A program made the position numbers and the translations under genes. A stretch of DNA of 64,000 nt from Bremia lactucae (Eukaryota > Oomycota > Peronosporomycetes > Peronosporales > Peronosporaceae): assembly GCF_004359215.1 (NCBI RefSeq), contig NC_090616.1, positions 530,066 to 594,065 of the forward strand, read 5' to 3'. Positions 1 to 64,000 of the stretch are shown one piece after another. Below the pieces are notes generated by a model, which saw only the letters and a program-made list of their open reading frames with translations, was not told where the DNA came from and made no database searches. The first letter of the stretch is position 1; the number at the start of each line of letters is the position of its first letter.

Positions 1-2769
1 ATTGAGTCAAGCCTATTTGATTCGCTGCCGATTTCGCTCGTGCGTGAAACCATAGAGCAATGTCCTGAGGTCGTCAATCATGTTTTGCAATGGCAAAGCA
101 AGGGCGACGTGCCAAGTTTCCTTCGTCAAGTCGATAGTTGTGACTCTCAAATTAACGATGGAAAACCTTCTCTGATTCAGGGCCAAATTTATAGCAGCAG
201 CTACTTTTTGCGTTGTTTATTGGGGAGACTTACTACCGCAACGCGGAAATTGGATGGACTAATAAAAGATTTGGTGGCCGCATTTAACGAGAAGCGACCG
301 GAAGTCTCGATAGAGAAGGCCCAAAGCGTTGGCAATCGGCGCCAACACATCATTGAACACGTAAATCGATTAAAATCCGTGACGACCCAGGTGATCGTGG
401 AGAATACAAAATTGCAATTGCACAAATGGTGGGTCCTCTTTGCTAATAATTCGTGTGCGTGGTTTCATCCGGACGATGTTATTAGAATGGAAGACAGGTC
501 GTATGATAAATTTACGTGTCTTCAAGACGCCTTGTACGTATGGCATAATGAGGCGCTTTTGTATTCAACAAAAGATAATTTTGTGGACCCAAAACGCAAA
601 GAAGAAACCTCACTGTATCGTAATGATGATACTTGCACTCCGTCTTACAGTGGTATAGCAAAGGAAATTAATTGTCTCCCCATGACAAAGGAAGAGGAAT
701 TGACTGCTCTTCTTCGATTAACCCCACCAAACATGCGAAATGATATACGGAACAGGTTAAAAACGCGTGATGAGACAGAAAAGTGTATTATGACAGCATT
801 GATGGTTGAGAAAGCGCGCTGTCAATTAGAAGAGTCAGTAGCGATCATGCGAGATGTACTGAAAGAATTGGGACGCGCTGGGCCATGGCGTAAACACGTG
901 AAGAATTCGCAAACATTGCAACGCGAGCAAGCCGTACAAGCAGCAATTCAGGAGAAGCTTCTTATGCACCAGTGGGCGCGATACTATACAAAGTACGAGG
1001 ACGATGCACTCGTGCAATTGCAAGCACATAATTCAAGCATTCCAAGTGAAGGAATGGCTTCAGGCGATAATCAATCACAAGCCGAATGTGCCTCTGCATG
1101 TGTCGGCAATGCACCACCGATAACTACGGATACGAGTAGTACATTAGATCCTGCCGACTCTCCTGACGTCATCGAGATGAAAAGGCTTCGACAGGAGATC
1201 ATTTTAGCAAAAGAAAATTTATTGCGTGATATCAGCGGATGTGACGCTAAAGTGGGTACAATACTGCCGCTTGATGGTGATCAAAAGCTTCTTATCGACG
1301 AATGTAAAGGACTTGCAGCCTCTTGTATGCAAGCGCTAGGTAAATATCTGGGCACGGATGAAGCTGAGGATGCGATTGCAGGACAACAGGCATCATCCAG
1401 GCAATCGTGTGCCGCAACAAGACCAGATCTGTTAGAGAGGCGGGCTGCCTCAGTTTTACATGGAGTAAAAGCGTCAAGGCAAACGTTATCGTCTGGACAG
1501 CGACTCACACTAAAGAAAGCAGGTACAAAACGCAGCTCAAAAATTAGAAGTCGTCGAGTTGAATCGATACGTGTTGCAAAAGCACTTGCTGCGATGAATG
1601 TTGATGGTTTACTATCTAGCTCTCGATCGTCTAAGTCAAAAACGTCTCCATTAAACGCGGCATCCGTGCGCAGTATTGGCACAACCCGAAGTCAGCGTTG
1701 TGATGACAGTTCTCCTTTACGGATGGGTTGCTCAGGGTGCCGGAATTTGCGTCGCCGTTGCACAGGTTGCTCGGGCTGCTGCCTTCACTGTGTGTGCGTA
1801 CGATGTGGGTGCCGCATGTGCTGTTCGTCTCGACTTGCGGCTGTTCAGAAGACTATGGCACAGATGCTGGACCTTATTGAGTCGAAGGAAGGTTGCGTGT
1901 CAGAAGGAATTGGAACTGAGTATTGTGGTATGGTTGTCTACTGTCAGCTGTGTCAATGCTGTGGAAATCATTGCTCATGCTTTTTGGCAAACCCGAACTC
2001 GGAATCTGCCGGTGCGACCGTCTCTATGACGCCTAATCGCGAAGCACGTAACGCTTCAGGAAGAAGAAGAATCACGAAAGCACCATCTCGGAGAGAACGG
2101 CGCTTTAAAATCAATCAAGAAGCATGTCAACGCCGAGGTCTCAATACGACTACGAATGGTGAAGAGGACAGAACCATTCCACATTCAGCAGCATCAGGCG
2201 GACACAGCAAGCAGCAACCTCAACGTTCTCGGGCTTTTCCCGCGCGCCAGGGGCGTGCTCCGCTGCCAACGTTTGACTATGGCATTGAAGGCGCTTTCGG
2301 GCTTGACTCGGCGAATCAACACGGACAGTGTCGCACGTGGCGACCGGCACCATCCGATAAAAACGAGCAAGAGGATCTGTTTCGTGCAGCTCGTGTTCGA
2401 ATGAAGCTTGTACGCTCGACATTTTCAACGACATTGGGACTGTCATCGGGCTTGGAGTGTTTGGATGGCGAGCAATTGTGGCAGCCGGAACGAATTCAGA
2501 TCATGTGGGAGCGCCGGGACTTTTATGGTGTACTTGGACTGCCGCGCGACGCTACCACTCAGCAGATCAAGCGTCAGTACCGTAAGCTTGCGCTAAAGTT
2601 GCACCCAGACAAAGCTTCTGATGCATGTGCGTCGTTAGAGTCGACAGTCGCTGAAGCTGCGAAGAACGTTGAAGCTGGAAACTTTGGAAAGCGAGTAGAT
2701 GCCTTTGTAGCAGCGACGCACTCGTATAAAATTCTACTTGGCGGCGTGGATGCTTTGCGGGGCCGGTGA
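1..2769 (+). CDS. C-terminal J-domain protein with Cys-rich segment (5' partial)
   Basis: The frame is open from base 1; the first possible start inside the window is only a GTG at 40, so the true N-terminus lies to the left. At least 922 residues are encoded. The last ~85 residues are a J domain (from about nt 2510) with the diagnostic HPD tripeptide in 'LKLHPDKAS' and a preceding basic helix, so an Hsp70 partnership is expected from family knowledge. About nt 1725-1850 encodes a very Cys-rich stretch with repeated CxGC/CxxC spacing that could bind metal. The middle is basic and Ser/Thr-rich. The N-terminal half is not recognised. A C-terminal J domain on such a large protein is unusual. No intron is evident. 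Function beyond Hsp70 co-chaperoning is unknown. Confidence 0.85.
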   Translation: MESSLFDSLPISLVRETIEQCPEVVNHVLQWQSKGDVPSFLRQVDSCDSQINDGKPSLIQGQIYSSSYFLRCLLGRLTTATRKLDGLIKDLVAAFNEKRPEVSIEKAQSVGNRRQHIIEHVNRLKSVTTQVIVENTKLQLHKWWVLFANNSCAWFHPDDVIRMEDRSYDKFTCLQDALYVWHNEALLYSTKDNFVDPKRKEETSLYRNDDTCTPSYSGIAKEINCLPMTKEEELTALLRLTPPNMRNDIRNRLKTRDETEKCIMTALMVEKARCQLEESVAIMRDVLKELGRAGPWRKHVKNSQTLQREQAVQAAIQEKLLMHQWARYYTKYEDDALVQLQAHNSSIPSEGMASGDNQSQAECASACVGNAPPITTDTSSTLDPADSPDVIEMKRLRQEIILAKENLLRDISGCDAKVGTILPLDGDQKLLIDECKGLAASCMQALGKYLGTDEAEDAIAGQQASSRQSCAATRPDLLERRAASVLHGVKASRQTLSSGQRLTLKKAGTKRSSKIRSRRVESIRVAKALAAMNVDGLLSSSRSSKSKTSPLNAASVRSIGTTRSQRCDDSSPLRMGCSGCRNLRRRCTGCSGCCLHCVCVRCGCRMCCSSRLAAVQKTMAQMLDLIESKEGCVSEGIGTEYCGMVVYCQLCQCCGNHCSCFLANPNSESAGATVSMTPNREARNASGRRRITKAPSRRERRFKINQEACQRRGLNTTTNGEEDRTIPHSAASGGHSKQQPQRSRAFPARQGRAPLPTFDYGIEGAFGLDSANQHGQCRTWRPAPSDKNEQEDLFRAARVRMKLVRSTFSTTLGLSSGLECLDGEQLWQPERIQIMWERRDFYGVLGLPRDATTQQIKRQYRKLALKLHPDKASDACASLESTVAEAAKNVEAGNFGKRVDAFVAATHSYKILLGGVDALRGR

Positions 2770-3333
2770 AGACACTCACCTTTACATCGTCGTTCAAAAC
2801 ATCAATCAAAGAATTTTAGGAGGCGAGACCGCGACACAGCAATGGATGTGAATCGTGTCTCCTCGGCCGAACATCCTGCAGCGCCACCTGATTTTCCGTA
2901 CTTGTTTAAAGGCCAAATAAGGCCGCGATGATGTTGGCATATCCTACCGACGTGTTGGTGTTTCGCAGCAAGACTTCCAGGGAAATGTCTTAATTTCGGT
3001 GATTAAAGGCATTTGAAGACCGGATGCAACGATTGCAGCTCTTGTGCGAAATTCACGTGTAGACGGTCAAGGCCGCATGGAAGTTGAAAAACGGGGCAAG
3101 CTCTTTAACGACGATCTCGGCTTGAAGAAGGCTATCCGTCTGAGCACTGGGAGACCTAGTAATGGAGGTGGAACCGAACAATTTGGGCTTTATTGAGCTG
3201 CGCTACTGTCTCAGTGGTCCAACAACGTTGACACTTAAAAAACTGACATACTGCCAAAGTACAATGGATTCTTTCTCGCTATATTTGTTGTGGTAGTTAT
3301 TTCATGTTGTCTTGGGACTGTATGCATGATGTC
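2770..3333. other. Intergenic region with possible decayed coding fragments
   Basis: No intact gene is visible between the J-domain gene and the convergent STRAP gene. A 50-codon frame at 3044-3196 (+) reads like protein (Gly-rich tail 'RPSNGGGTEQFGLY' before TGA). A neighbouring frame at about 3000-3058 reads 'LKAFEDRMQRLQLLCEIHV' up to a stop. The two could be one gene remnant split by a frameshift. Neither is identified. The rest is probably 3' flanking sequence. Confidence 0.3.
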
Positions 3334-4426
3334 TTAACTTGAACTTGTAGCCATGTCCGCAACAGACGTTGCCGCAGCGGACGTGGAGTCATTTTGCCAG
3401 ATGCGAATGGTGCCATCTTCGGAGCCCGTCGCAAACGAGTCACCATTAGGCGAGTATCGCAGACATCGCACGGGCCCGTGGTGTCCCTTGTGCAACTCGA
3501 GAATTTCTCCTGTCTTGTAGTCAAAGACGCGCACCCATGTGTCGGATCCCCCCGCTACAAACTTGCTCTCGGTCGGATGCAGTGATGCACCGCCTTCTTC
3601 GGCAAATGAAATCGGCATCGGAAATGCGTGCAACAACGCAAACTCGTTTTGCACGTCGAAAAAATAGACCTACATATCACATTGCATTAATTAGCCTCTA
3701 GAACAATAAAAATGCTTGCCAGCATCTCGTATCTACCTGTTTGCCTGCTGCAATTGTAAGCACTTGTCCGTTCCTAGATGCTTCCATGTCCATAACGTCC
3801 GCATCGACCTTAAATTGCCGCGTCTGCGTGAATGTATCCAAGTCCCAAATCGTGACCGTGCCATCAACTTCGCCTGTGGCTGCTAGAAGGTCATTGAGCA
3901 CAACAACCTTCCGGATCTGTTGGGCTGTTTGCATCTCTACCAGTGGCGACGGTGGTAGCACTACGATGCCAGTGCGGCCCTCCGCCTTGTAAGCGTGCAA
4001 CTGTTCTTTTACACAGAGTACGTCAAAAACGCGAAGCTGCTTCTCATGGCCTGCAGTCAGCAATCGTGCTCCATCCGTTGTGAAAGCCACGCTTTTGACC
4101 ACGTGCTTGTGCTCGAGTGTCGTGACAACATCTCCCGTCAGCGCATCCCATATCTTGACGGAAAAGTCCGCACTTCCCGTTGCACAAAATTCGGCTTCAT
4201 TGTCGAGTTTGGCGCTCCATACAGCGCCCTTATGACCCTCAAATGTACCGATCCAGTCCCCCGAGTCGCCGTGCCGCAGCATCGGCAGCTTGTCGTGACA
4301 TGCAGAGACCAGGAGATTACTGCGGCTGTAGTACAATTCAGTCAAAGGACGGGAGTGACCTGGACACACGATTGGGATCTGGCGTAGCGCTGCCGGCGAC
4401 GAAGAAAATTCTACTGGTGAGCTCAT
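3334..4426 (-). CDS. STRAP: STRAP/UNRIP-like WD40 repeat protein, two exons
   Basis: Exon 1 is 3737-4426 and exon 2 is 3334-3669. They are joined across a 67-bp intron (3670-3736, GTAGAT...TGTAG, phase 0), giving 341 residues, close to the ~350 of STRAP. Blades match the family: '[19 protein letters not shown]', '[20 protein letters not shown]', '[19 protein letters not shown]', and in exon 2 '[19 protein letters not shown]' followed by '[12 protein letters not shown]'. In animals STRAP binds the SMN complex (snRNP assembly) and modulates TGF-beta receptor signalling. Only the SMN/RNA-binding type of role is plausible here, as inference. The gene is divergent from the coiled-coil gene across ~350 bp. 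The start is the first ATG of the frame. Confidence 0.9.
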
Positions 4427-4778
4427 GATTGGGACGTTGTTGTCGAAGGGGACGCGGACTCGGCGTGAAGATCAATTGGTCGGATGTTGCTTCAGTTAAA
4501 GTTGCGCCAACGAACTAAGTGTCATATTTTGTTCGATACAAAACGACCGAAATAAAATGAGCATGTGGTGCTATAAATCGGGCTTTAATTGACAAGTGAG
4601 GTTGCAATACGTAATGGCCTGCATTATCTGCATTCGAAGCTTATAAAAAAATGTCACCTAGTTTGGTTGCCTTTAGCAATCAGTAACCGTGTGAACCTTA
4701 AATTATCTCAACGATGGATGCCAGTGGGAGAAAGTTAGATTTTCCACAAATTTGTGTTTATTATCAGTTGTGACAGTT
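4427..4778. promoter_or_regulatory. Shared divergent promoter region
   Basis: About 350 bp separate the start codons of the STRAP gene (leftward) and the coiled-coil gene (rightward), so both promoters must lie here. The right half is AT-rich. No TATA box or oomycete Inr element could be assigned with confidence. Confidence 0.4.
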
Positions 4779-7334
4779 ATGGACAAAGACCTTCGCGACG
4801 CGTACGCAACGCTGAGACTGGTACGTGCGGACTTGGTAAGAACTCGACGCGAAAAGCAAGCACTGGAGACATTACTATCAGCTCCACAGCCACTAAATCC
4901 ACCTCTACATATTGAAAAGACTTGTAAAAGTCGTGAGACGCTCCAGATGCAGCACGAGGACTTCGAAGCACAATTATGGCGTCAGGCCACATTTTTTGAA
5001 AATCGACTGGCGAATTTGGAATTGCAAATATTGCAATATAGTTGCCCGAAGAAAGAACTTTTGCCTGAAATCGATGACAATCAATGCGATGAAGAAATTG
5101 TTAGACTCGAGAATTTGGCGCTGCTAAACAAGCTTCACAGCCTCACAGCCACCGTGGAGCAGCAGATGGAGACCATACAAGCTCAGCAGGCGGCATTCGC
5201 TCTGCAGAAGGACGAGCTCGAGACGACGCTGGAGGTGACGCTAAACCAGCTGCAGTTGGAAAAAGCTCGAGTAGCAGACGCGCTTCTAGAACAGCAGGCA
5301 GCGAATGAAAATTACGACTTTTTAAAGACTCAAATTGAAATTCTTCAGTCGGAGAAGGAGACAATTGCGCAGGAGAAAGAGAAAATTGATGCTGAGCTGG
5401 CGGCTCATGTACATACTAATACTTTATTGAAGCAGAAGCTTCAAGAAAAGGATGAAGAGCGGCGAAAATGGGAGATTGAGCACAAAGAGCGCGTAGAGCA
5501 CCTTCAGTTCGAGCATCAAGAAGTAATTCAGTCGTTGAGCTTAAAATTGCAGCAAGAGAATGAAAAGCGTCAGCAAGAAAGCATGAATTTGCAGCGAAAG
5601 TGTGTGCTGCTTGAATTGGTACTGAGTCGTGAAAGAGAAGAAAAAAGTCAAGCCCAAGAGGAGCATAACGGTAAATTAGAAACGAAGGTATGCGAGCTGA
5701 CGAAGTGGAAAGAATCTCACGCTTCTCAGGCTTGTGAGGCAAAGCATCGGGAATTCCAAGTCGCACAAATGCAAGCAGAACGCGAACCAAAAGTGAAGGA
5801 GCTTGAAAGTGCTTTAGAAGAAAAGCAACATCAGCTTGATGAGTTGGAAAACAAAATTGTATACGCTCAGTCGCACCTTGCCAAGGTTACAACTCAGCTG
5901 GCGGAAGATGCTACAAAGTATGAGAATGAGCTTGCCAAAGCGAGGAAGAAGGTTCGTAATCACGAGGTGGAACATGAGCGATACACAAATTCTTTGCATC
6001 ATCTGGAAACAAAATTACAACAAGTTACAAAACAGCTCGTGAATACAGAGGCCGAATTGCTATCGAAATCGAATGATTTTGCACTCCAGGGAGCACGATT
6101 TTCCGATGCTGAAGACCACTATGAGAAATCGGTGCAAGCGTTTACCTTAGAAATCGGGGTTCTACAGCATGAAGTCAGCGAAGCAAGGAAAGCATTGAAA
6201 TATATGGATGAAGAGCGTCTTAAGTTCCAGTTATTGCTGGAACAGAAGACTCAAGATCATGCGAATTCTGTTCAGCAATGCGAGTCGCTGGAGACGCAAT
6301 TTTTAGCAAGTGAAGATGTTTATAAGCTGACAAAAATGGATGCTTTTTCAAACCCGCCTGAGGCTTTCTATAGTCTTAGCGAGTCTGCAATTCATGCGTC
6401 ATCTTCTTACAAATCTTGGGCACATTGGCGTTCAAAAATCGACGAGATGCACGATTTCTTCCCACAATTTCAGAAATTGATTGCAGCGGTACATGGTACG
6501 CTAGAATTGTGTGGAAGCCACGTCAATGAATTACATGTGCTGTGTGATCGACTTGAAGGCAAAGAAACCTGCGATATTCCAATTTTAACGTTGCTGAGGA
6601 AAATTCTTCAATTTGCAGTCACGTGGAAAACTCGCATTGAACACGAAAAAGCTTTTGTGACTTTTGATGCCGTCCAAACGCTTCGTAGACGTTTAGTAGA
6701 TGCACTTGCTCAATGGGTCGAGTGCGACGCTGATAATGGCGTTCAGATTGAAACTAATTCGATTCCCGTGCCCACTTTTACCATTACGTCCCGTGAGACT
6801 GCACTTATCTTGCAGAATTGGACTAGTGACCGAACTATGCAGCTTCGAGTAAGACGATGGCTTGCACGAATGGAAGCGTACCCAGGTGTACCCCCTCTTA
6901 GAGGAGCTTCTCCCAATCATGCCCTGGAGCTACCGTCGGAAGGATGCACTCTTGACTTGGAAGAAATGACACTTGAAGTGAAAGACGCATTTCTTTTACT
7001 GCTAATTCCAATATTAAAGCAGAATCGAGCACTACATGTGCGTGTGTTCACTCGCTTTATTGCAGACTACGAGACTGCAATTATAAAGTGTAACGACCGT
7101 GCTAATGACGATTTTGATAATACGAAGAAACAGTGGGCGATGCGAATACATGTTCAAAGTGCTGTTAAGAAACAAACGACCCACCCTGTTCTACAGAAAT
7201 TGAATTTCCACGGTCCACCGAGTCCTTTAGCGCCTACGTCTCCAGCATCATCCGTTTCCTCGTCGTCGAGTTCCGCACGATCAAGACGTCAAATTATTCA
7301 AGAGCGTTTACAGTATTTACATAACAATGGGTAA
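4779..7334 (+). CDS. Large coiled-coil protein, unrecognised
   Basis: 851 residues from the ATG at 4779 ('MDKDLRDAYATLRLVRADL'). The open frame begins further upstream with only non-ATG codons. Residues ~10-530 are almost continuous coiled coil, rich in Glu, Lys, Gln and Leu with heptad spacing and no transmembrane segment. Residues ~540-810 are a compact, Trp-containing region without heptads that probably forms a helical domain. The last ~30 residues are Ser/Pro-rich. This layout suits a cytoskeletal, centrosomal/basal-body or tethering protein, but no family signature was recognised. It ends 69 bp from the convergent BAP31 gene. Confidence 0.8.
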   Translation: MDKDLRDAYATLRLVRADLVRTRREKQALETLLSAPQPLNPPLHIEKTCKSRETLQMQHEDFEAQLWRQATFFENRLANLELQILQYSCPKKELLPEIDDNQCDEEIVRLENLALLNKLHSLTATVEQQMETIQAQQAAFALQKDELETTLEVTLNQLQLEKARVADALLEQQAANENYDFLKTQIEILQSEKETIAQEKEKIDAELAAHVHTNTLLKQKLQEKDEERRKWEIEHKERVEHLQFEHQEVIQSLSLKLQQENEKRQQESMNLQRKCVLLELVLSREREEKSQAQEEHNGKLETKVCELTKWKESHASQACEAKHREFQVAQMQAEREPKVKELESALEEKQHQLDELENKIVYAQSHLAKVTTQLAEDATKYENELAKARKKVRNHEVEHERYTNSLHHLETKLQQVTKQLVNTEAELLSKSNDFALQGARFSDAEDHYEKSVQAFTLEIGVLQHEVSEARKALKYMDEERLKFQLLLEQKTQDHANSVQQCESLETQFLASEDVYKLTKMDAFSNPPEAFYSLSESAIHASSSYKSWAHWRSKIDEMHDFFPQFQKLIAAVHGTLELCGSHVNELHVLCDRLEGKETCDIPILTLLRKILQFAVTWKTRIEHEKAFVTFDAVQTLRRRLVDALAQWVECDADNGVQIETNSIPVPTFTITSRETALILQNWTSDRTMQLRVRRWLARMEAYPGVPPLRGASPNHALELPSEGCTLDLEEMTLEVKDAFLLLLIPILKQNRALHVRVFTRFIADYETAIIKCNDRANDDFDNTKKQWAMRIHVQSAVKKQTTHPVLQKLNFHGPPSPLAPTSPASSVSSSSSSARSRRQIIQERLQYLHNNG

Positions 7335-7403
7335 CACGAAAGTGAAAAAGAATCCTATTTAATTACGCGTCGTTTCGAGTACTAAGACTTTCTCTGTAGA
7401 TCT

Positions 7404-8350
7404 TTATTCGGCTTTCTTCTTGGCTTCGGCAAACATAAAGTCATAGTCTTGGATTTGAATTCTCAAGGCATCACGTTCTTCCGTCAGCTTGACAATCTTT
7501 TCGCGTTGGCGCTTGATCTCTTCCTCGTGGGCCTTGGCTGCTTCCAGCTGCTTGTCCGACTCGCTCTTCTCATCCATGAGTTTCATAAATGCTGAGCTCT
7601 GTCCTTCTGCTTGCTTCGTCACAGCAGCAATTTGACTTTCCGTCTTCTGCAGCTTTTCACTTGATGCCTTGACTTTGGCTTCAAGATCCGCATTCTCCTG
7701 CACCAATCTGGCCAAAGCGTCCACTTTCTTCTTCTTGTCCACACCCTCTTCATCGCCAAGAAGCTGGTGAAGCTTGTCCGTCTGTATCTTGAACGTCTCG
7801 TTCTCGGCCAAAAGCGACTTGTAGCCAGCTGCAGCCCCCTCGGCTTGCTTTGTCATCGCTTCAAGACTCTTTTCCAGGCGAAGGTTGGTCACTAACGCGA
7901 TGTACACAAGACGTAGCAACAAGAACAAAAAGAGGCAAAATCCTGTAATATACATGTCTCGCTGGGCTGTAAGCAAGCGAATCCGCATGCCATCACTTAG
8001 GACTTCTTCCGACGAGTGGTGTCTGTATAGTGTCGAAACGTCCGCTGTCATTATAGCATAGCAAGGCAAACAGTTATTAAAGAAACAAGGTTCTCTACCA
8101 CTATAATTGAAAAAGCTTGTCTTGCTATCATAATAAAGGCATCATACAAGTACATACAAAGGAAATGGATCGAAATTAGCGCGAGGATCACAGTGGCGAC
8201 CATATTAGCTGTAGAGTCCTTGCCGCCCAGGTGCTTCGAGAGAAAGGAAACGACAGCGTGCGATACCCGCTGGCCGAATGGAAGACTTAGCACGACACAA
8301 ATGATGGCCTCGGTGACCATCATCCAGAACATGAAAGTGTTGAGCAGCAT
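7404..8350 (-). CDS. BAP31: BAP31-family ER membrane protein, two exons
   Basis: Exon 1 is 8158-8350 and exon 2 is 7404-8044. The 113-bp intron (8045-8157) has a strong GTATGT donor, a CTAAC-like TAACTG branch region and an ACAG acceptor in phase 1, giving 277 residues. The protein starts 'MLLNTFMFWMMVTEAIICVV', followed by a second hydrophobic span (ATVILALISIHFL). A third follows 'RIRLLTAQRDMYITGF', which matches the conserved RAQRNLYI-GF region of BAP31. The C-terminal ~140 residues are coiled coil. BAP31 proteins are three-span ER proteins acting in membrane-protein export and quality control. The splice choice is mine; an unspliced exon 1 would simply read on to a stop at about 8051. The expected C-terminal KKXX-type signal is suggested by 'EAKKKAE' but is not canonical. 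Confidence 0.85.
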
Positions 8351-8498
8351 TTTCGCGCAAGATTTCGAAGGTAGGCTCTTGTTCTGTCCTAGGTAATTAT
8401 TGCGATTAATAGGAAGAAAGTTTAAACTAAAACGTTGTAATGAGCGAAAAGTGTGTGACACATCAAAAGAGACGAGGATCGGTGACGTATTGCTTGCT

Positions 8499-11400
8499 TT
8501 AGGAAGAGACACTTGTAGACAAGGCTTGCGTAATGGCTGTGCTAAGTCTTTGAGCAAGCACCGAGTCACGCATAACAACTAAAAGCTGCCCCTTGCCGCT
8601 TTGAAGCTGCACTTCCACGGCCATCAAGACAATTTCTGCATTATCGTTCCCACTGCGGAATCGACCTGCAAACTTGCACTTGCCCATCACCCCATTCATA
8701 TAATTAATTTCATAGACTTGCGCCATGTTGCACTCTTTTTGGACCGCTTGCACAGCCGCATTCATTTCTACCGGAGCTGGTAATGTGATTTCACACGTGT
8801 GGAGACATGTCGAGTCGGTTTGGGAGATACGACGCTCAAAGTCGTCCAGACTGAGCTGTTGAGGCAGCAGGAGCTCCCCGATAAGAGGGCAGAGGTCCAC
8901 ACGAAACTTTTCAGTACTCGTAATAACCTCTAGCGGAACAGTATCAAGTCGACCGTGAAAATCCACTTGAAGTTGAGCTATCGAGGTTGAACCACCAGGA
9001 AACAACACAGGCAATTCCGGAAATGAAACAACCTGATTTAAATTAATTGTTCCAATGATATGAACACGGGCAATTGGCTCTTTTGAATGATTTGCGAGCC
9101 ACAACTGAATCGCATTCATTTCAGGAGAATGACTCGATGGCTGGCGGAGAAAGGCGTACTGTATGTCCAATCCATTACCAGCGAGCGACGTCAACAGCTC
9201 GTAACGTCGCGGTGACATCGTTGAAGAAGATACGCATAGGCCCATTAGATCATCCAAGAGGTTTGTAGTCGAAGCCATTGGCGTAGCCGCTTGCGAATCA
9301 GCTGGAGCGACGCCTTGCGAGTTTAATACATGAAGTGGATCGAAAGCATGCACTGACTTGGTCGCTTTCGACTGCGAGTGCTTTAACGCTTTGCGCCCTT
9401 TTTCACGTCGATGGATCTGTGCATCATTCTCAGACGATGCATCAGACTCACTTTCTTTCGAAGATGCTTCTGATTCGCTTTCCTCGGAAGACGACACATT
9501 CTTCTCTGATTCAGCATTTGACGAATGCAAATCAGACTTAGACTCGCTTGCTTCACTGCTGCCACTTTCAGAACTAGCATCTGAGTCGGACTCCGATCCG
9601 GACTCAGACGACTTCGAGCTACTTGAGCTCTCGTCACTATAAAAGCCTTTGGAATTTTTCTCTTTCGTCTTCTTGCGTGCAGCTTTGGACCCAGAACGGA
9701 CAGAGCTGCTTCGGTTCGTGTTAACAACAAACGAAGATTCTTCACGCAGCGAACGATCTGGCTTAGTCGAACGCCATTCCGGCAACGGAAGATATCCAGG
9801 GACACTGTGGTGTACCACATTCGATAGCGAGCCGAGCATAAAGCGCGTCTTGGCATCGTCATCATATCCAATCAAAGGCGCTAATTTCTTGCTAGCAAAT
9901 AGTTTGTGTGGATTAACGAGGTTGGCGTCTCCCGAAAGCGCAGCTCGTATCAAGCGAGCACGGTCACGAACGTCGTAGTCAATGTCAAATTTACACAGCT
10001 CAATCACATACTGAAGGAGCAGCTGAATGGTGCGTGCCTGTGGCTCTCGAAGACCAAGTTTTACGGACAGATTTAAAAGCTGAAGACGCACTTGAGTCGC
10101 TTCATTGGAAAAGTCCTTTACAAGCATCCGAAGTGATTCGGCAGCACAAGTCGTGCCGTTACCATTGTCGTTAAACTCACCAAGCATCCACAGAATCGAA
10201 GCGCGAGCAGAAGGGCTCGAGATTCGGCCGCTGACCATCATGGCAGCCAATGAGCGCACAATCAGCAATCGATCCATCTCAATCGTCTGTCGGTGCAGCA
10301 ATTGGCGGATCACCACAACACTTTCAGCCACGACCTGGTCATTAGACGACCGCACGAGTCGCATCAGACCATTCAAGCTACGCTCCGCTACAGATGGCAT
10401 CGTATCCGCTACACGGCCTAAAGCTTGGACCGTTGTTGTGACAAAGGACTTGTCAACATGCTGCACATAAGCTTGAAATTCGCGCAAAATGATGCTAACA
10501 TTCTCGCGTGTGACTAATGACGTCAGGATTTCAAGCTTTAGCTTTCGCGCGTACGCTGGATCGGTCGCACGCACGAAAAACTCAGGCAAGAATGGACAAA
10601 ACATGTCGGGACGGGACGTAGCCATGGACGAGATGACAGTTAAGACTACGTACTGAATTTCGCGCTGATTGCGCATGATTCGTACAAGCGACTTGCCAAT
10701 GAGAGTAGACGTTGCCAAGCTGTGCGTTCCACAGTAGTAATGCAGGGTTGCCACAGCGAGCACCACGGCGCTATTTCTCGATTTTAGCAGTGGAATCGAT
10801 GACCGCAACACGAGTCGATGGTCCTCTTCCAACTCGTCTCCAATGCTATTGGCAAAAGAATTACTAAATACCGAGCCAACGGACGGCAGCGCATCTCTTT
10901 TCCCGAGCATAAAGGGCGCTTGTTTATTTCGCCGTGGCTTGCTTTCGTCCTCGGATCCAGAACCTTCATCGGCATAAAATCCCTTTTTACTCTTTTTAGA
11001 TGACTCGACCTCCTTCTTCTCGTATACTGGAGCTTGAAATTGTTGACGACAATATCGCAACAATACATGGAGCATCACGGTCTGTCCCCACTCGTCCACA
11101 TCGGCCAAGAGATGGCACAACTTTCGAAACGGACGATGGAGGAGGTCAAGTCGATCCGGACAGACCTCATTTAGAGCTTGCACAGCACTTCCTAGCACCA
11201 TTGTACTAGGATCATTGAGTAGCTCTCCAATAATTTCCGCCAATACGTCCTTTTGCTCCGGATCCAAGACAAATACTTTACTTATCGCATTCGTCGCACA
11301 CTTTCTCACATACGCCGAGCTGTCTGCAGCACACTTGCGAATAGCAATAAGCTGAATTTGCACAATGTCTCGCACCCGTATACTGGTCATGACTCGTAAC

Positions 11401-11762
11401 GCCAACGCTCGGATCAGTTGATTTGGGTCTGCGAGGTCCTTTTGGAAGCTATTGATACTGAGGAGTGCCAGCTCGCGGCACTGGGCATTAGCGTCTGCAT
11501 AGTGAACTAAATACATGTACACCAGTTTCTTCACTTCGACGCTCGCTACAATTACATTCTTGACCACATCAGCAAAGAATGGAGACACGTCTTCCCCCTT
11601 GGAAATACTCGCGAGCAGAGCTTTCATTGCCTCGAGCTTCTCACTGTGACCTGCGACGCCCAATTTGTTGTCGAGCAGCTTTCGAATACGGTCCAAATTC
11701 ATGCTTTCCTCAAAAAAGTGTGCGTCGCCGGCGATACTCTTCATTCCCATCGCCATCGCCAT
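8499..11762 (-). CDS. AP3B: AP-3 adaptor complex, large beta subunit
   Basis: Single exon of 1087 residues, the usual size for beta-3 adaptin. Residues ~20-600 form the adaptin N-terminal HEAT/ARM solenoid ('KKLVYMYLVHYADANAQCRE', 'LALLSINSFQKDL'). An insert near residue 285 contains the acidic 'GFYADEGSGSEDE'. Residues ~690-800 are the Ser/Glu/Asp-rich hinge typical of beta-3, with a second 'KGFYSDESSSS'. The last ~260 residues form the appendage region. AP-3 sorts cargo from endosomes/TGN to vacuole- or lysosome-related organelles. The gene is divergent from the Nopp140-like gene across only 120 bp, and the BAP31 start codon lies 148 bp beyond its stop. Confidence 0.93.
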   Translation of the reverse strand: MAMAMGMKSIAGDAHFFEESMNLDRIRKLLDNKLGVAGHSEKLEAMKALLASISKGEDVSPFFADVVKNVIVASVEVKKLVYMYLVHYADANAQCRELALLSINSFQKDLADPNQLIRALALRVMTSIRVRDIVQIQLIAIRKCAADSSAYVRKCATNAISKVFVLDPEQKDVLAEIIGELLNDPSTMVLGSAVQALNEVCPDRLDLLHRPFRKLCHLLADVDEWGQTVMLHVLLRYCRQQFQAPVYEKKEVESSKKSKKGFYADEGSGSEDESKPRRNKQAPFMLGKRDALPSVGSVFSNSFANSIGDELEEDHRLVLRSSIPLLKSRNSAVVLAVATLHYYCGTHSLATSTLIGKSLVRIMRNQREIQYVVLTVISSMATSRPDMFCPFLPEFFVRATDPAYARKLKLEILTSLVTRENVSIILREFQAYVQHVDKSFVTTTVQALGRVADTMPSVAERSLNGLMRLVRSSNDQVVAESVVVIRQLLHRQTIEMDRLLIVRSLAAMMVSGRISSPSARASILWMLGEFNDNGNGTTCAAESLRMLVKDFSNEATQVRLQLLNLSVKLGLREPQARTIQLLLQYVIELCKFDIDYDVRDRARLIRAALSGDANLVNPHKLFASKKLAPLIGYDDDAKTRFMLGSLSNVVHHSVPGYLPLPEWRSTKPDRSLREESSFVVNTNRSSSVRSGSKAARKKTKEKNSKGFYSDESSSSSKSSESGSESDSDASSESGSSEASESKSDLHSSNAESEKNVSSSEESESEASSKESESDASSENDAQIHRREKGRKALKHSQSKATKSVHAFDPLHVLNSQGVAPADSQAATPMASTTNLLDDLMGLCVSSSTMSPRRYELLTSLAGNGLDIQYAFLRQPSSHSPEMNAIQLWLANHSKEPIARVHIIGTINLNQVVSFPELPVLFPGGSTSIAQLQVDFHGRLDTVPLEVITSTEKFRVDLCPLIGELLLPQQLSLDDFERRISQTDSTCLHTCEITLPAPVEMNAAVQAVQKECNMAQVYEINYMNGVMGKCKFAGRFRSGNDNAEIVLMAVEVQLQSGKGQLLVVMRDSVLAQRLSTAITQALSTSVSS

Positions 11763-11882
11763 GATTGGGGGGAAAGAGTTTAATATATTTTTGTTTTATT
11801 AGATCCATAAATATGTGACTTGTGATTTAGGTGATTTGATATTGGTTGGCAGTCATTGGCATAAAATTAATATTTACGACAA
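11763..11882. promoter_or_regulatory. 120-bp bidirectional promoter
   Basis: The only sequence between the AP-3 beta start codon (leftward) and the Nopp140-like start codon (rightward). It is AT-rich (ATATTTTTGTTTTATTAG near 11785) and contains no gene. Both transcripts must initiate in or around it. Confidence 0.5.
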
Positions 11883-13025
11883 ATGGTGGTGGCTAGCGAT
11901 GTCTTCCCGCTCATGCATGCGCTTCTTATTGGCGTCGGGTTTAAGAGGTCGGCAAATGCGTTGGCTAAGGAAGCCAAGCTACAACCGAAAGCATTTGAAA
12001 GTGAGCATGATCTGCTGGACGTTTACCAGTTTTACTTGACGCACAACGTGAATACCATCCAGACGGCTAAAGGGCAGGCTGAAAAACTAAAAGATGCAGC
12101 TAAAAAGTCAAAAAAGAAAATGGCAGAAAGAAGTAGTAGTAGTGATCGCGTCAAATCAATAAAGGAGGAGAAGACAATTGCCAAGAAGGGAAAAGTAGTA
12201 GCAAAACAAGCCGAGAAGAAAGTCAAGTCTGCTTTGCCGGAATCAAAATCTAAGTCAGAAACAAAAACATTAGCTGCAAAAACGGATTCTAAGAAAAAGA
12301 AAAAAACTTCTCATCCGGTTAATAAAATAGCTGTTGTCAAGAAGGCGAGTTCGGATGATTCATCAAGCTCGGACGACTCATCAGACTCGTCGGACTCGTC
12401 AGATGACGAAGAAAAGATTAAAACTAAGAAAGCTGCATCTATCAATAAAAATTCGACTCAGAGAAAAGAAAGCGACTCGTCCAGTTCTGATGATTCGGAC
12501 TCTTCGGATGATCAGAAGAAGAAGCCCACGTCCATCAAGCGTAAGGCTGAGGCTCATAGTACTCCAATCAATAGTAAAAAGTTCAAAGAGAATGCAGAAT
12601 CAACTTCCGAGGACACTTCATCCTCGGACAGTGACTCATCGGACTCTTCTGACTCCAGCTCAGACTCTTCAGATGATGAAGAGGCTCAAAAGAAAGAGGC
12701 TGCACGCCGTGAATTGGCTACCAAAGCTGCTTTAGAGTGGCAGCCAAAGAAGATTGAACAGGTCGGGTCCAAAGAGAAAATGACAGGCACTCCATTTCAG
12801 CGTGTGGACGGCGAATTTTGGTCGCAAAAGATTGTCGACGACACCCTTCGAGACAACAGCTACGAAGGCACGTTTGGCGTGGATGGTGTTGGTGTAAAAG
12901 CCAACAACAAACTTTTAAAGACGCGGGGAAAAGACTTTACCAAGGGCAAGAATAAACTTAAGCGCTCGACATACATGTGTGGGGCTATCAGCATGGCTTC
13001 GAATTCGTTTAAATTCGAAGACTAA
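11883..13025 (+). CDS. NOLC1: Nopp140/SRP40-type nucleolar phosphoprotein
   Basis: 380 residues. The N-terminus is LisH-like ('FPLMHALLIGVGFKRSANAL'). The centre (residues ~75-280) alternates Lys-rich stretches with acidic Ser clusters such as 'DDSSSSDDSSDSSDSSDDEE', the CK2-substrate pattern of Nopp140. Residues ~300-378 are the SRP40 C-terminal domain ('GTPFQRVDGEFWSQKIVDD', then 'NSYEGTFGVDGVG'). Nopp140 proteins chaperone box C/D and H/ACA snoRNPs between nucleolus and Cajal bodies. It is shorter than human NOLC1 (~700) and near yeast Srp40 (~400). It ends 46 bp from the convergent TPR gene. Confidence 0.92.
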   Translation: MVVASDVFPLMHALLIGVGFKRSANALAKEAKLQPKAFESEHDLLDVYQFYLTHNVNTIQTAKGQAEKLKDAAKKSKKKMAERSSSSDRVKSIKEEKTIAKKGKVVAKQAEKKVKSALPESKSKSETKTLAAKTDSKKKKKTSHPVNKIAVVKKASSDDSSSSDDSSDSSDSSDDEEKIKTKKAASINKNSTQRKESDSSSSDDSDSSDDQKKKPTSIKRKAEAHSTPINSKKFKENAESTSEDTSSSDSDSSDSSDSSSDSSDDEEAQKKEAARRELATKAALEWQPKKIEQVGSKEKMTGTPFQRVDGEFWSQKIVDDTLRDNSYEGTFGVDGVGVKANNKLLKTRGKDFTKGKNKLKRSTYMCGAISMASNSFKFED

Positions 13026-13071
13026 ACTGCACGACTTTACGAAATAGAACATATTTTTGTCAAAACATTAT

Positions 13072-14146
13072 TTACATTTTATTTAATGCCTGAAGTTCTT
13101 TAAGACCTCGTATACAAGGCTGCCAAGTATCCATCGAGGGCATGGAAGCGCTTAAATTTGAAATTAAATGCAGCGTCATTGGGTTTTGTTCAAAAGCACG
13201 TTGGCTAGAAGATACAATTTCATTTTTTTCAGGGTTTTTCGCTTTATCGGCAGTGCCGAACATCGAAGCCGACAATTGTTTTGTTCGCAGCTTATACGCA
13301 AGCTTTTTCGCTTGTAGTAATTTCAATTCTTGCAGTAGAGTCGCATGCACCGACTGTGTGGTTTCAGTACTCGTTGAAAGCTTAATAGCATGGTCAATAT
13401 CGTTTTGTGCTAGCTCAAACTCATCCTTTAAACGGTACGCCTGGGCTCGTCGGTATAGCGTCTTCACGCTTTCCTGGTCAATCTCCAGCGCTTGAGTCGC
13501 ATGGCGTATGGCATCATCCAAATGCATTGTCTTGAGTCGACAGGCTGTAAAATTTAGTAGCATCTTAAGCTTTAATGCATCAGCTTGTGCCTCTTCGGCA
13601 TCGGTATCGGGAAACATATACTCAAAATACACGAGTGCCTTGTTGTAGTGGTATGCTGCTCTCTGGTACTGACCATGCTGAAAAAAGAGATTTCCAAGCA
13701 CCCGGAATTCGCCACATGCGCTTAGTTTCTCGTAGGTCGTCATATCCATCACCTTTTTTTCCTGCGAATCACAGTTGCAAGAATGAGATAAAAACTCTTG
13801 CGAACCATCCTACGTGGACATGATATCGTACAGCCGAATGGTCGTGATTGCAGCTCATTTGAGTCTTGGTGGCTCGCACACTGCGCTCTCTAGCTTCTAG
13901 TTCTTGCCTTGCGAGCTCTTCGGGATCCTCCCACGCATCCCATCTCTTGTAGGTACGAGTCCAATCGTAGCTCTTCTCTTGCAGCTCTTTGTTGTGCTTA
14001 TTGTTTTCTGATTTTGCTACGTTTGCATGCTCCACAATCTCTTTCGTCGGTACCCAGCTTTGCCGGGCTTTGGCGGCATGACGCTCTTCTTTTCCTCCTA
14101 TTTGCTCTAACATGTGAGACATATATGAAGTCAAACTATAGGACAT
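13072..14146 (-). CDS. TPR-domain co-chaperone-like protein, two exons
   Basis: Exon 1 is 13814-14146 and exon 2 is 13072-13761. The 52-bp intron (13762-13813, GTAGGA...TCGCAG) is in phase 0, giving 340 residues. A GTACGA donor 21 bp upstream is an alternative. Exon 1 has 'YDWTRTYKRWDAWEDPEEL', recalling the YDY-x-WDKFD motif before the TPRs of RPAP3/SPAG1-type proteins. Exon 2 holds about three TPR units ('GEFRVLGNLFFQHGQYQRAA', 'KTLYRRAQAYRLKDEFELA'). An Hsp90/Hsp70-binding or R2TP-like role is inference only. The start codon lies 7 bp from the end of a TIR-bounded transposon, so its promoter is transposon-derived or disrupted. Confidence 0.8.
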
Positions 14147-14153
14147 TTTTTTT

Positions 14154-14222
14154 GGGTGCGACTATTGCCACAGACTTTTTGACTATTGCCACAGACGTTT
14201 TGACTATTGCCACAGACAAAAC
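14154..14222 (+). repeat. Left TIR with three 21-bp direct repeats
   Basis: Three tandem units of GACTATTGCCACAGAC plus a short T-rich spacer, preceded by GGGTGC. The outermost base is 7 bp from the TPR start codon. Confidence 0.75.
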
Positions 14223-14307
14223 ACCTCTGATTAACTAAATCGTTTCTTGTTATCCCTAAATAATACCCTACTCATTTTGATATTCCTCCCTGAAATTTCA
14301 ACGAGTC

Positions 14308-14652
14308 TGAAACGGGCTAAAGTTGCCCTAATGTTACACAGTCCGTTAGTACACTTTGTGTACTAAAAGAGGATGGTCAATTACTTAAATAAAGTAATTA
14401 GACCCACCACTTGGGTGTGTTTCACATTGTGACCCACCCTTGTGTATGTGATGCACATGCATGCATTCACATTATAGGAAGGATGACGCCTAGCGTCCGT
14501 GATGACGGCTAGCGTCATCCGTTACGCGAGGCATCTAGAAAGACACACTCGCAATACATATTAGTGTTATCTACAGAGATGACATTTTATGATTCGTAAA
14601 AAATAGGTATTTATATCTAATACGATTAAATATAATCAGTCTGAAAACTACT
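14308..14652 (+). repeat. 5' LTR of A1, truncated
   Basis: Starts TGAAACGGGCTAAAG and follows the 3' LTR closely until 'GAAAACTACTT', then jumps into gag. About 200 bp of its right end are missing. Confidence 0.8.
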
Positions 14653-15510
14653 TAGGTGGCAGGGCACTTGGCGCAGGGACTTGGTGAACAAGCCCTGACC
14701 AGGCTCTTGGAAATCCTCCTGAGCAACATGCTGCAGCAATTTGAGGCATTCGTGCTTAGATAGCGGAGATCCGCATCCGAGGCACGGAGCCATGCTGCGG
14801 CGGGGTCCGTCACTCAGACTCAGGATGAGCTGAGGCGTGAGCAGGCTCGGAGCGAGGCTCCCAACAGGACTGTTGAGATGCTCTCTACCCCGACTCAAAC
14901 ATCGCCGGTCTGGGTCTTAGAGCCGCAAGTTTTACAAAATTTTGTGATGCACCCGAATCCACTAGGAGGGTCATCACCTGGTCATAACCTCGTACTTGAG
15001 CGCTTTAGACCAGCAGGGTTGAGGTCCGAAATTACGAAACCTCAGGGATAATGCAACCCATTTGTTTGCCAACTCTGAACTTAGGGGTGCTTCAGAGTCC
15101 GCGTCAGTAGGGCATCCCGTCCCTACTGCGCTCCTGCATTTCCCGACCCCTCAGTGGTCGATGCAGAGCTCATGCGTCTCGCACGTTGCTTCTTGCCATC
15201 GCCCTTTAAGAAGGGAGTCCTCTTGCTAGGCACCTTTGCCCCAGAAGGGACCCTGGCATAGCAGCGAGCCATCATATGGCCGCGCTTGCGGCATTTAAAG
15301 CAGACAACGTCTGCATTGCCCAACTCCATGGGAGTGGCGTCTGTCCTCTCGGCCGACAGCTTATACCAAGCTGTCGCCGAGGCACTGTTGTAGGATTGCT
15401 CCTCAACTGAGGCAATTTGGATTGCCTCTTCCATCGTCGACGGCACCTTTCGAAAAGGACCTGTCGGGATGGGCCATGCCGTAGTCCATTCATAAACGGA
15501 TGGCGCGTGG
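14653..15510. pseudogene. A1 gag remnant, partly inverted
   Basis: 14653-14910 is gag on the plus strand (matches A3 at ~60982). About 14911-15510 is the gag C-terminus and protease leader on the minus strand, including a CCHC zinc knuckle 'CFKCRKRGHMMARC' in the frame 15123-15554 and gag text 'MEEAIQIASVEEQSYNSASA'. Sense pol resumes at ~15511. The switch of strand inside one element shows an internal inversion. Confidence 0.75.
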
Positions 15511-17675
15511 TTCATGCTTACAATAAGCTGAACACCGCGACCATACCGGCGCAAACGCCAATCCCGTGTAAAGATGTTTTGTTGAACTCCATGTTAAAGT
15601 CAACTATCTTTTCCGCGTTGGATTTAAAGGATGGCTACTATCAGGATAGAGTACGATGTAGTTAAAAGAGCTGTAAGCACCCCAAGAGGTATGCTTTGGG
15701 AGTGGCTTGCGGTGCCTCCAAGGTTTAAAAAATGCACCAGCGGCATTCAATCGAGGAGGGGTCACGTGAGCGTCAGCACCTTGGCTACGCGCCCCACTAC
15801 TTTGACGATGTATTCGTGCATAGTAGGGCCGAGGACGGCGCACAAGTGTCATTTAGATGCTGTGTAGACTTCGAAGGACGCCTAATTGTACGTCAACTTA
15901 CAAAAGTGTGTCATAGGGGTCCCCGATATACCTGTGCTAGACTGCATCGTAAGGACACATGGTGTACGAGCATAGTAAAATCGGTAATGGAATGGCCAAT
16001 CCCATGGCATGTGAAGGATTTGCGTCAATCCTAGGCATTGTTAATTACTTGCTTATAAATATTAAGAATTACGCTGAGCAAATTAATATATGCACACGAA
16101 ACCTGACAAGAGCATACTCTATTGAAAGTGGCTCTTTGTCATGCACAGGGTAATTCAGTTCCGCGGCTTTTTTTTAGCCGTGACTGATAAGAGATGACGC
16201 GGTCAACGCCGTCGTCATCCTTCTGCATGAGCGTGCTGCCGATTGCAAAAATTACTTGCATCGCAGACGACGCTATAAGGCTTATCCGCGTCTGGCAATG
16301 CCAAGACCGGTGCCTCTACAAGAGATTACTACACTGATGTTACGCATCATCTTGATCTTTTAATAAGCCCATTCTGCGTCCTTTTGTAGGAGGCCAGATA
16401 TTGGCTTAAGCACCGAACCATGATTGGTTTTTACGGATCACGCATCACTGCGGACCGCAACAAACTCACCGCACCTCTCGCCTAGAATGGCAAGATGGAT
16501 TACATTCTTCTCTGAATAGAATTTCATAGTTGTATACAAGACGGGTAAGTCGAATGTCTCGACTAACGCTTTATCACGCGACCAGACTTCGAGGTAAGAC
16601 ACTAGGAAAGTGTGTCTTGTGCTAAATCACAATCTGATCCGTCAACGTTGGGAACCATAAAGGCATACCACGTGATAAGCTCACTGGCCTCTGGGATAAA
16701 AGAGAGCTACAGTCAGGACAACCATTGTCGCCTGCTGTTGAATCACTTTGGTGGACGAAAGGTAACCCTTCCGTCGAACCTGAAAGCTAAGCTAAATCGC
16801 TTGGTAACAACGATGGCCTGTTATGGCATCAGCTGTCGTCTTGTGATCCCTTGAGAATCTATATGCCTCATGACACAGATCTCAAGCTGATGATCCTTCA
16901 CGAGCTCCATGATGCGCCATCTAGTGGGCATCTGGGCCGTTAAAAGACATTCTTACGAGTGTCAGAGGAATTTTGGTGGCCACATCTATATAGATGGGTG
17001 GCCAACTATATTTGCTCTTGCGAACAGTGTCAGCACATTAAGCCTGCACCGTTCAGCAGTGCGCCACTGAAGCCGCTACCGATTCCAACCAGATTTTAGA
17101 CGACAGAAAGTGTGGAATTCATGTTTGGCATGCCGCCCGATCATAAGGGTCGGACGGGGCTAGTCGTCTTTGTAGACAGACTAAGCAAAATGGTGCATTT
17201 AGCACCGTGTAAAACATCGATCACAGGCAAGAAGGCAGCTCTCTTGTCCCTGGATGATGTGTACCGACTACACGGGATGCCCGAGTCCATAGTATCGGAC
17301 CGGGATCCACGTTTTACGTCTGGTTTCTGGCGACATGTGTTCGAGCTGCTAGGTAGCAAGCTCCACATGTCGACCGCAGATCATCCCCAGATCGATGGCC
17401 AAACAGAACGTGCCAATCGGGTCGTGGCGAATGTCTTCTGCACTATAGCAGATCCCAAAGAGTGGAGTAAGCAATTGCCCTTTGTGGAGTTCGCTATAAG
17501 TAATAGTATCCACGCCAGTATGGGTGAGACACCGTTTTATATTAACGGACTGCGCCATCCTTGGACGCCCGTCTTTTTTGTGCGCAGCCTGAGTCTTAGT
17601 GGGGGAGGGTTCTTCACTATGCTCGGTTCAAAAGAGGGACATAGTTTTGTCAATATGACGAAGTGCACAGGTTAA
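15511..17675 (+). pseudogene. A1 pol: reverse transcriptase, RNase H, integrase (broken)
   Basis: RT text from ~15511 ('AYNKLNTATIPAQTPIPCKD', 'STIFSALDLKDGYY') with the catalytic motif as YFDD ('APHYFDDVFVHSRAEDG', ~15800). RNase H around 16380-16600 is badly decayed. Integrase follows: an HHCC-like zinc region around 16900-17040, then a long open stretch 17112-17675 with the DDE triad intact (Asp in 'VFVDRLSK', Asp in 'VSDRDPRF', Glu in 'DGQTERANR', last two 35 residues apart). Many frameshifts and stops separate the blocks, so no full polyprotein can be made. Confidence 0.85.
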
Positions 17676-18550
17676 CAAAAAGAATATGCTGACCGAAATG
17701 GTCGCAAAAATAATGAACGCTTTAGAGTGGGTGAAAATGTACTATTAAGTACTGCTGCCCTACCTAAAATGCAATTTCTGTTCAATCTGGAGGTACTACG
17801 AAGTTTTTGCGGCGTTTCATTGGGCTCTTTACGGTGGTAGTAAAAGTTGAAGACCTAAATTATAGGCTCATTCTTCCTCGTATATGAAGTTGCACCCCGT
17901 ATTTTACGTGGGTCGTCTGAAACGGTTGTAGACCCAAATGAGGTCACATACCCCCATCAGTCTAAGGGGACCGATGGTGTCGCCGACTGTGAGTCGAGCG
18001 TCGTTCGGGTCAGGGGGACGGAGAAGGCGAAAAACTTTCAGCTGATCGACTCCTCCCACCACGAAAAGGACTCGGTGAACGAGGGACATCACGCAAGTAA
18101 CGCCGATCCCAGGATATTTTTTTCTGTAAGGTCCAAGCGAGTTTTCAGGCGTTCATAACACTGACGAGCCTTCGCTCGGACATCACAAAGATCCAAGGTC
18201 TGTCGCAAGACGTGACCCTCGAGATCGACAATACGTCGTTCGGCAGCGCTTAACGCCTGCGACTGAACGGACGAAGGTATGGCAGCCGCGAGTAGGTGAG
18301 CGAATTCGCCACTCCTATCGAGCGCCGCCTGCACTGATGGATGCGGGTGGGAATCAACGCTTCCATATTGAAAGGTTGCTTGCCCACCACTCCGTGAGGG
18401 AAAGGTTTCAGATCCTCATCCAATGGAAAGGTTACCCGAAGAATTTTGACTCTTGGAAACCAAAATGATTCCCCACGTCTTGATGCGCCCGGCTTGGTGG
18501 CTACCTATGAAAAGGAGCACCAGCTGAGCCTCTTCGCTGGTCTCAAATAG
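17676..18550 (+). pseudogene. A1 integrase tail, linker and chromodomain
   Basis: The integrase C-terminal part is frayed (about 17690-17940). The linker is readable at 17930-18330. The chromodomain starts at ~18335 ('MDAGGNQRFHIERLLAHHS', 'RFQILIQWKGYPKNFDSW'), the usual targeting module at the end of chromovirus pol. The start of the linker-chromodomain stretch is overlapped by an open antisense frame. Confidence 0.75.
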
Positions 18551-19467
18551 ACTAGCAGAAGCAGCGTTTTTTTGTGAGAAAAAAAGGAGGTACAATACCG
18601 TCTACGATTTCTTTCACACGCAAGTGGGCAAAATTAATTCACTGCGACGGCTGTTTCATCGCGTCGGATTGCGGATAAATGCGGTGCGTGAATTCCGCCT
18701 CGTACTGGTCGGGCGTTTCATTTGAACGCAACACGACCGAAATCGGAAAAATAAGCCCTAGCGATTTTCCTTAACCCATCCATGTTTTAAAGACGCCATA
18801 ATTTATATGAGCGTCTAGAAGAGCAGACGCTTGAGGCGACTCTCTTGGCCCGTTTGAACAAGGCCATTTAGATGGAGGGGCATCTTTGGTATGCCACCCG
18901 TCACATAGCCACGTCCAAAATGACTGGCTTGTAACACCGACTGAGCACGTCCATGTGTCGTCGGAGGAGCTTTCGGCTCAGAATCCTCTATGTCAGAACC
19001 ATTATGGATAATGGTCTGAGCAATAGACGTTGTAATTTTACCCATTGGAAAAGTGGTTGCGCCTTTATGGGCAGCGCTCTTATTAATGGTCGCTGCGCTA
19101 GCCAGCGCAGACGACGAGACAGCATTACATAACTTTGCTGCCTCCATGTTTGGAGCAATTTAATAAGTTTGGATGGGCAATAATGCGCCATCATTCTTCC
19201 TCATTAGCTCGTTGTCCGCATCTCTACTATAAGGTGACGGAGACGGTGTCGACTCATTGTAGTCGACAATGAACGACGGAACGGCATCCTCACTGTTAAA
19301 GTGGGATGAATCCTTAAGCCCAATTAACGCGACAGCAGCAGTAGCTGTCGGTTTCGACTTAGACATTGTAAGCTGCCGGCGTGTTTAACGCGGCTCGTGC
19401 GCTTAGTGCGAGGTTGAGTGGGCGTCTTCGCAGACGACCCACCATTGTAACCCCTTTTAGGTGGCAT
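18090..19467 (-). pseudogene. Antisense open region of A1 (candidate antisense gene)
   Basis: Read on the strand opposite to gag-pol, starting at the ATG at 19467 (MPPKRGYNGGSSAKTP...). Basic N-terminus, then 'PSFIVDYNESTPSPSP', 'IIHNGSDIEDSEPKAPPT', 'GRGYVTGG', then text opposite the pol 3' end, and finally a helix-rich segment 18092-18334 ('ALSAAERRIVDLEGHVL') opposite the integrase-chromodomain linker. At least two frameshifts and stops break this copy. The same sequence of motifs occurs in A2 on its antisense strand. No family match is known to me. It may encode one protein or several. Confidence 0.5.
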
Positions 19468-19573
19468 CTTTGGCGCCGTGTATGAAACACAGGTCGCTAG
19501 AGTGAATGAGAGAACTAGCGGCGCATTAAGCAGCTCGCAGTTCCTCCTTCCACTTTGACGAATTATAAAATTT

Positions 19574-20138
19574 AAAGGGGGGGTGGTGTAACGGGCTAAA
19601 GTTGCCCTAATGTTACACAGTCCGTTTAAGTACACTTTGTGCACTTAAGGGGATGGTCAATTACTTAAATAAAGTAATTAGACCCACCACTTGGGTGTGT
19701 TTCACATTGTGACCCACCCTTGTGTATGTGATGCACATGCATGCATTCACATTAGGAAGGATGACGCCTAGCGTCCGTGATGACGGCTAGCGTCATCCGT
19801 TACGCGAGGCATCCAGAAAGATACGCTCGCAATACATATTAGTGCTATCTACAGAGATGACATTTTATGATTCGTAAAAATAGGTATTTATATCTAATAC
19901 GATTAAATATAATCAGTCCGAAAACTACTTCCTACTCGGTTAAGTGCGCACGAGGAGTTGGATTACCGCTCCCGTGACGACACTTTACTAGAGTACTTAG
20001 CGCCATGGGTGAGGTCGCTAATGCGTTCACCACAACTACCACTTTGGCGCACAAGAGTAGACGGTCTAACCGCTTCCTCGCTGTGCTAAAGTGTGTGCCT
20101 AAGTAGAGCGTGGTTGTATTAAGACCTGCCCGCCTCCA
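19574..20138 (+). repeat. Polypurine tract and 3' LTR of A1
   Basis: PPT AAAGGGGGGG at 19574-19583, then the LTR at 19587-20138 (552 bp), starting TGTAACGGGCTAAAG and ending CGCCTCCA. It carries short hairpins, for example arms AATTACTT/AAGTAATT and GGATGACGC/GCGTCATCC. Confidence 0.85.
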
Positions 20139-20255
20139 AGTCAGTCGCAAAATGAAAACAGCTTCGAAGCACATAATGGATCAAATAACACGAAAGAATC
20201 TGCTGTCAATGTTCAGAGAAAAACTCCCTGCAGCCACCAATCGGACTTGTTTAAG

Positions 20256-20435
20256 TCATTTATGATTATTGCGAAGCCATTGAAAAGGCATCGAATGAAA
20301 TCGCACTTGGCGAATTGTTGCATCTAGTTGATGTAAAGCGAGCTCATTCTCCGGGAACGCATGTATAATCGCGGTATACTGGCGCAATGTCACTACGTCA
20401 ATTTTGCTAAGATCGCATTTCAAAACCACCTTCAT
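20256..20435 (-). pseudogene. SAP30 Sin3-binding-domain-like fragment
   Basis: A 59-codon frame reads 'CDLSKIDVVTLRQYTAIIHA', then 'FPENELALHQLDATIR'. It resembles the SAP30 core pattern of a DL-x-x-L-x-V-x-TLRRY helix, spacer, QL...V-x-x-HF. Past a frameshift the neighbouring frame reads 'INDLNKSDWW', again like the region after the SAP30 HF motif. It lies between the Gypsy insertion and the right TIR, so it looks like a captured host gene fragment. Identification is by eye and tentative. Confidence 0.4.
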
Positions 20436-20896
20436 AAGGCCGACTGATTTGCAGCACCGTCACGTCTTGATGGCGAATTTCCCTTTTTCTAGCAGCAAAT
20501 CCGCACGCGTCTGCGATCCCAAAAATCCCTTTCCTGTGTGAATATGGAGCCCACGACCGTCGCTTCTTTACTTAGGGACAACACAGACAAAACATACAGT
20601 TGATATACACACTTTGGTGCATGGGTCAATCGAGAGAGGAAGCACCGTTTAGCATGTCAAAGCCGTCAAGAGGCCGCTTCAGCTCGTCGACCTCTGTAGG
20701 CGTGAAGAAGTGTGTACACGACGTCTTGCGTAATATATTTACCCAAATTAGCGCGTGGCTGCGGATGCAGAACATCCAACGCGGGGTAAGCGCGCGCTGC
20801 GTCTGCTTAATTCCGCATTCTTAGCACGCAATAATGCGTCCGCCATAGTAAATGCGAATATACATAATGGCAAAAAGCAGGTTCAATGACACGGAT

Positions 20897-20945
20897 TTTT
20901 TTGTCTGTGGCACTAGTCAAAACGTCTGTGGCAATAGTCGCACCC
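20897..20945 (-). repeat. Right TIR with two inverted 21-bp units
   Basis: On the minus strand this reads GGGTGCGACTATTGCCACAG, then a second unit with one change (GACTAGTGCCACAGAC). It matches the left end at 14154 in inverted orientation. Confidence 0.75.
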
Positions 20946-21954
20946 TTTTTTATGTGCTAACGAAAAGTGTGTATACTGATTTGATACCGTTTTTCGCTAT
21001 TAGCGTGATTATGACTGTATTAGGAAAGATTAAGAGATGCAGTCATCTGAATATAAAGCGTTTGCATATGAAATTGTTGACGGTACTTAGTGTTTTAAGT
21101 TGATCAAGGCAAAAAAGTTAGCTCGGCCGAACAATGGATTCTATGAAAACACTTATATGTGTATATTGGTGTAAATAATTTGGAGTGACATTACGTCAAG
21201 TCGCGGCATTATAAAGTTGCTCTTCCTGTTTAAGTTTCGTTACATATTAATATGCGCATTCTTAGGTAGTAATTACAGAATAGCTTGATAATCCGTAAAG
21301 TATTAATCGTTTTATTGCTTCGAGTTTCTTGTATGTGACTTAACTTCAATGAATTCATCGATGCACATAACACATTTCTAACAAATCGAGACCGTATTTT
21401 ATATTAAAACGGAAAATTCAACAATACAGCTTGTACAGCGAAAGTTTCTGCACTTGACAACAATGACACACAGCTCGATGGTGTTATCCTTGTACATCAA
21501 CTGTTGCAATTTTATTTAATGTGGCGGAAGAAAAGTTCTCGAAGACTGGGCTGGCACGCGCCACCAGGCTTGCCGCGTTAGCTCTGCTCGATGACGACGG
21601 ATGATATTGAAAGCTGGTGCTCGGCCACCAACGGTCACGCAGTGCGGTTGATCGATTGTACGACAGCAGGTGCGTGCACGTGTCTGATGATGAGGGGCGA
21701 AATTAGAAGTGAGATTAAAGGTGATGTTAATGTGCTTTATGTGCTGCTTACCTTCGCTACGTTTCCTGTCCGTTCCTAACCTTCTCTTGGTTTCCTATAC
21801 AGGCCGTACTATGCAAGCCCACTCCCCGTCCAGTAAAGTCCTTCGTGCGACTCGTGGGTTTTGCGGCCGAAACCACCATTATGAAACTAGTGCAATAAAC
21901 ACTCTTTCTCTTCCTCGGCTGTTGCACCCGCCGCGCTCTCTGTCGGCAAATATC
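20946..21954. other. No gene seen; possible Copia flank
   Basis: AT-rich DNA with only short, unconvincing frames. The right part (about 21780-21950) lies just downstream, in element orientation, of the Copia remnant and may include its 3' LTR, but no matching partner LTR was found in the window. Confidence 0.3.
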
Positions 21955-22860
21955 TTACTGCAGCTGAAACAATTTTCTCAGCTCCAGCATCCGTGGAGCG
22001 GGCAATGCTTTGGTCAAAAGGGTCAGCCAACATGTGGTTTGGTTCGATGTACTGCGGTTTAACAATGTCTCGTTTCGCTTAATCACATATAAACTTAACG
22101 CGGACGTCCACATGCTTGGCGCTATACATGCTGTCTTCGGCTTCGAGCTGTTAAATAGCTGCTTGATTGTCCATGAAGATGACAATAGGCTCGTCCGTCG
22201 GTTGTTCGATTTCTTACAGCAGCTCCCGTATGCCCAAGAGCTCGCGCCCAACATGTGAGGCCGATGTACAATCGGTCTCCATGGTTGACAACGACACTCC
22301 AGTCTGCTTTTTGCAGATCCATTAGATAGCTGCCCCGTCAAGCGTGACCACTCCTCCAGATATCGACGTTTGTCTGCCATGTTGGCGGCGAAGTCGGAGT
22401 CGCTCCATCTCGCTATGGTAACCTTGTTTTTCTGTTTGATGGTCTTCATCTCTAACTTGAGTTGCTTTGTTGTCTTCAGGTATCGCACAATTCTTTTGGC
22501 TAGCTTCCAATCGCTGACAGTGGGCTGATGTGTGCATCGTGTCGCCTTGTGGTCAGTGAAGCTCACATCGGGTCGGGTAGCCACAGAAGACTTCCCACGA
22601 GCGACTGTAAATCGCGAATCAATGGCTCGTTTTTCGTTCCCCGGTGCGCCTTTAAAAATCAGGGTTTTCGTCTGTAGCGTTGCCGTTGTCGCAAATGGGC
22701 GAGTGTGCGCCGTTCGCGTTGACAAGTTCATGCCGAATCAGAATTTCTTTGATTGTGGCTTGCTGGTCTAACATATAGGTACCATCAATGCACAACACGC
22801 ATGCCCAAGAACTTGCTCACCTCTCGAGGTTAAAACTAGAATTGACATTGCTTTGCCTAG
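21955..22860 (-). pseudogene. Ty1/Copia reverse transcriptase - RNase H remnant
   Basis: On the minus strand: 'KFLGMRVVH', 'DGTYMLDQQATIKEIL', then 'DWKLAKRIVRYLKTTKQLKL', followed by 'RWSDSDFAANMADKRR' and an RNase H tail in shifted frames. These are the end-of-RT and RNase H landmarks of Copia pol (xFLGM...DG...L.Q...I; RIxRYLKxT; W.DSD.A.....RRS). Frameshifts near 22320 and 22540 and stops make it non-functional. Confidence 0.75.
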
Positions 22861-24479
22861 CAAATTACTTGCATCATTCCGCGAAGAGCTTGGCGGTGCT
22901 TGTGCACTCGTTATCTCAACTGTTGAAAAAAAGAGTCTGTCAGAGCTGCAGTCAAAACAACTACCAAGGCCGCGATGACAGCCTCTTACCGCTCACGTAA
23001 TGTTTATTACTAACCACAACACGCCTTCCACGTCATATGCGATGCACGATTTCAAGATGCACACTGATGCCGTTTGACGACGACAACCGCGAGCTTGGTC
23101 AGCTTGCACTAGCGTCGGTATTAGCCGGTGCTACTTAAATCTTTAACCAAGATAGAAGTTGCTCGCGATGCAATGTGTGTAGCGGAGCTACCTCGCTCCT
23201 AAGCTCAGAGGGAGACTTGTTAGACCCAGAGAGTCTCTAAGTTCTATAGAACTAGTGGGTTTAACAACTCAGGGAGTCGAACAAGCTATTAAAGCTTAAT
23301 AAATCCTAGCTTAAGGGATTCAAGAGTTCGTAAAACCAAGTAACAACTAGTGCCCGAATGTACCTTAGAAAGGCCTTTATCTTTGATAGATCAATGCGCA
23401 AGCCTTAGGAAGGCACTTAATGCGTTAAGATCAAAAGAGGAGCTGCACTATATTAAATTTGTTAATCTAAAACCTTATCCTAGCTAATTTAAATTAGGTT
23501 TCGGCCGCCAGATTTATATCTGGCGACTACTACATTTGTTACCCATAATATGATCTAAGTAATTAATTTTTTTTTAGAATTGAATTGAATAAAAGTATAT
23601 TTTACCCATAGAGTAAATGAACCACCACAACGATTCTCCAACCAATGTATGCCCCATAACAATGTGCGCTGGACAATTCAGCCACAGTCTGCTGGAGAGC
23701 AGACATGACACAAATACACTGACCAATTTGTTTTTGAAACAAGGAGAGAAGCTCGCATCTCTGCCATCGCATGGCGCGATGGTTGAGCTTTTCGTCGAAT
23801 ATAAATTCGTCGTGCCAATGTAGCTAGATGATTGGCATGGTTGGTGCATGGTCGCGGCATATAGCGTGTGGTCCTTGCATCGATACTCTGCGGCACGTCA
23901 CCGCGGAAGCCGATGTCGAAATTCGATCAATACGTTCACAATTACGCTAAACCTGTTCCTGCATCAATTACTAATACCTACAAGCTCAATGCTTTCTATG
24001 CAGCACTGGTGTCGAATCTAAGCCAGCTATCCGGCTTGTGAAACGAAGTTGGTCACCTCAACACGTGCGCATCATGCTCGCCATATGGCTTAGCAACAAA
24101 TTGTGGATATATTAGATTGACGTTCACAATATTTATTGTATCTTCCTGCCGCTCGAGACTCGTAATTGTAGGAATTTTACAATCCTTCATGCAGCAATTG
24201 CCTGCGCTGGGAGAAGACGTATATTACGTCTTAAGCAGGATTCGTATGGTTTACTGTTCAAGTGGGTCCACAAAAGAGTGTTCTGTAATGCAAGATCTGT
24301 CAGTGTGTCAAATCTTTCATTTAAACACAGGGGACCTTGGATCCAAAATCGGAATTTTGGCATCAAAAATTCCCTTATGGTAAAATTTTGGAACTAGATG
24401 CAAATTCCCATTTAGCCTTTCATACTAGCCCACTTCAATTACCGTTGTGATAGCCTAATGGTGATCACGATAAGGTTCA
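22861..24479. other. Unclassified repeat-like DNA
   Basis: No convincing gene. 23200-23560 is AT-rich and non-coding and could be an LTR or terminal region. The frame at 23574-23849 (-) has some protein-like text but no recognised motif. 24117-24383 (+) is open for 88 codons without recognisable features. Confidence 0.25.
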
Positions 24480-25800
24480 GGCTTGAAAGTGATGATATTA
24501 AAACTGGATTCTCACTGGTATTGTCGTGATTGCAAAGATGCAACCCTCGTATGTGAGCTGCGTTCAACAAGGAAACGTTGGCCACCGTAGGAATCCACTT
24601 ATGATTGTGGTGGAGAAGGAAAAATTAGATCTGACCTATGATTCGGATTTGAGTTGAAGATCGTCAAACACGACCACTTCCTCCATGTATTGGAGGAGGG
24701 TCTTGGTTATAAGCGCAGCAAGCGTCACTCGTTGGAACAGACGGTGCAGACTCACCGTATCGAACGGTTGGATGACCGTTCGAAAAGTGCGTACTCAATG
24801 TTGGAGTACGAACGGAAGTATGACGCTTTTTGTGACGAGCTGTCGTCAGCTCATCGCGATTTCGAGGAACTTCAGTTCGGCATGAGAATCTCCAGTCTCA
24901 ACATGAGAGTCTAGTTCGTGATCACAAGAATCGCTTTGGTTTTTTTTGGAAGGGGTAGTCAGATCCGTCCGCGGAAGAAGCCGCGTAGTGAGGGTACGGG
25001 CGGAGCCGACCAATGTAAAGCGTAGGTACGTTCGCATCCTCGCGAGGATGCGCAAGAAACCGCGTACTGAGGGTACGGGCGGAGCCGACCAACGAAAAGC
25101 GTAGGATACGTTCGCATCCTTCGTGACAATTCTACCGTGTACGCATTGCCTCTGCGATGCAGTACACGGAATTGCCTAATGAACATGGGTAGAAGTTTAC
25201 TCCTACCACATTAGTGACTACATGCTTAGGTAAGTCTACCGTATACAGTAGAACTTGATCATTAATGTTAAATAAAAGAACATTTGCTCTTCCATGTTTG
25301 TCTGCGTTCCGTTTCTGCCGGTCAACTGCATTAGCAAAGGAATCCTGTACGAAACGTACTAATGATTCTCGAGCCAGCAGAAATTCCTCTGCTGACTGAT
25401 TTGATTTGTCTTTTTCAGTGCGCCTTGTGCGATCTTTCTCTTCTTCAACGAGGGATATCTTGCTGGAACTATTTATTATTCTGGAAACAATTGTGTCATC
25501 ACTATTGCTGAGTTTCTCTCTTTCGATATCATTGCTTCGACATCGACATCATTCGCGCCGTCGGTAAGTTCGACGCGTAAAAAGCATGATCCCGAGATAG
25601 TTTTGCTCGTGCGAGCCCACCCCCTTAAATTAGAGTCTCTCTTGTTGGGTGGGTATGCGTTTTAGACGTATGCACCGAATTGTTGATGTCGAATTCGACC
25701 ATCGGTTAAACCTCGCCCTAATTCGGATACGATTGGACGCAACCTCGAAGAAAAATCTCTCGAGGACGCGATGAATGCGTTCTGTCTGACCATCTATCTC
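24480..25800 (-). pseudogene. Chromovirus family B fragment: integrase C-terminus to chromodomain
   Basis: In minus orientation: remains of the integrase tail (25800-25200, 'SFANAVDRQKRNADKHGRAN'), the SH3-like GPF-region ('RVLHRRGNAYTVELSRRMR', ~25170-25100) partly duplicated at 25020-24950, a linker, and a degenerate chromodomain start ('GGQRFLVER', ~24590). It faces the second B fragment head-to-head near 25805. Decayed in several places. Confidence 0.65.
24654..24914 (+). CDS. Antisense helix-rich open frame in family B fragment
   Basis: 86 codons open on the strand opposite pol, exactly opposite the integrase-chromodomain linker. Text 'KRHSLEQTVQTHRIERLDDR', 'SKSAYSMLEYERKYDAFCDE', 'LSSAHRDFEEL' is amphipathic and coiled-coil-like. 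The same antisense segment is recognisable in the other B fragment (28220-28080, minus), with one deletion and one nonsense change. In that alignment most substitutions fall at third positions of this frame. Function unknown. Confidence 0.45.
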   Translation: MKIVKHDHFLHVLEEGLGYKRSKRHSLEQTVQTHRIERLDDRSKSAYSMLEYERKYDAFCDELSSAHRDFEELQFGMRISSLNMRV

Positions 25801-25809
25801 CGTTTAATC

Positions 25810-28600
25810 AGTAGTTGACATACCACTTCTTCGCAGCATCGTCGGTAAACACGGCGTGCGCCCTGAACCCGAAAATATCAAGGCAATTACTGACTTGTCA
25901 GTTCCGGCCGATGTGAAGGACTTGGAAAGTTCCTTGGGCTAGCGGTGTACTTGCACAAGTAGCCACGCAATTGTGCCGAGATGACAGTACATCTCTCTCG
26001 TCTCTCTGATTGGCAGCGTTTCTTTGAAGGTATCGAGCAAAGCTTTATATAATCGCCCATCTTGGTGATTGCAGATCAAGACAGACCATTCCATGTCGTC
26101 TGTGACACCAGCCCTTTTGCAATCGGCTGTGCGTTAGTGCAATACGATATAGACGGCGCGGAGCGCGTCACCTGTTACCAATTGCGTCAGCTGCAACTAG
26201 CTGAACGCAATTACCCAGCGCATGACAAGGAACTTCTGTCATGAAAAATGCACTGGCTAATTAAGGGTCTATCTCCTCAGAGAAAGAGCGTTCATCGTAT
26301 ATACGGACCATGCGTCATTACGCACGACCGGAAACACCCCACACCTTTCGCAAAGAATGGCGTGGTGGCTATCCTTCTTTGCGAAGTATAATTTCTCAGT
26401 AGAATGTAACCCGGGACGACTTAATGTCGCCGCTGATGCGTTATCACGCCAACCCGATTTCGAGTCGGCTGCGCACTCCAACAGTGGACTGTTGCAACAT
26501 ACAATATAAGTGTTCCGTCGTAAACTTTGTTGGATGACATAAGGAAAACTTACACGAAAATAAAGACCTTCTGCTTTGAAAGAATCATCTGATGAATCCA
26601 TTCAAAAAATCTGTTAATGATTTACCGTCTTTATATTGATCGTCATCAGATAAATACACAACACGCAACGGCTTACAGTACTACACAGCCGTTGCCGGCG
26701 ATAATCCATGTGTCGTCGTCCCAACTCACAATAATTTGCGTTTGCGCATCATGTATGAGTGTCGCCATGCACGAACAAGTGGGCATCGTGGATGTGGGAA
26801 AACCTATTCCACAGTAAGTCGCGACTTTTACTGGCCCCGCCAGTATCAGTTCATCCGCAAGTACATTCGTGCTCGCGAGTGTGTCAACGGGTGAAGCCTA
26901 GCCCTTCATTCCGTGCACCTCTCCAACCTCTACCACTATCGGCAGAATGTTAGCAGTCCGTATCTATGGACTTCGGCTTCGGATTTCCCGAAAAGGCGAT
27001 CACAAAAACAGCGGATTCCTTGTTTTTGTAGACAGATTCAGCAAAATGGTACATCATGCTGCAGTACCAGAGTCAATCACGGCTCCGGGCTGTGTTTTTT
27101 ATCGACACGGTATTCAGACTAAATGTTTACCCCGTGAATCGGTCTCCGATAGAGATTCACGGTTCACGGCGAAACTTAGGCGAACCGTGTTCCGATCTCT
27201 CGGAACACGGCTGACAATGTCAATTTCTGATCATCCGTAGACAGATGGACGGACGGAACGCGTCAATCGCGTCCTCGAAAAAATACTCCGAGGTTACATC
27301 CATCGTATCCGAATTGGAGCGAGTTTTACCGATGGTTAAATTCGCCATCAACAATTCGGAGCATGCTTTTACAACGCATACACCGTTCTTCGTGAATGGC
27401 TTACGCCATCCACGCATACCCACCTAATATGAGGGATTCTCTAGTTTAAGGAGGTGGGGTGGACTCGCACGAGCAAAACCAACTTTGGATCATGCTCATC
27501 ACGCGTCGAGCTTACCAATGACCCGAATGATGCGAAATTGAAGCAATCGTCATCGAAGAAGATAATGATCTCATGGCAGTGCGCACAAAGCGGACTGGAA
27601 AAGACAAAACAAATGAGTCGGCATAGGAATTTCTGCTGGCTCGAGAATCAGAAGTCCGTTTCTTACAGGATTCCATTGCTAGCGCAGTGGACCGGCAGCA
27701 ACGGAACGCAGACAAACATAGAAGAGCATATATTCTTATAATCAAAATTAATGATCTAGTACTACTGTCTACGGTAAACCCACCTAAGCGTGTAGTCACT
27801 AACATGGGCAGTAGTAAACTACTACCCAAGTTCATTGGTCCATTCCGTGTACTGCATCGCAGAGGCAGTCCATACACGATAAAATTGCCACGAAGTATGC
27901 GAATATATGCTACGTTTAACGTTGGTCGGCTCCACCCGTACCATCAGTGCGCGGTTTCTACCGCGGACGGACCTGACCACCTTTTTCAAAAATCCCTAAA
28001 CAATTTTGTGATCACGAATCAGATTTTCATGCTGTTTCTATAGATTCTCACGTCGGGTATAAAGACTGTCGAAACCGCGATGAGCTGACGACAGTTTGTC
28101 ACGAAGAGCGTAATACTTCCGTTCTTACTTCAACATCGAATACGCACTCTTCGAACGGTCTTCTAAGCGTCGATATAGTGAGCCTGCACCGTCTGCTCCA
28201 ACGAGTGACGTTTACCGCGCTCGTGATTAAAATCTTCTCTAATACATGGATGAATTGGTCGAGTTTGTCGATCTTTGACCGGATCCGACGCACAGGTCGG
28301 ATCTAATTTTTCCTCCTCTGCCACAACCATTGGTGGTTCTCACGGTGATCAACGTTTCCTTGTCGAATGTAATCTAAACCATTGTGATGTGAAGAGGCAG
28401 CGAACAAGTTATCTTGTTCGCTGGCGCGGTTATCCACCTTCGCATAACACAGCAGGGCACCTCGTTCCCAGCTGGTTGATGACGTTGAGGGCCTCGTCCG
28501 TCAGTATGACGAGACCCATATCCAGCAGGGCACCTCGTTCCCAGCTGGTTGATGACGTTGAGGGCCTCGTCCGTCAGTAAGACGAGACCCATATCCGATG
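25810..28600 (+). pseudogene. Chromovirus family B pol: RT end, RNase H, integrase, chromodomain (broken)
   Basis: Starts inside RT ('GKHGVRPEPENIKAITDLS', ~25848). RNase H at 26060-26480 ('HVVCDTSPFAIGCALVQYD', 'FIVYTDHASL', 'DALSRQPDF'). Integrase at 26700-27430 ('FLVFVDRFSKMVHHAAVPES', 'VSDRDSRFTAKLRR', 'MSISDHP'). Integrase C-terminal part at 27687-28000 ('KFIGPFRVLHRRGSPYTIKL'). Chromodomain at 28335-28580 ('GDQRFLVECNLNHCDVKRQR', 'SYLVRWRGYPPSHNT'). Numerous frameshifts and stops. gag, PR and most RT are absent here. Confidence 0.8.
28451..28596 (+). repeat. 73-bp tandem duplication in the B chromodomain
   Basis: AGCAGGGCACCTCGTTCCCA starts at 28451 and again at 28524. The unit of 73 bp encodes the C-terminal chromodomain helix ('SQLVDDVEGLVRQ'). 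Since 73 is not a multiple of three, the duplication itself shifts the frame. Confidence 0.85.
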
Positions 28601-28649
28601 GATCAGAAGGTCTATCAAAAAACACGCGCCCCTGGCGCATCTAAATTGA

Positions 28650-29590
28650 TTGCAAAACGTCAATCGGATCGCGCATCTCGATAGAGATGCGAGCCTCGTC
28701 AAGGCGAAGAAGGGAATAAACATCCCCTTTTACTCGTGTCGTGTTGTCAACACAACACGGACAGGAATCACCCCACGCAATGCATGGAAGTCCTGCCTCA
28801 CGAGACAACCGATGGAATTTAGACCTTGCACCGGTTGGAGTTCGTTTATCAAACTCAAAGCGAATCGCGTTAAGTCTTTGAAGCCAGGCTTCGTGTCCAG
28901 TGTCTTTGACATGCGAATAAACGCGTTCCAGGCTTGCATCAACGAGCTTTAATTTCGCTTGTTGCTACCAGTATACCATCGATGCTTAAGAAAAGCATCG
29001 AGATAGAAATGTTTTTCAGCGCGAAAATCTCGCGCTGGGTTCAAGGCCATGTAGCTTTGTCGCAATAAATTAGTGATATTGATTTTGAGGAGTAGTCTCT
29101 CCAGAGAAGCTACTAGCTAGCCGTTCGGGCAAAAGCCACGGCTTTTTCTCAAGGGATGACGAGAGATTTCATTGTCTGCACTCCCCTGAGTGGTATACAC
29201 TGAAGCAATGGTACCAAAAAAACTTTTATTACGATGGCTTACGCTATCGTCATCACCACGCACAGAAATAAATACGGGTGACGGCACGGGAGATGGGGCT
29301 GGCGATGAGGAGCCATCCTCATCGTCGGAACGGAATATGCTATGGCGAATGCTACTAGCACGACTACCCGATGGAGCCCCCTCGTTTGAAGGCTCATAGA
29401 CCGCCGCCTGACGAAGTGCAGGCGACTCTTTCACTTTCCCCGTGTCGGCCATTTCGTCCGACTCGCATTCATAGTCGACCACCAAAGAAGAGTCGCGCTC
29501 ACGTGGTGACTCACTAGGTGCACTTGCAACGTTTTGTGTTGCAAGAGAAGATGATACTTCGGCAGACGAAATGTCTGCCGCGAGATACAA
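28650..29590 (-). pseudogene. Antisense open region of family B (candidate antisense gene)
   Basis: One frame on the strand opposite pol, from an ATG at 29590 to about 28650 (over 300 codons), interrupted only by three stop codons (first ending at 29117, then near 28945 and 28732). Text: 'SSLVVDYECESDEMADTGKV', 'SSPAPSPVPSPVFISVRGDD', 'FRAEKHFYLDAFLKHRWYTG', 'MQAWNAFIRMSKTLDTKPGF'. It occupies the same place (between chromodomain and 3' LTR) as the antisense region of family A and shares an (I/V)VDY-x(2,3)-ES-like motif followed by Ser/Pro/Asp-rich text. Not a known family to me. Confidence 0.5.
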
Positions 29591-29770
29591 TAGTGCGTCG
29601 CCGCGGCTGCATATACCGCAGCCGAAGACGCCGCACTATTCGCACACCGCATGAACTTGTTAACCATGCGATAGAATTGAAAAAGATGGTTCTGACCAAT
29701 CCACATCGTTTTTACTCAAGTGGTCTTGTAGTGAACACTCTATACAATGACATTTAGAGTGATTGTCGTT

Positions 29771-30534
29771 TAAAGGAGGGGTAATGTAACGGAGTGTATC
29801 GTTACATAAAATTAACACTTATAAGGTTGTTAGTTTACATATTATCTGAAAGGTAGATAATATATGAGAATATTACTTTACAAAGTAATATCCGGGAAGC
29901 TTATCCATTGGTAGATAAAGGCCATTATATCTACTTGCTCCGCGGTGCAGTCAGGACTGGACGCGCGCAAAGAGAGAGACAGATAAGACTTTATTATGTG
30001 TTGTGTATTACTCTATTATTTAGCTAGTATTAAATAGATAGAAACAGAAAAACTTAATCATATTAAGGACAATTTACTTTTAATCCTCTTCAAAAGCAAG
30101 TGTTATAAAAAGAGTCTTTGAAAGTTAACACTATAAGGTTGTTAGTTAACATATTATCTGAAAGGTAGATTATATATGAGAATATTTCTTTACATAGTAG
30201 TATTCGGGAAGCTTATCCATTGGTAGATATAGGCCATTGTATCTACCTTCTCCGCGGCCCAATCAGGGCTGGACGCGCGCAAAGAGAGAGACAAATAAGA
30301 CTTTATTATAAGTTGTGTATTACTGTATCATTTAGTTAGTATTAAATAGATAGAAACAGAAAAACTTAATCATATTAAGGACAGTTTACTTTTAACCCTC
30401 TTTAAAGCAAGTGTTATAAAAGTTTTTCTCTGCATGTAAAAGTGTACGTGAAGTGACGTGAGGTACCATTCGCACTGAAATAGTGAGGAGTGGACTTGTA
30501 CTAAAGCAGTACAAGTCGGTAGTGCCCCGTTACA
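29771..30534 (+). repeat. Polypurine tract and 3' LTR of family B, internally duplicated
   Basis: PPT TAAAGGAGGGG at 29771-29781. LTR 29785-30534, starting TGTAACGG and ending CCGTTACA. About 320 bp appear twice in tandem (second copy from ~30127, 'TTAACACTATAAGGTTGTTAG'). Perfect hairpins occur at 29839-29863 (9-bp arms), 29870-29891 (10-bp arms, 2-nt loop) and 30493-30517 (9-bp arms). Confidence 0.8.
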
Positions 30535-31218
30535 TAAATTATCAAGAAGCCGGACATTTTATCAATTTTACATAGCTTGCAGTCCTTTAATCGCAACCTT
30601 AGCACATCGTGAAACTATGTTCTTGATTGCAAATAGAAACTAATTGAGAGCGATTGCATGTAAATAAGTTCAGTCTGCAAACATGACCTAAATTTGGTTG
30701 CATAATTATTTTTATCTATCAGAGGAATAACAATCGATTTTAACAGTAATATGAGGGGCTCTATTAGGGCATGTGATCGATCTGATGCAATCACCACTGC
30801 GCCGGAGTGGTGGTGGGAATTAAGATCGACGCAAAATATTAGTAGAACAGCTTTTATTAAAAATATGTGACGGCGTTTTGAAAAATACAAAAGCTTTAAA
30901 ATTCGTCAATCTTTCCGTGTTAAGTGTATTCTTGTCAATTGCAACGTGATACGTGCTGAGATAGTAGCATAAAAGTTTTTTTACACGGATAATTTGCACA
31001 TTTCAAGGCATGAGCGTTCTGGCTTCTAATTAGTTGGACCTCATAGTCCAATTGTTAGATCGTTGATCGTAGAAGCCACTTTTATTCAAGTTAATTGCGT
31101 TACGACGGTCAAACTTTGTATGAATAACCCACAGTTTATTTATATCCGATTCGGTAATGCTGCAATTGAGGAATTAGGTGTCTACAAGGTCCAGTGCAAA
31201 AAGAGGGCGAGCTTCCCG
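30535..31218. other. No gene seen
   Basis: AT-rich spacer between the family B LTR and the 3' end of the CAP-domain gene. Frames are short and featureless. The right end probably contains the 3' UTR of the CAP gene. Confidence 0.4.
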
Positions 31219-32328
31219 CTAATGCTGAGCTGGCTTGCGAACGTGCACTAAGATGAGAACACCAGCAACTGCTCCAATACCTATCACAAACATCCCTATC
31301 AAACCTGACGTCGTCAGCTCTGCCGGTGGCTCTTCAGCTTCCATACTAGTGGCCGCATTCGAATTCTTAGTTACTGCAGTTATCGCTTTAAGTGACAATG
31401 AATTTTCAGGCTCGCCTTCCAAGGAGAAGCCATTACCGGCTCCTTCATTGTCCTGTCCGTCTTCGTTTCTTAAGACTTCCTCAAATGAATAGTCGGTATT
31501 TGACGGTACTGTGATCGTCTTATGATTCGACATTACCGACTCGTCTTCGTTCGACACCGAAGAGCTTGTACCATTTGTCCCCTTACGAACCGAAGGCGTT
31601 TCTGATGACTTTTTGGGTACAATTATCGCAGGCCGGACCCCGTTGGCAATATCACGCGCAGATTTAAGCAAAAGGGTATGAATCGTCCCAACAAAACTCG
31701 GGTATACCTGGTACGTCAATTTGTCCGCAGGAATCGATGCAATGCCAGCAGCAGCATCGTCCCCCTCTTTAACACATAGGCCATGTGACGCCATTGTTCC
31801 AGCTGGACACTCGGACGCTTGCAGCGCGTGTTTGTACCAACGCGAGTTTTCATTATTACCTGCTGGAGAGTACTCACAAACTACCAATATTCCATCCGAG
31901 CATGTCGCTGAGGCACAACCAACACTGGTCGTTTCGGCCCATACGACCTGTGAATACGAATTATAATAGCCTACGCCCACATCCAGCCCGCTAAAGCCGG
32001 GTTGTGGCATTACATTAAGAGTAGAGAAGGCTGTTTCCACGACCCAGTCCTCAATGGCATCGTCAATGGCCGAAGTCGCATCGTTTGATGACGCCAAGTA
32101 CACATTGACACCTTTATCAGTTGTAGCGGAGCATGTGGTTGCAGTTGACGCAGCTTTGCTCGCCAGCCCTGCGTCCCAACCAATGCGACGCATGTTGCTC
32201 GCAGACCATGGCAATCCCGTCGTTCGAAAATAATTGTGGCGATCGAGCCAGATCGCTTGGTCTAATTCATCATAACTCTCTCCACGAACAGCCACGGCAG
32301 CAGCAGCGAATAGAGACAAATTCTTCAT
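31219..32328 (-). CDS. CAP/SCP (PR-1-like) secreted protein with C-terminal membrane anchor
   Basis: 369 residues, single exon. Signal-peptide-like start (MKNLSLFAAAAVAVRG). CAP domain about residues 20-165: 'DELDQAIWLDRHNYFRTTGL', 'YYNSYSQVVWAETTSVGCAS' (the CAP HxxxQVVW-type signature), 'LVVCEYSPAGNNE'. Then a Cys-containing tail, a Ser/Thr/Glu-rich stalk (~240-330), and a hydrophobic span near the end ('GLIGMFVIGIGAVAGVLILV') followed by HVRKPAQH, suggesting a type I membrane protein. CAP proteins bind sterols/lipids and are often at the host interface in oomycetes; the role here is unknown. It is the only apparently intact host gene within the transposon block. Confidence 0.88.
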   Translation of the reverse strand: MKNLSLFAAAAVAVRGESYDELDQAIWLDRHNYFRTTGLPWSASNMRRIGWDAGLASKAASTATTCSATTDKGVNVYLASSNDATSAIDDAIEDWVVETAFSTLNVMPQPGFSGLDVGVGYYNSYSQVVWAETTSVGCASATCSDGILVVCEYSPAGNNENSRWYKHALQASECPAGTMASHGLCVKEGDDAAAGIASIPADKLTYQVYPSFVGTIHTLLLKSARDIANGVRPAIIVPKKSSETPSVRKGTNGTSSSVSNEDESVMSNHKTITVPSNTDYSFEEVLRNEDGQDNEGAGNGFSLEGEPENSLSLKAITAVTKNSNAATSMEAEEPPAELTTSGLIGMFVIGIGAVAGVLILVHVRKPAQH

Positions 32329-32591
32329 GCTACGTCCTTAAACCTGCAGTGCTAAACACAAACAAATGTAGAGTGACAGCTTGTGCGGGTTTTCGCATGT
32401 TTACGTCTCCTCGTTTCTTTCTCGTCTGTTTTTGGCACAACCCCTGTCGTTCTTCTACGTTTTGCATTACAATCAGGAATGGCCAATCATGAGAAAATCG
32501 AAGGTCTTACCTGACGAGAAAAAAAATGATTATTGAAAATTGTTTTTTATCGGGTATGTCTGGATTCCCCCCGAAGTTTAAGTTCTTTATA

Positions 32592-34775
32592 CAGTAGAAC
32601 CCCTCTAAAGTAATACTCTTAGGACCGAAAAGTAATATTACTTTATGCGTTTTATTACTTTAGATGCCAACCTCTTCTCTCCAGAAAATTTTCGTTTAGG
32701 AAGCTCAATGTGCAGCTGACGCATTACCTAACCCTAACCTCGATGTGAAGCTTCAACTTTGACACTTTAACTAAACTAAAATATTTATAAGAAGTACAGA
32801 ACGGGAACGGCAAATCTAAACGTCTAAGCAAGAACTGCAAACTTAACACAAAAAATGGCGAAAGCACACCTGAAGGTTGCTCATGCTCCTATCACTAATG
32901 AAATCCGCATAGCTATCAGTAAAAGGAAGCGTGATACCAGTGGAACACAGAAGGATATTGCACAATGGGTGGTAGAGAAATTTGGCATGACTGTCAGTCA
33001 AGCTGCGATTTCCAAGATTTCTCAAGCAGCAGGAGCACTGGATCTCCCAAGGTGAAAAAGCTGGTGCAGGAGACGGAGCAAAAATTAGTATGGATGCGAA
33101 GCGTCAGAAGACTGTAGAATACCCTCTCATGGAAGAGGCACTTTACAAATTTGTGCGAACTTACGAAGATGTCATGGATCTCTCGGGTGAACTTTGTAAA
33201 GAAAAGGGGAGGATTTTTTTGGAGAGACTGTACCCCGATCAAGACACAAATACTTTTCAATTCTCCAATGGCTGGTTGAACAGGTTCAAAGCTCGATATG
33301 GAATCAAAGAGCGAGTGAGACATGGAGAGAGCGGTTCGGTTAACATGGAGATACTCGAGCAATCCTTACTCGCAATTCGAGAAGTTTTGGATCAGTATGA
33401 ATGGAAGGATATCTACAATATGGATGAAACGGGTTTGTTTTACCGACTTCAGGTATGTCGGGGCCAGTTGAAATCACTTTGGAAGCAACTTCAAATACTA
33501 AAATTTATTGCCTCCTCACTTTAGGCTGATCGTTCACTTGCAACGAAGCAACTGGAGGGCCGCAAGCAGCACAAGGAACGGCTAACTTTTGTTGTTTGTG
33601 CCAACGGAGATGGCTCAGATCGTGTCCCACTTTGGGTGATTGGGAAATACTTGAATCCCCGTTGTCTCAAAAATATCAATCGTCAGAACCTTGGCTGCCA
33701 CTACAGGGCAAACCCGAAGGCTTGGATGAACAGTGTATTGTTTTTGGAATGGCTACAATGGTTTAATCGGAGGATGGGGAGAAGACAGGTGCTGCTGATA
33801 TGGACAATTGTCCTGCTCATGTTCCAATTGACAGCTTGCCGGAGCTGGCCAATGTTAAAATCCTTTACCTGCCGCCCAACACAACTTCCCGAATTCAGCC
33901 TTGTGATGCAGGCATTATTCGAACTTTGAAGGCCTTTTACAGGAAAATTTTCAATCGCAACTTGCTAAGAGCATTGGAGCTGGATGAAACACTTGACAAT
34001 GTGGAAGCGCATAAAAAAGTGGATGTTTTGAAGGCGATGGTGTGGGCTGTGGAGGCCTGGAATATGGTGACCAAGGAAACTATTCGTAATTGTTTTAATC
34101 ACTGCAAAATTCGGACATCAAGCTTGAACATCCAAGTTCCTGCTAGGGCGACCGAACCCCCCGCAAATGTTGCAGATGACCTGATGTTACAGAATGATCA
34201 ACTGTACCGCAATCCAATGGACATCAACGCCATCCTCAACAACCCCTTGGAGAGAGAGGTCGCCTATAGTCCTGACGTAGAAGACATTGTGGCAGTAACA
34301 ATGGAAGAACATGGATTGTCTTTGCCTGTAGAAGTGGAAGGAGGGATTCCCGATGCGGATGATAGCGAAGTGCCAGCCCCCGTGAAAGCCAAGGACGTCC
34401 TTGATGCAATAAGGTTGTGTAAACTGTACTTCATGCAGAGGGAGTGTGATACTTCCACGACTCACAGGAAACTGAATGAAGTTTTGGACGATTTTGAAAG
34501 GATACAGATTACTGGAAAGAAGCAAGTCACTCTCCATCGATTTCTCTCAAAAGCGGCAAAAGAAGTATAGTTATTTGAAAAATTTTTTTTTTAGATACAA
34601 CTTAATATATTACTTTTGGGGCATGTGTCTACTAATAGTGGGACTTTAAAAAATATTACTTTATTACTTTGGCAAAATATTACTTTAACCTTAAGTCCCA
34701 ACTCGGGACCACGAAATTTTATTACTTAGGACGTATTATTACTTTAGAGCGTATTACTTTAGAGGGGTTCTACTG
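32592..34775 (+). mobile_element. pogo/Tigger-type DNA transposon
   Basis: 2184 bp with inverted ends: CAGTAGAACCCCTCTAAAGT at 32592 and its complement ending at 34775, matching over ~25 bp. Each end carries further copies of the subterminal motif AAAGTAATA. Flanked by TA on both sides (32590-32591, 34776-34777), the Tc1/mariner-pogo target duplication. Encodes one decayed transposase. Confidence 0.9.
32855..34570 (+). pseudogene. pogo-type transposase, two frameshifts, one intron
   Basis: N-terminal HTH ('GTQKDIAQWVVEKFGMTVSQ'), then a CENP-B-type HTH ('FSNGWLNRFKARYGIKERVR') and a DDE_1 core: Asp in 'IYNMDETGLFY', Asp in 'DNCPAHVPIDSL', Asp in 'QPCDAGIIRTLKAFYRK' (DDD, normal for pogo/Tigger). 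A 72-bp intron with GTATGT...TTTAG (33453-33524) restores the frame after 'FYRLQ'. Frameshifts near 33050 and near 33810 inactivate the gene. Otherwise well preserved, so loss is fairly recent. Confidence 0.85.
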
Positions 34776-35099
34776 TATTAGCCGAAAAAAAGCGCTTGTT
34801 GCATTTTAATTGGCCAATAGAAATTATGTTAAAGGTGGTGTTCGGCAGTGTCGTCTCAAGAAAATTTGGTTAAGGTTTAGGGAAGTGGTTTAACGACACA
34901 AATCTTTCGGTATAGTCACACCCCTCCAAAAGCAAAATAAATAATTATAGTAGGAAAGGTATTGCCACCCCCGTTCTTACAGTGCAAACTATTTTTGCGT
35001 TTATTCCAAGTTGTGCATCGCTACAACTCCTCCAGTATTAATACTCGGTCTTCATCACGTCGCTTGCTCCACTCCCAGAACGCATTTATGAGACCCATG
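34776..35099. other. No gene seen
   Basis: Spacer between the pogo element and the truncated A-family gag. AT-rich on the left, with no recognisable frame or repeat. Confidence 0.4.
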
Positions 35100-36200
35100 A
35101 GAAAGCAGATTCTGCGCTCCTGCATTTCCCGACCCCTCATTGGTCGATGCAGAACTCATGCGTCTCGCACGCTGGTACTTGCCATCGCCCTTTGGGAAGG
35201 GAGCCCTCTTGCTGGGCATCTTTGCCCCAGAAGGAACCCTGGCATAGCAGCGAGCCTTCTTTATAGCAGACAACGTCTGCAATGCCCAACTCCATGGGAG
35301 TGGCATCTGACCTTTCGGCCAACGGCTTATACCAAGCTGTCGCCGAGGCACTGTTCTAGGATTGCTCCTCAACGAGGGCAATTTGGATTGCCTCTTCCAT
35401 CGTCGACGGCACCTTACTGAAAAGAGCCTGTAGCGATGGGCCATGCCGCAGTTCGCTCATAAATGTGGGCACCTTAATGCGCTCCGGAATCGGACCTACG
35501 GTAGTGGACGCCGACAGCGAGCGCATCTCTTGCACATAATCTTGCAGAGATCGCTTCGCCTGTCGCGGTCCAAAGAAGCGCGCCTGAAGCAACATTTCGT
35601 TGTTCGGCGGTTGGTACATGGCGCGAATCTCTGTCTTAATGATCGCCCATGAAGGGAATGCCTTAACGTCCGCCATAAGCGCCGAGTAAGCCCACTCTGA
35701 GGCCGTACGACACCATCCGGCTGTCGTCCTCGATGAGCCGAGCGACACCGTATTGCTCCACAGCTAACAGTTAGTAGAAAATCTGTGTGCGCTGCAGTTC
35801 CATCGAACTTGGGCGGGTCCATCCGAATGGGCCTCAGCTGATGCGGTCGGGCAGAGAGCGTCTTAACAGTCCTGTTGAGAGCCTCACTCCGAGCCTGCTC
35901 ATGCCTCAGCTCATCCTGAGTCTGATTGTCGGACTCTGCCGCAGCATGACTCTGTGCCTCGGACGCGGCTCTCCGCTGTCCGAGCACGAATGCCACAAAC
36001 TGCATCAACTGAGCAACATGTTGCTCAGGAGGACTGCCCAGGAGCCTGGCGAGGGCTTGTTCACCAAGACCCTGCGCCTTGTGCCCTGCCGTCTCCCAAT
36101 GATGATCGGAGAGGTGGCGAATAAAACCCAATCGATGTTGAGGCTCATCATCACGTACACACGCAAAGACGCAGGACGTGGGGAGGATTTCAAGTGCTAC
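35100..36200 (-). pseudogene. Family A gag remnant
   Basis: Minus-strand gag running leftwards from the LTR at 36205: 'EAQSHAAAESDNQTQDELRH', 'PHQLRPIRMDPPKFDGTAAH', 'ALMADVKAFPSWAIIKTEIR', 'SKVPSTMEEAIQIALVEEQS', then a tail 'SGAKMPSKRAPFPKGDGKYQ'. Frameshifted at least three times. A short deletion has removed the CCHC knuckle that is present in A1 (15280-15320). The element is cut off at ~35100; no pol follows. Confidence 0.75.
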
Positions 36201-36736
36201 CAAGTGTAGGCGGGCAGGTCTTAATGCGGCCACGCTCTACTTAGACACACACCCTAGCACAGCGAGGAAGCGGTCAGACCGTCTTCTCTTGCGTGCAGTG
36301 AGGTAGTTGTGATGGGCGCCTTAGCGACCTCTCCCAACGCACTAAGTACTCTAGTAAAGTGTCGTCACGGGAGCGCTAAACCTGCTTCTTGTGCGCATTT
36401 ACTAAGGCGGAAGTAGTTTCAGACTGATTAATATTAAATCGTATATATACAAATACCTATTTTTACCAATCAAAAATGTCATCTCTGTAGATAACACTAA
36501 AATGTATTGCGAGCGTATCTTTCTAGATACCTCGCGTAACGATGACGCTAGCCGCCATCCCTCCGAATGTGAATGCAACCATGTGCATCACATACACAAG
36601 GGTTGGTCACAAATGTGAACCACACCCGAGTGGTGGGCCTCATTACTTATTTTTAAGTAATTGACCATCCCCTTAAGTATACCAAGTGTACTTAACGGGG
36701 ACTGTGTAACATCAGGGTAACTTAAAGCCTGGTACA
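36187..36736 (-). repeat. Family A 5' LTR and primer-binding site, minus orientation
   Basis: LTR 36205-36736 (532 bp). The minus-strand primer-binding site TGGTAGCACTTGAAATCC lies at ~36187-36202. The left part differs from the partner LTR at 52223, but from about 36557 onwards the two are essentially identical. Confidence 0.8.
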
Positions 36737-37107
36737 ACCACTGCAAATCGTTCACGGTCAAGAAGAGGAACTAACCTTTCCAGATATGTTCGTTTATCTG
36801 CACGAGGAAATTATAGACTCGGAAAACAAGAACTTGAACTTGACCACGATAGTGTGCTTGAAAGTACACGCAGCGAATGATTGTCGAAGTCTTTCGACAC
36901 GCAGCCGCACAAACGGCTCGAAGCCAGCAAGAGTCACTACCCGCAACTAAACGATGAAGAACGGAGGCGCTTCTCCAATTATACGCGGTAAGTGCTAAAG
37001 TTAGTCGAGTGGATGCCCGGAAGTGGAGAACGCGCCTGCACGTAATTACGAGATCTATTTTCAAGTAAAAAAAACTGACAAACCTGGTAAAACAACGAAT
37101 CACCAAT

Positions 37108-38722
37108 ATGGAGATTACGTCGCAGCTCATGGCCAACATGTGGACCCAATATGCAGCGGAGCAATCGGCCAAAACAGGAAGCCAAGATGTTGACATGAGT
37201 GCCGACCCCACCTCCTCGTACAAGTTCAAAAGCAGTGTCTACACTCCAGAAGTGAGTCAAGAAGTGAGACGACAATGTCAAACCCCGTTCGGATTTCCAA
37301 CTCAACTCAGGAAACCGACTGCAGCAGAAACTAAGAATATTAAAGGGTTGGTAAAGGGATCTATCCTCTGCGCCAAACTCCTTGAATTCCTGAAGCGGAT
37401 CTGCACTAATGAATCATTACGGTTGATTCAAATACTATCCATACTCAAGTCGAAGGCGCCCTGATAATTAAGATACATAATGAGTTTCCGGAGTGCGCTG
37501 ATTCCAGAACAGGGCGCAGCTGATAGGGATGTTCACAATGACCCTAGACAATGGCAATCACGACAAGGCGAAAGTGATCCAGATCCTACAAGATATTAAA
37601 CAAGTATAATTTGATAGAAGAGCACACGTAATACACCTGATCTTTTGGATGCAAGAACGAACAGCAAAATGCCGAGCAATCGGCCAAAACAGGAAGCCAA
37701 GATGTTGACATGAGTGCCGACCCCACCTCCTCGTACAAGTTCCAAAGCAGTGTATACACTCCAGAAGAGAGTCAAGAACTGAGACGACAATGTCAAACCC
37801 CGTTCGGATTTCCAACTCAACTCAGGAAACCGACTGCAGCAGAAGCTAAGAATATTAAAGGGTTGGTAAAGGGATCTATCCTCTGCGCCAAACTCCCTGA
37901 ATTCCTGAAGCGGGTCTGCACTAATGAATCATTACGGTTGATTTAAATACTATCCATACTCAAGTCGAAGGCGACCTGATAATTAAGATACATAATGAGT
38001 TTCCAGAGTGCGCTGATTCCTGAACAGGGCGCAGCTGATAGGGATGTTCACAATGACCCTAGACAATGGCAATCACGACAAGGCGAAAGTGATCCATATC
38101 CTACAAGATACCAAACAAGTATAATTTGATAGAACAGCACACGTGATACGCCTAATCTTTTGGATGCGAGAACGAACAGCAACATGGAGTCGGGAAATTC
38201 GGACCTTAATTTTTCGACACAGGGCTTTCCCTATTATCAATGAGCACCCAGATGACAACAATGACCAGTCCAGAGATCAATCAGATCTGCAGTCCGAATG
38301 GAACCGTCAATTTGGTGCGGATGGGATCAAGAATGAAAATCCTCGCGAAGATACCATGTGCGATTGCTCAATGCATCTCGAAGCCTGTTTGAAGCTGCAA
38401 TTGATGCGTAGATTCGCAGTAAGTTCGCCGGAAAGTACGTTACACGGCAGGAACCGACTACGGAGATTGTAAGCCTGCTTACGGATACTTGGAAATATTC
38501 TTCAAGTGGCCGGAATGTCCGAATTTCCTGGCTGAAAAAGATTCATCAACTAGAACGGCTTTAATCATTGTTCACCATGTCGGTCAACGGGCCGCTTACC
38601 CATGTTTTAGTTGTGGTTCCATCGGTCACATCCGCAACAAATGCAACACGCCGGAAGTAGAATGGACGAGTGAGAGAACTGGTTACAGAACGCTGATTGT
38701 CAGCGTTCCTTTGAGGAATTAA
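37108..38722 (+). pseudogene. Unclassified gag-like protein remnant with CCHC knuckle
   Basis: Broken frames read 'MANMWTQYAAEQSAKTGSQD', 'QTPFGFPTQLRKPTAAETKN' (twice because of the tandem duplication), and at 38489-38722 'YLEIFFKWPECPNFLAEKD' then 'PCFSCGSIGHIRNKC', a CX2CX4HX4C zinc knuckle. This looks like a gag or ORF1 nucleic-acid-binding protein of a further retroelement. The family is not recognised, and no matching pol follows: family B sequence starts abruptly near 38723. Confidence 0.5.
37159..38186 (+). repeat. 515-bp tandem duplication in S1
   Basis: GAGCAATCGGCCAAAACAGG starts at 37159 and again at 37674. The two units share the frame 'SADPTSSYKF' through 'PTAAE(T/A)KNIKGLVKGSI' with a handful of substitutions. 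Confidence 0.85.
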
Positions 38723-39425
38723 GCAAAGCGTGATGCAATCGCCCATCTTTTTTTGCGATTGCTGATCAAGACAGACCATTCCATGTGGTCTGTGACACTA
38801 GCAATTTCGTAATCGGCTGTGCATCAGTGCAATACGATACAGACGGTGCGGAGCGTGGCGCCTGTTACCAATCGCGTCAGCTGCAACCAGCTGAACGCAA
38901 TTGCTCAGCGCATGACAAGGAAATTTTACCATGAAATATGCACTGGCTAAGTTTAGGGTCCATCTCCTAGGAGATACACCGTTCATCGTATATACGGACA
39001 ATGCGTCACACCTCTCGCAAAAATTGCGAGATGGCTTATCCTTCTTCGCGGAATATAATTTTCCTGTGGAATATAAACCAGGATTACTTAATGTCGTCGC
39101 TGAAACGTTATCACGCCGACCCGATTTCGGGCCGGCTCCGCACTCCAGCAGTGGTAATAATCCTACTGTTGCAACACTCATTCCAAGTGTCCTCATCAAC
39201 TTTGTTTGATGACATCAAAAAAAGCCTACACAGAAGATAAAGATCTTCTGCACTTAATGGAGCATTTGATGTATCCATCCAAAGATCTTTGAAAGATTTA
39301 TTAGCTTTATATCGATCGTCTTCCGATCGATATAGCATCATGTATGAGTGTTGCGATGCACCAACAAAGTAGGCATCGTGGACGTGGGAAAACTTATTCC
39401 ACCGTAAATCGCGACTTATACTGGC
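38723..39425 (+). pseudogene. Family B RNase H and integrase start (S1)
   Basis: RNase H text 'FHVVCDTSNFVIGCASVQYD' in shifted frames, then an open run at 38931-39209: 'KYALAKFRVHLLGDTPFIVY', 'YTDNASHLSQKLRDGLSFFA', 'EYKPGLLNVVAETLSRRPDF'. Followed by the integrase zinc-binding start (~39340-39420). Closest relative in the window is 26060-26480. Confidence 0.75.
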
Positions 39426-39429
39426 TGTT

Positions 39430-39795
39430 AGCCGTAAATAATTCCAACCCAGCTCGTGGAGACAGCTGTAGTGAAAAGGGCAATAAAAAGTAGTCATGTG
39501 TCCCATAGTCCTGCACAGAGCCGAGAGCCTGTGACAGTAGACGGCGTTGTGACAGGAAGTCAAGCGTCGCATGATCCGGCACAGTGCATAGAGCCTGATG
39601 CGGTTGGAAGGTGTGCGTTAGCCAGGAGAGCAACGGCACCCGCTTCCCAGTCAAAGGTCGTCATGACTTGGAGAACGGGTACCCGACAGATTTGGACGAT
39701 CAAATGCACGTCTAAACGAGTGACCTTTGAATCAGTTCCTTTTAAAAAGGACGGACCTTCGAACGAGGTGACGAGGCTCCGACTGGCGTCTTGAA
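39430..39795 (+). pseudogene. Family A protease-RT spacer fragment inside S1
   Basis: 'METAVVKRAIKSSHVSHSPA', 'QSREPVTVDGVVTGSQASHD', 'RVTFESVPFKKDGPSNEV' matches the A3 region 62580-62900, not family B. A short piece of A pol is therefore embedded between B fragments. Confidence 0.7.
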
Positions 39796-40898
39796 GCCTA
39801 ACCAATTATAATGGTTAGTGTCAAATTGTAGCACGATCGGGAGCCCATTAAGTTGAGGGTTTAGCGCACATTCTTGTTGCAAGTTGTTTACACATGGTGC
39901 GGCTTCGCCATGACTGTAAACTCTTTCCTTGACCGTCATAAGTCGTAATTTTTTTCCCTTGGCTACTTTTTCTGCCGCCGTGATCATCGAGAAGCTTGCA
40001 TTTTCAAATCCTTCACTAGCTTTCGCTACGTAAATTTTACGGTAGATTTTTTTAACATTATTTTCAGGGTAGTCGTCGAGCCCAAGCGCTGTTGTTATGA
40101 GAGGATTCATCGTCGAAGAAATGGTTCGAAGCTGCAACGATGCCTCTTTTGAGCCTATTGGTCAGTGCTGTAAGCGTTTTTTAAGCAGTCGGTCCTTTGC
40201 ATTATTTCTGGAGCAGCGCCATAGCCACAGTGTAGTATTGTCAGTTTCCAGTTGGGGAGCCCGCCTCACTCAGTCCACATTGTTCCAGGAGCTGATCCTC
40301 GGTACATTTCCTCAAATTCGGGTCAATCGTGTCCAAATTCATGCTTGCGTTGGTCACTTCCTTTTGAAACCGGGTCATTTTGTCCTGCATGATAGGCCTC
40401 TGCTTGCTATGTAGGTCCAGACCGAATGCTACGTTTTATCCGGGTCTAGTCCTTGATAGCTAGTGGCTCTTCCGGTTCCTCTGGTAACTCTGTGGTCGGC
40501 TTCTTCTCCGTTGATTCAAGAGGGGGTGCTTTTGCATGGTTTAGCGAGGCTCGACGTCCGTGCTAAAATGGTCGTTGGGTTCCGTGTGGAGTCCACAATT
40601 ACCGGGTTTGGAATCTGCTGGGGTGGAAGAGCCGTTCGACGACTAAATTGGACAGTTTGCCAAGTTTGGTCCGTTGTTGCTGGGTTTGGGCTTCTAGCAC
40701 TAGTAGTTGAGTAAGTGGGAGATTCAATAGTACATTGGTCACTACTCGTGCCGTCGCTTCCTTTCCGTATTCTTCCGCTCGATTCCAGGGTTGGTCTAAG
40801 TCTTTCAGACTAGTCAGGGTGTATTTACGCAGGGACAGCGTCGCGATATCGTCAGCAGTGACGGTGAGGATAAAAAAGGAGTCCTGAAACCGAGACAT
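39742..40898 (-). pseudogene. Unrecognised coding-like stretches
   Basis: Two minus-strand frames (40898-40599 'SRFQDSFFILTVTADDIATL' and 40137-39742 'DDYPENNVKKIYRKIYVAKA'), with readable text in between ('MTRFQKEVTNASMNLDTIDP' near 40380), look like one broken protein. No motif recognised. It might be a gag of another element or a captured host gene. Present identically in S2. Confidence 0.35.
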
Positions 40899-40920
40899 TA
40901 AATACGAAAGTGTCCTCGAT

Positions 40921-41835
40921 GTGAAGACTCGGCATGAGAGAGATACTACTCAATCCTGGGAGTCGCTTAAGACAAATCCTTTATACAAGGATTTGATTGA
41001 GTTCAGACATAAATTCCCTGTAGTTGTAGTCCCATGCGAGTTGCCTAAGGATAAAGGCACTCGACATGAGATCGAGCTCAAACGGGCTCGAAGTACTGCG
41101 TCATGAAGCAGTGGCCACTGTCTTGTGAACAAATACTGCGATCGATAATTCTTTATCGATCGAGTCAAAACGGGCCATGAAAGAGAGTCAACCTCCCCAC
41201 ATAGCTCTCCGACCTTCTGTGTTCGAAAGGCCACAGGAGGGTGGCGGATAGTGCACGCATTCAATAAACTGGATGCTGCAACGTTACCGGCTCAAACGCC
41301 TATACCTATAAAAGACATAATCATAGATACGTCTACGAATACCATCTTTTTGTCTATGGATCTGATGGATCGGTTTTATCAGATCCTTATGCGTGAGCTA
41401 CACATCCCGTACACCGCAGTAAACACATCCTGTGGGATGCTCTGGGAATGGCTTGTAATGCCACAGGAGCTTAGTAAGGCTCCTGCAACATTCAACAGAT
41501 GCGTAATGAATATGTCAAAACCGGTGCGAGAATTCGCACCGAGTTGTTTTGACGATGTATTCGTCCATAGCTGGTCCATGGACGAAAAGACGGACGTGGA
41601 AGCTCATAAAACTCACGTTCATCAGGTTCTTACGCTTATGCGAAAGCATAAGTTGTACGCAAATCTCAAGAACTGTATTTTTGCTGCAAGCAAAATACCA
41701 CTTACTTGGCTGCATCGTCGATAAACACGGCGTGCGCCCTAGACCCGAAAAATCAAGGCAATTACTGACTTGCCATTTCCGGTCAATGTCAAGAGACTAA
41801 GAAAGTTCCTTGGGCTAGCGGCGTACTAGTTTTCT
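40921..41835 (+). pseudogene. Family B reverse transcriptase (S1)
   Basis: 'LPKDKGTRHEIELK' then, after a 1-bp deletion near 41090, 'IVHAFNKLDAATLPAQTPIP', 'MDRFYQILMRELHIPYTAV', 'CGMLWEWLVMPQELSKAPAT', 'SCFDDVFVHSWSMDE', 'KHKLYANLKNCIFAASKIPL'. The catalytic box is CFDD instead of YxDD. Cut off after 'GLAAY'. Confidence 0.8.
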
Positions 41836-42368
41836 CAACGTCTTCCGACTGTGATTGCGCTAATACAGTCGGGTCCTCTACAGTCGACTCTCTACTCGAC
41901 GTAGGATCATCGTGTTGTCCCTTCAAGCAACCAATATTTTACTTAAATGTCGCCCGCTAGGCGTACATTCATGTCTCAATCCATCGATTTATACGAGCGG
42001 TGGAACTTCGGCGCTGCCTGTGCATTTGCACAGCCGCCGGCAGCTGACTCCACAGTGGGATTAGTAATACTACTGTGATCTTTTGCAGTCGTACTAACGA
42101 CCGTACCACAAGTGAGGCCTCGCACTCACTCGTAATACATCCACACGCTTGTGGACGGTACAAGACGTTCATCAGATGTCCATCTGATGAACAAGTGGCA
42201 GGCATCTTTACGGATCGATTCTGCCAGATGATTCTTGGCTTATATTTTCTTAGCCAAGGTTAACCTAGGATGAAATCAAATTTGTCACAAAAATCCAGTA
42301 CGATGAAATCATCATCATACCGAGAGTCTTATAACGTGTAGTGAAATTTCACTACGCGTTTATCAGTG

Positions 42369-42587
42369 TTATAGATGCACACGCACCGTCATCCTCGTTG
42401 GAAGGATGTCGCGCTCAACATATTTGAGCCTACGACCCTTTAGCGACTGGCGACAAATAAAGTTATTCGACGCCCCACAAACCACTAGGGCTCTAAGTAA
42501 CCAATCATTTGTTACTTTTAACTTCAAGGTGATGAGGGATACCTCATCGCCAGGTGCAAGGACACATAATGACTGTGTCTGGAGCAA
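42369..42587 (-). pseudogene. Family B aspartic protease fragment, inverted (S1)
   Basis: Minus-strand text 'LLRALVVCGASNNFICRQSL' keeps the retropepsin layout (hydrophobics, then xGAS, then NFI). The catalytic Asp position reads Cys ('VVCGAS'). Orientation is opposite to the neighbouring gag and RT. Confidence 0.55.
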
Positions 42588-42769
42588 CTTTTGTCAAGAG
42601 ATTTGCAAATTCTCTTGAGGTTGCTGGAATATTAGGGCGTTGCGCCCCTACTGACCCCGACGATTTTTTGGCGTCCACCTCCCTGTTGCAATTTTGCCAC
42701 AACGTCGGACCCGCGGCCGTTGCCTTTTTTGGCATTCTGGCCATAATTACGTTCAGTACCCCTTTTTAA

Positions 42770-43660
42770 GTGACATAGAAACGAGTATAGTCGAACGAAT
42801 GAGTTTCGACCGTAGGGAATGATGCCATCTTGGCCATGCTATCCGGTTTGGACAGAGATGTCCTCCATTCAGCCATCGCCATGTTCATACAACATGAATT
42901 TGACGAGGCGAAGGAGAAGGTAGGTTCTGTACCTGAGATGACGCACACGTGTCGTCCAGAAACCGCAATGATAGACATATCTAATTATTAGGGATCCGAA
43001 AAGGGTTCCGTTTTGAGGTGGGTTGTCGAATTGGACGATGGCATAAGGGCTCGTCACATCGTTGACGAGCAAATGCAAGTCGCATCTGCTCAGCCAAACT
43101 TGGCAGGTCGGGCCAAAATTTGGGCACTAGGCCTTAAGTTGCGCGACCCATATGTCTTTGAGTCGCTAGATGCTTTTAAAGACCGGCTCAAACAGACGTT
43201 TGAACTGCCTCGGGCTGAGTTTAGAGCTCGATCTGAGCTTCTGAAACTCAAGCAAGGCAAGGGTGATGTTCACGCTTCTGCCCAGCACATACGACCCTTT
43301 GCGAGTTGGTCCACGTAAAGCCCACTTCATGAAAACACGTTGATAACGGTGTTCATGGAAGGTCTTACGGATGGACCCGTAAAGACCCACCTTTTCCGCT
43401 TGGAACTGGATACGCTTTAAGAAACAATATTCGTAGCGGAACATGAGGACTTAAGCTTCAGACATACTCAAGCTAGTTCGTCATCGTATCGTCCTCCAAG
43501 ACGCTACGAGCTTGGAGGCCAGAACCTATGGACCTTTCTTATGTCGAAAGCGAGAAACCTCGCTTTTCGAACAATAAGCGATTGCAGAAATGCAATCGCT
43601 GTCAAAAGTTAGGTCACTACGCTCATGAGTGTAGTGCAGTAGCTATCACGCGAACGTGAT
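42770..43660 (+). pseudogene. Family B gag remnant (S1)
   Basis: 'GNDAILAMLSGLDRDVLHSA', 'AQPNLAGRAKIWALGLKLRD', 'DAFKDRLKQTFELPRAEFRA', and at ~43590-43632 a CCHC knuckle 'CNRCQKLGHYAHEC'. Broken by frameshifts at ~42810 and ~43318. It runs towards an LTR of opposite orientation, so the element is internally inverted. Confidence 0.7.
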
Positions 43661-43724
43661 GCATATTTCCATTATCATCTAACATGGACATGTTAGATGA
43701 TTGAATTGTGGTCCTTGAACGGAC

Positions 43725-44121
43725 TACTAAGTGCTACCAGGTGTAACGGGGCACTGCTGCTTCAGTGCGAGTGGTGCTTCACGTCACTAATACGTGCAGA
43801 GAAAGACTCTCTTTGTAACACTTGCTTTAGAGAGTGGTTGAAAGTAAACTCTATTTAATATAAATAAGTTCTTCTAATTCTATCTATTTAATACTAACTT
43901 AATTATAAACTAATACAAAACATGTAATAAAGCATGATAAATCTATCTCTTTGCGCGCGTCCAGTGCTGACTGGTCCGCGGAGCAAGTAGATTTAATGGC
44001 CTATATCTACTAATGGATATCACAATGTAAAGTAATATTCTCAAAATATTATCTACCTCTTAAAAATGTATGAATTAACAACCTTAAATTGTCAATCTCA
44101 TGTAACGTACACCCCGTTACA
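43725..44121 (-). repeat. Family B LTR and primer-binding site, minus orientation (S1)
   Basis: LTR 43742-44121 with TGTAACGG...CCGTTACA ends. Read on the minus strand it matches the start of the LTR at 29785. The primer-binding site TGGTAGCACTTAG is at ~43728-43739, two bases from the LTR end. Confidence 0.75.
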
Positions 44122-44332
44122 CTCGTCATCTGTAGATGAAGTTGATCTCGTGTGTCCAATTTTAAAGTGCGAAAACGACTTATATCTCTATCTTACGTTG
44201 AATTACACGTCTGGAGATATCTGTCTTGAAGTACTTAGCCAAGCGTGAGAATTCATCGTCGCCTGTTTCGCAACCACAAATTGCAACAAGATCCAGTCTA
44301 ACATCATTGCAGAAGTCGACGCTAATAATATT

Positions 44333-44838
44333 TGTGACGGGCTAAAGGTGCTCTAATGTTACACAGCCCCGTTAATTACACTTGGTGTACTTAAGAGGAT
44401 GGCCAATTACTTAAATAAAGTAATTAAACCCACCACTCGGGTGTGGTTCATATTTGTGACCAACCCTTGTGTTTGTGATGCACATTGGTGCATTCACATT
44501 AGGAGGGATGACGCCTAGCGTCATCCGTTACGCGAGGTATCTAGAAAGATACACTCGCAATACATATTAGCGTTATCTTCAGAGTTGCATTCTGATTGGT
44601 AAAAATAGGTATTTATATTTAATGCGATTGAATATAAATCAGTCTAAAAACTACTCTCTACTTGGTAAGTGCGCACGAGGAGCCGGATTACCGCTCCCGT
44701 GACGACACTTTACTAGAGTACTTCGTACGTTGGGTGAGGTCGCTAATGCACTTACCACAACTACCTCGCTGCACGCAAGAGAAGCTGGTTTAACCGCTTC
44801 CTCCCGCTGTGCTAGGGTGTGTGTCTAAGTCGCCTACA
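44333..44838 (+). repeat. Family A LTR, plus orientation (right edge of S1)
   Basis: 506 bp, TGTGACGGGC...CGCCTACA. Contains hairpin GGATGACGC-cta-GCGTCATCC at 44506-44526 and a bulged stem at 44532-44558. No internal region follows: an oppositely oriented A LTR begins immediately. Confidence 0.8.
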
Positions 44839-45199
44839 AGTTATCAGAATGATTTATATTTAATCGCATTAAATATAAATACCTATTTTTACCAATCAAA
44901 AATGTCATCACTGTAGATAACACTAATATGTATTGCGAGCGTCTCTCCGAGATACCTCGCGTAACGGGTGACGCTAGCCATCATCCCTCCTTATGTAAAT
45001 GCACCTATACCGTTCAGCTATAATCTCTTATATATCTACATTTAGCACCCGACGGATTAAAAATTAACCAATATATAAAAAGTTCGTCAAATGCCGATTT
45101 AAAAATAGGTAATGCTTTACCATTATGTAATATACCTATTGGCAGTTTTTACATAACTTAACGGGGCCTGTGTAAATTAGGGCAACTTTAGCCCATTAC
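44839..45199 (-). repeat. 3' LTR of A2, truncated
   Basis: Minus-strand LTR beginning TGTAATGGGCTAAAG at 45199 and following the family to the AT-rich TATTTATATTTAATGCGAT part. The last ~180 bp are missing where it abuts the plus-oriented LTR. Confidence 0.75.
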
Positions 45200-45332
45200 A
45201 ATATTCCCTCTTTAAGAACGAATTTACATTATGAAATTCGTTAAAGAGGAAGGAGGAACTGCGAGCTCCTTTACGCGCCGCTAGTTCTCTTATTCACTCT
45301 AGCGACCTGCGTTTTCATACACGGCGCCAAAG

Positions 45333-45902
45333 ATGCCACTTAAAAGGGGCCACGTTGGTGGGTCGTCTGCGAAGACGCCCACTCGACCTCGCGCTAAGCG
45401 CACTCGCCGCGTTAACACGCCGACAGCTACTGCTGCTGTCGCGTTAACGGGGCTAAAAATCCATCCCACTTTAACAGTGAAGGGGTTCATCCGTCGCTCA
45501 TTGTCGACTACGTTGAGTCGACACCGTTGCCGTCACCTCATATTAGTGATGCAGACAACGAGCACATGAAGAAGGATGATGGCGCATTATTTTCCATCCA
45601 TACTTCTCGCATGGCTCACAACATGGAGACAGTAACATTCACGAATGCTTTCTCGTCGTCTACGCTAGATAGCGCAGCGACAGGTAATGAGAACGCTGCC
45701 CATGAAGGCGCAGTCGCTTCACCGTTAGGTGAAACTTCAACGTCTTATGATCAGACCATAATCCGTAATGGTTCGGACATAGAGGATTCAGAGTCTAAAG
45801 CTCCGCCGACGGACACGTGAACGTGCTCAGTCGGTGTCACAAGCCAGTCGTTTTAGACGTGGCTATGTGACGGGTGGCATATTACTGATGCCCCCTCCAT
45901 CT
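45333..45902 (+). pseudogene. Antisense open region of A2, N-terminal part
   Basis: Opposite strand to pol. 'MPLKRGHVGGSSAKTPTRPR', 'TATAAVALTGLK', one frameshift near 45500, 'ISDADNEHMKKDDGALFSIH', 'QTIIRNGSDIEDSESKAPPT', a second shift near 45820, then 'QASRFRRGYVTGG' and a stop shortly after at ~45906. Aligns along its length with A1 19467-18870. The basic start, the acidic Ser/Pro middle and the RRGYVTGG tail are shared. Confidence 0.5.
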
Positions 45903-46145
45903 AAATAACGTCGTTTAAACAGGTCAAGAGCGTCGCTCCTAAAGCGTGCTCTTCTTGACACTCATAATTATTATGGCGTCTTTAAATCATGGAGGGCTCA
46001 GGGAAAATCGCTTAGGTGTTTTTCCCGATCCCGGTCGTGTTGCATACAAATGACACGCCAAACCAATTCGAGGCGGAAATTTTACACGCATTCATCCGCA
46101 TTCCGATGCGCTGAAACAGCGGTCGCAGCGAGTTAATTTCGCCCC

Positions 46146-46855
46146 CTAAGAAATCATAGGCGCTATTGTACCCCTGCTTCTTCTGACAACGCTACTTCTG
46201 CTAGTCCATTTGAGACAAGCGAAGAGATTTGAACTGGTGCTTCTACTTTCATAGGCAGCCACCAAGCCGAGCACATCAATACGTAGGGTATCGATCGGTT
46301 CCCAAGAGTCAAAACTCTTCCGGTATCCTTTCCATTGGACGAGGATCTGATACCGTTGCCTCATGGAGCGGTGGGCAAGCATCCTTCCAACAAGGAAGCG
46401 TTGATTTCCACTTGCATCCATTAGTGCAGGCGGGCCCGATAGGAGTGGCGATCTCGCCCAACTACTCGCGGCTGCCTTACCTTCGTCCGTTAAGTCACCG
46501 GCGTTAAGCGCTGCTGAACAACGTATTGCGGATCTCGAGGGCCAAGTCTCACGACTGACCTCGGATCTCGTTGATGTCCGAGCGAAGGCTCGTCAGGGTT
46601 ATGAACTCCTGAAGACTCGCTTGGACCTCTTTTAAAGGATAATGCTGAGGGATCCGCGTTACTCGCGTGATGTATCCCGCTCTCCAAATCCTGTTCGTGG
46701 TGGGAGGAGTCGGCCCGATAGTTTTTCACCTTCACCGTCCTTCTCATTCGAACGACGCTCGACTCACAGTCGGCATCACCATCGGTCTCCTTAGACGGAT
46801 GGGGATATGTGACCTTATTTGGGTCTACATACCGTTTCAGACGACCCATGTACAA
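46146..46855 (-). pseudogene. A2 linker and chromodomain
   Basis: Linker frame 46855-46490 ('RLKRYVDPNKVTYPHPSKE', 'ADCESSVVRMRRTVKVKNYR'), then after a stop/frameshift the chromodomain 46421-46230 ('DASGNQRFLVGRMLAHRSMR', 'YQILVQWKGYRKSFDSWEPI'). The aromatic cage region is partly kept (Trp in 'VQWKGY', 'SWEP'). Confidence 0.75.
46441..46636 (+). pseudogene. Antisense helix-rich segment of A2
   Basis: Opposite the integrase-chromodomain linker: 'RSGDLAQLLAAALPSSVKSP', 'ALSAAEQRIADLEGQVSRLT', 'DVRAKARQGYELLKTRLDL', ending at a TAA. It aligns codon for codon with A1 18310-18120 (minus) without indels. By hand count ~5, 8 and 12 differences fall at first, second and third antisense codon positions. 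Confidence 0.5.
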
Positions 46856-48617
46856 TACGGGTGCGTCTTCATATACGGGAGAACCGTGAGCCTATAATTT
46901 AGGTCTTCAACCTCTTCTACCACCGTGAAGGGCCCAATGAAGCGCGGAAGCAACTTCGTAGCACCTCCAGGTAGTACATAATTTGCATTTTTAGGTAGGG
47001 TATCAGTACTTGATAGTACTTTTTCACCCACTCTAAAGCGTTCATTATTCTTGCGACCATTTCGGTCCGCATATTCTTTTTGCTTGTCCATAGCGCTTGC
47101 CATCGCGTCACGGACTTAACGTCTGATGGCTAATCGCTGATCCACAAAGCGTTGAGCCTCGCTCACGCTTTAAGCATCAAACTCGCCTATGATACCGCCG
47201 AGAGGTCGGTCATTAGGCGTAGTTTTATTGACCACTGCTAAACTGGCAGGGTCACTAGGGCAAGGTTTTGTCTTTGAGATGATACACTCATGGGTCATCG
47301 TCATATTGACGAAACTGTTTCCCTATTTCGCACCGAGCACAGTCTGGGGCCCTCCTCCACTTAGACTCGGGCTGCGCACAAACGAGACTGGCGTCCGAGG
47401 ATAGTGCAGTCCGTTAATATAAAAGGTGTCTCACCCGTACTGGCGTGGACACTGTTATTTATAGCGAACTCCACAAAGGGCAATTGCTTGCTCCGCTCTT
47501 TGGGAGTTGCTATAGTGCATAAGATAACCACCACGACCCGATTGGCACGTTCTGTTTGGCCATCGGTCTGGGGATGATCTGCGGTCGACATGTGGAGCTT
47601 GCTACGTAGCAGCTGAAACACATGTCGCCAAAAACCAGACGTAAAACGTGGACCCGATCCGATACTATGGACTCGAGCAATCCGTGAAGTCGGTAAACAT
47701 GATCCAGGAACAAGAGAGCTGCCTCCTTGCCTGTGATCAATGTTTTACATGGTGCCAAATGCACCATATTGCTCAGTCTGTCTACAAAGACGACAAGCCC
47801 TGTCCGACCCTAGTGATGGGGCATCATGCCAAACATGAAGTCCAGGCTTACAAACTTCCAAAACAGTTGGTTGGAATCAATAGCAGCTTCAGCGGTACCC
47901 TGATCAATGATGCAGGCTTAATGCGCTTACACTGTTCGCAAGAGCGAATATAGTTGGCCATCCATCTATATAGGTGTGGCCACCAAAATTCCTCTGATAC
48001 TTGTAAGATTATCTTTTCACGGCTCAGATCCCCATTAGGTGGCGCATAATGGAGCTTGTGAAGGATCATCAGCTTGTATTCTATGTCATGAGGCACATAG
48101 ATTCTCAAGGGATCACAAGGTGACAGCTGATGCCATAACAGGCCATCGCTGTAGCTAAACCGATTAAGCATGGCTTTCAGGTGCGACGGAAGAATTACCT
48201 TTTGTCCACCAATGCGATCTAACAGCAGGTGACAATGGTCGTCCTGACTGTAGCTCTCTTTTATTTCAGAGGCTAATGAGCTCGTCACGTGGTATGTCTT
48301 CATGGCTGCCAACGCTGACGGCTGAAATTGTGCTTTCGCACTAGACACACTTTCCTGGTGTCTTACCTCGAAGTCTGGTCTAAGCGATAAGGCGACAGCC
48401 AAGACATTTGACTTACCCAGCTTGTATTAAACTTTGAAATATAATTCAGAGAAGAATGTAAGCCATCTTGCCATTCAAGGCGAGAAATGATGTGAGTTTG
48501 TTGTCGGTCCGCAGTGATGCGTGATCCGTAAAAAACACAAATAGCTCGGTGCCTAGTAGGGTGCACACGAAACTTGACAAGAGCATACTTTATTGAAAGT
48601 AGCTCTTTGTCATGCAT
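46837..48617 (-). pseudogene. A2 RNase H end and integrase
   Basis: RNase H tail 48617-48400 ('MHDKELLSIKYALVKFRVHP'). Integrase zinc-binding region 48402-47848 ('IYVPHDIEYKLMILHKLHYA', 'SEEFWWPHLYRWMANYIRSC', 'EQCKRIKPAS'). Catalytic core in two frames at 47767-47361 ('MVHLAPCKTLITGKEAALLF', 'STADHPQTDGQTERANRVVV'), then the C-terminal part 47103-46837 ('QKEYADRNGRKNNERFRVGE', 'LLPRFIGPFTVVEEVEDLNY'). Broken between core and tail. Confidence 0.8.
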
Positions 48618-49046
48618 GGGTAATTTAGTTCCGCGGATTTTAAAAACCGGGACTGATAAGAGATGACACGGTCAACACCGTCGTCATCCTTCTGCACGAG
48701 CGTGCTGCCGATTGCAAATTACTTGCATCGCAGACGACGCTAAAGGGCTTATTCGCGTCTGGCAATGGCAAGACTGGTGCCTCAACATGAGATTGCATCA
48801 CTGGTTTGAACGCATCATCTTGTTATTTAACCAAAACCCATTTCTGTGTCCTTTTTAAGGAGGTCATATAATGCTTTAGTTTGCTCAGCATAATTCTTGC
48901 TATATTTATGCTAGTAATTAGCGAGCCCTAGTAATTGGCGCAAATCCTTCACATGCCGTAGGATAAGCCATTCCTTTACCGATAATACCTTGTCTGGGTT
49001 TGCTCGTACACCATGGGTACCTACGATGTAACCCAGCACAGGTATC

Positions 49047-50086
49047 TCAGGGACCCCTATGCTGCATTTTTGCAAGTTGACGTACAATTGGGCGTCCTTT
49101 AAAGTCTACAACACAGCGTCTAAATGACACTTGCGCGAGTCGATTGCGCTCGGCCTCAGCCCTACTTTGCATGAATACATCGTCAAAGTAATGGGGCGCG
49201 TAGCCACGGTGCTGACGCGTCACCTGAGCCACCACTCGATTGAATGTCGCTGTTGCGTATTTGAACCGTCGCGCCATCACAAGCCACTCCCAAAGCATAC
49301 CGCGTGGGGTGCTTACTGCCGTTTGGCTACATCGGACTCTCTCATGAGTACCTGATAGTAGCCATCCTTCAAATCTGACGCGGAAAAGATAGTCGACGTT
49401 CCCATGGAATTCAACAAATTGTCTCACCGCGGGATTGGCGTTTGCGCCGGTATGGTCGCCGTGTGCAGCTTATTGTTAGCATGAACCACGCACCATCCAC
49501 CTGTGGATTTACGCACATAAAAGGTCGGGCTGCAGTGATGCGATTTGCTCTCACGCACATGTCCCGGCTTGGCTCGCTTGTCGAACAAATTATCGATATA
49601 ATCGACTAGTTCTTTCGTCAACGGCCATTGCCTGGTCACACAGTACTTGGTGCCAGGTTCGAGGTCGATCTCGTACCCGATGCCCCTATCTGGTGATAGG
49701 CGGCTCGGCACTTCTACTAGGAACACATCGCGATGTTTCCACAAAGCCTCAAAGAACGGACTGTATTTCAAGGCAGCTCAGCCTTGAGCAGCGAACAGTT
49801 TCTTTTTGTCCGTTTCTAGGACGCTCTCGTCCATTGTGGACGACGAGCAAAAGTCCACCAAGTCCTCTTCTGGAACTGGTGTGACTATTTCGTGGATCTT
49901 TCCTTCCTTTAATTCGGAAAGGAACAGAAACCACGACATCTCCGGAAGATTTACTATATCCTCGACAGATTTAAAGACTTGTCGGAGCAGCTCACTTGAG
50001 GATGCCTCCGCATTTTCGTCTTTGACAGCCTCGAACACCTCGTTGAAAGGCCCGTTCTCTTTAATAGAAACTGATCCAAAAGTCAC
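49047..50086 (-). pseudogene. A2 reverse transcriptase
   Basis: 50086-49778 ('SSSELLRQVFKSVEDIVNLP'), 49771-49424 ('FFEALWKHRDVFLVEVPSRL', 'DLEPGTKYCVTRQWPLTKEL', 'TPIP'), and 49427-49047 with 'PRGMLWEWLVMARRFKYATA' and catalytic 'YFDDVF'. Separated by stops and frameshifts. An RT-RNase H connection at 48620-49040 is present but unreadable in one frame. Confidence 0.78.
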
Positions 50087-50111
50087 TCGTTTAGACGCAC
50101 CTTTGATCGTC

Positions 50112-50720
50112 CTAATCGGTCAAATACTCGTTCTTCGAGTCACCACGACCTTTGACTGGGAAGCAGGTGCCTTTGCTCTTTTCTAGGCACTGTGCCGGTT
50201 TATGCGACGCATAACTTCCTGTCAGCTTGCCGTCTACTGCCACAGGCTCTCGGCTCTGTGCAGGACATTCGGACGCATGACTACTTGTCATCGTCCTTTT
50301 CAACACCCCAGTCTCCACGAGCTGGGTAGGAATTGGTGACGTTTGACATCTTGTCAACGCACCCTCAACTGTATTCGAAACGACATCACTTGCACACGCC
50401 TCTCGCAGGAGCACATCTTTTCCGGTGTCCTGCGTAGAGTTCGTAACTGTGCATGTACGCCAGTCAATCCATAGTTGGTGTTTTAGCAACATTGGCATGC
50501 CTAGGATGAGGTCATACGAACTCTCCATACCTAGCACTGTAAATTTCTCGTTACAAGAGAAGTCACTAAAGCTCAAGGCGAGTTCTATCTGAACTCCCTC
50601 TTACTTAACGAGCGCGCCGTTCGCTAAACGAATGGTCGCCTCTTCTCGCTTGCCATCCTGGCAAAGCGACTCAAACATCGCCGGTCTCTTTCTTAATTCC
50701 GCGATTTTACTAAATTTTAT
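50112..50720 (-). pseudogene. A2 protease region
   Basis: 'SFSDFSCNEKFTVLGMESSY', 'DLILGMPMLLKHQLWIDWRT' follow the retropepsin-like domain of A3 (62040-62543). The catalytic VDSGA part is lost to a frameshift/deletion around 50690-50730. Confidence 0.7.
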
Positions 50721-50879
50721 GATGCACCCGAATCCACTAGGAAAGTCATCACCTAGTCATAGCCTCTTACTTGAGCGCTATAGACTAGCAGGGTTGAGGT
50801 CCAAAATTTCGAGACTTCAGGGACTATGCTACCCATTTGTTCCACAATTCTGAACATAGGGGTAGCTTCAGAGTCCGCG

Positions 50880-52180
50880 TCAGTAGGGCATTCCACCCCT
50901 ACTGCTCTCCTGCATTTTTCGACCCCTCAGTGGCGATGCAGAATTCATGCGTCTCGCGCGCTGATTCTTGTCATCGCTCTTTGGGAAGGGAAACCTCTTG
51001 CTAGGCATCTTTGCCCCGGCAGGGACCCTGACGTAGCAGCGAGCTATAATGTGGCCGCGCTTGCCGAGCTAAATCGTGCTACTTGAAACTTTTTCTTGCG
51101 ACGGCCATTCTCTTCTCACGTTGTCGATCGCATTTTTCAGGTGACTTCGCTATTTATCGTTATTACATGCAGTTCTCACCCAAACGTTTTGAGTTTCCTT
51201 ACTCTTCTTCTCACTCGTGGCTCGCTCTCTCAATCCTCTCGTGGGCCACATTTATAGCAACCAACGTCTGCATTGCCCAACTCCATGGGAGTGGCATCTG
51301 ACCTCTTGGCCGACAAAATATACCAAGCTGTCCCCGAGGCACTGTTGTAGGATTTCTCCTCAACGAAGGCGATTTGGATTGCCTCTTTCATCTTCGACGG
51401 CACCTTTCTGAAAAGGGCCTGTCGCGATGGGCCATGAGATGAGTCCGTTCTTAAACGTGGGTACCTTTTTATGTTCTCCTGGAATCGAACCTAAGGTAAA
51501 AGATGCCGAAGCGAGCGCATCTCTTGTACATAATCTTGCAGAGATCGCTTCGCCTGTCACGCTCCAAAGAAGCGTGCCTAAAGCAACACATCGTTGTTCG
51601 GCGGCTGGTACATGGCGCGAATATTTGTCTTAAATATCGCCCATGTAGGGAACGCCTTTCTGTCCGCCATAAGTGCCAAGTAAGCCCACTCTGAGGCCTT
51701 ACCGCGCAGATGCGACATGGCGTACGACACCATCAGGCTGTCGCCAGCGATGAGCTGGGCGACACCGTATTGCTCCACGGCTTAAAGCCAGTGGACAATC
51801 GTGCGCGTTGCAGTTCCATCGAACTTGAGCGAGTCCATCCAAATGGTCCTCGGCTGATGCGGCCGGGCAGAGAGCATCTCAAAAGTCCTGTTGAGAGCCT
51901 TGCTCCGAGCCTGCTCATGCCTCAGCTCATCATGAGTCTGAGTGACGGACTCCGCCGCAGCATGGCTCTGTGCCTCGGACGCGGCTCTCCGCTGTTCGAG
52001 CACGAATGCCTCAAACTGCTCCAACTGAGCAACATGTTGCTCAAGAGGACTGCCCAAGAGCCTGGCCAGGGCTTGTTCACCAAGTTCCTGCGCCATGTGT
52101 CCTGTTACCTCCAGGTGATGTTCGGACAGGTGGAAAAAATGAGCCCAATCGATGTTGAGACTCATCCTCACGTTAGACAC
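50880..52180 (-). pseudogene. A2 gag with an insertion at the zinc knuckle
   Basis: 52180-51782 ('LGEQALARLLGSPLEQHVAQ', 'LEQFEAFVLEQRRAASEAQS'), 51778-51360 ('MSHLRGKASEWAYLALMADR', 'AIFKTNIRAMYQPPNNDVLL'). Around 51064-51245 about 180 bp of foreign sequence replaces the CCHC knuckle region found in A1. Confidence 0.72.
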
Positions 52181-52206
52181 GCAGAGATGCGGGTCGTGGA
52201 AGGGAT

Positions 52207-52756
52207 TTCAAGTGCTACCAAGTGTAGGCGGGCACGTTGTAATGCGGTCACGCTCTACTTAGACACACACCCTAGCACAGCGAGAAAGCGGTTTAACCTG
52301 CTTCTCTTGCGTGCTGTGAGGTAGTTGTGGTGGGCGCGTTAGCGACCTCGCCCAACACACTAAGTACTGTGATCAAAAGTCGTCACGGGAGCGGTAATCC
52401 GGCTCCTCCTGCGCACTTATCAAGTAGAAAGTAGTTTTTAGACTGATTTATATTTTATCGCATTAAATATAAATACCTATTTTTACCAATCAAAATGTCA
52501 TCTCTATAGATAACACTAATATGTATTGCGAGCGTATCTTTCTAGATACGTCGCGTGACGGATGACGCTAGGCCTCATCCCTCCGAATGTGAATGCAACC
52601 ATGTGCATCACATACACAAGGGTTGGTCACAAATGTGAACCACACCCGAGTGGTGGGCCTCATTACTTATTTTTAAGTAATTGACCATCCCCTTAAGTAT
52701 ACCAAGTGTACTTAACGGGGACTGTGTAACATCAGGGTAACTTAAAGCCTGGTACA
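52207..52756 (-). repeat. 5' LTR and primer-binding site of A2
   Basis: LTR 52223-52756 (534 bp); minus-strand primer-binding site TGGTAGCACTTGAAATCC just left of it (~52205-52220). It diverges from the LTR at 36205 in its left ~350 bp but is identical from ~52577 on, which marks the duplication edge. Confidence 0.8.
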
Positions 52757-55700
52757 ACCACTGCAAATCGTTCACGGTCAAGAAGAGGAACTAACCTTTC
52801 CAGATATGTTCGTTTATCTGCACGAGGAAATTATAGACTCGGAAAACAAGAACTTGAACTTGACCACGATAGTGTGCTTGAAAGTACACGCAGCGAATGA
52901 TTGTCGAAGTCTTTCGACACGCAGCCGCACAAACGGCTCGAAGCCAGCAAGAGTCACTACCCGCAACTAAACGATGAAGAACGGAGGCGCTTCTCCAATT
53001 ATACGCGGTAAGTGCTAAAGTTAGTCGAGTGGATGCCCGGAAGTGGAGAACGCGCCTGCACGTAATTACGAGATCTATTTTCAAGTAAAAAAAACTGACA
53101 AACCTGGTAAAACAACGAATCACCAATATGGAGATTACGTCGCAGCTCATGGCCAACATGTGGACCCAATATGCAGCGGAGCAATCGGCCAAAACAGGAA
53201 GCCAAGATGTTGACATGAGTGCCGACCCCACCTCCTCGTACAAGTTCAAAAGCAGTGTCTACACTCCAGAAGTGAGTCAAGAAGTGAGACGACAATGTCA
53301 AACCCCGTTCGGATTTCCAACTCAACTCAGGAAACCGACTGCAGCAGAAACTAAGAATATTAAAGGGTTGGTAAAGGGATCTATCCTCTGCGCCAAACTC
53401 CTTGAATTCCTGAAGCGGATCTGCACTAATGAATCATTACGGTTGATTCAAATACTATCCATACTCAAGTCGAAGGCGCCCTGATAATTAAGATACATAA
53501 TGAGTTTCCGGAGTGCGCTGATTCCAGAACAGGGCGCAGCTGATAGGGATGTTCACAATGACCCTAGACAATGGCAATCACGACAAGGCGAAAGTGATCC
53601 AGATCCTACAAGATATTAAACAAGTATAATTTGATAGAAGAGCACACGTAATACACCTGATCTTTTGGATGCAAGAACGAACAGCAAAATGCCGAGCAAT
53701 CGGCCAAAACAGGAAGCCAAGATGTTGACATGAGTGCCGACCCCACCTCCTCGTACAAGTTCCAAAGCAGTGTATACACTCCAGAAGAGAGTCAAGAACT
53801 GAGACGACAATGTCAAACCCCGTTCGGATTTCCAACTCAACTCAGGAAACCGACTGCAGCAGAAGCTAAGAATATTAAAGGGTTGGTAAAGGGATCTATC
53901 CTCTGCGCCAAACTCCCTGAATTCCTGAAGCGGGTCTGCACTAATGAATCATTACGGTTGATTTAAATACTATCCATACTCAAGTCGAAGGCGACCTGAT
54001 AATTAAGATACATAATGAGTTTCCAGAGTGCGCTGATTCCTGAACAGGGCGCAGCTGATAGGGATGTTCACAATGACCCTAGACAATGGCAATCACGACA
54101 AGGCGAAAGTGATCCATATCCTACAAGATACCAAACAAGTATAATTTGATAGAACAGCACACGTGATACGCCTAATCTTTTGGATGCGAGAACGAACAGC
54201 AACATGGAGTCGGGAAATTCGGACCTTAATTTTTCGACACAGGGCTTTCCCTATTATCAATGAGCACCCAGATGACAACAATGACCAGTCCAGAGATCAA
54301 TCAGATCTGCAGTCCGAATGAACCGTCAATTTGGTGCGGATGGGATCAAGAATGAAAATCCTCGCGAAGATACCATGTGCGATTGCTCAATGCATCTCGA
54401 AGCCTGTTTGAAGCTGCAATTGATGCGTATATTCGCAGTAAGTTCGCCGGAAAGTACGTTACATGGCAGGAACCGACTACGGAGATTGTAAGCCTGCTTC
54501 CGGATACTTGGAAATATTCTTCAAGTTGCCGGAATGTCCGAGTTTCCTGGCTGAAAAAGATTCATCAACTAGAACGGCTTTAATCATTGTTCACCATGTC
54601 GGTCAACGGGCCGCTTACCCATGGTTCCATCGGTCACATCCGCAACATATGCAACACGCCGGAAGTAGAATGGACGAGTGAGAGAACTGGTTACAGAACG
54701 CTGATTGTCAGCGTTCCTTTGAGGAATTAAGCAAAGCGTGATGCAATCGCCCATCTTTTTTTGCGATTGCTGATCAAGACAGACCATTCCATGTGGTCTG
54801 TGACACTAGCAATTTCGTAATCGGCTGTGCATTAGTGCAATACGATACAGACGGTGCGGAGCGTGGCGCCTGTTACCAATCGCGTCAGCTGCAACCAGCT
54901 GAACGCAATTGCTCAGCGCATGACAAGGAAATTTTACCTTGAAATATGCACTGGCTAAGTTTAGGGTCTATCTCCTAGGAGATACACCGTTCATCGTATA
55001 TACGGACAATGCGTCACACCTCTCGCAAAAATTGCGAGGTGGCTTATCCTTCTTCGCGGAATATAATTTTCCTGTGGAATATAAACCAGGATTACTTAAT
55101 GTCGTCGCTGAAACGTTATCACGCCGACCCGATTTCGGGCCGGCTCCGCACTCCGGCAGTGGTAATAATCCTACTGTTGCAACACTCATTCCAAGTGTCC
55201 TCATCAACTTTGTTTGATGACATCAAAAAAGCCTACACAGAAGATAAAGATCTTCTGCACTTAATGGAGCATTTGATGTATCCATCCAAAGATCTTTGAA
55301 AGATTTATTAGCTTTATATCGATCGTCTTCCGATCGATATAGCATCATGTATGAGTGTTGCGATGCACCAACAAAGTAGGCATCGTGGACGTGGGAAAAC
55401 TTATTCCACCGTAAATCGCGACTTATACTGGCTGTTAGCCGTAAATAATTCCAACCCAGCTCGTGGAGACAGCTGTAGTGAAAAGGGCAATAAAAAGTAG
55501 TCATGTGTCCCATAGTCCTGCACAGAGCCGAGAGCCTGTGACAGTAGACGGCGTTGTGACAGGAAGTCAAGCGTCGCATGATCCGGCACAGTGCATAGAG
55601 CCTGATGCGGTTGGAAGGTGTGCGTTAGCCAGGAGAGCAACGGCACCCGCTTCCCAGTCAAAGGTCGTCATGACTTGGAGAACGGGTACCCGACAGATTT

Positions 55701-56927
55701 GGACGATCAAATGCACGTCTAAACGAGTGACCTTTGAATCAGTTCCTTTTAAAAAGGACGGACCTTCGAACGAGGTGACGAGGCTCCGACTGGCGTCTTG
55801 AAGCCTAACCAATTATAATGGTTAGTGTCAAATTGTAGCACGATCGGGAGCCCATTAAGTTGAGGGTTTAGCGCACATTCTTGTTGCAAGTTGTTTACAC
55901 ATGGTGCGGCTTCGCCATGACTGTAAACTCTTTCCTTGACCGTCATAAGTCGTAATTTTTTTCCCTTGGCTACTTTTTCTGCCGCCGTGATCATCGAGAA
56001 GCTTGCATTTTCAAATCCTTCACTAGCTTTCGCTACGTAAATTTTACGGTAGATTTTTTTAACATTATTTTCAGGGTAGTCGTCGAGCCCAAGCGCTGTT
56101 GTTATGAGAGGATTCATCGTCGAAGAAATGGTTCGAAGCTGCAACGATGCCTCTTTTGAGCCTATTGGTCAGTGCTGTAAGCGTTTTTTAAGCAGTCGGT
56201 CCTTTGCATTATTTCTGGAGCAGCGCCATAGCCACAGTGTAGTATTGTCAGTTTCCAGTTGGGGAGCCCGCCTCACTCAGTCCACATTGTTCCAGGAGCT
56301 GATCCTCGGTACATTTCCTCAAATTCGGGTCAATCGTGTCCAAATTCATGCTTGCGTTGGTCACTTCCTTTTGAAACCGGGTCATTTTGTCCTGCATGAT
56401 AGGCCTCTGCTTGCTATGTAGGTCCAGACCGAATGCTACGTTTTATCCGGGTCTAGTCCTTGATAGCTAGTGGCTCTTCCGGTTCCTCTGGTAACTCTGT
56501 GGTCGGCTTCTTCTCCGTTGATTCAAGAGGGGGTGCTTTTGCATGGTTTAGCGAGGCTCGACGTCCGTGCTAAAATGGTCGTTGGGTTCCGTGTGGAGTC
56601 CACAATTACCGGGTTTGGAATCTGCTGGGGTGGAAGAGCCGTTCGACGACTAAATTGGACAGTTTGCCAAGTTTGGTCCGTTGTTGCTGGGTTTGGGCTT
56701 CTAGCACTAGTAGTTGAGTAAGTGGGAGATTCAATAGTACATTGGTCACTACTCGTGCCGTCGCTTCCTTTCCGTATTCTTCCGCTCGATTCCAGGGTTG
56801 GTCTAAGTCTTTCAGACTAGTCAGGGTGTATTTACGCAGGGACAGCGTCGCGATATCGTCAGCAGTGACGGTGAGGATAAAAAAGGAGTCCTGAAACCGA
56901 GACATTAAATACGAAAGTGTCCTCGAT

Positions 56928-57845
56928 GTGAAGACTCGGCATGAGAGAGATACTACTCAATCCTGGGAGTCGCTTAAGACAAATCCTTTATACAAGGATT
57001 TGATTGAGTTCAGACATAAATTCCCTGTAGTTGTAGTCCCATGCGAGTTGCCTAAGGATAAAGGCACTCGACATGAGATCGAGCTCAAACCGGGCTCGAA
57101 GTACTGCGTCATGAAGCAGTGGCCACTGCCTCGTGAACAAGTACTGCGATCGACAATTCTTTGCCGATCGGGTAAAAACGGGCCATGAAAGAGAGTCAAC
57201 CTCCCCACATAGCTCTCCGACCTTCTGTGTTCGAAAGGCCACAGGAGGGTGGCGGATAGTGCACGCATTCAATAAACTGGATGCTGCAACGTTACCGGCT
57301 CAAACGCCTATACCTATAAAAGACATAATCATAGATACGTCTACGAATACCATCTTTTTGTCTATGGATCTGATGGATCGGTTTTATCAGATCCTTATGC
57401 GTGAGCTACACATCCCGTACACCGCAGTAAACACATCCTGTGGGATGCTCTGGGAATGGCTTGTAATGCCACAGGAGCTTAGTAAGGCTCCTGCAACATT
57501 CAACAGATGCGTAATGAATATGTCAAAACCGGTGCGAGAATTCGCACCGAGTTGTTTTGACGATGTATTCGTCCATAGCTGGTCCATGGACGAAAAGACG
57601 GACGTGGAAGCTCATAAAACTCACGTTCATCAGGTTCTTACGCTTATGCGAAAGCATAAGTTGTACGCAAATCTCAAGAACTGTATTTTTGCTGCAAGCA
57701 AAATACCACTTACTTGGCTGCATCGTCGATAAACACGGCGTGCGCCCTAGACCCGAAAAATCAAGGCAATTACTGACTTGCCATTTCCGGTCAATGTCAA
57801 GAGACTAAGAAAGTTCCTTGGGCTAGCGGCGTACTAGTTTTCTCA
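56928..57845 (+). pseudogene. Family B reverse transcriptase (S2)
   Basis: Slightly better preserved than the S1 copy: 'PKDKGTRHEIELKPGSKYCV', 'MKQWPLPREQ', then a frameshift at ~57145, and an open run 57133-57732 covering fingers and palm ('VRKATGGWRIVHAFNKLDAA', 'SCFDDVFVHSWSMDEKTD'). The catalytic box is CFDD as in S1. It ends abruptly after 'GLAAY'. Confidence 0.8.
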
Positions 57846-58789
57846 ACGTCTTCCGACTGTGATTGCGCTAATACAGTCGGGTCCTCTACAGTCGACTCTC
57901 TACTCGACGTAGGATCATCGTGTTGTCCCTTCAAGCAACCAATATTTTACTTAAATGTCGCCCGCTAGGCGTACATTCATGTCTCAATCCATCGATTTAT
58001 ACGAGCGGTGGAACTTCGGCGCTGCCTGTGCATTTGCACAGCCGCCGGCAGCTGACTCCACAGTGGGATTAGTAATACTACTGTGATCTTTTGCAGTCGT
58101 ACTAACGACCGTACCACAAGTGAGGCCTCGCACTCACTCGTAATACATCCACACGCTTGTGGACGGTACAAGACGTTCATCAGATGTCCATCTGATGAAC
58201 AAGTGGCAGGCATCTTTACGGATCGATTCTGCCAGATGATTCTTGGCTTATATTTTCTTAGCCAAGGTTAACCTAGGATGAAATCAAATTTGTCACAAAA
58301 ATCCAGTACGATGAAATCATCATCATACCGAGAGTCTTATAACGTGTAGTGAAATTTCACTACGCGTTTATCAGTGTTATAGATGCACACGCACCGTCAT
58401 CCTCGTTGGAAGGATGTCGCGCTCAACATATTTGAGCCTACGACCCTTTAGCGACTGGCGACAAATAAAGTTATTCGACGCCCCACAAACCACTAGGGCT
58501 CTAAGTAACCAATCATTTGTTACTTTTAACTTCAAGGTGATGAGGGATACCTCATCGCCAGGTGCAAGGACACATAATGACTGTGTCTGGAGCAACTTTT
58601 GTCAAGAGATTTGCAAATTCTCTTGAGGTTGCTGGAATATTAGGGCGTTGCGCCCCTACTGACCCCGACGATTTTTTGGCGTCCACCTCCCTGTTGCAAT
58701 TTTGCCACAACGTCGGACCCGCGGCCGTTGCCTTTTTTGGCATTCTGGCCATAATTACGTTCAGTACCCCTTTTTAAGTGACATAGAAA

Positions 58790-59668
58790 CGAGTATAGTC
58801 GAACGAATGAGTTCGACCGTAGGGAATGATGCCATCTTGGCCATGCTGTCCGGTTTGGACAGAGATGTCCTCCATTCAGCCATCGCCATGTTCATACAAC
58901 ATGAATTTGACGAGGCGAAGGAGAAGGTAGGTTCTGTACCTGAGATGACGCACACGTGTCGTCCAGAAACCGTAATGATAGACATATCTAATTATTAGGG
59001 AGCCGAAGAGGGTTCCGTTTTGAGGTAGGTTGTCGAATTGGACGATGGCATAAGGGCTCGTCACATCGTTGACGAGCAAATGCAAGTCGCATCTGCTCAG
59101 CCAAACTTGGCAGGTCGGGCCAAAATTTGGGCACTAGGCCTTAAGTTGCGCGACCCATATGTCTTTAAGTCGCTAGATGCTTTTAAAGACCGGCTCAAAC
59201 AGACGTTTGAACTGCCTAGGGCTGAGTTTAGAGCTCGATCTGAGCTTCTGAAACTCAAGCAAGGCAAGGGTGATGTTCACGCTTCTGCCCAGCACATACG
59301 ACCCTTAGCGAGTTGGTCCACGTAAAGCCCAGTTCATGAAAACACGTTGATTACGGTGTTCATGGAAGGTCTTGCGGATGGACCCGTAAAGACTCACCTT
59401 TTCCGCTTGGAACTGGATACGCTTTAAGAAGCAATATTCGTAGCGGAACATGAGGACTTAAGCTTCAGACATAATCAAGCTAGTTCGTCATCGTATCGTC
59501 CTCCAAGACGCTACGAGCTTGGAGGCCAGAACCTATGGACCTTTCTTATGTCGAAAGCGAGAAACCTCGCTTTTCGAACAATAAGCGATTGCAGAAATGC
59601 AATCGCTGTCAAAAGTTAGGTCACTACGCTCATGAGTGTAGTGCAGTAGCTATCACGCGAACGTGATG
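58790..59668 (+). pseudogene. Family B gag remnant (S2)
   Basis: Matches S1 42770-43660. Here the first part stays in frame for 98 codons (58702-58998), including 'SDIETSIVERMSSTVGNDAI', because a single T insertion seen in S1 (~42807) is absent. CCHC knuckle at ~59597-59640. Confidence 0.7.
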
Positions 59669-59748
59669 CATATTTCCATTATCATCTAACATGTCCGTGT
59701 TAGATGATTGAATTGTGGTCCTTGAACGGACTACTAAGTGCTACTAGG

Positions 59749-60129
59749 TGTAACGGGGCACTGCTGCTTCAGTGCGAGTGGTGCTTCACGTCACTAATAT
59801 GTGCAGAGAAAGACTCTCTTTGTAACACTTGCTTTAGAGAGTGGTTAAAAGTAAACTCTATTTAATATAAATAAGTTCTTCTAATTCTATCTATTTAATA
59901 CTAACTTAATTAAAAACTAATACAAAACATGTAATAAAGCATGCTAAATCTATCTCTTTGCGCGCGTCCAGTGCTGACTGGTCCGCGGAGCAAGTAGATT
60001 TAATGGCCTATATCTGCTAATGGATATCACAATGTAAAGTAATATTCTCAAAATATTATCTACCTCTTAAAAAATGTATGAATTAACAACCTTAAATTGT
60101 CAATCTCATGTAACGTACACCCCGTTACA
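59749..60129 (-). repeat. Family B LTR, minus orientation (S2)
   Basis: 381 bp, TGTAACGG...CCGTTACA, near-identical to 43742-44121. Primer-binding site for the minus strand lies immediately left. Confidence 0.75.
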
Positions 60130-60899
60130 CTCGTCATCTGCAGATGAAGTTGATCTCGTGTGTCCAATTTTAAAGTGCGAAAACGACTTATATCTCTATC
60201 TTACGTTGAATTACACGTCTGGAGATATCTGTCTTGAAGTACTTAGCCAAGCGTGAGAATTCATCGTCGCCTGTTTCGCAACCACGAATTGCAACAAGAT
60301 CCAGTCTAACATCATTGCAGAAGTCGACGCTAATAATATTTGTGACGGGCTAAAGGTGCTCTAATGTTACACAGCCCCGTTAATTACACTTGGTGTACTT
60401 AAGAGGATGGCCAATTGCTTAAATAAAGTAATTAAACCCACCACTCGGGTGTGGTTCATATTTGTGACCAACCCTTGTGTTTGTGATGCACATAGGTGCA
60501 TTCACATTAGGAGGGATGACGCCTAGCGTCATCCGTTACGCGAGGAATCTAGAAAGATACGCTCGCAATACATATTAGCGTTATCTTCAGAGTTGCATTC
60601 TGATTGGTAAAAATAGGTATTTATATTTAATGCGATATAATATAAATCAGTCTGAAAACTACTTTTTACTTAGTAAGTGCGCACGAGGAGCCGGATTACC
60701 GTTCCCGTGAAGACACTAAACCAAAGTACTTAGTGCATTGGGTGAGGTCGCTAAATGCACCCACCACAACTATCTCGCTGCACGCAAGAGATGCTAGTTA
60801 AATTGCTTCCTCGCTGAGCAATGGTGTGTGTCTAAGTAGAGCGTGGCCGCATTACGACGTGCCCGCCTACACTTGGTAGCACTTGAAATCCTTCCAACG

Positions 60900-61987
60900 A
60901 CCTGCATCTCTGCGTTTGTACGTGAGGATGAGTCTCAATATTGATTGGTCTCATTTTCCCCATCTCTCCGAACATCATCGGGAGGTGGCAGGGCACAAGG
61001 CGCAGGATCTTGGTGAACAAGCCCTGGCCAGGCTCCTGGGTAGTCCTCTGGAGCAACGTTGCTCAGTTGATGCAGGTTGTGGCATTCGTGCTCGGACAGC
61101 GGAGAGCAGCGTCCGAGGCACAGAGCCATGCTGCGGCGGAGTCAGTCAATCAGACTCAGGATGAGCTAAAGCATGAGCAGGCTTGGAGAAGGCTCTCAAC
61201 ATGACTGTTGAGATGAATTCTGCACGGCCGCATCAGACGAGGCCAATCCGAATGGACCCGCCCAAGTTCGATGGAACTGCAGCGCACACAATTGTCCACT
61301 GGCTTTTATCCGTGGAACAATGCGGTGTCGTGCAGCTCATCGAGGACGACAGCCGGATGGCGTCGGACGCAATGTCGCACCTGCGCGGTAAGGCCTTAGA
61401 GTGAGCTTACTCGGCGTTTATGGCGGATACAAAGGCGTTTCATTCATGGGCGATCTTTAAGAAAAAGATTCGCGCCATGTACCAGCCGCCGAACAACGAA
61501 GTGTTGCTTCAGGCGCGCTTCTTTGGAGCGCGACAGGCGAAGCGATCTCTGCAAGATTATGTGCATGAGATGCGCTCGCTGTCGGCGTACACTACCGTAG
61601 GTCCGATTCCGGAGCACATTAAGGTGTCCACGTTTATGAACGGACTACGGCATGACCCATTGCGGCAGGCCCTTTTTAGAAAGGAGCCGTCGACGATGGA
61701 AGAGGCAATCCAAATAGCTCTCGTTGAGGAGCAATCCTTCAACAGTGCCTCGGCAAGAGCTTGGTATAAGCCGTCGGCGAGAGGACAGATGCCACTCCCA
61801 TGGAGTTGGGCAAAGTAGACGTTGTCTGTTACAAATGCGGGCTCGCTGCTATGCCAGGGTCCCTGCTGGGGCAAAGATGCCCAGCAAGAGGACTCCCTTC
61901 CCAAAGGGCGATGGCAAGAACCAGCGCGCGAGACACATGAGTTCTGCATCGACCGCTGAGGGGTCGGGAAATACAGGAGTGCAGTAG
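60900..61987 (+). pseudogene. A3 gag
   Basis: 'NIDWSHFPHLSEHHREVAGH', 'ARPHQTRPIRMDPPKFDGTA', 'RMASDAMSHLRGKALE' then an in-frame TGA at ~61402, 'MADTKAFHSWAIFKKKIRAM', 'YQPPNNEVLLQARFFGARQA', 'KRSLQDYVHEMRSLSAYTTV'. The knuckle region around 61810-61850 has lost bases ('VCYKCGLAAMPG'-like frames). The tail 'KMPSKRTPFPKGDGKNQRAR' is as in A1. Confidence 0.78.
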
Positions 61988-62039
61988 GGCGGGTTGACCT
62001 TCTGACACGGACTCTGAAGCTACCCCTAAGTTCAGAGTT

Positions 62040-62543
62040 GTGGAACAAATTGGTAGCATAGTCTCTGAGGTCTCGAAATTTCGGACCTCAACCCTGCTGG
62101 TCTATAGCGCTCATGTCAGTGTAAGAGGCTATGACCAGGTGGTGACCACCCTCCTCGTGGATTCGGGTGCATCACAAAATTTTGTAAGACTCGCGGCTCT
62201 GAGAAAGAGACCGGCGGTGTTTGAGTCGCTTTGCCAGGATGGCAAGCAAGAAGAGGGGACCATTCGCTTAGCGAACGGCGCGCTTGTTAAGTCTGAGGGA
62301 GTTCAGGTAGCACTTGCCTTCAGCTTTAGTGACTTCTCTTGTAAAGAAAAGTTAACAGTGCTAGGTATGGAGAGCTCGTATGACCTCATCCTAGGCATGC
62401 CATGGTTGGCAAAGTACCAACCATGGATAGACTGGCGTACACGCATAGCTGTGAACTCTACGGAGGAGGACACCGGAAAGGATGTGCTCCTGCGAGAGGC
62501 GTATGCAACTGATGTCGTATCGAACACAGTTGAGGTGCGTTGA
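62040..62543 (+). pseudogene. A3 aspartic protease domain
   Basis: 167 open codons. Retropepsin landmarks: 'VVTTLLVDSGASQNFVRLAA' with catalytic VDSGA near residue 41 (~62157), flap-like Gly/Ala-rich middle ('TIRLANGALVKSEGVQVAL'), and 'YDLILGMPWLAKYQPWIDW' with the ILGMPWL box common to gypsy proteases. This domain appears intact as a piece. A stop/frameshift separates it from RT. Confidence 0.75.
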
Positions 62544-62559
62544 CGGATGTCAAACGTCA

Positions 62560-63910
62560 CCAATTCCTACCCAGCTCGTGGAGACTAAGGTAGTGAAAAG
62601 GACGATGACAAATAGTCATGCGTCCGAATGTCCTGCACAGAGTCGAGAGCCTGTGGCAGTAGACGGCGAGCTGACAGGAAGTCAAGCGTCGCATGAACTG
62701 GCACAGTGCCTAGCGCTTGGTGTGGTAGGAAGGGGCGCGTTATCCAGGAGTGCAACGGCACCCGCTTCCTAGTCAAATGTCGTGGTGACTCGAAAAACGA
62801 GTGTCCGACAAGTTAGGACGATCAAAGACGCCTTAATACGAGTGACCTTCGAATCGGTCCCAATCGAAGAGGACGGGCCTTCGAACGAGGTGTTCGAGGT
62901 CGTCAAAGACGAAATTGCGGAGGCATCCTCAGTCGAGGTGCTCCGGCAAGTCTTTAAATCTGCCGAAGAGATAGAAAATCTCCCGAGGATGTCGGGGGAT
63001 TTGTTCCTTGCCGAATTAAAGGAAGTAAAGATCCACGAAATAGTCACAACAGTTCCAGAGGAGAACTTGGTGGACTGCTGCTCGTCGTCCACAATGGACG
63101 AGAGCGTCCTAGAAACGGACAAAAAGAAGCGGTACGCTGCTCAAGGCTGGGATGCCTTGAGTGACAGTCCGTTCTTTGAGGTTCTGTGGAAACATCGTGA
63201 TGTGTTCCCAGAAGAAGCGCCGAGCCGCCTACCAGCAGATAGGGGCATTGCGCACGAGATAGACCTCGAACCTGGCACCAAGTATTGTGTAACAGGCAAT
63301 GGCCGTTGCCGAAAGAACAAGTCGATTATATCGATGAGTTCTTCGACAAACGAGTCAAATCGGGATATGTGGGTGAGAGCAAATCGCCTCACTGCAGCCG
63401 GACTTTTTGTGTGCGTCATGCTTACAATAAGCTGAACACGGCGACCATACCGGCTCAAACGCAAATCCCGCGGAAAGATGTTTTGTTGAACTGCACGGGG
63501 AAGTCAACTATATTTTCCGAGTTGGATTTAAAAGATGGCTACTATCCGGTACTCATGAGAGAGTATGATGTAGCCTAAACGGCAGTAAGGGTATGCTTTG
63601 GGAGTGGCTAGTGATGCCCCAAGGTTTGAAAAACGCACCAGCGACATTCAACCGAGTGGTGGCTCACTTGATGCGTCAGCGCCGTGCCTACGCGCCTCAT
63701 TACTTTGACGATGTATTCTTGCATAGTAGGACCGAGGACGGGCTCAGCGCAATAGAGTCGCACAAGCGTCATTTAGACGCTGTGTTGCAGACTTTAAAGG
63801 ACACCCAATTGTACGTCAACTTGCAAAAGTGCGTCATAGGAGTCCTTGAACTACCTGTGCTGGGTTGCATCGTAGGTACACATGGTGTACGAGCAGACCC
63901 AGACAGGTAA
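62560..63910 (+). pseudogene. A3 spacer and reverse transcriptase
   Basis: Spacer 62582-62772, then 62782-63290 ('VEVLRQVFKSAEEIENLPRM', 'FFEVLWKHRDVFPEEAPSRL'). A frameshift at ~63290 leads into 'NRQWPLPKEQVDYIDEFFDK', then a small deletion that removes part of the 'KATGGWR' strand, 'KSTIFSELDLKDGYYPVLMR', a stop at ~63578, and 63593-63910 with catalytic YFDD at 63701-63712. Text continues in another frame to the window edge. Confidence 0.8.
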
Positions 63911-64000
63911 AATCGGTAAAGGAATCGCCAATCCCATGGCATGTGAAGGATTTGCGCCAATTCCTAGGGCTCGCTAATCACTAGCATATATATAGCAAGA

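Follow-up and report, generated by a model that had tools for sequence, protein, structure and literature searches.

Antisense genes that overlap other genes are few in eukaryotic retroelements, and those proposed are disputed. Among the antisense products of retroelements, HBZ of HTLV-1 has a layout with an acidic N-terminus and a C-terminal helix. The HBZ gene lies antisense by the 3′ LTR, and in plant Gypsy elements antisense ORFs have been described between pol and the 3′ LTR, namely gene23 of Grande and those of RIRE2 and Retand; antisense transcription and a nuclear product have been reported for Grande, and the Retand ORFs usually carry TRP28 (PF04195) (PMC7264820, PMC11963269). In HIV-1, purifying selection on the ASP frame opposite env has been inferred by OLGenie (PMC7531306, PMC8156140, PMC8781085). 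In oomycetes, Chronos is a Gypsy element with a chromodomain (PMC5348765), marked by an acquired RNase H of plant/archaeal type, and Gypsy elements make up 58.6% of the contig sequence of Bremia lactucae, whose published assembly has 115 Mb, 24 Mb of which are gaps (PMC6570648). The word "antisense" is absent from the main text of both of these papers, and no antisense overlap with the end of pol in oomycete elements was found among the titles and abstract starts listed by searches of open-access PMC papers.

The window analyzed here is a stretch of 64,000 nucleotides of B. lactucae (NC_090616.1, positions 530,066 to 594,065). It contains, at 24642..24914 on the + strand, a fragment of an antisense coil, and the best explanation of the whole, to which we give a probability of roughly 0.84, is that an oomycete Ty3/Gypsy-type chromodomain retrotransposon carries a real protein gene on its antisense strand, with this fragment as the C-terminal end. 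We show here that the antisense frame is conserved and selected, that its C-terminal helix overlaps the pol linker between integrase and chromodomain, and that constraint alternates between this frame and pol. It appears that one stretch of DNA encodes protein on both of its strands. Like the plant Gypsy ORFs, the gene is antisense to gag-pol and near the 3′ LTR, occurs in many copies and is mostly without known relatives; unlike those ORFs, described between pol and the 3′ LTR, it runs through the chromodomain and the linker, and its host is an oomycete. The word "overlap" is absent from the text of PMC7264820 on the plant ORFs. In the antisense proteins scanned, there was no Pfam match to TRP28 (PF04195), which sets them apart from Retand, nor to bZIP, which sets them apart from HBZ. 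The gene resembles HBZ in lying antisense by the 3′ LTR and in having an acidic N-terminus and a C-terminal helix, but in Bremia the basic tail of the protein comes after the coil. It shares with HIV-1 ASP an antisense frame that overlaps a retroelement gene and is under purifying selection by an OLGenie-type estimate; however, ASP is in the sas12 relation opposite env, whereas the Bremia gene is in the sas11 relation opposite pol, with much of the gene outside any overlap. The element itself is, like Chronos, an oomycete Gypsy element with a chromodomain. Plant Gypsy elements and HTLV provide precedents for an antisense gene beside the 3′ LTR; for the overlap with the end of pol in oomycetes, none was found in the searches of titles and abstract starts.

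In the main copy, the decayed 3′ half of pol lies at 26053..28678 (+) and comprises RNase H, integrase, SH3, linker, chromodomain and a C-terminal tail. Pfam matches above cut-off were obtained for RNase H (PF17919/PF17917), the integrase zinc-binding domain (PF17921), SH3 (PF24626, in the ORF 27627-28043) and the chromodomain (PF00385, in the ORF 28254-28580), and the integrase core (PF00665) gave a weak match below its cut-off. RNase H, integrase, SH3 and chromodomain occur in the expected order, and from these domains the element is classified as a Ty3/Gypsy-type chromodomain retrotransposon; gag matches present in the genome were not linked to this family. The integrase-chromodomain linker on the pol strand, 28044..28253 (+), is poorly conserved among database relatives and is predicted to be disordered in the less-decayed relative L082. 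A polypurine tract and 3′ LTR occupy at least 29774..30421 (+), with the junction AGGAGGGGTAA followed by TGTAACGG at 29774-29785 (the latter starting at 29785) and a similar junction at nine further loci. Within the 3′ LTR, a segment of about 303 bases is directly duplicated (29808-30110 and 30121-30421, 91% identical). By eye, a stretch of about 60 bases of the pol tail is present twice in tandem at 28460-28580 of the window copy.

The fragment at 24642-24914 (+) belongs to a decayed inverted copy whose pol is on the − strand (homology 25842-24518). It is a stop-to-stop ORF of 90 codons, in which 24654-24914 reads 86 codons and then a stop; its translation contains HSLEQTVQ, DDRSKSAYSML, ERKY and ELSSAHR. 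A sequence-only reading of the window had reported the same antisense peptide here and at 28080-28220 (−). The peptide can be recognized in both places, but in the second it is decayed and divided between two frames, with HSLEQTVQ in one, DRSKSAYSML, ERKY and KLSSAHR in the other, and a stop between SML and ERKY. The frame relation given in that reading is correct: the third codon position of the sense frame is paired with the second of the antisense frame, the second with the third, and the first with the first (sas11 in OLGenie). A change at a sense wobble site is a mid-codon change in the antisense frame and vice versa, and the two hypotheses, constraint on the sense frame or on the antisense frame, thus predict opposite patterns. 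The hand count of that reading, about 7, 2 and 11 differing sites at the first, second and third antisense positions, was closely reproduced by script, which gives 8, 1 and 11 (of 47, 46 and 48 sites) over 28080-28220. Across the entire 24654-24914 the two fragments differ at 19, 15 and 22 of 87, 86 and 86 sites, and the pairwise phase signal is weaker beyond the shorter stretch. Two decayed fragments are by themselves insufficient for the claim, which is carried by larger alignments.

For these alignments, 78 copies (L001-L078) were collected by linker DNA similarity, 40 (L079-L118) by antisense-protein similarity, and 14 (L142-L155), out of at least 150 found, by similarity to the integrase/SH3 protein, which ends before the overlap. 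Copies with low coverage were removed, in some sets also those with frameshifts or stops; near-duplicates (98-98.5% or more identical to a kept copy) were removed before most counts, the integrase/SH3 set excepted, and stretches less than 60% identical to the reference were masked in the antisense-gene, second-family and integrase/SH3 analyses. Selection was estimated with an OLGenie-style procedure written for this analysis (method after PMC7531306). Given that 19 of the 20 copies with both frames open and 29 of the 46 copies without frameshift had been picked by antisense similarity, the sets with the strongest signal are biased. The fairest set is the one chosen by integrase/SH3, in which any bias would favor sense constraint. 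Since its copies were picked by a protein segment upstream of the overlap, ascertainment bias is removed from the main result. Two of its copies with fewer than 100 aligned linker bases (L143, L145) were omitted from the estimate, leaving 12.

In these 12 copies the linker has an antisense dN/dS of 0.56 [0.42-0.76] and a sense dN/dS of 1.02 [0.73-1.42], with dNS/dSN of 1.82 [1.27-2.66]; without CpG sites the values are 0.51, 1.08 and 2.12. The proposal that the antisense frame is the constrained one in the linker is thereby supported. Sense third positions are the least variable rather than the most (703/878/479 pairwise differences at sense positions 1/2/3), and the aligned linkers of the 14 copies hold 10 sense stops and 2 antisense stops. 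This is the opposite of the refuting pattern, with most variation at sense third positions and early stops in the antisense frame. An overlapping-gene estimate on many copies, as the sequence-only reading had suggested, places the antisense ratio below 1 in all linker sets; dNN/dNS, for which values below 1 indicate antisense purifying selection, is 0.56 in the integrase/SH3 set and 0.42, 0.44 and 0.59 in the others. These others are the 20 copies with both frames open (sense 1.02 [0.69-1.57], antisense 0.42 [0.30-0.58]; without CpG 1.67 and 0.46), the 46 copies without frameshift (sense 0.79 [0.59-1.05], antisense 0.44 [0.34-0.57]; without CpG 1.00 and 0.45) and 57 DNA-chosen copies (sense 0.77 [0.61-1.01], antisense 0.59 [0.49-0.73]; without CpG 0.97 and 0.59). 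Antisense wobble sites are the fastest in the linker and sense wobble sites are slower, with parsimony changes at sense positions 1/2/3 of 233/337/252 in the 46 copies, 79/132/71 in the 20 and 446/502/387 in the 57.

The antisense constraint of the linker is present in every set, and the DNA-chosen sets may retain some sense constraint. The antisense signal is weaker in these sets: dNS/dSN is 1.30 [0.99-1.73] in the 57 copies, rising to 1.63 [1.15-2.33] without CpG, and 1.23 [0.87-1.73] in the 17 DNA-chosen copies among the 46 without frameshift (sense 0.72 [0.53-0.97], antisense 0.58 [0.45-0.76]). With L052 as reference, third positions of the coil did not vary significantly more than the others (p 0.12 and 0.73). 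Stops per copy are nearly equal in the 78 DNA-chosen linkers (0.82 sense, 0.76 antisense); the sense frame is stop-free in 35 of these, the antisense frame in 39 and both frames in 21. Among the 40 antisense-chosen linkers the corresponding counts are 31, 38 and 30. In the reference linker, a stop can arise in one step by 53 routes in the antisense frame and by 38 in the sense frame. Thirteen of the 78 DNA-chosen copies (L061, L062, L064, L065, L067-L070, L072, L073, L076-L078) have a sense ORF with a common end point, and in L076 the sense frame shifts ahead of the chromodomain, with the antisense coil remaining open. This subfamily may have spread without a readable chromodomain.

The neighboring segments differ from the linker, which the sequence-only reading had not described. 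In the proline segment next to the linker, and to a weaker degree in the chromodomain, constraint is on the sense side. In 20 copies the proline segment gives 0.35 for sense and 1.46 for antisense, the order being reversed relative to the linker, and its parsimony changes at sense positions 1/2/3 are 78/40/88 (46 copies). The chromodomain leans the same way (sense 0.44, antisense 0.62; without CpG 0.47 and 0.80). Such switching of constraint between strands in adjacent segments serves as an internal control. In the pol tail (nt 666-738 of the sense-aligned L082), 20 less-decayed and mostly antisense-chosen copies have an antisense ratio of 0.24 [0.13-0.48] with more change at antisense wobble sites, and the antisense gene may be constrained opposite the pol tail too; in the DNA-chosen set there was no antisense wobble excess in the tail after the chromodomain.

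What the earlier description missed is that the antisense gene is longer: it reaches to the 3′ LTR, and the fragment makes up no more than its C-terminal part. In the main copy this gene can be followed on the − strand in three overlapping pieces. The decayed C-terminal end, with the end of the coil and the basic tail, lies at 27913..28169, opposite the start of the linker and the end of SH3 (P0016 matches 28169-27981 and 28008-27913). The central domain, the stretch opposite the pol tail and chromodomain, and the coil occupy 28068..29150, with indels and stops (residues 154-498 of the L052 antisense protein). The acidic and Ser-rich N-terminal part and the start of the central domain are found at 28871..29707, between pol and the 3′ LTR (L052 residues 3-253 at 29602-28871; L121 residues 1-249 at 29707-28958). 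Many copies carry, between pol and 3′ LTR, an antisense ORF of the plant aORF-3R kind, and a genome search with the central domain gave at least 150 matches from 5,584 first-look candidates. The antisense frame is open for 500 codons in L052, from the edge of the locus to a stop inside the coil, for 400 uninterrupted codons in L039, beginning in the central domain and ending at the shared stop, and for 367 and 170 codons in one frame in L049, with a single stop between. The frame begins some 110-130 nt inside the 3′ LTR edge, at a Met whose context is shared between copies, so that the whole gene would have about 560 codons; no copy examined is open end to end from this Met to the stop. The start codon is putative, and introns are probably absent. 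Since L039 is read without a break for 400 codons, a splice model was considered but not retained. The stop codon at the shared site is kept in 101 of 118 copies, for which sense conservation at that site could be an alternative cause. The C-terminus reads, by eye, IRPRKKPR...ADQRKT, which looks like a putative nuclear localization signal.

In the central domain, which has no pol opposite, variation at antisense positions 1/2/3 is 0.148/0.139/0.192, with none of 5,000 permutations as extreme, and pN/pS is 0.54 [0.47-0.63] (46 copies). The acidic part has a pN/pS of 0.72 [0.59-0.89] (24 copies), and the part opposite the pol tail and chromodomain, at 0.84 [0.66-1.11] (38 copies), has no clear antisense constraint. 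In all three regions the copies are decayed, which pushes the ratios towards 1. The reference for these ratios was L049, L052 probably having a local compensated frameshift; for the acidic part, p was 0.02 with L049 as reference, and with L052 there was no significant third-position excess (p 0.28 and 0.31).

For the antisense protein of L082 (231 residues, 18 sequences), AlphaFold2 predicts a single long helix of 107 residues (101-207, pLDDT 88-98 in ten-residue blocks) and a short N-terminal helix (2-14), with pLDDT below 50 over residues 18-81 and 87-97. In the model of the sense protein (326 residues, 20 sequences) the linker, residues 105-226, is below 50, and the chromodomain blocks at 241-300 reach 77-90. 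The antisense helix is thus predicted to face a disordered sense linker, and its sequence character, together with the predicted length, makes it a putative coiled coil. With the antisense protein as query, 22 database proteins were found at E<=0.01, one of them named Peronospora destructor, and with a linker-centered sense query 3; this asymmetry is only suggestive, as the length limits of the candidates differ. A longer sense query gave 191 matches at E<=1e-5, and among the 120 matches listed are Peronospora matthiolae, P. effusa and Hyaloperonospora arabidopsidis. Over the coil segment the 22 antisense proteins are 56-95% identical; 20 database sense proteins are 9-56% identical to L082 in the linker and 46-92% in the chromodomain part, the two lists being unmatched by species.

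In these 20 sense proteins we asked whether residues that differ would still permit the antisense residue. The target frame had a mean z of 3.5, against 1.2, -0.9, 1.4 and -0.1 for four control frames, which are a better comparison than the shuffle null, as the latter models homology incompletely. Sixteen of the 20 had z of at least 2.6, including all seven named from other species (3.0-5.4), and four (P0043, P0051, P0052, P0066) had no antisense signal, with z below 2. In P0114 and P0066 one control frame outscores the target frame. The chromodomain control is mostly flat, with z of 3.1 in P0043 and about 2 in a few others.

The age of the variants bears on the explanations that compete with a selected antisense gene. 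Variants seen once are mostly post-insertion decay, and those in at least 10% of copies arose during the spread of the family. In the linkers of 87 copies, sense positions 2 and 3 hold 89 and 88 private variants and 40 and 14 shared variants (Fisher p 0.003); in the proline segment and chromodomain the shared variants are reversed, at 9 and 21. The DNA-chosen set alone points in the same direction in the linker without reaching significance (private 95 v 90, shared 36 v 21, p 0.13). Private variants of the proline segment and chromodomain (L082 nt 405-666) are more numerous at position 2 than at 3 (82 v 59, 87 copies), unlike those of the linker.

An antisense protein that was functional only in an ancestor, or a segment captured in reverse from a host coiled-coil gene, so that present elements carry mere remains, is the strongest of the competing explanations and still an unlikely one. 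Consistent with it, Pfam, PHROGs and PDB sequence searches with the antisense proteins gave no match over cut-off, and a PDB profile search gave weak short matches only (the best, a ribosome hibernation factor, at E 0.024). However, little-decayed copies and the variants shared by copies of a single genome both carry the bias, which indicates that selection acted while the subfamilies were spreading. Two scans of viral contigs and one of genome contigs gave no relative.

Antisense ORFs opposite genes are common. A relaxed, disordered linker could by chance be free of stops on the other strand, its sense codon make-up yielding a helix-like antisense translation, and the sense linker dN/dS of about 0.7-1.0 does suggest near-free drift. 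We nevertheless consider a chance frame very improbable. Relaxed sense selection predicts even rates, but antisense wobble sites are the fastest even in copies chosen by the sense protein, and the excess lies in the shared variants, the private ones being even. The coil is kept in the 22 database antisense proteins, and the ORF extends into DNA without a sense gene, where its central domain is constrained. Least probable of all is a mutation bias, by CpG decay or second-position base composition, that mimics the phase signal: the copies are decayed, the reference linker is C/A-rich at second and T-rich at third positions, and the private excess at position 2 in the proline and chromodomain stretch would fit, but exclusion of CpG strengthens dNS/dSN (2.44 to 3.64 in the 20 copies, 1.30 to 1.63 in the 57, 1.82 to 2.12 in the 12), and the linker excess is absent from private variants, present in shared ones and reversed in the shared variants of the flank.

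As for the antisense gene as a working unit, the sequence shows an ORF that starts inside the 3′ LTR edge, crosses the space between pol and the 3′ LTR, passes over the pol tail and chromodomain and ends opposite the integrase SH3; purifying selection acts on its central domain and C-terminal helix. The linker is where this frame is more constrained than pol, which there amounts to little beyond a flexible tether. We propose that an antisense promoter located in the 3′ LTR or close to it would drive transcription; an oomycete promoter motif was looked for on the antisense strand at the LTR and not found. The product would have an acidic N-terminus, a Cys-containing central domain, a long, probably dimerizing helix and a basic NLS-like tail, and may act as a nuclear accessory factor on the transcription, RNA or integration complex of the element. 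The overlap would be tolerated because structured parts of one protein lie opposite disordered parts of the other. Variation in the linker that is currently taken for loose evolution of pol may instead be evolution of the antisense protein. With an internal control, many copies in one genome and database relatives named from other downy mildews, the reality and role of the gene are directly testable. Given the large Gypsy share of the Bremia genome, an unrecognized Gypsy gene could matter for genome growth.

A second family of chromodomain elements occurs in the window at 16.8-18.5 kb (+) and 46.2-48.2 kb (−), in both cases with an antisense coil opposite the integrase-chromodomain linker (18092..18340 on the − strand, with pol on +; 46405..46632 on the + strand, coordinates by hand, with pol on −). 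The frame relation, checked for the first element, is that of the main family. From 1,978 candidates 150 were scored, and 20 copies, chosen by antisense similarity, were retrieved, many of them with an antisense protein that ends in an RS-rich basic tail. Together with the two window copies they have 117/158/103 linker changes (p 0.0015), and the antisense-chosen copies give an antisense ratio of 0.54 [0.42-0.69] and a sense ratio of 0.77 [0.59-1.07] (0.69 and 1.17 without CpG). There was no reversal on the chromodomain side (sense 0.58, antisense 0.63). The coils of the two families have no detectable similarity (hhalign probability 1.5%) and are not shown to be homologous, so that a common origin of the arrangement would be argued from position and frame only. 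The odds are about even, in our judgment, that an old antisense gene, with expression from the 3′ LTR, is common to the chromodomain retrotransposons of downy mildews and encodes a long-helix nuclear protein needed for their life cycle, that the two strands divide structure and disorder between them at little cost, and that at least two families, with coils lacking recognizable similarity, keep this arrangement.

Elsewhere in the window, 61372-61653 (+) matches Retrotrans_gag (PF03732), with one internal TGA. LTR-like matches of about 80-82% to the LTR of the main family lie at 43777-44121 (−) and 59784-60129 (−), and the blocks in which they sit, at about 37-45 kb and 53-61 kb, have composition profiles that are nearly identical, which suggests a large duplication.
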